From Acidobacteriota bacterium (lineage in GTDB: Bacteria; Acidobacteriota; Terriglobia; Terriglobales; Acidobacteriaceae), in NCBI GenBank assembly GCA_019241535.1, contig JAFAWX010000060.1, positions 1-42,462 of the forward strand: DNA of 42,462 nt, in the 5' to 3' direction. The notes beneath the pieces were generated by a model. The model was given only the letters and a program-made list of their open reading frames with translations, ran no database searches and was not told the DNA's origin. A program made the translations under genes and the position numbers. Positions 1 to 42,462 of this stretch are shown here, in pieces (position 1 is the first letter of the stretch; every line of letters begins with the position of its first letter).

Positions 1-906
1 CAGCTTGCGAACGGTAGCCGTCGGAACCGCCCCGCCGCTATTGGTAATGTAGCGCAGGGCAGGAGGTCTGGTCTCGCCGAGACCCGAGGTGTGATGCACC
101 AGTCCGGCCCAGACCAGCGGTACTCCGGCAAGCCCGGTGATATTTTCGCCGGCTAATGCGCGGACGATCTCGGCCGGGAAGCGATAGTGAAACAGAACAA
201 TGGTGGCCGAGTGCTCGATGACGGTTAGGAGCTGGTTCAGTCCGTAATCGAAACTGAAGGGAAGGATCGAAAGAATGCGCTCGCGGCTGCTAATCTCGAG
301 GTACTTGGAGACGATACGCGAACCGGCAAGCAGGTTGCGGTGCGAGAGCATGACACCGCGAGGCTTGCCGGTCGATCCAGATGTGTAGAGAATTCCGGCA
401 AGATCCTCGCCGATGGCGCTCGAGGCCTGCGGCTGTTCGGTTCCACGCATAATGGACGCGACCACCGGGATGTTCTGCTTCACGCCGTCTGCGGTGTCAT
501 CGATCAACAGCAGGCAGCGCAGAGATTCGACCCCTCCGACGTGCTCGCGAATCCGCTCCCATTCGCGCCCCGATGTGATCAGATAGCTCACCCCGCAATC
601 GGCAAGGATGTGGGCCACCTGGTGGCCAAGCAAAAGCGAATTAACATCCACAAAGACGCCGCCGGCCATGGTGATGGCAAAGATCGCGGCCGCTTCTTCA
701 AGCGATTTCGGCAGGTAGACGGCAACCCGGTCGCGCCGTTTGAGCCCGCCCTCTTGGAGCAGATGGGCACAGTGGCTTACTTGGGCGTGGAAGCTCCGGT
801 AGTCGACCGCGCGACGCCCGCCCACCAGGTCGACGATAGCTTCCTGTGACGGCGAGGACGAAGCCGATTGTTCCAGTAGATGATGTAAAAGATAAGGCTG
901 GGGCAT
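1..906 (-). CDS. AMP-forming acyl-CoA/acyl-ACP ligase, exosortase-A-associated type (C-terminus cut by window edge)
   Basis: I translated this from the minus strand: an open frame runs from an ATG at 906 to the window edge, giving the first 302 residues of an adenylating enzyme. The ANL-superfamily A3 loop YTSGSTGKPRG is at residues 174-184. The N-terminus (LLHHLLEQ), the GGVFVDVNSLL and QVAHILADCGV segments resemble the acyl-CoA ligases linked to exosortase A polysaccharide loci. Family knowledge: such enzymes activate a carboxylic acid as acyl-AMP and pass it to CoA or a carrier-protein phosphopantetheine. The gene starts 16 bp after the acyl carrier protein gene, so loading of that ACP is the simplest role; the acid is unknown. 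The C-terminal swivel domain with the catalytic lysine lies outside the window. Confidence 0.85.
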   Translation of the reverse strand, partial: MPQPYLLHHLLEQSASSSPSQEAIVDLVGGRRAVDYRSFHAQVSHCAHLLQEGGLKRRDRVAVYLPKSLEEAAAIFAITMAGGVFVDVNSLLLGHQVAHILADCGVSYLITSGREWERIREHVGGVESLRCLLLIDDTADGVKQNIPVVASIMRGTEQPQASSAIGEDLAGILYTSGSTGKPRGVMLSHRNLLAGSRIVSKYLEISSRERILSILPFSFDYGLNQLLTVIEHSATIVLFHYRFPAEIVRALAGENITGLAGVPLVWAGLVHHTSGLGETRPPALRYITNSGGAVPTATVRKL

Positions 907-922
907 GGCGGCAGAAACCCGG

Positions 923-1186
923 CTATTTGACCGACGACGCGCTGAGCTTTTCAACCAGCCGCGCAATCGAGGCGATCGTTTCGAAATTCTCGTCCGTGAG
1001 GTCCGAGGCGCTCAGCTCCACCGAAAACTCCGGCTCAATAAAACCCACCACGCCAAGCACGGCGAGCGAATCGAGAACTCCGGCCAGCGGATCGAGATCC
1101 CCCAGACCCTTGACTTGAAGGGCGGGATACTGCCGGAAGATGTAATCGCGAATCTTATCTTCAATGGTCATGGGACATTGTGTCAT
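923..1186 (-). CDS. acyl carrier protein
   Basis: An 87-residue acidic protein with the fold pattern of a phosphopantetheine carrier. The attachment motif is D39-S40-L41 in a GVLDSLAVLG context, and hydrophobic helix positions follow. The size is normal for a discrete ACP. A second ATG six codons in (1171) is an alternative start; neither has a clear ribosome binding site, and the upstream one keeps the gene 6 bp from the FkbH-like gene. It lies between that gene and the acyl-AMP ligase on the same strand, so the three look like one operon in which the ligase charges Ser40 and the GNAT-like protein unloads it (inference). It is clearly distinct from a fatty-acid-synthesis ACP, which would sit beside fab genes. 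Confidence 0.85.
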   Translation of the reverse strand: MTQCPMTIEDKIRDYIFRQYPALQVKGLGDLDPLAGVLDSLAVLGVVGFIEPEFSVELSASDLTDENFETIASIARLVEKLSASSVK

Positions 1187-1192
1187 CAGTAC

Positions 1193-2428
1193 TCACACCG
1201 AGAGCGGAACTGCGTCCACCTGCAAAGAATTCAGAATCGTCCCGGCAATGGCCGGGCAGGGCGCCTGGCGGACCGCTCGCTCGCTCAGTCCCTCGACGCG
1301 AAGGCGGAACAGCTGGTCTCCACCGGAAGCCGGCTCGCGCGACAGAGCCTTGAAAAATTTGAGCATCACCTGATTGTCCCGGCCGGCGATGAAAGGCACT
1401 TCGATCCATTCCGCCCCGCGCTGCTCGGCCACATTCGCGAGCCATCCCAGTACGGCATGTTCTACCTGCCGGCCGAGCACCGGGCAGCTCAGAAACAGCA
1501 GCCCCACGCGCATTACGTTCTCTTCCATCCCAAACGTGACCGCGCCCGAAACTCCATAGTCACCAAAACGGTCGCGCACCCGAATGGCCCATGCTTCTCC
1601 CCCGGGCCTGTCGGCCGCCATTGCCTGAATTCCCCCTTCCATCCATTTGCGATTCGGCAGGTTGACGAAATGGGTGGTATGGCGGACGACATTGACCGCC
1701 TGCTGCTCGTCCTCGGGCGCGAGCGGCGCCGTCCGGATCTCGGTTTCAAGCGTGGCCAGGAACTGCTCGAGTGCCGACGATGTGCTCTCTGCCCGTTTCG
1801 CCAGAACCGTAACCGGCAGGCGTTCCCATTGCGCCAAGACGAATTCGGCCACTCGTTTGAGTCCCGCGGGCGAAAACGGGACGTGGCCCAAACGATCGCC
1901 GGAGGGATTGAAACAATTCTCGGGCATTCGCGCGGCCTCAAACTCCGTCCAGGGAATCACCAGGTGGCGCTGCTGCCGCCGCAACTCGGCCATGATCTTA
2001 TGCTCGGCGACCCGCAACCCATTGCCAAGGAACTTTAGATCGTAGGCCCCGCGTCCCGAGGGACACATAAAGACCGCGAGCCGGAGGCGGGCGACACGGC
2101 CGAGGACCTCGAGAAATTCTTCGCTGCGCTTGCGAAACGCTAGCACACCGGCCTCTTCAGCTGTCCGGCCTTGAGTGCCGGCGGCGAGTTCAAAACGGAT
2201 GAGGTCTTCGAGGCGCAAAAACAGCACCACTCGAGCGGGCGTGTCTTCAGGAATAGCCGAGCCGGGATCGAGCAAAAAAGTATGCAGCTGGTTGTAAGGA
2301 ATTGAGCTCAGGGAAACTTCTGCGGTCCGGGGGCCGAGTGAATTAAGAAAAGGGGGTTCGAGAGCAGCCGTATAAAAACTGCTGGCCACCACAAGGACAC
2401 TCGGCGGGCAGGAGTTGGTGTTTGGCAT
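1193..2428 (-). CDS. FkbH-like protein without the HAD domain (SGNH-like N-terminus plus GNAT-like acyltransferase)
   Basis: 411 residues. The N-terminal ~200 residues match the SGNH-like region of long FkbH proteins (VVASSFYTAAL near the start; VVLFLRLEDLIRF around 67-79; RLAVFMCPS near 115). The C-terminal ~170 residues match the FkbH acetyltransferase-like end: the linker FLATLETEI, then VRDRFGDYGVSGAV, then LSCPVLGRQVEHAVL and AEQRGAEWIEVPFI. In normal FkbH proteins a HAD phosphatase domain with a DxDNTLWGG motif lies between these parts and makes glyceryl-ACP from 1,3-bisphosphoglycerate. Here that motif and the whole domain are absent, with no frameshift, so glyceryl transfer by the usual route is not expected. 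First gene of the operon with the ACP and ligase; likely moves an acyl group to or from the ACP (inference). Confidence 0.75.
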   Translation of the reverse strand: MPNTNSCPPSVLVVASSFYTAALEPPFLNSLGPRTAEVSLSSIPYNQLHTFLLDPGSAIPEDTPARVVLFLRLEDLIRFELAAGTQGRTAEEAGVLAFRKRSEEFLEVLGRVARLRLAVFMCPSGRGAYDLKFLGNGLRVAEHKIMAELRRQQRHLVIPWTEFEAARMPENCFNPSGDRLGHVPFSPAGLKRVAEFVLAQWERLPVTVLAKRAESTSSALEQFLATLETEIRTAPLAPEDEQQAVNVVRHTTHFVNLPNRKWMEGGIQAMAADRPGGEAWAIRVRDRFGDYGVSGAVTFGMEENVMRVGLLFLSCPVLGRQVEHAVLGWLANVAEQRGAEWIEVPFIAGRDNQVMLKFFKALSREPASGGDQLFRLRVEGLSERAVRQAPCPAIAGTILNSLQVDAVPLSV

Positions 2429-2610
2429 AGCTAATAGCTGGAGTGGCGGCCTGGGGAGCGTTCGGCAGTTTCACCGCCACAAGAAATCTGACGGAAACGG
2501 GTCAAACTCCCGCGAGCCGGGCTCTCATTTCGAGATCCGGAACGCAGCTTACTATAGCATGGGTGAGGACGCGTGCGTCCAGTTACTGGCCTAGCCAGGT
2601 ACTCGAGCGA

Positions 2611-2625
2611 GTAACCAAAGTAACC
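2611..2625. repeat. tandem GTAACC half-sites with 9-bp period
   Basis: GTAACC-AAA-GTAACC, i.e. two identical hexamers starting 9 bp apart, in the divergent promoter region of the NRPS and FkbH-like genes. The same arrangement with a different 3-bp spacer occurs at 26673-26687 upstream of mglA. A nearby inverted single copy (GTTACTGG) is at 2582-2589. Possible operator for a dimeric regulator; function not shown. Confidence 0.4.
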
Positions 2626-2704
2626 GCTGTCGAGACCCTCGAGACATCGGCAACTTATCCGCGAATGTGTCAGAAGTACGGGCTGAATTCCGGGTTGCGA
2701 GTAG

Positions 2705-2710
2705 TATAAT
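2705..2710 (+). promoter_or_regulatory. candidate -10 box of the NRPS gene
   Basis: A perfect TATAAT lies 71 bp before the NRPS start codon in an otherwise GC-rich region. The segment 17 bp upstream (GCTGAA, 2682-2687) is only a weak -35 match, so an activator or an alternative sigma factor may be needed. Confidence 0.3.
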
Positions 2711-2780
2711 AATCATCCCGCCCCGTCCTCCCCAGGGGACGACTTCGTTCCACACCAATCTAGGAGTAGAAAAAAACAAC

Positions 2781-5700
2781 ATGCCATCTGAAATCAACGC
2801 CGGCTACGAGCTTTCTCCGCAACAGAAAAAGGTTTTTCGCCAAAGCTCGGAAAATGAAACCGCCGGCCTCGGCATATTGCTTGAGGGAACGCTCGATTCC
2901 GGAGAACTCCGGCGGGCGCTCGAGGCGCTGGTTTCGCGTCATGAGATTCTGCGAAGCGGCTTTCAGCGGCGCACGGGCATGCGCTTCCCTTTTCAGGTCG
3001 TGCACGAACGGGCCGAGCTTTCCTGGGAGGAAATCGACCTGAGTGCGCAAGCCGCAGCCGAGCAGGAGGCGGCGATCGATGAAATGCTCGTTGACGGCTC
3101 GGAAATCGACAGCGAGAACGGCCCCGTGCTCCATGGCCGTCTGGTAAAACTCGATCGAAACCGGAGCGTGCTGGTGCTGGTCTTCTCCTTGGCCGCGACC
3201 GACGGTAGAAGCCTTAACATCATTTTCTCTGAGATCGCCCGTATCTACGGCGGCCAGGCGCTTGCTGAAGACCTGGTGCAATATGCAGATTATTCCGAGT
3301 GGCAGAACGAGCTACTGCGCGAAGAAGGAGAACAGGCGAAAAAAGGTGCCGAATTCTGGCAGCAGGAATCGCTTCCCGCGCTCGAACTTCCGCTCCACAG
3401 ACGGCAACGCCTTAATTCCAGCTCTTGGCAGTCGGTGCCGGTTTTGCTGCCTTCGCCGATTCATGACTCCGGCTCGGCAGAGGCGTTTCTGTTCGCCTGC
3501 TGGCAGGTTTTTCTGTGGCGTTGGAGCGGCCAGCAGGAGTTCGTCATCGGCTACGTGAGCGACGGGCGAAGTCATGAAGAATTCGCCGCCGGTCTAGGCC
3601 CGTTTTCGAAGGTCCTGCCCATACCATGCAAATTCGATTACCCCCAAACGTTTCAAGATTTGCTGGTGGCGGGCGAAAACGTACGCATGGCGGCTCTCGA
3701 ATGGCAGGATTACATTCCGCCCGACCGGATTGCCGAGCCGCGAGCGGTTAATTTTCTGTTTCAGCGGCTCGCGGAGCCGACCACTTCGCGCGGTCTTCGC
3801 ATTTCGGAATTGCGGCGCTGGTTGCCTGCGGCCGCCAGCAGCCTCGAACTGCGCTGCTCGGTCGCTTCCGGCTGCTTGTCTCTCGCTCTTGATTTTGATG
3901 CCTCGCAATTTGACCGCGAGCTGATCGAGCGATTTCGCGATTCCTTTTCGCTTTTGGCCGGCGCTGCCTGGGCGAATCCCTCCTCGGAGCTCGAAGCGCT
4001 GCCCATCACCCCGCCCGCTGAGCACCGCCGAGTGGTTGAAGAATTCAATCGCACCTCTGCTCCTTACCCGGATGCATGCTCGATACACCAACTGTTTGAG
4101 GACCAGGTGGCCCGAGATGGCGACCGCACGGCGCTGCGCTGCGCAGATAAGCAGCTGAGTTTTATTGAGCTCAACCAGGAGGCGAACCGCATCGCCCATA
4201 TGCTCCGCCGCCACGGCGTTGGTCCGGACGTTCCGGTGGCGCTCTGTATGGAACGTTCGGCGGAAATGATTATCGCGCTGCTCGGAATCTTAAAGGCGGG
4301 CGGCTGCTACATCCCCCTGCTTCCCGACAGTCCCAAGCCGCGGCTGGAGCACCAGCTGGCTGAGACCGGGGCACCCGTAGTCATAACCGACGAGAAGCAT
4401 CTCGGCCACTTGCCTGCCTTCGCGGGGAAAATCCTATGCCTCGACCGCGACCGTGCCTCGCTAGCCGAGGAGCCGGCGTCTAACCCGAAGGCCGATGTCT
4501 CGCCCGAAAACCTCGCCTATGTGATCTACACGTCCGGTTCAACCGGGATTCCCAAGGGAGTTGCAGTACCTCACTCCTGCCTGGTGAATTACAGCTACGC
4601 CCTCTGCCGCCGTCTCGAGCTCGAAAAGCACCCCGAGGGCCTCCAATTCGCGACCGTTTCTACGCTGGCTGCCGACCTCGGCAATACTTGCATTTTCCCG
4701 GCTCTCATCTCCGGAGGATGTCTACACGTGATCGGCTATGAAATGGCCATGTCGCCTTTTCTTTTTGCCGATTACGCCGCCCGCCATCCAATCGACGTGC
4801 TGAAGATTACGCCCTCTCATCTGTCCACACTGCTGAACTCCGATGCCGGGTCGTCCCTGGTTCCGCGTCAATATCTGATTCTCGGGGGAGAGGCTGTGCG
4901 CTGGGACCTGGTCGAGCGGGTAAAAAAGCTGAGCGCGGTGACCATCTTTAACCACTATGGTCCGACCGAGGCGACCGTAGGATGCTGCATGTTCAAGCTC
5001 GACCGAGAGGTAGCAGGCAAGTGGGAGACCGCAACCGTACCCATCGGTAGGCCGATTGCGAACGATCAGATCTACATCCTCGATTCGCGCATGCAACCGG
5101 TGCCGGCCGGCGTGGCGGGAGAACTGTTCGTGGGCGGCGCGGGAGTCGCCCGCGGCTATTTGAAGCAGCCGCGGCAGACCGCGGCAAGCTTCGTGCCTAA
5201 TTCTTTTTCTGGAGACGCGAGGGCGCGGCTTTATCGCACCGGCGATCTGGCGCGTTATTTGCCCGACGGAAATGTGGAGTTTCTGGGGCGCATCGACCAG
5301 CAAGTCAAAATTCGGGGCTTCCGGGTAGAACCGGCCGAAATTGCCGCAGCCTGCAAGCGCCATCCGGCAGTCGAGCAGGCGGCGATTGTGCCCTACGACG
5401 GCAAATCGGGCGAAAAACGGCTTGCTGCTTACCTCGTGGGTAGCGGCCGGCGCGAAGATCTGCGAGCTTTTCTGGCCGCCAATCTGCCGGATTACATGGT
5501 ACCTGCAAGCATCGCCTGGATCGATGCCTTGCCCCTTACCCCCAACGGCAAGCTGGACGTGCGAGCCCTGCCTTTGCCCGAGCAGCAGGCGGCGCGCGAA
5601 CTGGTCTTGCCGCGGACGCCCGAAGAGGAGAAGCTCGCCCGCATCTGGGAGGAAGTGCTGAAGCTCGACACCATCAGCGTGAACGACAACTTCTTCGAAC

Positions 5701-5948
5701 TTGGCGGTCATTCGCTGCTGGCGACGCAGATCATCTCGCGAATCCGCAATGCCTTCCGGCTGCAGATCTCGCTCGAAGTCTTTCTCCGCCATCCCACCAT
5801 TGCCGAACTGGCCGAACAGATTCGGCAATCGGAACCGGCGGCCGGCGACCAGGAAGAAATGGCAAAGCTGCTCAGAGAGCTCGAAGGGCTGTCGGACAAG
5901 GAAGCCGAAAGACTACTAGCCGCGGAACTCGAAAAAGAAGGAAATTGA
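2781..5948 (+). CDS. single-module non-ribosomal peptide synthetase, C(degenerate)-A(Asp-like)-PCP
   Basis: 1055 residues from the ATG at 2781, chosen because TAGGAG lies about 15 bp upstream; the frame is open further upstream (from 2667) but that extension looks non-coding. Residues ~8-430 are a condensation domain with RHEILRSGF and YADYSEW, but the HHxxxDG motif reads SLAATDG (136-142), so the catalytic His is missing. The adenylation domain (~455-955) has every core motif: YTSGSTGIPKG (583-593), YGPTE (726-730), YRTGDLARYLPDG, NGKLD (K924). Specificity positions by alignment to GrsA read D632, L633, T636, K675, I700, G702, H725, V733, G734, K924: DLTKIGHVGK, nearly the published aspartate code. 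PCP: GGHSLL with Ser978. No thioesterase, reductase or epimerase. It probably holds aspartyl-S-PCP for a separate acceptor (inference). Confidence 0.9.
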   Translation: MPSEINAGYELSPQQKKVFRQSSENETAGLGILLEGTLDSGELRRALEALVSRHEILRSGFQRRTGMRFPFQVVHERAELSWEEIDLSAQAAAEQEAAIDEMLVDGSEIDSENGPVLHGRLVKLDRNRSVLVLVFSLAATDGRSLNIIFSEIARIYGGQALAEDLVQYADYSEWQNELLREEGEQAKKGAEFWQQESLPALELPLHRRQRLNSSSWQSVPVLLPSPIHDSGSAEAFLFACWQVFLWRWSGQQEFVIGYVSDGRSHEEFAAGLGPFSKVLPIPCKFDYPQTFQDLLVAGENVRMAALEWQDYIPPDRIAEPRAVNFLFQRLAEPTTSRGLRISELRRWLPAAASSLELRCSVASGCLSLALDFDASQFDRELIERFRDSFSLLAGAAWANPSSELEALPITPPAEHRRVVEEFNRTSAPYPDACSIHQLFEDQVARDGDRTALRCADKQLSFIELNQEANRIAHMLRRHGVGPDVPVALCMERSAEMIIALLGILKAGGCYIPLLPDSPKPRLEHQLAETGAPVVITDEKHLGHLPAFAGKILCLDRDRASLAEEPASNPKADVSPENLAYVIYTSGSTGIPKGVAVPHSCLVNYSYALCRRLELEKHPEGLQFATVSTLAADLGNTCIFPALISGGCLHVIGYEMAMSPFLFADYAARHPIDVLKITPSHLSTLLNSDAGSSLVPRQYLILGGEAVRWDLVERVKKLSAVTIFNHYGPTEATVGCCMFKLDREVAGKWETATVPIGRPIANDQIYILDSRMQPVPAGVAGELFVGGAGVARGYLKQPRQTAASFVPNSFSGDARARLYRTGDLARYLPDGNVEFLGRIDQQVKIRGFRVEPAEIAAACKRHPAVEQAAIVPYDGKSGEKRLAAYLVGSGRREDLRAFLAANLPDYMVPASIAWIDALPLTPNGKLDVRALPLPEQQAARELVLPRTPEEEKLARIWEEVLKLDTISVNDNFFELGGHSLLATQIISRIRNAFRLQISLEVFLRHPTIAELAEQIRQSEPAAGDQEEMAKLLRELEGLSDKEAERLLAAELEKEGN

Positions 5949-6119
5949 AGAGCGGCTTCTTTATTGCGGGACCCACGGCTCGTTCGATCGGCATTGCCTA
6001 GCGACGACTACCGCGGTCTGGTAGGCCGGCGCGTCTAGAAAGGGAGCGGACCACGTTACTTAGCGGGCTAACCTGGGTGTCAGCGAGGTGTCGGCTGGGC
6101 AGCCCTCAGAGGAGAATTT

Positions 6120-7145
6120 TTACGCCTGGCGGTCACCACGCAGAAAGCTTTTGACCGACCGGTCGATCCAAAGAGTTTCATCGGCGGCCTCAAGCAGCAC
6201 ATTCTCCATTCGGCGCTGGCTGCGTTCCGAGCAGGCATTATGAAGGTTGTCGCCAATTATCCGGAGCATCGAATTCAGTACGAAGATATGAAGAAGACTT
6301 GAATCCAACCCGTCTCCGTAGCTTTCGACGAAATTGAGCGCCAGAATCTCAAGCGCCTTGCCGGAATATCTCAGCTTGGTCGCGAGCAGCGAGATGTAAG
6401 CGAGAAACGCAGAGACGTCCCGGTATACCGGCGCCTGTCCGCAATAAGCGCCGAAATCGATGATTCGAGGCTGCACTCCGTCAAACAGGATGTTCTGGGG
6501 GATGAAGTCTCCGTGGGCGGCCGCTAGGTGCACCTGAACCCCATGGAGTGACTGGCTGATTGCCGCAGCGCGGTGGCGCACGTGCTCGAGCACGGTCGGG
6601 GAAAGCCCTACTTGCCGGGAGCGACACACGTTGCGCTCAAGGGCGCTGACGTAGTGATGATGGTGATGGGCTTCGGATTGCCATGCTGTGCTGCCGTGAA
6701 AGGTCCTGATCCAATCTCCGAGCGCGCGGCCAATTTCCCCCATGATCGTGAGGTTTTTCCAGCCCACGGCGACATTTGCGTGCCAGTGGAGTTTCTCTTC
6801 CAGAGAAACACCGCGAACGCCGCTCACCAGCATGATGCCTTCTTTTTCGCGGAAGAGAATCGGGTCCGGGATGGTGCCGGCGAGCACCTCACCCGCCCTG
6901 CGGTGGACTTCATCGAGTGCTGAAAACTCGTGGCGCAGGCATCGGCGGAATACTTCGTCGTTGCCGCGAGCGCATTTAGCTACCGCAAACTGACCATCGG
7001 CAGAAGGTACGCGGTAAATGTCGAAGTGGGGACGTCTGACGATGCGTTCCCAGAGTTTTACGTCAGGCAGCAGCGGGGTTCCGAGAGCGAAGCCGCGTTG
7101 CTCCCGTGCGATATGCCCCTGCGCGAGTGTTAAACTCTGCTCCAA
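6120..7145 (-). CDS. APH-fold small-molecule kinase (aminoglycoside phosphotransferase family)
   Basis: About 341 residues. The catalytic loop HGDFIPQN and the metal-binding IIDFGAYCG are near the C-terminal third, followed by YRDVSAFL, the usual order in APH/choline kinase-like enzymes. Upstream, FAVAKCARGN gives the nucleotide-binding lysine. A run of five natural histidines sits in the middle. No ATG is available at the 5' end. I chose TTG at 7145 because GGGGGAGG precedes it by 4 bp; TTG at 7199 is an alternative adding 18 residues. Family members phosphorylate sugars, amino alcohols or antibiotics. Beside carrier-protein genes and a GT2 enzyme, and in view of similar kinases in exosortase polysaccharide loci, I infer a sugar or lipid-headgroup substrate rather than drug resistance. 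Confidence 0.75.
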   Translation of the reverse strand: MEQSLTLAQGHIAREQRGFALGTPLLPDVKLWERIVRRPHFDIYRVPSADGQFAVAKCARGNDEVFRRCLRHEFSALDEVHRRAGEVLAGTIPDPILFREKEGIMLVSGVRGVSLEEKLHWHANVAVGWKNLTIMGEIGRALGDWIRTFHGSTAWQSEAHHHHHYVSALERNVCRSRQVGLSPTVLEHVRHRAAAISQSLHGVQVHLAAAHGDFIPQNILFDGVQPRIIDFGAYCGQAPVYRDVSAFLAYISLLATKLRYSGKALEILALNFVESYGDGLDSSLLHIFVLNSMLRIIGDNLHNACSERSQRRMENVLLEAADETLWIDRSVKSFLRGDRQA

Positions 7146-7232
7146 CCTACCTCCCCCGCGGAGCAGTGTAGCGCAAAAGGCCAGGAAAATCTCAAACAAA
7201 TTGCGGTAAGTTACTGTCCCATTGACACTTCC

Positions 7233-7242
7233 GTAACCTCGG
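7233..7242 (-). repeat. GTAACCTCGG motif, copy 1
   Basis: 10-base sequence GTAACCTCGG, found exactly also at 39067-39076 and, in reverse orientation, inside the tandem box at 26673-26687. It lies upstream of the APH-fold kinase gene; GTTACTG (7208-7214) and GTAACTT (7253-7259) flank it. Reads CCGAGGTTAC in the direction of the kinase gene. Confidence 0.4.
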
Positions 7243-7441
7243 TCGATCTTAGGTAACTTCTAAGGCAAAGGGCGAGAACGCTCGAGCAGGGGCAACTGGT
7301 GTGGCCCCCGGTCCGAGGCGATCACCTTAGAACCTTCCTAGGTACTTAAGGGCAAGAGGTTCGGGTCCGGTTGCCATTTTGCGCCGAAACGCCCGACCAA
7401 AGCGCCATTCGGCGGGGTCGAGTTTTATGGAATGGCCGACC

Positions 7442-8260
7442 TCAGCCCTGACTTTCCTGGTGCTCTACGGCCGCGGGAGCGGCAGATTTCTCGGGACGGG
7501 GGAGGGCGGCGACGGGTTCGGTTATCGAGTATTTCAGCAAACACCAGAGCGCGCGAAAGCCGTCTTTCCAGCCGATTTTTTTGCCTTCCTCATAGGTACG
7601 CCCCCAGTAGCTGATGCCCACCTCGTAGATCCGCAGCCGACGTTTGGCTATTTTGACCGTAATCTCGGGCTCGAAGCCGAAGCGGTCTTCTTCAAGCGGA
7701 ATTGCCTGGATGATTTCCCTGCGGAAAGCCTTATAACAGGTCTCCATGTCGGTGAGATTCAGGTTGGTGAGGCAGTTTGAAACCAGCGTGAGAATCGAGT
7801 TGCCTACGGAGTGCCAGAAGTAAAGCACCCGGTGGGGCCCACCCCCAAGAAAGCGGGAGCCGTAAACGACATCGGCCTTGCCCTCGAGCAACGGACCGAG
7901 CAGCGTCGGGTACTCGGTAGGATCGTATTCGAGATCCGCATCTTGAATGATCACGAAATCGCCGGTAGATTCCTGGATACCGCGGCGAAGGGCGGCACCC
8001 TTTCCCAAGTTGTGCGGCTGGAGAAGTACCCGCAGTTGGGGATGTATGCCCTCGAGCTCTGTGAGGATCTCCCGCGATCCATCGCCGGATCCGTCATCGA
8101 CGCACAGCAACTCAATGTCGAGCGACAGGGCCAGCACACGCTCGACTACGGTCGCAAGCGTATGGCGCTCGTTATAGACCGGCATTACTACCGAGACTCT
8201 CACGAATAGACAGTGTACAGAAGGCTCAGTTTTTTGCGGAAGAGCAAGAAAGGCCTGCAT
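7442..8260 (-). CDS. family 2 glycosyltransferase (polyprenol-phosphate sugar transferase type)
   Basis: 272 residues. The GT-A fold is clear: SVVMPVYNE at residue ~23, [20 protein letters not shown], then the metal-binding [10 protein letters not shown] and [10 protein letters not shown], and [11 protein letters not shown] further on. This is the DPM1/GtrB-like soluble type that moves a sugar from a nucleotide donor to a polyprenyl phosphate at the inner face of the membrane. No C-terminal membrane domain is present. The true start may be GTG at 8200, where homology begins, since the ATG at 8260 has no good ribosome binding site. It shares orientation with the upstream carrier-protein operon but is 242 bp from the kinase gene, so it is probably transcribed separately. 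Confidence 0.85.
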
Positions 8261-8509
8261 TTACTTACATATCGCGAATTAGGCGTAGCTTCATAGCCGT
8301 TATGGTGAAAGCGCAGTCGCGGCCCGAGTGAATTCGGCGTAACCCGTCGCTGGCAGGCTTCTCGAAAGGCCGTGACCGGAAGACTGAGTTGCTGACAATC
8401 TTTTTACCCTTGAACGTGTTCAAATACATCTTCGCCCGAGTGCTCTGAATCTACTTCTAGATCAGCTGGTCGCAAACATAGGGAAACCACGGTAATTCGG
8501 GTAAATTGT

Positions 8510-10948
8510 ATGTCGCATAAACGCTACCGGTGCCTCGCGTGTGCCTTAATTCTGATTTTCTGTTCAGGCTATTCTGCGCCCGGCCAGGCAACAATCCTCG
8601 GCCGCGACCGCATTCTCCAGCCGGTTGACCCCTCGGCAGTGGTAAGCATACCGGGGACCGCTCACCCGCTCGTGCGTCCGAACTATGATCGAGGGCGCAC
8701 CAACCCGGGACGCGTGATAACCAGGGCATCTCTGGTCTTCCGCCTTTCGGCAGCGCAGCAAGCCGATCTCGATCGGCTGCTCGAGGACCAGCAGGACCCC
8801 TCGTCTTCCCGCTACCGCAAATGGATCCGGCCGGAGGAGTACGCCGAGCGGTACGGGGTCAGCGCAAGTGATCTGGCAAAGATCACCGCCTGGCTTGTGT
8901 CGCAGGGACTCACCGTCGAGGGAGTATCGGAGAGTCGGACGGAGCTTTTCTTTAGTGGCACGGTCGCTCAGGTTGAACGCGCATTCCAAACCGAGATTCA
9001 CAATCTGTCCGTGCGTGGAGAGCAGCATTTTGCCAACGCCAACGACATCTCCGTGCCCGCAGCTTTTGCCAGTCTCGTTCTCGGCATTCGTAAGCTGGAT
9101 GATTTTTCCCCCCGACCCCGCCTGCGGCCGGCTTCTCCGCATTTCACCTCGAGTCTCTCGGGAAACCACTTCCTGACCCCCGGCGACTTCGCGACCATCT
9201 ATGATTTGGTGCCGCTGTACAACCAGGGCCTGGACGGCACTGGCGAAAAGATCGCCGTCATGGGACAGACGGCGATCACCTTGACCGATGTTCGCGCCTT
9301 TCGCTCCGCTTCCGGCCTGCCGGCCAACGATCCTACTCCGCAGCTCGCGCCGAACACCGGGACATCGCAAAGCTGTACGGCGGATTTGGACGAGGCAAAT
9401 CTCGACATCGAGTGGTCGGGAGGAGTGGCAAAGAATGCCAGTATCGTCTACGTCTATGCAGGCGTGGGCACGAATGGAAGCTGCACCAGCCGCACGAGCA
9501 ATGTCTTCGATGCCCTGCAGTACGCGATCAACGCCAACATCGCCCCCGTGATCTCAATCAGCTATGGAAACTGCGAGGCCAATATCGGTGCTAGCCAGAC
9601 AAAAGTTTTTCAGCAATGGGTGCAGCACGCCAACGCCCAAGGACAGACTATTACCTCGGCGGCCGGGGACGACGGCGCTGCGGACTGCGATGCCAATGAC
9701 ATATCGGCCATTCATGGTCTGGCTGTCGATGTACCTGCAAGCATTCCCGAGGTGACGGGAGTGGGTGGGACGGAATTCACTGGCGACGCGACAGCGACGG
9801 TCAGCGGAAGCTGTGCAGCTGCGACGAATTACTGGAGCATGTCCTGCAGCCCGACCAGCGGCGCTTCCGCTCTCAGCTATATTCCCGAGATGGTCTGGAA
9901 CGATCCGGTCGTTTCCGGTTCCACTGCATTCTCGGCTACCGGCGGTGGCGCAAGCACGATTTTTTCAAAGCCTGCCTGGCAAACCGGACCGGGCGTGCCC
10001 AACGACAACGCGCGGGATGTGCCCGACGTTGCAGTCAGCGCCTCGCCCAACCACGATCCTTACCTGATCTGCACCCAGGGCCGCTGTACCAACGGCTTCC
10101 GTGACAGTGGCAACAATTTGTCGGGCGTTGGCGGGACTTCCGCCGGGGCCCCGACTTTTGCCGGCATCATGGCGATCATCAATCAGGCCACCCGATCGTC
10201 CGGGCAGGGAAACGCCAACAAGCAACTCTACAGCCAGGCGACCAGCGCGCCCTCTTCGTTTCACGACATCACCAGCGGCAACAACAATGTGCCCTGCACT
10301 AAAGGAACTCCCAACTGTCCTAATGGCGGCAACATCGGATTCTCCGCCACAGCAAATTATGACCAGACGTCAGGCCTGGGCTCGATCGATGCTTTTAATC
10401 TCGTGACTTCGTGGCCTGGTTTTATTTCGAGCCCTGCATTCAGCCTGGGGGCCACCCCCTTGTCGTTTTCGATCGCCGCCGTGGGACAGAGCGGTACATC
10501 GTCGTTGATGGTAGGGGGAACGGGAGGATTCAACGGCAGCGTGGCTTTGTCCTGCTCAGTACCTTCGACGGCGACGGCGCAGATATCTTGTGCCGTGTCC
10601 CCCGCGTCCGTTGCCCTGAGTTCCTCGAGCGCGAGCGGGACGGCCACATTGACCGTCAACGCCCTGGCAGCTTCCGGCCAGCTCGGCAGCCGTCCCTTTG
10701 GGGCACTGGCGACGGCGCTTCTCGTTCCCGGACTGCTATTGTTCGCACCAGAGCGCAGGAAGCGCCGACAGCTATGGTTCGGAATTCTGCTCTTGGCCTT
10801 GATGGGTTTCACCGTAGCCTGCGGTGGAGGTTCCCATCCGGCGACGTCCAGCCAGACCCAGAGCACACCGGCGACGTATCCGGTCACCGTGACCGCGACC
10901 AGCAGCGGGACTTCGCATAGTGTCACGGTGAATGTGACCGTGCAGTGA
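8510..10948 (+). CDS. secreted S53 family (sedolisin/pro-kumamolisin) serine-carboxyl protease
   Basis: 812 residues. N-terminal signal sequence (CLACALILIFCSG), then a pro-kumamolisin activation domain (~50-200) and the protease domain. The catalytic Glu and Asp are E295 and D299 in DEANLDIEW; the oxyanion Asp is at 387/388 in AAGDDGAAD; the nucleophile is S544 in GGTSAGAPTFAG. Calcium-site-like sequence follows. After ~650 an Ig-like beta domain (FSLGATPLSF, GGFNGSVALSC) is interrupted by two hydrophobic segments (731-746 and 755-770) around the basic PERRKRRQ, ending in a lipobox-like VACGGG (C771), then a last beta-rich tail. Family members are acid-active exported endopeptidases. The tail probably anchors the enzyme to the envelope (inference). 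Single gene with its own promoter. Confidence 0.92.
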   Translation: MSHKRYRCLACALILIFCSGYSAPGQATILGRDRILQPVDPSAVVSIPGTAHPLVRPNYDRGRTNPGRVITRASLVFRLSAAQQADLDRLLEDQQDPSSSRYRKWIRPEEYAERYGVSASDLAKITAWLVSQGLTVEGVSESRTELFFSGTVAQVERAFQTEIHNLSVRGEQHFANANDISVPAAFASLVLGIRKLDDFSPRPRLRPASPHFTSSLSGNHFLTPGDFATIYDLVPLYNQGLDGTGEKIAVMGQTAITLTDVRAFRSASGLPANDPTPQLAPNTGTSQSCTADLDEANLDIEWSGGVAKNASIVYVYAGVGTNGSCTSRTSNVFDALQYAINANIAPVISISYGNCEANIGASQTKVFQQWVQHANAQGQTITSAAGDDGAADCDANDISAIHGLAVDVPASIPEVTGVGGTEFTGDATATVSGSCAAATNYWSMSCSPTSGASALSYIPEMVWNDPVVSGSTAFSATGGGASTIFSKPAWQTGPGVPNDNARDVPDVAVSASPNHDPYLICTQGRCTNGFRDSGNNLSGVGGTSAGAPTFAGIMAIINQATRSSGQGNANKQLYSQATSAPSSFHDITSGNNNVPCTKGTPNCPNGGNIGFSATANYDQTSGLGSIDAFNLVTSWPGFISSPAFSLGATPLSFSIAAVGQSGTSSLMVGGTGGFNGSVALSCSVPSTATAQISCAVSPASVALSSSSASGTATLTVNALAASGQLGSRPFGALATALLVPGLLLFAPERRKRRQLWFGILLLALMGFTVACGGGSHPATSSQTQSTPATYPVTVTATSSGTSHSVTVNVTVQ

Positions 10949-11371
10949 TTCGTCGATCGAGTGAAAGGAGCGCCCGAGTTCGAGCCTCAGGCTTATCCGT
11001 AGCCTTCAACCCTCTCGGCTGCGTGGTTCACGCCTGAAAAAGAATCGCTTCATTGGTATGAAAGCAGAGACCCTGAATGTAGTACCAGTGTGCAAAACTA
11101 GATTGACTTAGAGCTTGCTTTTGTCGTAAGGGCGGCGGTAACATAATTATGTTTCCAGCGGCCATGCCCCCTTGGCAGGCCCCTAGCGCCACTCGGCTCC
11201 AGGCGCGTAACGGACACAGACAGACATCAAGAGCAAAACTCCAGTTGCAATGGGTTTTACGCGCGTGATGCGCATCTGTGCGACGCCCGGCCATCTATGA
11301 GCGGTTTAGATTAGGGGCCATGAAACCGGTCCCTCATGCGGGCGGACTGAATAGGAACTTAAGAGCACAAT
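10949..11371. other. intergenic region without a supported gene
   Basis: 423 bp between the S53 protease and the RG-rich protein. An 88-codon open frame on the minus strand (11028-11294) has no recognisable domains and a Cys/Trp/His-rich composition typical of non-coding frames. TTGACT at 11103-11108 and an AT-rich CATAATTATG around 11145-11154 could belong to a promoter for the downstream gene, but the spacing does not fit a standard sigma-70 site. No terminator hairpin with a T-run is visible. Confidence 0.4.
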
Positions 11372-12016
11372 ATGAATGCAGGACCAGGACACCCCTCCGG
11401 TGGAGGAGGGAGAAACAGACGGCGTCGCGGACGCCGTGCGCGAGGCGGTCACGCCTCAGGTCGCGACCAGCAGCATGGTGGTATCTATACCGCTCCCATG
11501 GATCACAGCTATCGTGCCGCGCTCGCTGGCGGCAACAATGGTACGCGGTCTGGCCGACAGCGACCCGGCTTTGCGCCCAGTTATCCTCAGGCTGAACCTG
11601 AGCCGTTGCCCGCCCGCGAAGATGCCACTTCGCGGATATTCAGCTTTGTTGACGACCTGTTTTTTCAGGCTAAGATTCAGGAAACCGCGCGCAAGCTGAA
11701 TGTGAAGGTCGAGTTCGTCAAAAGCGAACACGATCTCACGGAACGCATCAAGCAGAATGGCGAAGAAAAGCCGTCGCTGATAATTTTCGACCTCAACAGC
11801 TCCAGCGTGAAGCCTCTGAGCCTCATTCCCAAGTTAAAAAACAAGTTAAAGAAGACCTCGGTCATCGGCTTTCTCTCGCACGTGCAGGGTGACCTCAAGC
11901 AGAAGGCGCACGAGGTGGGATGCGACATGGTGCTGCCGCGCTCTGCCTTCTCCCAGAACCTCGCGCAACTCCTACGCCGTCATGCCGCCAGTGACGAGGA
12001 ACAGAACCTAACCTGA
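11372..12016 (+). CDS. RG-rich protein with divergent response-regulator receiver domain
   Basis: 214 residues. The first ~80 are disordered and rich in Gly and Arg (GGGGRNRRRRGRRARGG at 11-27), like RGG-type RNA-binding tails. Residues ~86-205 fit a CheY-like alpha/beta fold: FSFVDDLFFQ supplies the acidic pocket, LIIFDLN places an Asp (D140) where the phospho-acceptor would be, and VIGFLSH and MVLPRSAF replace the conserved Thr and Lys. The conserved Lys is Arg here, so normal phosphorelay chemistry is doubtful. No output domain follows. Start ATG at 11372. Function unknown; possible roles are an RNA- or nucleic-acid-linked adaptor (inference). Confidence 0.75.
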   Translation: MNAGPGHPSGGGGRNRRRRGRRARGGHASGRDQQHGGIYTAPMDHSYRAALAGGNNGTRSGRQRPGFAPSYPQAEPEPLPAREDATSRIFSFVDDLFFQAKIQETARKLNVKVEFVKSEHDLTERIKQNGEEKPSLIIFDLNSSSVKPLSLIPKLKNKLKKTSVIGFLSHVQGDLKQKAHEVGCDMVLPRSAFSQNLAQLLRRHAASDEEQNLT

Positions 12017-12025
12017 TTCCTTCCT

Positions 12026-12613
12026 CTAGCCGGGAAAATGAAAATGAACATCCTGGCGTGAACTGACGGCGGCACCATCGACGGTGGCGGGCTGAAAACG
12101 CCAACCCCGCACAGCGGCCATCACCTTCGCGTCGATCTCGGGCACGAAGGACTGCAGGATTCGCGTTTCCGTCACCGTACCCCGCTGATCGATGGTGATT
12201 TCAATCACGACATCTCCCTGCCGGCCTTGCGGCAACTGCCAGGCAAGAATCGGCGGGTCAGGGAATAGGACCGGAATGGCCGGGCGTGCCTCTCGTCCTG
12301 CCTGAGGGCCCGAAAAAGTTGAACCCTGGGGTGTTCCGGCTCGCGCCGATTCAACCAGGTTCGGCGAGGGCTTCGCCAGCCGCTTTTCTTTCTTTTTGAA
12401 GTGGAGCGGATGCTTGCGCGCCTCGGCCACGCTGTTTGTTGCCTGGGGGAAATAGATCAAGACGTCAGATCGCCCGTGCTGCCCCCAGGCCATCGTCGAG
12501 GGTTTGATGAAAACCGGCGTACGGTTCAAACACACGTATAGGAGCAGGAAATGGGCCAGGAAAGATGCAAACAGCGAAGATTTGCGCACTCGGGTAGTCG
12601 CTAGCTCAAACAT
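12026..12613 (-). CDS. TonB family protein (C-terminal TonB domain)
   Basis: 195 residues. One membrane anchor near the N-terminus (SSLFASFLAHFLLLYVCL, ~12-29), a Pro/Lys-rich linker, and a C-terminal TonB-like domain: GDVVIEITIDQRGTVTETRIL followed by DAKVMAAVRGWRFQPA. TonB proteins link the proton-motive force through ExbB/ExbD to outer-membrane receptors; many acidobacterial relatives have other envelope roles. No exbB, exbD or receptor gene is nearby, so the partner is unknown. It ends 9 bp from the stop of the convergent RG-rich gene and is 20 bp downstream of the HIT gene, so the HIT and TonB genes may be cotranscribed. Confidence 0.85.
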   Translation of the reverse strand: MFELATTRVRKSSLFASFLAHFLLLYVCLNRTPVFIKPSTMAWGQHGRSDVLIYFPQATNSVAEARKHPLHFKKKEKRLAKPSPNLVESARAGTPQGSTFSGPQAGREARPAIPVLFPDPPILAWQLPQGRQGDVVIEITIDQRGTVTETRILQSFVPEIDAKVMAAVRGWRFQPATVDGAAVSSRQDVHFHFPG

Positions 12614-12633
12614 CGCAGCAGTCCGGCTTTATT

Positions 12634-12975
12634 CTAACCTGGTGGCCACTTCAGTCCGCGGCCACCGAGTAAGTGGACGTGGAGGTGGAATACGGATTGT
12701 CCTGATCCCGGTCCGACATTCAGCACGGTACGATAGCTGTTTTCAATATTCCTTTGCCGCGCAATTTCGGCGGCCGCCAGATGGCAACGGCCGATGATCT
12801 CGGCATCCTCGGCTTCAGCCTCTTTCAGGCCGCGAATGTGACGCTTGGGAACGACGAGCACATGCGTGGGCGCCTTGGGATCGATATCCTCGAAAGCATA
12901 AGTGTATTCGTCGTCATAGACGTTTTTCGACGGTATTTCCCCGGCAATGATTTTGCAAAAAAGGCAGTCGCTCAT
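12634..12975 (-). CDS. HIT family hydrolase (HinT-like)
   Basis: 113 residues, the normal size of HinT proteins. The N-terminal CLFCKIIAGEIPS and the C-terminal histidine triad HLHVHLLGGR are canonical; the middle histidine is the nucleophile that cleaves nucleoside phosphoramidates or acyl-AMPs. An AAGGAA ribosome binding site precedes the ATG at 12975. Cytoplasmic. It sits between rlpA and the tonB-like gene on the same strand, with 43 bp and 20 bp gaps. Confidence 0.93.
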   Translation of the reverse strand: MSDCLFCKIIAGEIPSKNVYDDEYTYAFEDIDPKAPTHVLVVPKRHIRGLKEAEAEDAEIIGRCHLAAAEIARQRNIENSYRTVLNVGPGSGQSVFHLHVHLLGGRGLKWPPG

Positions 12976-13018
12976 CTGGTTCCTTTCGGTTCAGGCCGGT
13001 CAAGGCAGCTGCGCTCGT

Positions 13019-13747
13019 CTAATCCAGTCGGACCAGGAAAGTGGCCGCCGATGTTACGTTCGCCTCCCGGATGATTTCTTCCGCGCGTGCGCGAAGATCG
13101 CCCTTGACGCGCACCCGTACCCACCAGTCGCCAACCGGGCTCCCGAACGCGAGCACCCGCGCGGTCTGGTAGCGCCGTGACAGGTGGCCGGCCAGAGTTC
13201 GGGCCGCCTGCTCGTTTTCAAAGCTCCCGATCTGCACCGCCCATCGCCCTCCCGCCTCGATCGGCGCGGGAGTCTCCAGAACCTCCACTCGAACTTCGGT
13301 CGTGCCTTTCTGAATCATGCCCAGCTGTTTGGCCGCCGCCTGCGACAAATCGATAATTCGGCCTTTCACAAAGGGTCCTCGGTCGGTGATGCGCACCACC
13401 ACGGAGTTTCCGTTTTGCGGGTTTGTGACCTTTACGATCGTACCCAGGGGAAGGGTGCGATGAGCAGCCGTCATGGCGTGCATATCGTAGAACTTGCCGT
13501 CGGAGCTGCGGCGGCTGTGATAGGGCGCGCCATACCAGCTGGCTACGCCGGTTTCGACGAGGAGCGGCTGGGCGGGAATCGGGACTTCGACAGCAGCGCC
13601 GGGCTCGGGCAAGCGGGTGGATGTCTTGGCCGCCACCGTGGCTTCGGTGGGCGCCGCAGGCGGAGGTGAGGGCACGGCGACGGTTACCGGTTTGTGGGCA
13701 CACCCCGTCAGGAGAACGATGACTGCTATGAGCGCGGCCGGCTTCAT
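13019..13747 (-). CDS. rlpA: RlpA family septal ring lytic transglycosylase lipoprotein
   Basis: 242 residues. Lipoprotein signal with lipobox LTGC (Cys16), a Pro/Ala-rich linker, then the RlpA double-psi beta-barrel: GVASWYG, MTAAHRTLPLGT, VVVRITDRGPFVKGR and IDLSQAAAKQL. The C-terminus (GRWAVQIGSFENEQAARTL onward) is a SPOR domain that binds denuded glycan at the septum. Family role: cleaves peptidoglycan glycan strands during daughter-cell separation. Its ATG overlaps the stop of the upstream 75-residue protein by 4 bp (ATGA), so translation is coupled. Confidence 0.93.
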   Translation of the reverse strand: MKPAALIAVIVLLTGCAHKPVTVAVPSPPPAAPTEATVAAKTSTRLPEPGAAVEVPIPAQPLLVETGVASWYGAPYHSRRSSDGKFYDMHAMTAAHRTLPLGTIVKVTNPQNGNSVVVRITDRGPFVKGRIIDLSQAAAKQLGMIQKGTTEVRVEVLETPAPIEAGGRWAVQIGSFENEQAARTLAGHLSRRYQTARVLAFGSPVGDWWVRVRVKGDLRARAEEIIREANVTSAATFLVRLD

Positions 13748-13971
13748 TTGGTAGAAGTTGAGTGCTGCTCCATGTAGTTGGCCAACTCTTGCAGCTTCAC
13801 GGCCGCAGTGCGCAACGCTTTCGTCGATTTCTGGCGAACGGCAGGAACTACCTCGTCGTTCAAGTACTTGATGACCTCATTACATTCCTTTTCCAGCCGA
13901 TCGCTCGCTTCGCCCAGCTTCTTGCCGACCCGGGCCCGTGTCTCTCCGGCCGTGCGGTTGAAATTGCCCAT
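13744..13971 (-). CDS. small conserved helical protein, function unknown
   Basis: 75 residues, highly charged and predicted all-helical (KKLGEASDRLEKECNEVIKY, then AVKLQELANYMEQ). No signal peptide or membrane segment. It resembles small apolipoprotein-like or HTH-free helical-bundle proteins, but I do not recognise a named family. The start at 13971 is the only ATG before the helical region. The 4-bp overlap with rlpA suggests a two-gene operon and a possible link to envelope or division functions (inference). Confidence 0.65.
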   Translation of the reverse strand: MGNFNRTAGETRARVGKKLGEASDRLEKECNEVIKYLNDEVVPAVRQKSTKALRTAAVKLQELANYMEQHSTSTK

Positions 13972-14179
13972 AGCGCTTTTAGTCCTCGCTCAAAAAAAGT
14001 TAGTGATCCTACCCTGGTTATTATTTCGCCAGCAGCACGGGAGGGTCAATCGGCAAGGTCGAAACCCCCGTACCAAAAGGCGTAATACCAGCCACAGAGC
14101 AGCACTTGAAGGGGAGGCTTGCGCGACAAAGAAACTCTTCAATAATCACAATTCATCAACGTACAATCAGGTCATTCCA

Positions 14180-15160
14180 TTGGAACTTCGCGTGCAACTG
14201 ACGCAACCTGAAGTGAATGATTTTCGCCGTACCCTGCTCGCCTGGTACGGGGAAAATCAGCGGCCTTTGCCCTGGCGCCGGGACCGAGATCCTTATCGCA
14301 TCTGGGTCTCGGAGATCATGCTGCAACAGACCCGCGTTGCCGCCGTCCTCTACCGCTATGAACGTTTTCTCGAGCGCTTTCCATCACTCGAAAGACTGGC
14401 TTCGGCCCGGGTCAATTCGTTGCTCGCGGAGTGGAGCGGCCTCGGCTATTATCGCCGGGCGCGGCATTTGCACGGCGCGGCAAGAATTCTGGTGCGAGAA
14501 CGACAAGGGGTTTTTCCCCAAACTGCCTCTGAATTAGCCCGTCTGCCCGGAATCGGCGCCTACACGGCTGCGGCCATTGCCAGCATGGCTTTTGCCGAGC
14601 CCGTTCCCGCAATCGACGGCAATGTCGAGCGTGTCCTCAGGCGTATTATCGGAAAAAGGCAGCGCAGACGGGATTTGCGCGATGCCGCTGAGCAGATCCT
14701 CGATCGATCGCGCCCGGGAGATTTCAATCAGGCGCTGATGGAACTCGGGGCCACGGTGTGCCTGCCTTCTCGGCCGCGCTGCCCCGCTTGTCCCATCCGA
14801 GGGTTTTGTTCGACCCGCGGCTGTGGCGAGCTCCGGCAACTCAAGCCGCGACGTCGCAAGCGCAACATCACTTACGCCATCGTCCAGCGCCAGCATGAGA
14901 TTATTCTGGTAAAACGCGATCCGGGCAGCCGTTTACTGCCGGGAATGTGGGAACTGCCGGAGGTGGATAACGAGAAGGGGAAGACGTGGTTCTCTCTCCG
15001 CCACTCGATCACCACCACCGATTTCACCGTTTATGTTGTTCGCCTTGCCGGTTTGCCAGGAGGGGGAAGGTGGATCAAAATGTCTTCTTTGGACATGCTT
15101 CCTCTGACCGGGCTGGCAAGAAAAATCTTGCGCGTCGCAGGCATCATCCAATCCCTGTGA
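14180..15160 (+). CDS. mutY: A/G-specific adenine DNA glycosylase MutY
   Basis: 326 residues from TTG at 14180; GTG at 14192 is an alternative. The open frame extends upstream to 13778, but that part lies opposite another gene and does not match the family. Catalytic Glu in WVSEIMLQQTRV, helix-hairpin-helix LPGIGAYTAAAI, catalytic Asp in AIDGNVERVL, and a 4Fe-4S loop with spacing C-x6-C-x2-C-x5-C. The C-terminal NUDIX-like 8-oxoG recognition domain is present but short (IILVKRDPGSRLLPGMWELP). Removes adenine mispaired with 8-oxoguanine. The next gene follows 15 bp downstream. Confidence 0.93.
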   Translation: MELRVQLTQPEVNDFRRTLLAWYGENQRPLPWRRDRDPYRIWVSEIMLQQTRVAAVLYRYERFLERFPSLERLASARVNSLLAEWSGLGYYRRARHLHGAARILVRERQGVFPQTASELARLPGIGAYTAAAIASMAFAEPVPAIDGNVERVLRRIIGKRQRRRDLRDAAEQILDRSRPGDFNQALMELGATVCLPSRPRCPACPIRGFCSTRGCGELRQLKPRRRKRNITYAIVQRQHEIILVKRDPGSRLLPGMWELPEVDNEKGKTWFSLRHSITTTDFTVYVVRLAGLPGGGRWIKMSSLDMLPLTGLARKILRVAGIIQSL

Positions 15161-15175
15161 ACAGAGCGAGCAGGC

Positions 15176-15712
15176 ATGGCATGGCTGCGCAACTTATTCG
15201 GACGAGGAGGAAAGATGGCGGCGTTGACGGCGGGGACTCGGGCTCCGCAGTTTGAGTTACCGGCAATCGACGGATCAGGATTCTCGCTGCACACAGCCCT
15301 GACCCGCGGCCCGGTTCTGGCTGTCTTTTTTAAAAATTCCTGCCCCGTGTGTCAGTACGCGCTTCCCTATTTCGAACGGATTTACAAGACTTACGGCGGC
15401 AACAAACTGACGATTGTTGGCGTCTCGCAGAACGAGCGCAAAGAGACACTGGATTTTACCCGGAGGTACGGCATCAGCTTCCCGGTTCTTCTGGACGATA
15501 CAAAAAAGTTTGCCGCGTCAAACGCCTACGGACTTACCAATGTCCCCACCGCTTTCTGGATCGCCCGGGATGGTGCGATTGAGATCTCCAGTGTGGGCTG
15601 GGTGAAACAGGACTTTGAAGGGATGGCGCGAAAGGCGGCAGACGCGGGCGGGGAAAAACCGAGCTCGATCTTCCAGGCTGCCGAACAGGTGCCGGACTTC
15701 CGCCCTGGTTGA
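15176..15712 (+). CDS. TlpA/AhpC-type redoxin
   Basis: 178 residues. Thioredoxin fold with APQFELPAIDG, LAVFFKNSCPVCQYALPYF (redox pair CPVC), FPVLLDDTKKFAASNAYG and the cis-Pro region NVPTAFWIARDG. Family role: thiol-disulfide exchange or peroxide reduction. No signal peptide is evident, so it is probably cytoplasmic. The ATG at 15176 is 15 bp from the mutY stop; a second ATG at 15215 follows a strong GAGGAGG and may be the real start, giving 165 residues. Probably cotranscribed with mutY, which fits an oxidative-damage theme. Confidence 0.85.
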   Translation: MAWLRNLFGRGGKMAALTAGTRAPQFELPAIDGSGFSLHTALTRGPVLAVFFKNSCPVCQYALPYFERIYKTYGGNKLTIVGVSQNERKETLDFTRRYGISFPVLLDDTKKFAASNAYGLTNVPTAFWIARDGAIEISSVGWVKQDFEGMARKAADAGGEKPSSIFQAAEQVPDFRPG

Positions 15713-15726
15713 GGTTCCAGAAATTG

Positions 15727-15743
15727 ATCCGCAGGTTGCGGAT
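15727..15743 (+). terminator. hairpin after the redoxin gene
   Basis: A perfect 7-bp inverted repeat, ATCCGCA-GGT-TGCGGAT, starts 14 bp after the redoxin stop codon. Only TTTC follows, so it is a weak intrinsic terminator or an RNA-stabilising hairpin. Confidence 0.35.
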
Positions 15744-15889
15744 TTCGCTACAACCACGACTACTCCGCATTCATGATCGTGCCGGGTTCAGAGCTGTTGC
15801 GAGTTATAGGCGGCGCAGGGCTCGACACGGATGGTCGCGCAATTCCCGTAAAATATAAGCTTTTTCCGAATTTTCCGGGGTTCTTCTCT

Positions 15890-17590
15890 ATGGGAAAGGT
15901 GCTCGCGCTCGTCCTTTTGGTGATTCTGCTCGTGTCAACGGTTTTGATCGTCGTACCCTCAAGCGGCCAGACCAGACACGCTCCCGCGGCTTCTGCGCAT
16001 CTTGTACCGGCTGCCATGGCGGCGCTTGAGAAGATCGATCCCGAACATATCCGTGCCCATGTGCGCTTCCTCGCGCACGACCTTCTGGAGGGTCGCGGTA
16101 CCGGACAGCGGGGCGGGGATATCGCCGCCGAGTACATCGCGACCCAGTTCTGGCTGCAAGGACTTAGGGCAGCCGGTGACAATGGGACATTCTTCCAGAA
16201 AGTTCCCATGGTCGGGATCACTCCTGCGCCGGAGACTACATTTGCTTTCATTTCTACCAGAGGCGAATCGCTGGTGCCCAAGCCGCTTGCAGAATACGTT
16301 GCCTATGACCAAAGCCAGCGGCCGGAGAACGACATTGAGGCCGAGATGGTATACGTGGGATACGGCATCGAAGCTCCCGAATACCATTGGGACGACTACA
16401 AAGGCAGCGATGTGCGCGGCAAGGTATTGCTGATGCTGGTCAACGAGCCCACCTCGAACGACCCCAACTTTTTCAAGGGCCGAACGCTGACGTACTACGG
16501 CCGCTGGTCGTACAAATTCGAGGAAGCGGCACGCAAGGGGGCGGTTGGCGCGCTTCTCGTTCATCAGTCGGAAATGGCGAGCTATCCCTGGGAGGTGGTG
16601 CGAAACTCGAACTCGGGGGAAAAAGCCTTTCTCGAGGGTGGTCGAACCCAGCTGAAGGCCGCCGGCTGGATCCATTGGCAGGTAGCACGGCAGCTGGCCC
16701 AAAACTCGGGAATGGATCTAGAGAAGATGCTGGCCGACGCCCAATCGGCGAATTTTCGCCCGGTGTCTTTGCCCTTCAAGCTGAAGGCCCACATGGTCAG
16801 CCGGGTCAGACCCTTTTCAGCCAATAATGTTCTGGCCGTTCTGCCCGGGGCCGACGCGAATGTGCGCGGTGAAATGATGATGTACACGGCTCACTACGAC
16901 CACCTCGGAATCCGTCCCGATATGCCCGGGGACAACATTTATAACGGCGCTCGCGACAATGCCACCGGCTGCGGCATTCTGCTGGAGCTGGCGCGAGCTT
17001 TCTCGGAAGCTCGACAGCGTCCCCACCGTTCCATTCTGTTCGCTTCGGTGACGGGCGAAGAGCAGGGGCTGCTCGGTTCGGAATACCTGGCGAAACATTC
17101 TCCCGTTGCACCAGGAAAAATATCTCTGGATCTCAACTTCGACGATGTTCCTCCGCTCGGTTCTCCCGAGGAGGTGGAAGTTTCCGGCGCGGAACGCACC
17201 TCGTTTTATCCTACGGTCGAGGCTGTGGCCAAGGAATTCCACCTGGCGATTCGGCCCGATTCCCACCCCGAAGCCGGACATTACTATCGCTCCGACCACT
17301 TCAGCCTGGCGCGGGCAGGCGTTCCCGCCTTTTCGATCAACGAAGGAATGAAGTACAAGGGCCATAACACCGAGTGGGGAATGCGACAGGCCGAGGAGTA
17401 CACGAACCAGCACTATCACCAGCCCAGTGATGAATACAGCACCAGCATGGATTTCACCGGCGATGCTGCGGTTGCCCGCTTTGCCTTTGCGCTGGGATGG
17501 ACAGCGGCAACCCAGCCCCAGCTGATTGCCTGGCAGAAAGGGGATGAGTTCGAGTCGGTGCGGCGGCAGAGCCAGGATTCCGGCCAATGA
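15890..17590 (+). CDS. secreted M28 family zinc peptidase with PA domain
   Basis: 566 residues from ATG 15890, chosen because a signal peptide (MGKVLALVLLVILLVSTVLI) begins there; the frame is open to 15773 but that extension looks untranslated. A PA-like insert (GKVLLMLVNEP, GAVGALLVHQ) spans ~170-290. The metallopeptidase domain carries the M28 ligands in order: HYDHLG, ARDNATGCG, TGEEQGLLGS, LDLNFDDV and YRSDHFSLARAGVP. Family role: aminopeptidase or carboxypeptidase acting outside the cytoplasm. Stands alone; the next small gene follows 85 bp later. Confidence 0.92.
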   Translation: MGKVLALVLLVILLVSTVLIVVPSSGQTRHAPAASAHLVPAAMAALEKIDPEHIRAHVRFLAHDLLEGRGTGQRGGDIAAEYIATQFWLQGLRAAGDNGTFFQKVPMVGITPAPETTFAFISTRGESLVPKPLAEYVAYDQSQRPENDIEAEMVYVGYGIEAPEYHWDDYKGSDVRGKVLLMLVNEPTSNDPNFFKGRTLTYYGRWSYKFEEAARKGAVGALLVHQSEMASYPWEVVRNSNSGEKAFLEGGRTQLKAAGWIHWQVARQLAQNSGMDLEKMLADAQSANFRPVSLPFKLKAHMVSRVRPFSANNVLAVLPGADANVRGEMMMYTAHYDHLGIRPDMPGDNIYNGARDNATGCGILLELARAFSEARQRPHRSILFASVTGEEQGLLGSEYLAKHSPVAPGKISLDLNFDDVPPLGSPEEVEVSGAERTSFYPTVEAVAKEFHLAIRPDSHPEAGHYYRSDHFSLARAGVPAFSINEGMKYKGHNTEWGMRQAEEYTNQHYHQPSDEYSTSMDFTGDAAVARFAFALGWTAATQPQLIAWQKGDEFESVRRQSQDSGQ

Positions 17591-17675
17591 CGACGGGCGA
17601 TACGGGTGGAAATTGCCCTCGGGGGTCGGCGGAACTTCTTGCATGAAGAGTTCGTATCCTGCTGAAGAGGCTTTC

Positions 17676-17882
17676 ATGATTGCCTTTTTTTTGTGGTGTA
17701 TCTTGTTTGTGCTCTGCTGGCCCCTAGCGCTGCTGGCTGTGCTTCTTTACCCGTTCGTCTGGCTGGTACTGTTGCCTTTCCGCATCGTTGGCATTGCGGT
17801 CCACGGAGTGTTGGCGCTGATCGAGGCGGCAGTGTTGCTGCCGTTCCGTTTACTGAGTGCTCCCTTTCGCCTCGTCAGATAG
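17676..17882 (+). CDS. small membrane protein, function unknown
   Basis: 68 residues from ATG 17676, preceded by GAAGAGG at 6-bp spacing; ATG 17643 is an in-frame alternative adding 11 residues. Almost entirely hydrophobic: FFLWCILFVLCWPLALLAVL, then a second segment LVLLPFRIVGIAVHGVLALI, ending in repeated LPFRL/APFRL units. Probably two to three membrane helices. I do not recognise a named family. It ends 8 bp before the stop codon of the convergent CoA-transferase gene. Confidence 0.6.
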   Translation: MIAFFLWCILFVLCWPLALLAVLLYPFVWLVLLPFRIVGIAVHGVLALIEAAVLLPFRLLSAPFRLVR

Positions 17883-17890
17883 AGTTCGGC

Positions 17891-18574
17891 TTAGCTCTCC
17901 ATGGCTTTGAGTATAGGACTTGGAATCAGGGCCGCTTCGGTAGCCCGCTGCACGTCGTCAAGCTTTAATCCCGGCGCAATTTCCTCAAGCACAAGGCCTT
18001 CGGGGGTGACCCGAATGTAGGCCATTTCGGTAACAATCGTGTCCACCACCTTCGCGCCGGTTAAGGGGAGAGTACATTTGTTCAGAATTTTAGGTTGTCC
18101 TTCGCGCGTCGTATGCTCCATGGCCACGATGACTCGGCGGGCGCCGGCCACCAAATCCATGGCGCCGCCCATTCCTTTGACCATTTTTCCGGGAATCATC
18201 CAGTTAGCCAGGTTGCCTTCTCGATCGACCTCCATGGCACCGAGCACGCTCAAATCAATATGACCGCCGCGAATCATCGCGAAGGAGTCTGCGCTTGAGA
18301 AGTAGGCCGTGCCGGGAGTCTGGCTCACGGTTTCTTTGCCCGCATTAATCAGGTCGGCGTCCTCCTCGCCTTCGAGCGGATAAGGGCCCATGCCGAGCAT
18401 GCCGTTCTCGCTCTGAAGGACGACTTCGATTCCCGGGGGAACATGGTTGGCGACGAGAGTGGGCATGCCGATACCGAGATTCACGTAGAAGCCGTCGCGC
18501 AGCTCGCGAGCAATACGTTTCACGATGCGTTCGCGCTTGTCGAGGTCCTTGGCGGGTTTGATCCTGCCGGCCAT
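17891..18574 (-). CDS. scoB: 3-oxoacid CoA-transferase subunit B
   Basis: 227 residues, the normal beta-subunit length. [18 protein letters not shown] and the catalytic [10 protein letters not shown] (Glu forms the CoA thioester intermediate) are canonical, with [15 protein letters not shown] and [19 protein letters not shown] behind. The enzyme moves CoA between succinyl-CoA and a 3-oxoacid such as acetoacetate. It follows subunit A by 8 bp on the same strand; the two form the heteromeric enzyme. Confidence 0.95.
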
Positions 18575-18582
18575 TTGAACAG

Positions 18583-19287
18583 TCAGTTGCTCCCCGTTTT
18601 CTTTACGGTGCGTCTCTCAATCCTTCTCTCGTACAGCTCGCCCTGAAAAATTCGTTTCACGTAGATGCCGGGCGTATGCACGCAATCCGGTTCCAGTTCA
18701 CCAACTTCCACCAGGTGCTCGACCTCGGCAATGGTGACGCGTGCGGCGGTCGCCATCAATGGATTAAAGTTTCGCGCCGTCTTGCGATACACCAAATTCC
18801 CCCACTTGTCACCCTTCCAGGCCTTGACGAGGGCAAAATCGGCCTTCAGCGCCCGCTCCATGAGATAGGTGCGGCCCTCAAACTGGCGTGCCTCTTTATT
18901 CTCGGCCACTACTGTTCCGGCACCCGTGGGAGTGTAAAAGGCGGGAATACCGGCGCCGCCGGCGCGTATGCGCTCGGAAAAGGTGCCTTGCGGCACCAGT
19001 TCGAGATCGATTTTTTTCTCGAGCACCATCTGCTCGAGCAACTTATTCTCTCCCACGTAGGTGCCAATGTGGCGGCGGATCTGGCCATTCGCCAGCAGCA
19101 GCCCCATTCCGAATCCGTCCACTCCGACGTTGTTGCTGACGGTGGTGAAGTTTTTGGCGCCACGCCGGACCAGCGCCCGTATCAGGTTCTCGGGAATGCC
19201 GCACAGCCCGAAGCCACCGATCATGATGGTCGCACCGTCGGAGATGTCCCGCACAGCTTCATCGGAGCTGGCAACGACCTTGTTCAT
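18583..19287 (-). CDS. scoA: 3-oxoacid CoA-transferase subunit A
   Basis: 234 residues from ATG 19287 ([15 protein letters not shown]), where family homology starts; ATG 19332 upstream would add 15 residues and has AAGAG just before it. Glycine-rich CoA-binding loop [13 protein letters not shown], then [35 protein letters not shown] and the [10 protein letters not shown] end. Partner of the downstream subunit B. Context gives no further degradation genes, so the substrate (acetoacetate or a longer 3-oxoacid) cannot be fixed. Confidence 0.95.
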
Positions 19288-19544
19288 CCGGGGGAAATTG
19301 TAAAGCAAACTCCACGGGCACGTTTCCGACATCTCTTGATCCCGACACTAGTCCAATCATCTATTTTTTTGGCGGCTTTGCGCCTCTTGACCTGAACTGG
19401 TGGGGTTGCACTCGCTTGCATGCCCTGTAGTTGTGCTCCACAGATCGAGGTGTCCCGCGGCAGGCCTGTCGAGGCCGCCCTGAATGCGGAACTTCCTGTT
19501 GTTCCAACGTATTAGAAAAGCGTGAAAGACTGCGCATCGCATCA

Positions 19545-19840
19545 ATGCGCCCAATGATTCTCGCAGTTCCGGTCCCGAGCGTGCTCTGCCTGGCACAAAC
19601 CACAAATGGCAAACTTGATATCGGAGGACTTGTGAGGTCTATTTCTTCGAGTCCGGTTCAGGTACGCCAGTGGTGGTGTTTGAATCGGGCCTCGGTGAAG
19701 ATGCGACTACATGGAACACGGTCGAGCGGCAAGTTGGAAGATTTGCGAACACGGTGAGCTACGACCGCGCCGGCCTGGGCCACCATTCGTTCTGGCTGGG
19801 TCACTCTCTGGGAGGTACGATCGTTAGAGTCTGTGCTCAT
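19545..19840 (+). pseudogene. remnant of a secreted alpha/beta-hydrolase gene
   Basis: A signal-peptide-like start (ATG 19545: PMILAVPVPSVLCLAQ then TTNGKLDIGGL) is followed, after a one-base frameshift near 19632-19636, by VYFFESGSGTPVVVFESG and GEDATTWNTVERQVGRF, then SYDRAGLG. The nucleophile elbow LGHSLGGTIVR follows almost directly, so about 35-40 residues that normally separate these blocks are deleted. The frame then breaks before the Asp and His of the triad. Clearly non-functional. The surrounding 19333-19544 has no gene I can support. Confidence 0.75.
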
Positions 19841-19884
19841 AGCTCTCGCTCGAAGTTGCAGGACGCGGGGGACGTCGGACTAAT

Positions 19885-20787
19885 TTAGCGGACCTGTTTT
19901 TGGCGCCCCTTTAGTGCGCGCGATCGTCGGGATTTCGATAACGGGGAAGAAAACCGGTGAGCCTGAACGAACTCTTGTTCAAGGGTACGAGTGTCAAGGT
20001 TCTCCCGAATGTGCTCGAGTTCCTGTTCTAATCTGAGAAGAGCGGCGCGAATCTGCTTCTTATTGGTTAGCGCAATGTCACGCCACATCGAATATGGACT
20101 GGCGGCGATACGGGTCATCTCCCGCAGTGCTCGGCCCCCAGATTCGAGTAAACGCGCATTTTCCCCGTATTCGCCGACCAGTGTCGCCGCCATGGCAGTT
20201 GCAACCATCTGGGGAACATGGCTGATCCAGGCGCAGAGCTCATCGTGTTCTGCTGCCTCGAGCACGGCCACACGCGCTTCCAGCTTTTTCACCCAGGAGA
20301 TGAATTCCGCCGCTCTTCGATTCCTGGTGTCTCCCCCAGCGGGAGTAAAAAACCAGACGGCTTGGCGGAACAAGTTCGGGTCGGCAAATTCGATACCTGA
20401 GTTTTCTTTGCCTGCCAAGGGATGGCCGGGGAGAAAGCGCCGGGGCGTATCGTCGCCGAAGGCGCGCTGTGCGCATTTCAAAATCTCAAGCTTTGTGCTG
20501 CCAACGTCGGTCACTAGGGTTTCTGGATCGAGCGAGGGCGCGAGTCTCTCGATCAGTGCAATGATTCCTCCTATGGGTGTCGCCAAGACGACCAGGTCGC
20601 TGCCCCGGCAGGCCGCAAGGGGGTCTGAGACGCCATGATCAATGGCGTGCCTTTGTCTGGCTTTGCGCAGAACCGGCGCGCGGTCGCAGCCGATGATCTT
20701 TCCCGTGAAGCCGTGCCGGCGCAAGGCCAGGCCAAGCGAGCCACCGATGAGCCCGGTGCCGACAATCGTGATCTGGCGAATCGGCAT
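19885..20787 (-). CDS. tyrA: prephenate dehydrogenase
   Basis: 300 residues. N-terminal NAD(P) fold with ITIVGTGLIGGSLGLAL, LVVLATPIGGI, VTDVGSTK, FLPGHPLAGKENSG (conserved catalytic His region) and the C-terminal helical dimerisation domain with DELCAWISHVPQMVATAMA. Converts prephenate to 4-hydroxyphenylpyruvate for tyrosine. No ACT domain, so feedback control would have to come from another part. Last gene of the trp/aro operon, 39 bp after the DAHP synthase gene. The C-terminus ends in a basic tail (KSRRSRALKGRQKQ). Confidence 0.95.
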   Translation of the reverse strand: MPIRQITIVGTGLIGGSLGLALRRHGFTGKIIGCDRAPVLRKARQRHAIDHGVSDPLAACRGSDLVVLATPIGGIIALIERLAPSLDPETLVTDVGSTKLEILKCAQRAFGDDTPRRFLPGHPLAGKENSGIEFADPNLFRQAVWFFTPAGGDTRNRRAAEFISWVKKLEARVAVLEAAEHDELCAWISHVPQMVATAMAATLVGEYGENARLLESGGRALREMTRIAASPYSMWRDIALTNKKQIRAALLRLEQELEHIRENLDTRTLEQEFVQAHRFSSPLSKSRRSRALKGRQKQVR

Positions 20788-20826
20788 ACAGAGGAGTGAA
20801 TCCGGCTGTCTTTCCCGGGACTCAGA

Positions 20827-21846
20827 TCAGGGAAGCGTTCGTCCCACGGCTGGCGCGATCATGCGCAAAGCGTCCATCAACTCCGAAAACTGCTCCGGGT
20901 AAAGCGACTGGGCTCCATCGGAGAGAGCTTTGTCAGGGTTGTGGTGTACTTCGATCAGCAAGGCATCGGCCCCGGCCGCCACCGAGGCCCGTGCCATGGG
21001 GGCAACTTTGTCGCGGCGGCCGGTGCCGTGCGACGGATCGGAAGCGATCGGCAGATGCGAAAGCTTGTGGACGATAGGAATAGCCGAGACGTCCAGCGTA
21101 TTGCGGGTATAGGTTTCAAAGGTCCGAATGCCGCGTTCGCAAACGATGATGTTGTAATTGCCGCCAGCCATGATGTACTCGGCAGAGAGCAGAAGCTCCT
21201 CGATGGTGGCGGCGATGCCCCGTTTCAGGAGGATGGGCGTTTTCAGCTTGCCGAGTTCGCGCAGGAGATTGAAGTTCTGCATGTTCCGGGCGCCGACCTG
21301 CAGAATGTCCACATAGGGAAGCATGGGCTCGATCTGAGAGATCTCCATCACCTCGCTGATGACGAGCAGGTTAAACTTGTCTCCCGCCTCGCGCAGCAGC
21401 TTGAGCGCCTCAATTCCCAGTCCCTGAAATGAATAAGGAGAAGTTCGGGGCTTGAACGCTCCACCGCGCAGAGCGCGCGCCCCGGCCCGGGCGACCTGCT
21501 CGGCAATGGTAAACAGCTGTTCCCGGGATTCGACCGAGCACGGCCCGGCCATGATGACGATTTCCTTGCCCCCGATCCGCACGCTCCGGGGAAATTCGAT
21601 TACCGTGCCTTGCGGGCGGAAGCTGCGTCCCGCGAGCTTGTAGGGAGCGCTGATGCGGTGCACTTCCATTACTCCGCCCAGCACCTCCAGGTTGCGAGTG
21701 TCGAAATCGGCGCGCGAACCGACGGCCGCAAGTATCGTCTGCCGCTCCCCGGTCGTGCGGTGGACGGAAAATCCCATGTCGATCAGGTGCTCGACAACCA
21801 CCTGAATTTGTTCCTCGGTTGCGGTTTCCTGCATTGCGACGATCAT
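20827..21846 (-). CDS. aroF: 3-deoxy-7-phosphoheptulonate synthase, type I-beta with N-terminal regulatory domain
   Basis: 339 residues. Residues 1-75 form the ferredoxin-like regulatory domain found in the Thermotoga-type enzyme; the rest is the TIM barrel: VIMAGPCSVESREQ, ALRGGAFKPRTSPYSFQG, LQVGARNMQNF, PILLKRGIAATIEE, IVCERGIRTFE and ASDPSHGTGRR. Condenses phosphoenolpyruvate and erythrose-4-phosphate in the first step of the shikimate pathway. The N-terminal domain allows allosteric inhibition by Phe or Tyr in relatives. Lies between the chorismate mutase and tyrA genes. Confidence 0.95.
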   Translation of the reverse strand: MIVAMQETATEEQIQVVVEHLIDMGFSVHRTTGERQTILAAVGSRADFDTRNLEVLGGVMEVHRISAPYKLAGRSFRPQGTVIEFPRSVRIGGKEIVIMAGPCSVESREQLFTIAEQVARAGARALRGGAFKPRTSPYSFQGLGIEALKLLREAGDKFNLLVISEVMEISQIEPMLPYVDILQVGARNMQNFNLLRELGKLKTPILLKRGIAATIEELLLSAEYIMAGGNYNIIVCERGIRTFETYTRNTLDVSAIPIVHKLSHLPIASDPSHGTGRRDKVAPMARASVAAGADALLIEVHHNPDKALSDGAQSLYPEQFSELMDALRMIAPAVGRTLP

Positions 21847-21915
21847 AATCAGGCTGTCGGTTCCCTCATCTTGATTCTGCAGCCCACGCGTGCGGCTGCA
21901 GCGAGCGGATCCGGT

Positions 21916-22245
21916 TCAGTCATTCACCTCCGGATCTAGTTCCGTGTCTCCCAGGCCGTCCGAGGGCGGTGGCTTGGGCACTCCCATCTCATCCATCTCG
22001 CTCTGCCGCATCACGTCTACGATGCGTTCATAAATGCGAAGCAGGTCGCGGTCGGCGAGTTCGCCCCGGTTGGCATTGCGCGCGTTATTAAAGACTGCCT
22101 TCTCCCGTGCGGGCTCGTACGCGGGCAGGCCGGCAAGGGCTTTCAGTTTGCCGATCTCGTGAACCGCGCGGGCTCGTTCCCCAAGCAACTCCACCAGCTT
22201 ACGGTCGATTTCGTCAATTTTTTGTCGCCAGCCTGTAATATCCAT
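21916..22245 (-). CDS. chorismate mutase (AroQ fold)
   Basis: 109 residues from ATG 22245, which has GAGAG upstream and fits the family start (ITGWRQKIDEIDRKLVELL). Three-helix mutase pattern: first-helix Arg, RARAVHEIGKLKA with the active-site Lys, AYEPAREKAVF, then the last helix RIYERIVDVMRQSE. Converts chorismate to prephenate, the step before TyrA encoded in the same operon. The ~20-residue acidic tail (DGLGDTELDPEVND at the end) is extra. Start is 10 bp after the trpA stop. The monofunctional form suggests a separate prephenate dehydratase elsewhere. Confidence 0.9.
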   Translation of the reverse strand: MDITGWRQKIDEIDRKLVELLGERARAVHEIGKLKALAGLPAYEPAREKAVFNNARNANRGELADRDLLRIYERIVDVMRQSEMDEMGVPKPPPSDGLGDTELDPEVND

Positions 22246-22255
22246 GAAACTGCTC

Positions 22256-23101
22256 TCAGCGCGCACCACGCCGCCCGTAAGACTCGGTCTGGCCCCGATT
22301 GCGCCTGCCGCTTTGCACCACGCTCATGCCAAGCTCTGTTGTCGGAGCCCTTAACAGCTGTTGTAGGAATTCTGCCACAGCCTGCGCCTCCTTACCGGGG
22401 TTGGCTTCGATCTTCTCGACGATGGCGCTGCCGACCACCGCGGCATCGGCAAACCCGGCTACCGCTCGCACCTGGGCGGGCGAGGAGATACCGAATCCCA
22501 CGGCGATTGGAAGTTTCGTATATCTGCGCACGCGGCTGACGAGTTTCTCCGCATCCGGGGGGAATTCCGCTCTTTTTCCGGTGACTCCGGTTCGGGAAAC
22601 AGCGTAAACGAAGCCGGTCGAAGCTTCGGCTAGCCGTCGGAGCCGCGCTTCGGTACTGGTCGGCGCGGCCAGAAAAATCGTGGCCAGTTCCCGCTTGCGC
22701 ATCTCCTGGCAGTACTGGGCGGCTTCTTCGGTCGGCAGGTCGATAACCAGAGCGCCGTCAAGGCCGGCGTCCGCTGCCCTACTGGCAAAACTCTCGATTC
22801 CCATCTGCAGCACGGGGTTAAGGTAAGAAAATACGATGAGACCTGCCGCCGTTTCCCTCCGCACGTCTCGAGCGAGCGCGAGGACATCCCCGAGCGATAC
22901 TCGGTTGCGCAGCGCCCGCTCGCTCGCCCGTTGAATTATGCCTCCATCGGCCACCGGATCGCTGAACGGCACTCCGAGTTCGATGACTTCGGCGCCCGAG
23001 GATGCAGCCGCGAGCGCGACTTCGCGGCTGGTGCGCAGGTCGGGATCCCCGCACGTGATGTAAGCAACCAGAGCCGGGCGATTTGTGAATCGAAGCGCCA
23101 T
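22256..23101 (-). CDS. trpA: tryptophan synthase alpha subunit
   Basis: 281 residues. ALVAYITCGDPD, then VIELGVPFSDPVADGGIIQ (catalytic Glu and, nearby, Asp in LVIDLPTEEA), YAVSRTGVTGKR, IAVGFGISSPAQV and AVVGSAIVE. Cleaves indole-3-glycerol phosphate to indole and passes it to TrpB through the tunnel. The C-terminus has a ~15-residue Arg/Gln-rich extension past the family end. Unusually, it starts 81 bp after trpB, with a hairpin in the gap. Confidence 0.95.
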   Translation of the reverse strand: MALRFTNRPALVAYITCGDPDLRTSREVALAAASSGAEVIELGVPFSDPVADGGIIQRASERALRNRVSLGDVLALARDVRRETAAGLIVFSYLNPVLQMGIESFASRAADAGLDGALVIDLPTEEAAQYCQEMRKRELATIFLAAPTSTEARLRRLAEASTGFVYAVSRTGVTGKRAEFPPDAEKLVSRVRRYTKLPIAVGFGISSPAQVRAVAGFADAAVVGSAIVEKIEANPGKEAQAVAEFLQQLLRAPTTELGMSVVQSGRRNRGQTESYGRRGAR

Positions 23102-23119
23102 TTCGGTCTCTAACCGCGG

Positions 23120-23147
23120 GCCTCAGCCGTCCTTGAGCGGCCGAGGC
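23120..23147 (-). promoter_or_regulatory. intercistronic RNA hairpin between trpB and trpA
   Basis: In the transcript the two arms GCCTCGGCCG and CGGCTGAGGC form a 10-bp stem with one G-U wobble and an 8-base loop. The stem ends 18 bases before the trpA start. No T-run follows, so it is not a plain terminator. Candidate for mRNA processing, stability or control of trpA translation. Confidence 0.55.
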
Positions 23148-23182
23148 GCTAGCCGTTCGGCACCCGACCAAGCGGAATAATC

Positions 23183-24427
23183 TTATTTCCCGCTCGCGCA
23201 GGCATCGAGTTTCACTTTTTTACCCAGAATGCCCATGTCTTTGTCCCCGCGGCCGGAAATATTCACAATGATTGATTCGGACTTCTTCATCGCCGGGGCG
23301 CGCTTCGCGGCTTCTGCGACGGCATGCGCCGATTCAAGCGCCGGGATGATTCCCTCGGTTTGGGACAGGAGCAGGCAGGCTTCGAGGGCCTCCTCATCGT
23401 CCACGGCCACATACTCCGCCCGACCGCTGTCAGCAAGCCAGGCGTGCTCGGGGCCGATCGATGGATAGTCGAGGCCGGCTGACACCGAATGCGTTGCGGC
23501 AATCTGCCCATTCTGGTCCTGCAGCACGTAGGAGTATGTTCCCTGCAGGACGCCGGGGCGCCCGCCGCGAAAGCGGGCCGCGTGTTCTCCCAGCCCTGGG
23601 CCGCGTCCTCCCGCTTCGACTCCGACCAGCCCGACGCGCCGGTCTTTTAGAAAGGGGTAAAAGATCCCGATGGCGTTTGATCCGCCACCCACGCAGGCTA
23701 TGATCGCGGCCGGCAATCGTCCTTCGGATCGTAAAATCTGGCGGCGTGCCTCCCGCCCGATCACGGTATGAAAATCCCGCACCATCGAGGGATAGGGGTG
23801 CGCCCCGAGCACGCTGCCGAGTAGATAATGGGTGGTGCGCACATTGGTCACCCAGTCGCGCATGGCCTCATTAATTGCGTCTTTCAGGGTGCGCGAGCCG
23901 CTTTCGACGCCTCGTACATCGGTTCCGAGCAGGCGCATGCGGAACACATTCAGCTCTTGCCGCTGCATGTCTTCCGTGCCCATATAGACGACACATTGAA
24001 AGCCGAAAAGAGCACATACAGTGGCCGTTGCCACACCATGCTGTCCGGCTCCGGTCTCGGCGACTACGCGGCTTTTGCCCATGCGCTCGACCAGGAGCGC
24101 CTGCCCGAGACAGTTATTGATCTTATGCGCACCGGTGTGGAGGAGATCCTCGCGTTTGAGGTAGATCTTGGCACCCCCCAGCTTTTCTGTCAGCCGGCGT
24201 GCGAAATAGAGGGACGTGGGCCTGCCGGCATAGCTGTTGAGCAAATGGCTGAGGCGCGCCTTAAATCTCGGGTCGCGTCTCGCCTGGCGGTACTCGCGTT
24301 CGAGCTCTTCAAGCGCGGCCATGAGCGTCTCGGGAACGTAACGGCCTCCCCAGGGACCAAAGCGGCCCGCCTGCAAGCCGGTGGCCGATGACCGCGCACG
24401 CTTCTTTGTGATCGCAGAGGTTGCCAT
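23183..24427 (-). CDS. trpB: tryptophan synthase beta subunit
   Basis: 414 residues, TrpB1 type. PLP lysine in [14 protein letters not shown], then [35 protein letters not shown] (phosphate-binding) and [11 protein letters not shown]; the GDKDMG end is intact. Joins indole and serine to make tryptophan. ~20-residue basic N-terminal extension before the family start ([15 protein letters not shown]). Its ATG overlaps the trpF stop by one base (TGATG), so it is translationally coupled. Confidence 0.96.
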
Positions 24428-25092
24428 CAGTTTTTCGAGTTCCTGACGTCCGCCATTCGCACTGCTTCTACAAAGGCTCGAATCTTGTCTTGATCCTTCC
24501 TGCCGGGAGCGGCTTCTACTCCGGAGGAGACATCAACACCCCAGGGTTGCAGAATGCGCATAGCCTCTTGAACGTTACCCGGGTTGAGGCCGCCAGCGAC
24601 CACCACGGGTCGCAGCCTTTGGAGCTCGGTGATCCACGCAAACGCCTGGTTCCACTCAAATGTTCTTCCCGTACCGCCGCGCCTTTTCGGGCTGCCCGAG
24701 TCGACCATGATGGCGATCAGGTTTTCCTTCATACGCTCAAGCGCGCTCCGGAGGCTCGGACCGTCGGTTGCGGCCCGATCCGCGGGTATGCTCAAAAGCA
24801 CTCTGCGATGCACCGTGCAGACTGGGTCCCGGTACTCGTCTCCATGCAACTGCACCCCCGAAAGCTGCGCCCGATCGGCCATGTCGGCTATCCGCTCGGC
24901 AGGTTGGTTTACGAATACACCTATTTTCTCCGTCTTCTCGGGTAAGCGCTCGACGATCGCGCGCGCAGCCTCGGGCGTGATGTTCCGCGGACTCTGGTTG
25001 TGAAACACGAATCCGATTGCGTCGGCACCCGCTCGAACCGCGGTCAGTGCATCTTGGAGGGTCATAATGCCGCAGATCTTGATCCAGGTCAT
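24427..25092 (-). CDS. trpF: phosphoribosylanthranilate isomerase
   Basis: 221 residues from ATG 25092, which overlaps the trpC stop by 4 bp; the frame is open upstream but that part lies in trpC. TIM barrel with [12 protein letters not shown] (general base Cys), [47 protein letters not shown] and [10 protein letters not shown] with the catalytic Asp. Converts phosphoribosylanthranilate to the CdRP intermediate used by TrpC. Confidence 0.96.
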
Positions 25093-25898
25093 ACAAGCGC
25101 GCGCCCTGCCGCGGCTGCCTCGGCTAGGAGCACCGCCAGCGCCTTTCCCGGTTCTTCCGCTCTCATTAAAGATTCGCCGATCAGGAACCCGCGATATCCG
25201 GCTTGGCGCAGCCGGGCGATATCCGCGCCACTCTCGATTCCGCTTTCGGCAACCGCAAGCACATCGCTTGGAATGTGGGGAGCCAATTGAAACCCAGTCT
25301 CGAGATCGACGTCGAAGGTCTCGAGATTGCGGTTGTTTATCCCGACAAGCTTGCAGCCGGCCTCGAGGGCACATTCGAGTTCCCGCCGGTCGTGCACCTC
25401 GCAGAGGACATCGAGCTCGAGGTCCTTCGCCCGGCGGATGAGCTCGGACAGGTCCTCGCCCGCGAGCGTGCGCGCGATCAGCAACACTGCATCGGCGGAG
25501 TTGGCCCGGGCCTCGAGGAGTTGGATTTCATCGACGATGAAGTCCTTGCGCAGGCAGGGAAGTTCGCTGGCGGCCGATGCCGTTCGTAGATTCTCGAGCG
25601 AGCCCTGAAAATATTCCTGATTGGTGAGGATCGAGAGGGCGCAGGCGCCTCCGGTCTCAAATTCGCGGGCTAAGCGGGCGCAATCGAACTCGGCTCGAAT
25701 GAGTCCCCGCGACGGCGATGCTTTTTTCAGCTCGGCAATCACCGCGATCCGGGTTGCGGCGGCCTGTTCAAGGGACCTCTTGAAACCGCGGGGAGAGTGC
25801 CGGCAGGCTTGCCGCTCCAGTGCCCTCACGTCTTTAAGCGAGCGACACTCATACAACCTCCGCCGGGTGGCGGCCACCATCTCTGAGAGCATGGTCAT
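25089..25898 (-). CDS. trpC: indole-3-glycerol phosphate synthase
   Basis: 269 residues. AVIAELKKASPSRGLI carries the catalytic Lys, and LRKDFIVDEIQL, EVHDRRELECAL, VGINNRNLETF and AVAESGIESGADI follow in order; GFLIGESLMRAE is the phosphate loop. Makes indole-3-glycerol phosphate. First gene of the operon; trpE, trpG and trpD are not present upstream (mglA is the next gene, 93 bp away). ATG 25892 is an alternative start. Confidence 0.96.
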   Translation of the reverse strand: MTMLSEMVAATRRRLYECRSLKDVRALERQACRHSPRGFKRSLEQAAATRIAVIAELKKASPSRGLIRAEFDCARLAREFETGGACALSILTNQEYFQGSLENLRTASAASELPCLRKDFIVDEIQLLEARANSADAVLLIARTLAGEDLSELIRRAKDLELDVLCEVHDRRELECALEAGCKLVGINNRNLETFDVDLETGFQLAPHIPSDVLAVAESGIESGADIARLRQAGYRGFLIGESLMRAEEPGKALAVLLAEAAAAGRALV

Positions 25899-25912
25899 TG
25901 CGGAATTTGTTG

Positions 25913-25918
25913 ATTATA
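25913..25918 (-). promoter_or_regulatory. candidate -10 box of the trp/aro operon
   Basis: TATAAT on the minus strand, 14 bp before the trpC start. The leader would be only a few bases and no ribosome binding site is visible, so the message may be nearly leaderless. No Trp-rich leader peptide is seen. The -35 region is weak. Confidence 0.3.
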
Positions 25919-25991
25919 CGGAAGCCGGCAGGTCTTATGCGATGGAACGGGCGTGCCCCGGTTCAGCCCGGGTATTTCGCTCGCCCCGTTT

Positions 25992-26579
25992 TCAGTTTCC
26001 GTTTTTCAGTTCCACCAGCACTTGGCGGGCGATTTCCTTCAGGGTCTCGAATACCCCTTGGCCCTGACAGGCAACCGCTTCGAGCACCGGTTCGTCCTTG
26101 CGGCGCAACTCCTTGCTGAGGTCTTCGCGGGGGAGAACGTTAGGCAGGTCCCGCTTGTTCAATTGCAAGACGTAGGGAATCTTGTGAAAGTCGTAGCCGT
26201 GCTCTTTCAGGTTCGACATCAGATTGTCCAGAGCCTCGGAATTTGCGTCCATGCGCTCCTGCTGGGAGTCGGCGACGAACACGATTCCGTCTACGCCACG
26301 GAGAATCAGCTTCCGGCTGGCATCGTAGAAAACCTGACCGGGAACGGTGTAAAGATGAATGCGGGTTTTAAATCCCCGTACTGCGCCGAGATCAAGCGGC
26401 AGGAAGTCGAAAAACAGCGTACGCTCGGTTTCCGTGGCAAGCGAGATCATCTTGCCTTTCTGCCGATCGGCGGTCTTCTCGTAAATGTGCTGGAGGTTTG
26501 TCGTTTTGCCGCCAAGACCGGCGCCGTAGTACACGATCTTGCAGTTGATCTCGCGGGCTGCAAAGTTAATGAAACTCAA
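25992..26579 (-). CDS. mglA: MglA-family small Ras-like GTPase
   Basis: 195 residues from a TTG start preceded by GGGGAAAG. Family hallmark start [19 protein letters not shown]-loop [10 protein letters not shown], switch region [19 protein letters not shown], the MglA-specific TVPGQ instead of DxxGQ, VFVADSQ and base-binding LNKRDLP. In Myxococcus MglA sets cell polarity for type IV pili and gliding; its GAP MglB is usually adjacent. No MglB (roadblock) gene is present on either side here. A prepilin peptidase gene lies 8 kb away, consistent with pilus-based motility. Confidence 0.93.
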
Positions 26580-26672
26580 GGCTTTCCCCAGAGGGCGGAC
26601 ATTTCCTCGAAGCGGTCCGCAACGTTGGTTTGTTAGTACACTGGTTTATACCACAGGCATCGCCCGAGCACA

Positions 26673-26687
26673 GGTTACCGAGGTTAC
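26673..26687. repeat. tandem GGTTAC half-sites upstream of mglA
   Basis: GGTTAC-CGA-GGTTAC, 9-bp period, about 94 bp before the mglA start; read on the minus strand it contains GTAACCTCGG, the 10-mer also at 7233-7242 and 39067-39076. Same architecture as 2611-2625. Likely protein-binding site (inference). Confidence 0.45.
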
Positions 26688-26737
26688 TGGTTTTTTGCGG
26701 CAGCCGCACCTGGCGACGCGCCTTGAGGGCCCGTCTT

Positions 26738-28105
26738 TCATCGCGCCGAAGGCGTTGGATAATAGCCGGCCCGCGCCCACACATTGACGCACGGACGAAT
26801 CGAGGATTTACAGCTCGGCCTGTCGACCAGTACCTCAAGATCGCGATAGGTGCCGGTCGGGGCGGCATGGGTCAGGTAGCCCATGGTGTACTGATTGCGC
26901 GCATCGGCCATGGCTTCGGTATAAGCGGTTTCAATACCTGCCCGGGTCATCTCGTCGAAGACTTGTCCGCCGGTGGCGTTAACGTATTTCGGCAAGATGT
27001 CGCTGAAGCCGAAGCGGGGCAGATGCATCTTTTCAAGCTTGTTGTACCCGGGAATGGCGGCTCCGCCAACTCCCACGGCATAAACCGTGATGTTATTGGA
27101 CAGCAAGACCCTCAGCACATCCCGGTAGCTGGCATTGCTGCGGTATTCCCGGCCGTCGCTGACCACGAAGATCACTTTGCGCCTGGTCTTGTCGCGTTTG
27201 GCAAGGTCGACGGCGGCCTGCAGGATGGCGTCGTTCAAAACCCGGGCTTCCTGCGGCGGGGTATAAACGATCGGTGCCGCCGGATCGACGGGCATGTTGT
27301 TGACCATCGGCCCCTGCGGGCCGAGCGGTCCGCTGGTTACCGGCGGGCCGTTATTCAGGCCGCGAACCGGCTTCAACTGATCGAGAGTTGCCGAAAGCTG
27401 CTGCCCCGCTGCCTGCCAGCCCGACAACTGGCCGACGGTATTGTTATAAGCGAATAAAGAAAGTTCGTCGAATTGGCTGAATGCCCCCTCAAGCGCGGGG
27501 AAGGTATGGTTGACCTTTTGCAGGTCAACGTCCTTCATCCCCAAATCGAGCACAACCGCAGCGGAAAGGGCAAACGGATCGCTGGTAAAGAAATTTAGCG
27601 TCTGTTTTTTCCCGTTCTCGAGGAGGGTGAAATCTTTCGCGCTGAGCCCGCTTACCAGGTGCCCGGATTCGTCCTTTACCGTCACCGGCACCATAACCTG
27701 ATTAGTGGTCACATATAGCCTGAAGAAGTCCTCCTGCCCGGTGGATGAATCCTTGGTCTCCCCACCGGCGGGGACCGTACGAATGTTGATGGGTGGCGAC
27801 GAAGTGCCGGAATTCGCCGGCGCCGCCGGCGCTGGCTGCTGGGGAGGGCTTTCGGTACGCGGGGCGGGCTCGCTGGCAGGCAATTGGGGCCGGGTTTCGT
27901 TCTCGGGGAGGGGCTTAGGCGGAGGTTGAACGGCAGACGGGGCGTCGGGGATGCTCTCTTCTTTCTGCTGCTGGTTCTGGCTTTCCGCGCCTGCCGGAGT
28001 GCCCGAGGCCGACCGCGCCTCAGGCAAGGTAAGGGCCAGGATCAGGAGTACACTTAAGAAAAGTGCGCATCGGACTACCCGGAACTGTTGACCAGACCTG
28101 TGCAA
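26738..28105 (-). CDS. secreted VWFA-related protein with degenerate MIDAS
   Basis: 455 residues. Signal peptide (ALFLSVLLILALTLPEARS), a long Pro/Gln-rich region (~35-115), then the VWFA-related domain common in Acidobacteriota: NQVMVPVTVKDESGHLVSGL, DFTLLENGKKQTL, and later RKVIFVVSDGREYRS, TGGQVFDEM and QYTMGYL. Where the metal-binding DxSxS should be, it reads VVLDLGMKDVD, so the first MIDAS motif is lost. The final motif ARAGYY is typical. Function unknown; family members are exported and often occur in pairs. Divergent from a second, intact family member with a 113-bp gap. Confidence 0.88.
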   Translation of the reverse strand: MHRSGQQFRVVRCALFLSVLLILALTLPEARSASGTPAGAESQNQQQKEESIPDAPSAVQPPPKPLPENETRPQLPASEPAPRTESPPQQPAPAAPANSGTSSPPINIRTVPAGGETKDSSTGQEDFFRLYVTTNQVMVPVTVKDESGHLVSGLSAKDFTLLENGKKQTLNFFTSDPFALSAAVVLDLGMKDVDLQKVNHTFPALEGAFSQFDELSLFAYNNTVGQLSGWQAAGQQLSATLDQLKPVRGLNNGPPVTSGPLGPQGPMVNNMPVDPAAPIVYTPPQEARVLNDAILQAAVDLAKRDKTRRKVIFVVSDGREYRSNASYRDVLRVLLSNNITVYAVGVGGAAIPGYNKLEKMHLPRFGFSDILPKYVNATGGQVFDEMTRAGIETAYTEAMADARNQYTMGYLTHAAPTGTYRDLEVLVDRPSCKSSIRPCVNVWARAGYYPTPSAR

Positions 28106-28218
28106 AGTCCAATCCTTTACGTCTTGTCGCCGGTAGTGGGATGCCCGGGCGGACAGATTCGGTGCATCTAACCTGTAGAGGAATACACTACCAAAAATTA
28201 TAGGTCCTCAAAAACTCT

Positions 28219-29292
28219 ATGCATTGTCCTTTCCCATTGAGAGCCCGATCTGGGGCGATTCTCTTTATATTGTTGATGCTTGGCTTGGCGGCAGAACGGC
28301 TTCCGGCGCAGGACGTGCAAATGGTTCCGGATCAGCAGGATCGCGATTCGGCTACCAAGTCACAAACCGGTGTCACCGAAGAGCAGGAGCCGACCGAAAC
28401 CCTGAAGGTTAACGTCAACGTAGTGCAGTTGTTCTTTAACGTGAAGGACAAGAAGGGTTCTCTTATCCCCACCCTGGCCAAGGACAATTTCGAAGTGCTC
28501 GAGGATGGCAGGCCACAGACTATCAAGTATTTCTCCTCGGACTCCAATCTTCCGCTCACGCTCGGAATGCTGATCGACTCAAGCGCCAGCCAGGAGCGGG
28601 TCCTCGACATGGAAAAACAGGTTGGGGGGGCGTTCCTGAATGAAATTCTGCGCGAAAAGGACCTGGCATTCGTCATCGACTTTGACGTGAGCGTCAGTTT
28701 GCTGCAGGACTTCACGAGCAACGTTCGATCGCTGAAGACGGCCCTTAATAGCGCCAAGATCAACACCGGCGGTCAGGTGGGTAGCATTCCCGGCATGGGC
28801 GGGGGCCCGGTCCCAACGTCGGGCGTGCCACGGGGAACGCTGCTCTACGATGCCGTCTACCTGGCCGCACACGACGAAATGGCACAGCAGGTGGACCGCA
28901 AGGCGATGATCCTTCTTACCGACGGCGAGGACCAGGGCAGCCAGTACAAAATCCGGGACGCAATCGAGGCAGCTCAGAAGGCAGACACCATCCTTTACGT
29001 GCTGCTTTGCGCCGACCGGGGCTTTTACGGTTTCGGCGGATACAGTGGCGACAGCGCCATGAAGAAGCTCACAGCCGAAACCGGCGGCCGGGTCATCGAA
29101 GTCGGCAACAAACCGGAAAAACTTAGAGCCGCTTTCGACCAGATCGCCCGCGAATTGCGCAGCCAGTATTACATCGGCTACGTGCCTACGAATCCCGTAA
29201 GGGATGGCGGTTTTCGCCGGGTCGACATTCGCTCGAAAGACGGTTACAAAATTCAGGCACGCAGCGGATATTACGCCATACCTACAAAATAG
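28219..29292 (+). CDS. secreted VWFA-related protein with intact MIDAS
   Basis: 357 residues. Signal peptide (GAILFILLMLGLAAERLPAQ), then NVNVVQLFFNVKDKKGSLI and NFEVLEDGRPQTIKYF, the standard N-terminal block of the acidobacterial VWFA-related family. MIDAS motif DSSAS in LGMLIDSSASQER, a later Thr/Asp pair in MILLTDGEDQG, TAETGGRVIEVGN, and the ending QYYIGYVPTNP and ARSGYYA. Exported protein of unknown role, possibly metal-dependent protein binding. Divergent from the homologous gene at 26738-28105. Confidence 0.9.
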   Translation: MHCPFPLRARSGAILFILLMLGLAAERLPAQDVQMVPDQQDRDSATKSQTGVTEEQEPTETLKVNVNVVQLFFNVKDKKGSLIPTLAKDNFEVLEDGRPQTIKYFSSDSNLPLTLGMLIDSSASQERVLDMEKQVGGAFLNEILREKDLAFVIDFDVSVSLLQDFTSNVRSLKTALNSAKINTGGQVGSIPGMGGGPVPTSGVPRGTLLYDAVYLAAHDEMAQQVDRKAMILLTDGEDQGSQYKIRDAIEAAQKADTILYVLLCADRGFYGFGGYSGDSAMKKLTAETGGRVIEVGNKPEKLRAAFDQIARELRSQYYIGYVPTNPVRDGGFRRVDIRSKDGYKIQARSGYYAIPTK

Positions 29293-30049
29293 CCGTGCTC
29301 AGCTGAGCAGGCCTGGAAGCGGCAGCGCGTCCCAGGACCATTCGTCATCATGCTTCAATCTTCTGCCACTCTGGCTGGCGGAGCTGAACCGCGAAGTTGT
29401 GGCCTGCAAGCTCTGTCCGCGCCTGGTCGTCTACCGAGAGCAAATCGCCCTCGAAAAACGACGAGCCTACCGGGATTGGGAATATTGGGGAAGGCCGGTC
29501 CCCGGCTTTGGCGATCCCGACGCAAGAGTGATTGTTCTCGGCCTCGCGCCCGGTGCTCACGGTTCTAATCGCACCGGCCGGCCCTTTACCGGAGACGCCT
29601 CCGGAAAATTTATGTATCCCGTGCTTTACCAGACCGGGTTTTCCAACCAGCCTCTCGCAACCGATCGCAATGACGGTCTTATCCTTAAAGATCTCTATAT
29701 CACCGCCGCCTTGCGCTGTGCTCCTCCCGGCAACAAGCCTTTACCCGCAGAGTTGGCCAACTGCGCTCCTTATCTCACACGAGAGCTCGAAGGGCTGCAA
29801 CGAGCGAAGGTGGTGGTGGCCCTGGGTCGGATCGGTTTCGATGCCTATCTCAACCACTTGCGGCGTGGCGGTCGATTGCCTAGCAAGAAGCCTTACGTCT
29901 TCGAGCATGGCGCCAAATACCGCATGGCGGATGGCCGCTTGCTGCTGGCTTCCTACCATCCTTCAAATCAGAATACCCAGACCGGCAAACTGACCCGGAA
30001 AATGTTGGTGCAGATATTTGAAGAAGCAGGAAGAATGGCCCGCGCCTGA
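29204..30049 (+). CDS. family 5 uracil-DNA glycosylase (UDGb type)
   Basis: Family-like sequence starts near 29352 (LPLWLAELNREVV). Iron-sulphur cysteines CKLCPRL early and LRCAPPGN plus NCAPYL later; the active-site loop GLAPGAHGSNRTGRPFTGD is the UDGb signature, with SYHPSNQNTQTGK near the end. Removes uracil and other deaminated bases from DNA. The only ATG in frame is 29204, inside the VWFA gene (89-bp overlap); the ~49 residues it adds do not look like the family. Either that start is used or a non-standard codon such as CTG near 29355 is. The start is therefore uncertain, the identity is not. Confidence 0.85.
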   Translation: MAVFAGSTFARKTVTKFRHAADITPYLQNSRAQLSRPGSGSASQDHSSSCFNLLPLWLAELNREVVACKLCPRLVVYREQIALEKRRAYRDWEYWGRPVPGFGDPDARVIVLGLAPGAHGSNRTGRPFTGDASGKFMYPVLYQTGFSNQPLATDRNDGLILKDLYITAALRCAPPGNKPLPAELANCAPYLTRELEGLQRAKVVVALGRIGFDAYLNHLRRGGRLPSKKPYVFEHGAKYRMADGRLLLASYHPSNQNTQTGKLTRKMLVQIFEEAGRMARA

Positions 30050-30111
30050 GGCGATATGGATCGGTTGCCTGGGGTTGTCGAGCGGGCCGCACTTGCAGCC
30101 ATTAAGAGGGC

Positions 30112-30135
30112 CTCAAAAGCCGACTCAAAAGCCGA
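30112..30135. repeat. 12-bp tandem duplication over the murB stop codon
   Basis: CTCAAAAGCCGA occurs twice in a row. Read in murB direction the unit is GTC-GGC-TTT-TGA, i.e. V-G-F-stop, so the end of the gene including its stop codon is duplicated in frame. The first copy ends the protein; the second is untranslated. Confidence 0.8.
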
Positions 30136-31186
30136 CAAAGACCGGTTCTGGCTCGAGCCGGATACCCCAGATTTCATTCACCCGAAGCTGAATTTCATCT
30201 CTTAAAGCCAGGATCTCCGCGGCCGTTGCGCCGCCGCGGTTCACAATGGCGAGAGCGTGTTTGGTCGAAATAGAGGCGCGGCCCCGGCGGTAACCCTTCG
30301 TGAAGCCGGAGTTTTCGACCAGCCATGCGGCCGAAACCTTCTTCTGCCGCGCCAGGGCGGGATAATTAGGGACTTGCAGGTTGCTTTCTGCCGCTCGGCG
30401 TTCAAGCTCCACGTATTGTGCTTCCGCAAGGATGGGGTTTTTGAAAAAAGATCCGGCGCTGCGGCTGTCGGGGTCGCCAGCCGTGATAAGCATCCCTTTA
30501 GCGGCGCGAATCTCCCGAATAGCCATGCGAACGTCAAGTAGCGTCGGTCGCCGCTCCCCGCCGGCGAAGTATCGCTCCAGGTCGACATACCGCAGGTCGG
30601 GGCGCGCCGCCGGGAAGAGCTCGTAGGTGACGCGCAGAATGATGTAGCGCCCCATTTGGCTCGAATTGAATATGCTTTGACGATAAGCGAAGCCGCATTC
30701 AGCCGCTTTCAATGGCTTCACGCAATTATCGCGGCGATCAAAAGCGAGAACGGAGGCGACGGTCTGGGATATTTCCTGGCCGTAGGCGCCGACATTCTGT
30801 ACCGGCGTACCTCCGACGCTGCCCGGAATGCCGCTGAGACACTCGATGCCACCGCAGTCGAGGGATACGCTTTCGGCCACGAAACAGTCCCAGTTCATGC
30901 CGGCCCCGACCTCAAAGACTTCCGATCCTTGGCCGTGATAGTGGCAGATGCCTTCGAGCGCGACCTGCAGAACCAGCCCCGGCCATCCTCGGTCGGCTAC
31001 TACCAGGTTGCTACCGCCGCCGAGCACCAATAGCGGGAGCTGGCGGCTCTCGGCGAAGCGAACCGCCGCCTCAACCTCGCGCACTTGTTCGGCTCTCACC
31101 AGGAACTGTGCACAGCCGCCCACTCCAAGGGTAGTCAGCGGGGCAAGAGGCACATCTTGCTGTAGGGCTAGACCGGTGGATTGCAT
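30125..31186 (-). CDS. murB: UDP-N-acetylenolpyruvoylglucosamine reductase
   Basis: 353 residues, type I (E. coli-like) MurB. LTTLGVGGCAQFL, FAD-binding LLVLGGGSNLVVAD, CLSGIPGSVGGTPVQNVGAY, the type I loop CGFAYRQSIF, catalytic SAGSFFKNP (Ser proton donor) and C-terminal LEPEPVFVGF with the catalytic Glu. Reduces enolpyruvyl-UDP-GlcNAc to UDP-MurNAc for peptidoglycan. Stands alone rather than in the mur cluster. Its last four codons, stop included, are duplicated. Confidence 0.96.
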   Translation of the reverse strand: MQSTGLALQQDVPLAPLTTLGVGGCAQFLVRAEQVREVEAAVRFAESRQLPLLVLGGGSNLVVADRGWPGLVLQVALEGICHYHGQGSEVFEVGAGMNWDCFVAESVSLDCGGIECLSGIPGSVGGTPVQNVGAYGQEISQTVASVLAFDRRDNCVKPLKAAECGFAYRQSIFNSSQMGRYIILRVTYELFPAARPDLRYVDLERYFAGGERRPTLLDVRMAIREIRAAKGMLITAGDPDSRSAGSFFKNPILAEAQYVELERRAAESNLQVPNYPALARQKKVSAAWLVENSGFTKGYRRGRASISTKHALAIVNRGGATAAEILALRDEIQLRVNEIWGIRLEPEPVFVGF

Positions 31187-31329
31187 GGGACGTTTTATAT
31201 ATACAGGATGCCTGCCGCGAGGCGGGGAACAGCTTGTATGATTTGAAGTGATTACCCATCGGTTGCGCGCCCTGATAACGGGCTCTTGCAGTCAGGTTGC
31301 AGCCGGCTGGTTAGCCTAATGGAGGGACG

Positions 31330-31755
31330 ATGTATTCAGAGATCATGGTGGCGCCCATGCGCGAAGAGCTTACGCGCCTGGGGATTCGGGAACTAAAGAC
31401 GCCGGGTGAGGTCGACCGCGAACTGGGAATCCGGCAGGGGACGACCATGGTAATTGTGAATTCGATCTGCGGCTGTGCTGCCGGACGCATGCGTCCCGCA
31501 GTACGGATCGCACTCGCGCACTCGACCCGGCCGGAGCGGGTGTTCAGCGTGTTTGCCGGCCAGGATCAAGCGGCTACGGAAAGAGCGCGGTCCTATTTTA
31601 CTGGCTACCGGCCCTCCTCGCCCTCGATCGCGATCCTGCGCGAGGGCCAATTGGTGCATATGCTTGAACGCAGCGACATTGAGCGCCGGGATGCTTTCGA
31701 CATCGCCCTTGAGTTAAAGCGGGTGTTTGACGAGCACTGCGCGAAACCCGTGTAA
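31330..31755 (+). CDS. BrxA/BrxB family bacilliredoxin
   Basis: 141 residues with GGAGGG 6 bp before the ATG. Typical YphP/YqiW family sequence: YSEIMVAPMREELTRLGI, VNSICGCAAGRMRPAV with the CGC active site, FAGQDQAATERARSY and HMLERSDIERRDA. Thioredoxin fold. In Firmicutes these proteins remove bacillithiol from oxidised proteins; this organism may use another thiol, so the substrate is open. Cytoplasmic. Confidence 0.92.
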   Translation: MYSEIMVAPMREELTRLGIRELKTPGEVDRELGIRQGTTMVIVNSICGCAAGRMRPAVRIALAHSTRPERVFSVFAGQDQAATERARSYFTGYRPSSPSIAILREGQLVHMLERSDIERRDAFDIALELKRVFDEHCAKPV

Positions 31756-31781
31756 TGCCGGATAAATAAGCGTACCGCCGA

Positions 31782-32381
31782 TTAGTCTTCCTTGCGCAGG
31801 AAAGCCCCACTCGAAGCATCGACATCGGCAACCAGTTTCGCGTCGTTGCGGTTGTTGCCGTAAATGACGTGCCAGACCAACTGGTTCTCGCTGCGATTCC
31901 AGTCGAGCAGGTACATGATGGGGATGGCGGCGTTCTGAGTGTGGATTTTCTCGCCGCCGTGCTTCTCGGCCACCTCCAGAGCTTTGTCGGAGTCGATCTT
32001 GAGAAATTGGATGTCAAAATCGTTGCCCGGAGTGTATGGGTCTTGCGTCCCCGGCGAGATGCCTCGGGAGGGCGCGTCCGGAGAATCGATTCCCGACCAA
32101 GTGTAAGGCTTCGATGCCCTCAGGCGGGCGGAAGCGAACGCCGCCCGCCAAACGACGGCTTTGCCGTCGGCACCCTTTTGATCGCCCACTACGGACGACT
32201 GCAGCTGGTAAGGGCGTGCATCCGGAGCCCAGCCCCGGGCGGCAACATAAAGATGTTGGAATGCACTTCGCCCGGTTAGTAGCTGCGGGGGTTGCGGCTC
32301 GGCGGCCGGCTTAGTGGGATTAGAGGTACAGCCCGGAATAACTGCGAGGGACAGGACTAATAGAGCGAGCTTTCTCATCAA
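31782..32381 (-). CDS. putative lipoprotein with PepSY-like C-terminus
   Basis: 199 residues. Lipobox in VIPGCTSNP (Cys18). No named domain is certain; the C-terminal part (QLVWHVIYGNNRND, then KLVADVDASSGAFLRKED) has the pattern of a PepSY repeat, which ends in a VDA.TG-type strand. Middle part rich in aromatic residues (AVVWRAAFASARL). Anchored in the envelope. Convergent with the bacilliredoxin gene (26-bp gap). Role unknown. Confidence 0.7.
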   Translation of the reverse strand: MMRKLALLVLSLAVIPGCTSNPTKPAAEPQPPQLLTGRSAFQHLYVAARGWAPDARPYQLQSSVVGDQKGADGKAVVWRAAFASARLRASKPYTWSGIDSPDAPSRGISPGTQDPYTPGNDFDIQFLKIDSDKALEVAEKHGGEKIHTQNAAIPIMYLLDWNRSENQLVWHVIYGNNRNDAKLVADVDASSGAFLRKED

Positions 32382-32430
32382 AGCCCTCCTGGTCGCGACC
32401 CGCGTCCTTGGTTATTCTACTAAACCGTAA

Positions 32431-32937
32431 ATGGATCCAAAACTGGCACGACTAGAGTGCTCATTGCAAGAAGCCATGGCCACGATCACTGCCGGGCAGC
32501 TCGGAAGGCGTGTGGGGGCGAGCTGGAGTGTGGCGCAGATTCTGGATCATCTGAATCTCACCTATGTCGGCACCATCCGGAATCTTGAGCGGTCGCTCAA
32601 AGCGGGTAACCCCGGCAGCGGTCAAAAACGCGCCAGAGCGCGCTGGCAGCGCTTACTGATTACACGTCTCGGCTGGTTTCCGTCGGGGCGAATGGCACCT
32701 GAACGTGTGTTGCCGCGAGAGGCGCCGCCCGAACAAATTGCCTCAGAGGTGATTAAAAATCTCACCCGCATGGACGGCTTGATTGGCCAATGCGAGCTCC
32801 GCTTCGGACCTAAACCGATCGCCGACCATCCTCTTCTCGGGCCGTTAACGGCAAGGGAGTGGCGCGCCTTCCACTACTCACACGGCAAGCATCACGAGAA
32901 GCAGATTCGCCAGTTGAAGGCCCGCTTTACTCCGTGA
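32431..32937 (+). CDS. DinB/DUF1569-like four-helix protein
   Basis: 168 residues. WSVAQILDHLNLTYVG near the N-terminus and FHYSHGKHHEKQIRQL at the C-terminus supply the spaced histidines of the DinB/YfiT-like metal-binding bundle. Family members act as thiol-dependent S-transferases or metal-dependent hydrolases; the substrate is unknown. Its stop overlaps the convergent coiled-coil gene by 11 bp. Confidence 0.75.
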   Translation: MDPKLARLECSLQEAMATITAGQLGRRVGASWSVAQILDHLNLTYVGTIRNLERSLKAGNPGSGQKRARARWQRLLITRLGWFPSGRMAPERVLPREAPPEQIASEVIKNLTRMDGLIGQCELRFGPKPIADHPLLGPLTAREWRAFHYSHGKHHEKQIRQLKARFTP

Positions 32938-33646
32938 CCGAATTGGGAGCTCCCTGGTGACGCGCCTCTTCCTGCATGTCGGCGAGCTTGGCTTTGGCGT
33001 CCTCGAGGTCCTTTTCCTTGTCGGCAATTTGCTGCTTGTACTTGGCATCGTCGGCGGCAAAGCCATAAGGGTTCTCCAGGCGCCGACCGGTATTGGCGTA
33101 AAATTCGGCCGCCTTCAGCCGGTACTCGCCCTTGACTACGTCAAGCTCGCGAGAAAGCAGATCGATTTTTTCTTTCTGCCCCGCTATCTTTTGCTTCCAG
33201 CCCTGAAGCGCCTTCTCGCGTTCCTGGGCTGATTGCCCCGGCTCGAGTTTAGTTTCCGACGCTTTCGCCTCTTTTGCGGAAGGGCTTGTTGTCGCGGATC
33301 TTGGCGCTCCGGTGTCCTGACTCTGTTCCTTGCCTTTGTCTTTATCTTTATCTTTATCTTGCGCCTGATCCTGGTCATGACTTTGCTGGCTGCTTTCTTC
33401 CGCCGGTTGCGGGCTGCCGGTTAACTCAGAGCCCGCCTGCCCGACTACGCTTACCGCACCGTCTCTTGGCAGGTTGTCGTTGTCGTATACCCTCGCGGCG
33501 GGCGGGCTTGCCTTTCTAGCCTTTGTGGCCGCGCGTGCGTACTCGCCCAAGGACTTATTCTCGGACTGGGCCATCAGGGCACTGGCAGTTGCCATTGCCG
33601 CAATCAGCACCGTGGCCAGCCAATAACAGGAACGCCTGATTATCAT
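32927..33646 (-). CDS. secreted coiled-coil protein, function unknown
   Basis: 239 residues from ATG 33646, which has GGGGAG at 7-bp spacing; GTG 33652 is two codons upstream. Signal peptide (CYWLATVLIAAMATASALMA), then a low-complexity acidic/basic stretch with alternating Asp-Lys (DKDKDKDKGKEQ), and a C-terminal helical region ~145-235 with heptads (KQKIAGQKEKIDLLSRELDV and KYKQQIADKEKDLEDAKAKL). Resembles exported coiled-coil proteins common in Acidobacteriota; no enzymatic motif. Next to the PAS protein gene, 45 bp away on the same strand. Confidence 0.75.
   Translation of the reverse strand: MIIRRSCYWLATVLIAAMATASALMAQSENKSLGEYARAATKARKASPPAARVYDNDNLPRDGAVSVVGQAGSELTGSPQPAEESSQQSHDQDQAQDKDKDKDKGKEQSQDTGAPRSATTSPSAKEAKASETKLEPGQSAQEREKALQGWKQKIAGQKEKIDLLSRELDVVKGEYRLKAAEFYANTGRRLENPYGFAADDAKYKQQIADKEKDLEDAKAKLADMQEEARHQGAPNSVTE
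33334..33360. repeat. 6-bp microsatellite (CTTTAT) in the coiled-coil protein gene
   Basis: CTTTGT followed by three CTTTAT units and a partial fourth. It encodes the Asp-Lys dipeptide run. In-frame hexamers, so copy-number change alters length without a frameshift. Confidence 0.6.
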
Positions 33647-33691
33647 GATCACTCCCCTCTTTTTTTCTTCCGCGGCGGCTTCATTACTGCT

Positions 33692-34513
33692 TTAAGCTCT
33701 TGCCGCCATTTCACTAGCAATGCCGTTTCTCGCTAGAAATCCGCCCACAACTTTTTCCAGTCGCTCGGCTTCAAGCGAAATATCTTGGGCGAGATTCCCC
33801 CTTTGCTGCCGGTCATCGCTCGCCGCCATGCGCTCGACGCACGCCCGAATAGTCGAAACCGAGGTGCGCAATTCGAGAGCCAGTTCCACGCCCCTTTCAG
33901 CATTGGCCGCCTCGGCTTGCCGGCGTTCCGCGTGCCGGGTCTCGTCAGTGACGAGCACCGCTGCTCCGACGGCCTTGCCGTTCGGCTCGCGCAGGGGGAT
34001 CACTCCGACGCTCAGTTGCCGCGCCTCCCCCGAGGGAGTCAGGCAGCAAATGCGAAGATCGGCGGCCCGCGCCTGGCCATCCAGGGCGTGTCTGAAGGCA
34101 TCGAGCACGCCGTCGGCCGTCGCTTCTGACGCATGGCGCGCCTTTGCGAACAGTTCCTCGACTCTCATTCCCAGGGGCGAAGCGAATCCGAGCATCTGGC
34201 GGGCAGCCGGATTCGCCTGCCGCACCAGTCCGCTCGGTGCCAGGAACAAGACTCCGCAGGGAAGATTTGCAATCACAGTGCTCGCAATCGATTCTGACAT
34301 CTTGGAGCGGCGCTTTTGGAGCTGCTGCTCGTTCTGTAAGGCAAATTTCTGTTGCTTCAATTCCTGGATCACGGCGGAAAGAGGGTAATCGGGAAGTTCC
34401 GGATCAAACCCGCAGGAGAGCGAGTTCTCGCCGCTGATTTTGCGGCGCAGCGTACGCGCGAAGATGAGGGCCAACGCAAAGGCGGCGAGAGCGCTGAAAA
34501 AAACCAGTGCCAT
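33692..34513 (-). CDS. membrane PAS protein with a non-catalytic histidine-kinase remnant
   Basis: 273 residues from ATG 34513; the frame is open further upstream but overlaps the prepilin peptidase gene. One N-terminal membrane segment (MALVFFSALAAFALALIFA), a helical linker, a PAS domain (~105-215: VIANLPCGVLFLAPSGLVRQ to AVGAAVLVTDET), then a HisKA-like helix ALELRTSVSTIRACVERMA in which the phospho-accepting His is replaced by Leu. No ATPase domain follows. It looks like a decayed or repurposed sensor kinase. Starts 29 bp after the prepilin peptidase gene, so probably cotranscribed. Confidence 0.75.
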   Translation of the reverse strand: MALVFFSALAAFALALIFARTLRRKISGENSLSCGFDPELPDYPLSAVIQELKQQKFALQNEQQLQKRRSKMSESIASTVIANLPCGVLFLAPSGLVRQANPAARQMLGFASPLGMRVEELFAKARHASEATADGVLDAFRHALDGQARAADLRICCLTPSGEARQLSVGVIPLREPNGKAVGAAVLVTDETRHAERRQAEAANAERGVELALELRTSVSTIRACVERMAASDDRQQRGNLAQDISLEAERLEKVVGGFLARNGIASEMAARA

Positions 34514-34542
34514 CCGGACCAGGACAGGGTTGGCCAGCAGCT

Positions 34543-35466
34543 TCAGAGCGACCTCCAGTACCAGCGCAGAAACTGCTGGCCGAAGAAAAACGCGAGTAAC
34601 CCGGTTGCACCCAGAAAAACTCCGAAGGGCATCTGATGGCGCCGCAGGGCAACCTGAGCGGAAGCCCAGGCCCGCCTCCGCGCCGCCCTGCCCGATTCGT
34701 GAAAGAGTTGTTTGCGTCGCGCAGTGCGCTTGACCCAGACAACGAAGACCGTCCACAGGCCAAAAAGCGAGCCCGCCAAGGATGCCGCCAGTATGGTCAG
34801 CATGGTGAGCCGCAAGCCGAGAAAAGCACCGAGCATAGCCATGAGCTTCACGTCGCCGAATCCCATACCTTCGACTCCCCGCCAGCGAAGGTAGATGGCA
34901 CCGACACCGTAAAGAAACGACGCCCCCACGGCCGAGCCGAGGAGGGCATCGATCAGCGAAAATAGGCGCCAGGAAATATCGGAGCTGACCGGAACCTGAA
35001 AGACCCCGGGGAGCAGGAGCGAGGCCAGATCGTTCACGGGAACAAACAGGCTGATCACCAATCCAAAAGCCAGTCCCGGCAGCGTCAGCTTGTCAGGGAG
35101 CAGGTGGGTTTCGGCATCGGTGAAAATCAAGCCGAGCAGGAGAAAGCCCAAGACGGCGCACTTGAGCGTTCCCAGGCTGGGGCCGAAGTGCCCGTAGCAG
35201 ACCAGAAAGAGCAGTCCGGTGAGCAGTTCGACCACTGCGTAGCGGGGGGTAATTGGGGCGGAACAGCGGCGGCAGCGGCCGCGGAGAAAAACCCAGCTGA
35301 GGACGGGCAAATTATCATAGAAGCGAATGCGCTCACCGCATTGTGGGCAGGCCGAACCCGGGCGCACTACCGACATCCCGCGGGGCATGCGGTAGATACA
35401 CACGTTGAGAAAGCTGCCAAATGCCAGCCCGAGAACGAACGCCGCCGCTGAAATCAGAGGGTCCAC
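34543..35466 (-). CDS. pilD: type IV prepilin peptidase/N-methyltransferase
   Basis: About 307 residues from GTG 35466 (TTG 35550 is the outer limit). FVLGLAFGSFLNVCIYRMP, a cytoplasmic zinc loop with CPQCG and CRRCS, and the two catalytic Asp sites: LIFTDAETHLLPD and GMGFGDVKLM. Multiple membrane helices. Cleaves and N-methylates type IV pilins or type II secretion pseudopilins. A loop of ~30 residues after the last catalytic helix (basic, RRRAWASAQVALRRHQ) is longer than usual. No other pil or gsp gene is in the window. Confidence 0.93.
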   Translation of the reverse strand: MDPLISAAAFVLGLAFGSFLNVCIYRMPRGMSVVRPGSACPQCGERIRFYDNLPVLSWVFLRGRCRRCSAPITPRYAVVELLTGLLFLVCYGHFGPSLGTLKCAVLGFLLLGLIFTDAETHLLPDKLTLPGLAFGLVISLFVPVNDLASLLLPGVFQVPVSSDISWRLFSLIDALLGSAVGASFLYGVGAIYLRWRGVEGMGFGDVKLMAMLGAFLGLRLTMLTILAASLAGSLFGLWTVFVVWVKRTARRKQLFHESGRAARRRAWASAQVALRRHQMPFGVFLGATGLLAFFFGQQFLRWYWRSL

Positions 35467-35596
35467 TGCGAGTCCAGTCCAGATGTAAACAGGGAAATAT
35501 CGAGGTTCGGCCTGATTATAAGTGGTTGCGACGCGCGCGGCGGGGTACAAAAGTCACTGTCCGGAGGTACATGAACCGGGAGTGAAACAATCGCTT

Positions 35597-37051
35597 TTAA
35601 GCTGCCTGCGCGACGACAATGGCGGGGGATTCCGGCAGGAAAACCATAAATACCGTGCCGCTCCTTCCCGGGACGGTGCGACTCGCCACCCGTATTGACC
35701 CGGTGTGCTTCTGCACGATTCCGTAGGCCAGCCATAGGCCGAGACCTGTTCCATTCTCTTTCTTGGTGGTGTAGAAGGGCTCAAAGATGTGCGGCAAGTC
35801 GGCATTGTGAATGCCGGTGCCGGTATCGGCGATAGTTACCCGCACCCCGGGCCGTCTTTCTCCCGCCCACTCATGGGCGGCGGTGACGCGCAACCGCAGC
35901 CGACCGCCATCTTTCATCGCTTCCATGGCGTTCAGGATTAAGTTTGAGAACAACTGGCGAAGTTCTCCGGGAAAACCGAAGATTGCCACGGTTTCTTCTG
36001 ATCGCTTATCCACCCTGATGTGGTTCTGCTGCAATTTTCGCAGGTAGAGCTGCAAAACTTCTTCGAGAATCTTGCCCGCATCGAGCCGTTCGGGGAATGT
36101 CGCTTCCCGGACAAATCCGAGCGCTTGCTGCGCAATGGAGTCCAGTCTTCCAATCTCCTGCTCCGCCAGACCCAGGTATTCATCACGGCTGCCCAAGTCG
36201 CGGCGCGCCAGGTACACGAGATTGGTCAGCGCCTCGAGCGGGTTCCTGATCTCGTGGGCAATCGCCGCCGTGAGCCGGCCGGCAGTGGCCAGCCTTTCGT
36301 TGCGCCGCAGTGCCTCTTCCGTACGTTTCTGCTGGCCGATGTCCCGGGAGATGGCGGAAGCACCGACCAGTTCGCTCTTTTCGTTGCGAATCGGGGAGAC
36401 CGAAAGCAGCACCCGCACTCTGGTTCCGTCCCGGCGCACTCGTTCCGTCTCGTAGCTCCCGACGCGCTCGCCCCGATTCAGCCGCTCTAGATTGGTTTCC
36501 AATTCTCCGGTCCGTTCGCCGGGAATGAGCACCGCCAAAGGCCTGCCGACAATTTGCCCGGCGGTATATCCGTAGAGTACCTCGGCACCGTGGTTCCAGC
36601 TGCTGACGATGCCGTCGACGGTAAAGCTGATGATGGCGTCTTCCGAGGAGGTCACAATGGCGGCTAGTTCCTGGCGTACTTCATCCGCCTTCGTCTCTGC
36701 GCGCGAGCGCTGGCGGGCCAGTCCGGCCACGAGAACCGAGATAAGAATAAAAATTCCCAGTCGCTGCAGTTCGATCGCCGACACTGGGACACCGAGCCGC
36801 GGCCGGAACATAAAATAGTCAAGCACCAGCGCGGAACTGAAGGTTGAAACCACGGCCGGACCAAAACCATAGAAGCGCGCAATAAAGACCACGGCTAGGA
36901 TAAAAATTACAAATGGGTCCTGATGCATGACCGGAGAAAGCCACCAGATGCACCAGGAGAGGGCAGTGGCCGCAATAGCGGAGCCGTACCAGGCGACACG
37001 GTCCGACCAGCGTGGCTCAAAGCCGTAAATCGAGATGTGTCCTTTGATCAT
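35597..37051 (-). CDS. sensor histidine kinase with DUF4118 membrane module and PAS domain
   Basis: 484 residues from ATG 37051 (TTG 37078 is an alternative). Four membrane segments of the DUF4118/KdpD type (~15-115: AIAATALSWCIWWL, FVIFILAVVFIARFYGFG, LGIFILISVLVAGLA), PAS (~135-250: EDAIISFTVDGIVSSWNHGA), HisKA with IAHEIRNPLEAL, and HATPase_c with LILNAMEAM, IADTGTGIHNADLP and TGLGLWLAYGIV. Complete catalytic core, so probably active. No response regulator is adjacent; an orphan kinase. Stimulus unknown. Confidence 0.93.
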   Translation of the reverse strand: MIKGHISIYGFEPRWSDRVAWYGSAIAATALSWCIWWLSPVMHQDPFVIFILAVVFIARFYGFGPAVVSTFSSALVLDYFMFRPRLGVPVSAIELQRLGIFILISVLVAGLARQRSRAETKADEVRQELAAIVTSSEDAIISFTVDGIVSSWNHGAEVLYGYTAGQIVGRPLAVLIPGERTGELETNLERLNRGERVGSYETERVRRDGTRVRVLLSVSPIRNEKSELVGASAISRDIGQQKRTEEALRRNERLATAGRLTAAIAHEIRNPLEALTNLVYLARRDLGSRDEYLGLAEQEIGRLDSIAQQALGFVREATFPERLDAGKILEEVLQLYLRKLQQNHIRVDKRSEETVAIFGFPGELRQLFSNLILNAMEAMKDGGRLRLRVTAAHEWAGERRPGVRVTIADTGTGIHNADLPHIFEPFYTTKKENGTGLGLWLAYGIVQKHTGSIRVASRTVPGRSGTVFMVFLPESPAIVVAQAA

Positions 37052-37211
37052 CGCATCGAGCCGAGTGGCGGAGATCAAAGAAGCGGCGGAAGGTCGAGCG
37101 TGTGCTTACCAGAATGTAGCACGAATTTCCGCAATGACTACAAGCGGGAAAGAAATTTAGCGCGGCTGGCGCCGCGCTCCTGAGTTTGCCCGAAAGAGTC
37201 GTCCGCTCTGG

Positions 37212-38318
37212 TTATGGACTTTCGAGCTTTCGTCCTTCGCGTGCTGACTTGGTCGTGGGTACTATAGTAACCGGCGCCTGAAGGGTGAAGGTCAGAATGC
37301 GTTCGGAAGACAATTTTATGTCTGGCTTTTTGCCCGCGGCCTGCACGCCGCCACCGGCGCCCGCGCCCGCAACCGTACCGATGGCCGCGCCTTTTCCGCC
37401 GCCGAAGATGCCGCCAAGAATCGCTCCCGCAATTGCTCCCCCGCCGACTTTCTCGGCCGTGTTCTTGCCGCGTGCGCCGGTCTCCTGCTTAAAGTGATCG
37501 GTCTGAATGTTGTACCACTTGTCACCTACCTTGATCCGGTCAAGCTGCAATTCAAGCAAAGCGCGTCCGGCGAACTTGCCCGAGCTCTGCGCGTTGACGA
37601 TGTGGCCGTCCACGTCATAATGGGCAGGGATAACCACGTCTCCGTCGACCGCCACCGGCATGTCGAGAGTGGCATGGAAGGTGTCGCCGGTCTGAGCCGT
37701 GGCGCTGTCAATCGTATCCACCAGGCGAACCGCCAGCGAGCTGCCGGAAGGAACCGTGACCTTCTGCGGTTCCGGAGGTGGCGGCGGGGCCGAGGCCACC
37801 GGCGGCGGCGCAGGCGGACTCTGCTCTGCCACCGCGGGCGCGGGCGGAGGGGCAGAAGCGGGAGAAGACCCCTGCGCCACCTGCTCCTCGGTAGCGGTTG
37901 ACTGCTGACGATGATGTTTTCTCGATACGGGTGAAGGTCGCGAGGATTTCGCGCGAGTGGGCTCGGGCGCTGGTTGAGATTCTGCCGCCGATGCCGGTTC
38001 TGCCGTGGACGGCGGCGCAGCGATTGCGGGCGCAATCTGCAAGTTGTTGATGACCTGGTGCACTCCCGGTTCAGAAGCCGCGTACCTCGCTGCCGCTTCG
38101 CGCTGGGCGTCGTTGTCTACGGTGCCCGAGAGTGTGACCGTGCCGCTCGCCGCCTGCACCGTGAGTTGTTTGTTCTGCAGTCCGGAATCAGTGCCCATCT
38201 TGGCCTGAATGTCCGAAGTGACTTGCGCGTCGCTTGTTCCCTTGGTGCACCCAAGGGCAAGCGACAGAAGTGCGGTCAGCGCACTGACACCCAAAAAGAG
38301 GCGGAATCTCGCTGTCAT
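37212..38318 (-). CDS. BON-domain lipoprotein with glycine-zipper region
   Basis: 368 residues, with AGGGAG 8 bp before the ATG. Lipobox LALGC (Cys24). BON domain (~30-95: QLTVQAASGTVTLSGTVDN, GVHQVINNLQ), a long Pro/Ala linker, then a beta domain (VTVPSGSSLAVRLVDTIDSA, VVIPAHYDVDGHIV) and a glycine zipper (GGGAIAGAILGGIFGGGKG). Likely bound to the outer membrane, where BON domains bind phospholipid. A common acidobacterial architecture; role in envelope integrity is an inference. Confidence 0.85.
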   Translation of the reverse strand: MTARFRLFLGVSALTALLSLALGCTKGTSDAQVTSDIQAKMGTDSGLQNKQLTVQAASGTVTLSGTVDNDAQREAAARYAASEPGVHQVINNLQIAPAIAAPPSTAEPASAAESQPAPEPTRAKSSRPSPVSRKHHRQQSTATEEQVAQGSSPASAPPPAPAVAEQSPPAPPPVASAPPPPPEPQKVTVPSGSSLAVRLVDTIDSATAQTGDTFHATLDMPVAVDGDVVIPAHYDVDGHIVNAQSSGKFAGRALLELQLDRIKVGDKWYNIQTDHFKQETGARGKNTAEKVGGGAIAGAILGGIFGGGKGAAIGTVAGAGAGGGVQAAGKKPDIKLSSERILTFTLQAPVTIVPTTKSAREGRKLESP

Positions 38319-38413
38319 AAGATTAACTCCCTGATGATGCAGCAGGTTTCTTTTAAGTTTAGATGCAGAGCAGTCGTTTGTTGGAGAAAAAAATGACCTT
38401 CAGCGCCAGGCTG

Positions 38414-38935
38414 CTAGTGTATGAACTTGTAGTCCAGGATGGAGGCGGCAAACTCGTAATCCTCCTCTGCCGCGGTCTCTTTTCTGCGGGTGATGCGGCC
38501 CTGGCAAAGTACCTTGCTGTTCTTTTGTCCCGAGATTTCCTCAGGCATCTCGAAAAGCATTTCCAACAGCGTGTTTTCGGGGAAACGCTGCCGCCCGCGT
38601 ACCAGCACCCCGGACTGGCTCAGGTTCTGGATCGTGCCCTCGTTCCAGGTGCCGAGATTTTTCACCCGGTAACGAACCGGAGTGTCCATCTTGATTCTGC
38701 GCGCGCGCGGCACCCATGTGGGTTTGTGCGCCTGGCGGCGCTTTGGCGACGAACTCCCTTCTACCGCGGGACGGTCAAGTCTTTCGGTACGCCGCATGCT
38801 CGTCCAATCGTAGTTGTACTCCGCGGCGCAGAGAAGGCACACCTGATAAAACTGTCCGTTTACGGCTCGTCGCGGCCAGGAAAACTCGTGAGAACAGTGC
38901 CCCATGAGGAGCACATCTAAAAGCTTTTGTGACAT
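38414..38935 (-). CDS. PilZ domain protein with Cys/His-containing N-terminal segment
   Basis: 173 residues from ATG 38935; the frame is open to 39100 but the extension looks non-coding. The N-terminus (MGHCSHEFSWPRR, then YQVCLLCAAEY) has Cys and His spaced like a small zinc site. The PilZ domain follows: RARRIKMDTPVRYRV and TIQNLSQSGVLVRG, where the canonical DxSxxG is NLSQSG, so c-di-GMP affinity may be altered. Probably a cyclic-di-GMP effector for pili or polysaccharide. The upstream region holds GGTTACTTTT and GTAACCTCGG motifs. Confidence 0.82.
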   Translation of the reverse strand: MSQKLLDVLLMGHCSHEFSWPRRAVNGQFYQVCLLCAAEYNYDWTSMRRTERLDRPAVEGSSSPKRRQAHKPTWVPRARRIKMDTPVRYRVKNLGTWNEGTIQNLSQSGVLVRGRQRFPENTLLEMLFEMPEEISGQKNSKVLCQGRITRRKETAAEEDYEFAASILDYKFIH

Positions 38936-39004
38936 GGGACTTGTTGGCCCTTCCGGCAAGCAGGCAAGCAGAAACATCATGTACTGAAGGCGGCAAATGC
39001 GGTA

Positions 39005-39076
39005 GGTTACTTTTGTGTTAAGGGTCGGGCGGCCATTCGGCAACCGGGCCAGGGGAAACCGGGCGGGTAACCTCGG
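39005..39076 (-). repeat. GTAACC-type motifs upstream of the PilZ gene
   Basis: GGTTACTTTT at 39005-39014 (also at 40803-40812) and GTAACCTCGG at 39067-39076 (also at 7233-7242 and inside 26673-26687), in opposite orientation about 60 bp apart. Lies between the divergent PilZ and mobA genes. Confidence 0.4.
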
Positions 39077-39117
39077 ACAGAGCCTCGGCATCACCCTCAT
39101 AAGACTGAGAAGACACT

Positions 39118-39732
39118 GTGCTTTTGTATTATTGCCTGGTGTCCTCGGTAGCTGCGTTCATTCTGGCAGGCGGCAAGAGCAGCCGAATGGGATCTGACAA
39201 AGCCTTTCTGGCGGTTGGCGGGCGCACGCTGCTGGAGCGGGCTTTCGAGCTCGCCTCGAGCGTGGCAGCGGAAGTGAGGGTCGTCGCTCCCCTCCTGAAG
39301 TGCTCCTCTTTTGGCACACTGGTGAAGGACATTTTTCCCGGTCGCGGCCCTTTGGGAGGAATTCACGCCGCGCTCAGCAGTTCGCCTAGCGATTGGAACC
39401 TGATCCTTGCAGTCGATCTCCCATTTGTGGAGAAAGGATTTCTTAACTATCTCGTGGGTGAAGCGCAGAGATCCCAGGCCGTGGTCACGGTGCCCCGAAC
39501 CGGCGGCCGCTTCGAGCCTCTTTGTGCGGTTTACCGCAAGCAGTTCGCGGGTTCGGCGGAGAGCGCCCTGGCGCAAGGCAGAAACAAGATCGACGCACTG
39601 TTCCCCTCGCTCACATTGCGCGTGATCGACGATGCCGAAATGGCGAGGCGAGGACACAACCTGGGTATGTTCCGCAACCTGAACACGCCTGAGGATTGGG
39701 AGCAGGCCAGGCAGGAACTGGCAAAAGCCTAG
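39118..39732 (+). CDS. mobA: molybdenum cofactor guanylyltransferase
   Basis: About 204 residues from GTG 39118 (GTG 39139 is closer to the family start). AFILAGGKSSRMGSDKAFL is the nucleotide-binding signature, followed by FPGRGPLGGIHAAL, LILAVDLPFV (metal-binding Asp) and GGRFEPLCAVYRK. Attaches GMP to molybdopterin. No other mo-cofactor genes are nearby. The ABC ATPase gene follows 75 bp later. Confidence 0.92.
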   Translation: MLLYYCLVSSVAAFILAGGKSSRMGSDKAFLAVGGRTLLERAFELASSVAAEVRVVAPLLKCSSFGTLVKDIFPGRGPLGGIHAALSSSPSDWNLILAVDLPFVEKGFLNYLVGEAQRSQAVVTVPRTGGRFEPLCAVYRKQFAGSAESALAQGRNKIDALFPSLTLRVIDDAEMARRGHNLGMFRNLNTPEDWEQARQELAKA

Positions 39733-39807
39733 CTGGTTTGCAGGTTTCTCTCCTGAGCATTGGAATGGCCGTCGATGAAAGGCATCCTCCGGTGATCGGT
39801 AAAGACC

Positions 39808-40617
39808 ATGAGCAATAACGGGGCGGTGACGGAAACCGCAACCAGCAAGGCACAGGCGGGCGAAGAGTCCGGGCCATACATCGAGTTCCGCCACGTTTCG
39901 AAGGCATTCGGCGACAAACACGTGCTCGACAATGTGAGCTTCAGCGTGGATCCAGCGGAAACCGTCTGTATCCTCGGACGAAGCGGGGTGGGGAAGTCGG
40001 TGGCCCTGCAGCACATTCTTGGTTTCCTCAAACCCGATGCCGGGCGCATTATCGTCGCCCACGAGGACATTACCGATTACGGCGAAGAGGAGCTCGAGAG
40101 AATCCGTAAGAAAGTCACCATGGTATTTCAGAGCGGGGCGTTATTTGATTCTCTCACCGTGGGCGAGAACGTCGCCTTTCCTCTGCGCGAGCGTAAGGAT
40201 CTCAACGAGGAACAGATCCTGCAGATTGTCTCCGGTCTGCTCGAAATGGTGGGCGTCAAGAACATGGCGGAGCAGTATCCGGCCGAGCTCTCTACCGGGA
40301 TGAAACGCTCGGTGGCAATCGCCCGCGCCCTCGCTTCGCAGCCTGAATGCGTCCTCTATGACGAGCCCACTACCATGGTTGACCCTCTCATGGCGCAGCT
40401 GCTCGGAGATCTCATGAAGCGGCTGAAACTGCAGCTGCATCTGACGAGCGTTGTGGTTACTCATGACATGCGGCTGGCAAAAAAGCTGGCCGACCGGGTC
40501 GTCTTCCTGTTCGAAGGCAAGGTGTTGTTCTTCGGCAGCCATCCGGAAATGGAAAAATGCGACGAGCCGATCGTGCAGGAGTTTCTCAAGCTCGACGAGC
40601 TTTACTTGGGTGACTGA
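39808..40617 (+). CDS. MlaF-like ABC transporter ATP-binding protein
   Basis: 269 residues. YIEFRHVSKAFGDKHVL, Walker A GRSGVGKS, Q-loop VFQSGALFDSLTV, signature LSTGMKRSVAIARAL, Walker B CVLYDEPTT and switch VVVTHDM. The FQSGALFDSLTV sequence and the LSTGM signature are characteristic of the MlaF/Ttg2A phospholipid-transport ATPases. The usual permease (MlaE) and MCE protein (MlaD) are not adjacent in the window, so its partner may be encoded elsewhere. ~25-residue extra N-terminal tail. Confidence 0.9.
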   Translation: MSNNGAVTETATSKAQAGEESGPYIEFRHVSKAFGDKHVLDNVSFSVDPAETVCILGRSGVGKSVALQHILGFLKPDAGRIIVAHEDITDYGEEELERIRKKVTMVFQSGALFDSLTVGENVAFPLRERKDLNEEQILQIVSGLLEMVGVKNMAEQYPAELSTGMKRSVAIARALASQPECVLYDEPTTMVDPLMAQLLGDLMKRLKLQLHLTSVVVTHDMRLAKKLADRVVFLFEGKVLFFGSHPEMEKCDEPIVQEFLKLDELYLGD

Positions 40618-40802
40618 ATGGCGTCGGCCTCTTCCGAAGTCGGCAGGCGTTCTGTCGAGCCAAAAAAGAGTATGGCTAAGACCTTTTCCTGGCAATTTCT
40701 GAACTGATTCTCTACCGCCAAACCGAACTGAAATTTCTTCGTCTTTATTCGAGCGCCATGCCTTCAGTGCCGCGGCTAGGCTGAGCGCAACGGAACCAGC
40801 CG

Positions 40803-40812
40803 GGTTACTTTT
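40803..40812. repeat. GGTTACTTTT motif upstream of the GAF gene
   Basis: Identical to 39005-39014 upstream of the PilZ gene and about 60 bp before the GAF protein start; an inverted CCGTAAC is at 40834-40840. The rest of 40618-40871 shows no gene. Confidence 0.35.
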
Positions 40813-40871
40813 CTCGCGCTTCCGCGAGCTTTACCGTAACTACTTTGTTCCTGTTGGAGGAAACTTGCTCG

Positions 40872-41666
40872 ATGCCCGCTCTCATTCCCGCGCAGCCGGT
40901 TCACTTTTTATCCCTGCAGAGTGCCATTTTTTGCGTGCAATGCGAATTGATCAGCGCCAACAATACCTCGCGGTGTCAGGCCTGCGGAAGCCAAGCGGTT
41001 CTTAATCTGTCTCGAATCCTGGGAGGCTCTCTCGGCCAGCAGTCCCAGGCACGGATTATTGAAGACGACGAATTGAACCGCCTGGTGCGCGAACTGCTCG
41101 CGACCGTACCCGCAGGCGCGATCCACGCCGAAGCGCGCGCGCATTCACTTCCGCCACGCCACCACGCACGTTGCGGAGAGCAAGCGAGGGCGGCCCCGGA
41201 GGGGCTTTCCCCATCGAGAATCGCGCTGGAGCCGGCTATCGGGGTGATTGCCGAGCGGGCGCAGGTGTTGACCGGCGCCACCGGTGCGGCCATTGCCCTG
41301 CGCAAAGGCGCGGAAGTGATCTGCCGCGCCCGCGCAGGACGCACCGCCCCGGACCTGGGCGTGCGCCTGCAGACCGATGCTGGTATCTCCGCCGAATGTC
41401 TGCGAACTGGCGAAGTCGTGCTCTGCAACAATGCCGAAGCCGATCCCCACGCTGACCGGCTTAGTTGTCAGCGGCTTGGGGTGCAATCGATCCTGGCTGC
41501 ACCGCTTAGGCAGTATCAGCGCACGCTTGGAATCTTCGAGGTTCTCTCTTCCGCACCCAATGCCTTTAACCATCAGGACGTGGCGACCATGCAGTTGCTC
41601 GCGAGCATGATGGTTGCGGCCATTGCCCGCATCTCCCGCCGTGAATGCGGGCCACCTGCCCTCTGA
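40872..41666 (+). CDS. GAF-domain protein with N-terminal zinc ribbon
   Basis: 264 residues from ATG 40872, with GGAGGA about 12 bp upstream; ATG 40845 is an alternative. An N-terminal CVQCELISANNTSRCQACGS (C-x2-C...C-x2-C) is a zinc-ribbon-like site at ~17-36. Residues ~115-255 form a GAF domain: VLTGATGAAIALRKGAEVIC, LGVRLQTDAGISAECLRTG, SILAAPLRQ. No output domain. The GAF part is clearly paralogous to the one in the next gene. Ligand unknown. Confidence 0.82.
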   Translation: MPALIPAQPVHFLSLQSAIFCVQCELISANNTSRCQACGSQAVLNLSRILGGSLGQQSQARIIEDDELNRLVRELLATVPAGAIHAEARAHSLPPRHHARCGEQARAAPEGLSPSRIALEPAIGVIAERAQVLTGATGAAIALRKGAEVICRARAGRTAPDLGVRLQTDAGISAECLRTGEVVLCNNAEADPHADRLSCQRLGVQSILAAPLRQYQRTLGIFEVLSSAPNAFNHQDVATMQLLASMMVAAIARISRRECGPPAL

Positions 41667-41725
41667 TTGGGCCAGCCTGCCCCTTGTCCTACTGAGGAGT
41701 GAAGAACCAGAGCTGCTGGGGTAAG

Positions 41726-42462
41726 ATGGATGCCATTCGGTGCGGGCAGGGAGGCAGGCCGACGGACCTCAGCTGGGAGCATGCTGGTTTGGGGCGCGAC
41801 CGAAGGCGCATACGGCGACACCGCGTCCATACCCCTGCTTACGCCAATTTGAGCGGCAGCACGCGGGGCGCACCGGTCGAACTCTGCGAGATCCTCAACG
41901 TCAGCGAGAGCGGGATATGTATCCAGGCCTCGACGACCATGAGGGTGAACCGGCTGGTTCCCCTCTCCCTTGAACTCTCCGCCACCGGAGCGAGGATTCA
42001 GCTGGTCGGCCACGTGGTCTGGTCCGATGTGTTGGGTAAAACCGGCATTCGCTTTCCGGAGATCGCAGAAGGGGCACGGGCTGAGCTGCTGACATGGCTG
42101 GAGGCGAACGCCCGCGCGGAAGCAGAAAGCATTAGCAAAGCCTTCGCCGCCGGCTCCTACCAGGAATCTCTCGAAAGAAGTTCCGCCTCGGCTTCCGCTT
42201 ATACCTCATTGGTTCAGGAGTGGTCCGAGATCGAGAAGGAAGTGGAGCTGTGCGGTCCGGATCTGGACCCGGCCTTGCACCTAGTAGCCCAGCGCGCGCT
42301 TACTTTGACCTGGGCCAGTGGAACCGCTGTTGCCCTGATCAACAAGCTTGCGCCTTCGGAGATGGTTTGCAGGGCTCGTGCGGGCACGGATTCTCCCGAA
42401 TTGGGAACCCGTCTCGATGCCGGTTCGGGACTTTCCGGGGAATGTGTTCGCAGCGGCCGGGC
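41726..42462 (+). CDS. PilZ-GAF protein (C-terminus beyond window)
   Basis: Translated from the plus strand: the frame opens at ATG 41726 and is uninterrupted to the edge, 245 codons. PilZ-like part: RRHRVHTPAYANL, ILNVSESGICIQA, LVGHVVWSDVLGKTGIRF, ~30-120. Then a helical linker and the start of a GAF domain: LTWASGTAVALINK, CRARAGTDSPELG, LDAGSGLSGECVRSG, which mirrors the GAF sequence of the preceding gene almost block for block. The N-terminal ~25 residues are less certain. Probably a cyclic-di-GMP-responsive sensor; 59 bp after the preceding gene and probably cotranscribed. Confidence 0.75.
   Translation, partial: MDAIRCGQGGRPTDLSWEHAGLGRDRRRIRRHRVHTPAYANLSGSTRGAPVELCEILNVSESGICIQASTTMRVNRLVPLSLELSATGARIQLVGHVVWSDVLGKTGIRFPEIAEGARAELLTWLEANARAEAESISKAFAAGSYQESLERSSASASAYTSLVQEWSEIEKEVELCGPDLDPALHLVAQRALTLTWASGTAVALINKLAPSEMVCRARAGTDSPELGTRLDAGSGLSGECVRSGR

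Follow-up and report, generated by a model that had tools for sequence, protein, structure and literature searches.

The window, that is, the whole stretch of 42,462 nucleotides that was analyzed, corresponds to an entire contig (C128) of the Acidobacteriota genome G000 and starts inside the gene of an AMP-forming ligase. At this end of the contig, three consecutive genes encode a relative of FkbH, an enzyme of antibiotic pathways, that lacks the HAD phosphatase domain, a stand-alone ACP and the ligase, and the gene of a one-module NRPS is read divergently from them (Table 1). The ACP is matched by PF00550 just below the cut-off (E 9.3e-4, 19.9 bits, cut-off 20.8) and by NF052616 also below its cut-off (2.9e-8). 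The C-A-T NRPS is 59% identical to the C-A-T NRPS of a related cluster in genome G452, described below, and likely belongs to the same cluster as the three genes. Near the NRPS gene, the window also encodes an APH-type kinase-like protein (6120-7199, minus strand) and a family 2 glycosyltransferase (7442-8260, minus strand).

Table 1 Features of the window considered in the analysis.
Feature	Position	Strand	Basis
HAD-less FkbH protein, NEX + GNAT, 411 aa	1193..2428	-	Intact ORF; TIGR01686 match to C-terminal half only; alignment; model
NEX domain (SGNH-like, FkbH N-terminal), residues 5-204	1817..2416	-	Fold matches to 3slr and GDSL hydrolases
GNAT domain, FkbH type, residues 213-380	1289..1792	-	TIGR01686 positions 170-319; GNAT folds, Z up to 13.0
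Cys315 codon, in SCPVLGRQVE	1484..1486	-	Invariant in the seven HAD-less proteins of alignment A1; putative acyl-carrying residue
AMP-forming ligase, 5' part, cut by the contig end	1..906	-	TIGR03098 positions 1-296; start codon at 906 chosen
Stand-alone ACP, 87 aa, putative donor carrier	923..1186	-	Weak PF00550 match; 75% identical to the G452 ACP
One-module NRPS, C-A-T, divergent from the HAD-less gene	2781..5948	+	Pfam C, AMP-binding and PP-binding

The two best matches to TIGR03098 in G000 were found at positions 1-891 of C128 (profile positions 1-296) and at positions 2-607 of another contig, C8 (profile positions 314-516). As the two halves of a ligase are thus found on C128 and C8, the cut gene very probably continues on C8 with the intervening bases missing, the junction being deduced from these matches. 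After the ligase, C8 encodes a PLP decarboxylase (TIGR03099, below the cut-off) and a cupin-8/JmjC-like protein. It also encodes an ABC-2 permease, an ABC ATPase whose C-terminal domain is of the Wzt type, and an NRPS truncated by the contig end. The first module of this NRPS consists of a C domain, a unit containing the FkbH N-terminal extension (NEX) and a HAD region (TIGR01686 positions 5-145 only) and a T domain, with neither an A domain nor a GNAT domain, and the second module is C-A-T. G000 also encodes two full-length FkbHs with intact motifs in a seemingly polysaccharide gene region of contig C184 (L040:7852-9756 and 15229-17013). As their neighbors, read by eye, are asparagine-synthase-like, FemAB-like and of polysaccharide type, and as no NRPS lies in the 20 kb inspected, these two FkbHs were considered less likely partners of the HAD-less protein.

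The preliminary description of this DNA regarded the 411-residue protein as FkbH-like with the HAD domain cleanly missing and the reading frame intact, and our analysis supports this view. TIGR01686, the NCBIfam model of FkbH, matches residues 213-364 with profile positions 170-319 of 323 (E 7.9e-21, 74.5 bits, below the cut-off of 146.65), leaving the HAD half of the profile (positions 1-169) unmatched, and the DxDxT HAD domain is absent. In a MAFFT alignment that included seven full-length FkbH proteins as a comparison, the spacing between the NEX and GNAT anchors is 42 residues in the window protein and 42-46 residues in nine HAD-less proteins, whereas it is 208-213 residues in full-length FkbH; a HAD stretch of about 166 residues is gone from the open reading frame, which is itself undamaged. 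The NEX of the window protein shows 27-31% matches to the NEX of FkbH units embedded in NRPSs.

An AlphaFold2 model, for which the seven HAD-less sequences served as input (mean pLDDT 75.3, pTM 0.64), presents two domains. For residues 5-204, the top match is the N-terminal domain of 3slr (BF1531, chain residues 18-217; Z 13.8, rmsd 3.7, 187 aligned), with GDSL-type hydrolases also matching, while residues 229-380 resemble GNAT enzymes (best Z 13.0). Both the SGNH-like N-terminal and the acetyltransferase-like C-terminal regions that had been recognized in the sequence are therefore recovered as folds. As the confidence of the model is moderate, we relied on the folds and not on side-chain geometry. 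A comparison with AlphaFold had been proposed as a way to reveal a divergent HAD fold; the model contains no unaccounted residues forming one, and a divergent or hidden HAD within the 411 residues is ruled out by the model, the fold matches and the anchor spacing. A chance deletion or a pseudogene is likewise ruled out, as the architecture is common to six other Acidobacteriota genomes. Pfam assigned no family to the window protein at E <= 1, the other HAD-less proteins are likewise without Pfam families, and a sequence search of the PDB with the window protein gave weak, unrelated matches only.

In terms of FkbH membership, the window protein has NEX, lacks HAD and has a GNAT domain in which the conserved Cys lies in SCP and not SCR. 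The FkbH-like glyceryl transferase/phosphatases (TIGR01686), which transfer glyceryl from 1,3-bisphosphoglycerate onto a carrier according to PMC8949500 and PMC7489565, share the N-terminal NEX and the C-terminal GNAT but differ in possessing HAD and in having Arg where the window protein has Pro after the conserved Cys. As HAD is absent, the window protein is unable by itself to perform the phosphatase step of FkbH and, as had been claimed, cannot make glyceryl-ACP in the usual way.

To describe the distribution of this architecture, both the protein and the family profile were used as queries. The window protein found a match at E <= 1e-5 in 37 of 396 genomes of the phylum, and two of these matches, those of the window and of G112, span both domains within frames of about 420 residues. 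Among 250 genomes of the same taxonomic family, an evenly drawn sample, TIGR01686 has matches in 107, and seven carry a HAD-less FkbH, defined by a frame of 416-460 residues in which the match begins at profile position 169-176: G000 (the window), G112, G400, G452, G490, G502 and G559. The proposed profile search for HAD-less FkbH proteins thus yielded six further Acidobacteriota genomes with the same architecture. Matches starting beyond profile position 180 (G499, G487, G440, G415 and about fifteen weaker ones) were not counted, their frames being of 286 residues or fewer or lying at contig ends. Within the genus, three of eight genomes have the protein.

Identity to the window protein is 50% for the G452 protein and 23-25% for the remaining members of the alignment of the seven proteins (A1). 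Despite this range of 23-50%, the Cys, Asp-Arg and Asn columns of A1 are invariant. When 397 genomes of the order were searched with a profile built from A1, scoring up to four candidates per genome, six of the seven were found at 518-593 bits with near-full coverage (G559 was absent from the result), and the next best match reached 119 bits. A nine-residue signature taken from A1 was scanned through 84,980 species, with one genome for each, and gave 24 pattern matches, nine of which were confirmed as relatives: the six other Acidobacteriota proteins and three beyond the phylum, from Burkholderia multivorans WS-FJ9 (L069), B. ubonensis LMG 20358 (L070) and the actinomycete Catellatospora methionotrophica (L072). 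All nine lack an intact HAD. Both Burkholderia proteins are without HAD, and the Catellatospora relative has a HAD-sized stretch without the motif (read by eye) and a KAS III domain in the same protein. A scan of the genome collection with a pattern from the window protein alone gave 52 pattern matches, none of which was confirmed. Three further candidates were rejected as HAD-less FkbH, L042 for a frame of 348 residues that begins with the HAD motif, L043 for a frame of 169 residues and L044 for a frame cut by a contig end. HAD-less FkbHs are a real subfamily that is found in Acidobacteriota and Burkholderia. Among the literature matches listed, which mostly exclude subscription journals, we recognized no report on HAD-less FkbH outside the work on the bur locus discussed below, and a search of similar coverage found none on FkbH in Acidobacteria.

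GNAT enzymes carry a loop signature, R/Q-x-x-G-x-G/A, and the Arg of SCR occupies the position of its first residue. This Arg follows the conserved Cys in 30 of 30 full-length FkbHs with an intact DxDx[TS], which were picked by the HAD motif and by a Cys motif with the next residue free, and among which close relatives remain. All ten HAD-less or HAD-decayed proteins have SC[PTS] instead. This count is partly circular, as the two Burkholderia proteins and the Catellatospora protein were found by a pattern demanding SC[PTS]; the seven Acidobacteriota proteins were found by the absence of HAD, so the independent count is seven of seven. The loss of Arg would fit a donor without a phosphorylated glyceryl group.

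The trees were based on 40 sequences, with eight near-duplicates dropped and one too-short row omitted from the NEX tree. The GNAT tree (32 sequences) contains a branch (98/96), one side of which comprises all nine HAD-less proteins and that of Catellatospora. The NEX tree (39 rows) has a branch (92/84) that sets the nine HAD-less proteins apart, with the long-branched full-length row L033 among them; here, the Catellatospora NEX groups with full-length FkbHs, away from the HAD-less proteins. The Catellatospora gene (L072:8915-11503) encodes NEX, a decayed HAD and a GNAT with SCPVLGRQVE, fused to the KAS III domain; directly downstream of this fusion lies a full-length FkbH with intact motifs (L072:11454-13394).

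Units like that of the C8 NRPS, with NEX and HAD but no GNAT, were found by the TIGR01686 search of the 250 genomes in frames longer than 1,000 residues in G000, G400, G490, G547 and G559; partial HAD-side matches in G424, G440, G552 and G585 were excluded. A sixth unit, in G112, is too decayed for this search. Four of the five genomes detected by the search also carry a HAD-less protein (hypergeometric P 1.1e-6, a value that treats relatives as independent, which they are not). The fifth, G547, is 65% complete and showed no HAD-less protein among its matches. Counted the other way, five of the seven Acidobacteriota genomes with a HAD-less protein have an A-less C-NEX-HAD-T module without GNAT; in G502 (84% complete), no acceptor module was found. 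The HAD-less gene and the unit lie on the same contig in G112 and G400 and on separate contigs in G490 and G559, and in G000 they would be next to each other if the contigs join as we propose.

The motif I Asp residues are kept in five of the six units, including that of the C8 NRPS, and lost in G112. The motif IV Asp pair, present in full-length proteins as, for example, FIDDNPLE, is lost in all six, which read ARQ, SNN, SSS, SAN, SGD and ETD at this position, and the embedded HADs therefore look decayed. In the NRPSs of cystomanamide and vioprolide (PMC8949500, PMC9581180), an embedded FkbH takes the place of an A domain, flanked by C and T; this is also the arrangement of the C8 module. The C8 unit differs in lacking GNAT and the motif IV Asp pair and in having a separate HAD-less protein alongside.

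The closest known counterpart is the bur locus of malleicyprol biosynthesis. In L069, a synthetase with a C domain, a 254-residue gap holding NEX, a T domain and a thioester reductase is followed by a KARI gene and then by the genes of the HAD-less FkbH, a PLP decarboxylase and a carrier-AMP ligase. The gene order of L070 matches, with its KARI read from the frame only. Both Burkholderia loci thus combine a C-NEX-T-reductase synthetase, a HAD-less FkbH and a carrier-AMP-ligase fusion, the carrier part of which is matched weakly by PF00550 (E 0.0093 and 0.023, 16.6 and 15.4 bits, below the cut-off of 20.8). In both genomes, the HAD-less FkbH occupies the BurH position of the bur-like locus. As BurF, BurG (KARI-like) and BurH are consecutive in name, we took the HAD-less gene to be the counterpart of BurH, and the gene order suggests that the HAD-less FkbH is BurH.

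BurJ and BurH are reported in PMC12304814 to charge the T domain of a noncanonical NRPS-like module of BurF with an alpha-hydroxy acid, a step that PMC12790350 also reports. The former source further describes an overlooked BurF domain between C and T which, in AlphaFold 3 predictions, resembles the FkbH-like N-terminal extension and was named NEX, and raises the possibility that the phosphatase and acyltransferase subdomains were lost from BurF. The parts available of PMC9359912 and PMC7496086 yielded no passage on BurH. The window cluster shares with the malleicyprol system the HAD-less FkbH (in the BurH position there), a carrier and AMP ligase beside it and an A-less C-NEX-T module. It differs in that the ACP and the ligase are separate genes, in that the acceptor module retains a decayed HAD and in that the synthetase is an NRPS without the reductase arrangement of bur. 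The window protein itself resembles BurH in its NEX-GNAT architecture without HAD, in grouping with the Burkholderia proteins in the GNAT clade and in its adjoining carrier and AMP ligase. New features of the present case are its occurrence in Acidobacteriota, an ACP encoded by a separate gene, a proposed acceptor module with a decaying HAD, and a signature for the class.

Carriers and ligases were compared between the genomes. An ACP and a ligase are found in G000 and G452, and G400 has a ligase. In G559, a ligase is accompanied by a RuBisCO-like protein (L057:188-1675, minus strand; PF00016 above the cut-off) with a possible C-terminal carrier (PF00550 19 bits, below the cut-off of 20.8). 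A weak RuBisCO-like match was also observed in G400 (L053:12179-13237, minus strand), between an RpiB gene, an AMP ligase and the NRPS; both RuBisCO-like proteins neighbor a HAD-less FkbH. No ligase-ACP pair was found beside the HAD-less gene in G112 or on the short contigs seen of G490 and G502. G112 instead encodes a complete FkbH with a C-terminal carrier (L038:8232-10238, minus strand), 18 bp from the HAD-less gene and facing it, and this FkbH-carrier could supply carrier-bound glyceryl to the HAD-less protein of that genome.

Judged from the best BLAST segments, the clusters of G452 and of the window are orthologous: identities are 75% for the ACP, 68 and 74% for two parts of the ligase, 68% for the decarboxylase, 64% for the cupin-8 protein, 69% for the ABC ATPase, 74% for the ABC permease and 61% for the large NRPS. 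The cluster is split over contigs C3 and C31, and the order of ACP, ligase, decarboxylase and cupin is conserved. However, the FkbH unit of the G452 NRPS is complete (304 bits, exceeding the cut-off; DCDHTLW, FIDDNPLE and SCRALGRK), so that the T domain of this NRPS seems equipped with a loader of its own. Either both loading routes coexist in G452 or the HAD-less protein serves another acceptor there. The preliminary description had named a separate HAD protein gene beside the HAD-less one in relatives as evidence against its interpretation, and this is in part what is seen. G112 has the FkbH-carrier gene, six genomes, the window's own included, have an NRPS with an embedded NEX-HAD unit whose HAD looks decayed, and G452 has a complete embedded unit; the interpretation is thus supported in part.

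Taken together, the window protein is not by itself a working FkbH and most likely works like BurH. The reading we favor, and consider probable, is a trans-acting acyl shuttle, derived from FkbH, with the adjacent ACP as donor and an A-less NRPS module as acceptor; its substrate, the direction of transfer and the Cys intermediate are deductions. In this scheme, the ligase, spanning the window and C8, would activate an acid and load it onto the ACP. The PLP decarboxylase and the cupin-8 protein of C8 would probably tailor the ACP-bound acid, possibly into an alpha-hydroxy acid, and the HAD-less protein, perhaps via Cys315, would pass the acyl group on from this carrier to the T domain in the C-NEX-decayed HAD-T module. 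The NEX domains may aid docking of the HAD-less protein and the NRPS. The preliminary description had suggested an acyltransferase using the ACP encoded next door; an acyltransferase is the best-supported role, with the ACP as the likely donor, but the likely acceptor is the T domain of the NRPS.

The acyl shuttle is favored by the retention of NEX and GNAT with the loss of HAD, by the single GNAT clade shared with the Burkholderia proteins, by the same three parts in both Burkholderia loci and by the reports of BurF T-domain loading. It is further favored by the row of HAD-less gene, ACP and ligase and the gene order kept in G452, and by the acceptor-like modules, their lost motif IV Asp pairs and the SC[PTS] count. 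Against it stand the complete FkbH unit of G452 alongside the HAD-less protein, ACP and ligase, which is one reason why we hold our confidence down, the genomes in which no ligase-ACP pair or, for G502, no acceptor was seen, the identification of BurH from gene order and the position of the Catellatospora NEX among full-length FkbHs.

Two other explanations should be considered, each of which we regard as unlikely. The HAD-less protein could provide GNAT in trans to a NEX-HAD unit, so that the two together load glyceryl from 1,3-bisphosphoglycerate onto T as a split FkbH. The co-occurrence of GNAT-less units and HAD-less proteins (four of five against seven of 250, P 1.1e-6 with non-independent relatives) and the motif I DxD retained in five of six units would be expected from such a division. 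However, the motif IV Asp pair is gone from every unit and motif I from that of G112, the Arg after Cys is missing from all HAD-less proteins, G452 has the HAD-less protein despite its complete unit, and Burkholderia has it though its module is without HAD. An explanation of similarly low probability is a tailoring acyltransferase that uses the ACP, or CoA, as acyl donor and, like ordinary GNATs, acylates a hydroxyl or amine in the peptide product, with no role in NRPS loading. The GNAT fold agrees with this, and G452, whose module carries a complete FkbH of its own, would be accounted for. Nonetheless, an ordinary GNAT would need neither the FkbH NEX nor the invariant Cys, both of which are retained, and the clustering of the window protein with the Burkholderia proteins in the GNAT tree and the pairing with A-less NEX-containing modules (five of seven Acidobacteriota genomes and two of two Burkholderia genomes) argue against it. 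A non-catalytic relic or scaffold left from a full FkbH is very improbable. The absence of HAD and the partly altered GNAT loop signature agree with it, but seven proteins from Acidobacteriota and two from Burkholderia keep the architecture, and the seven aligned in A1, at 23-50% identity to the window protein, have invariant Cys, Asp-Arg and Asn columns.

Beyond the window, the acyl-shuttle reading can be extended, tentatively and with less confidence than we give to the shuttle itself, to HAD-less FkbHs as a dedicated class of trans-acting alpha-hydroxyacyl transferases for A-less NRPS modules in at least two phyla. The modules that accept the acyl group might then represent stages, from a complete FkbH (G452), through loss of GNAT with a decaying HAD (G000, G400, G490, G559 and G112), to NEX only (Burkholderia), and the change from SCR to SC[PTS] might mark the switch from a phosphoglyceryl to a non-phosphorylated acyl group. 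If this is true, what looked like an oddity becomes a recognizable class of enzymes that load unusual acids onto A-less NRPS modules. The signature would then find systems whose acceptor module is otherwise read as an FkbH (glycerate) module, with the product mispredicted. Such systems would also allow a study of how, in an assembly line, an in-cis loading domain comes to be replaced by one acting in trans.

A last observation concerns the ligase and the decarboxylase. Their closest NCBIfam models are TIGR03098 and TIGR03099, the pair known from exosortase A systems; here, however, both score below the cut-offs and are set in an NRPS cluster. These two genes (window 1-906 and L041:2-1944, that is, C8 of G000) may hint at the role that the TIGR03098/TIGR03099 pair plays in exosortase systems.
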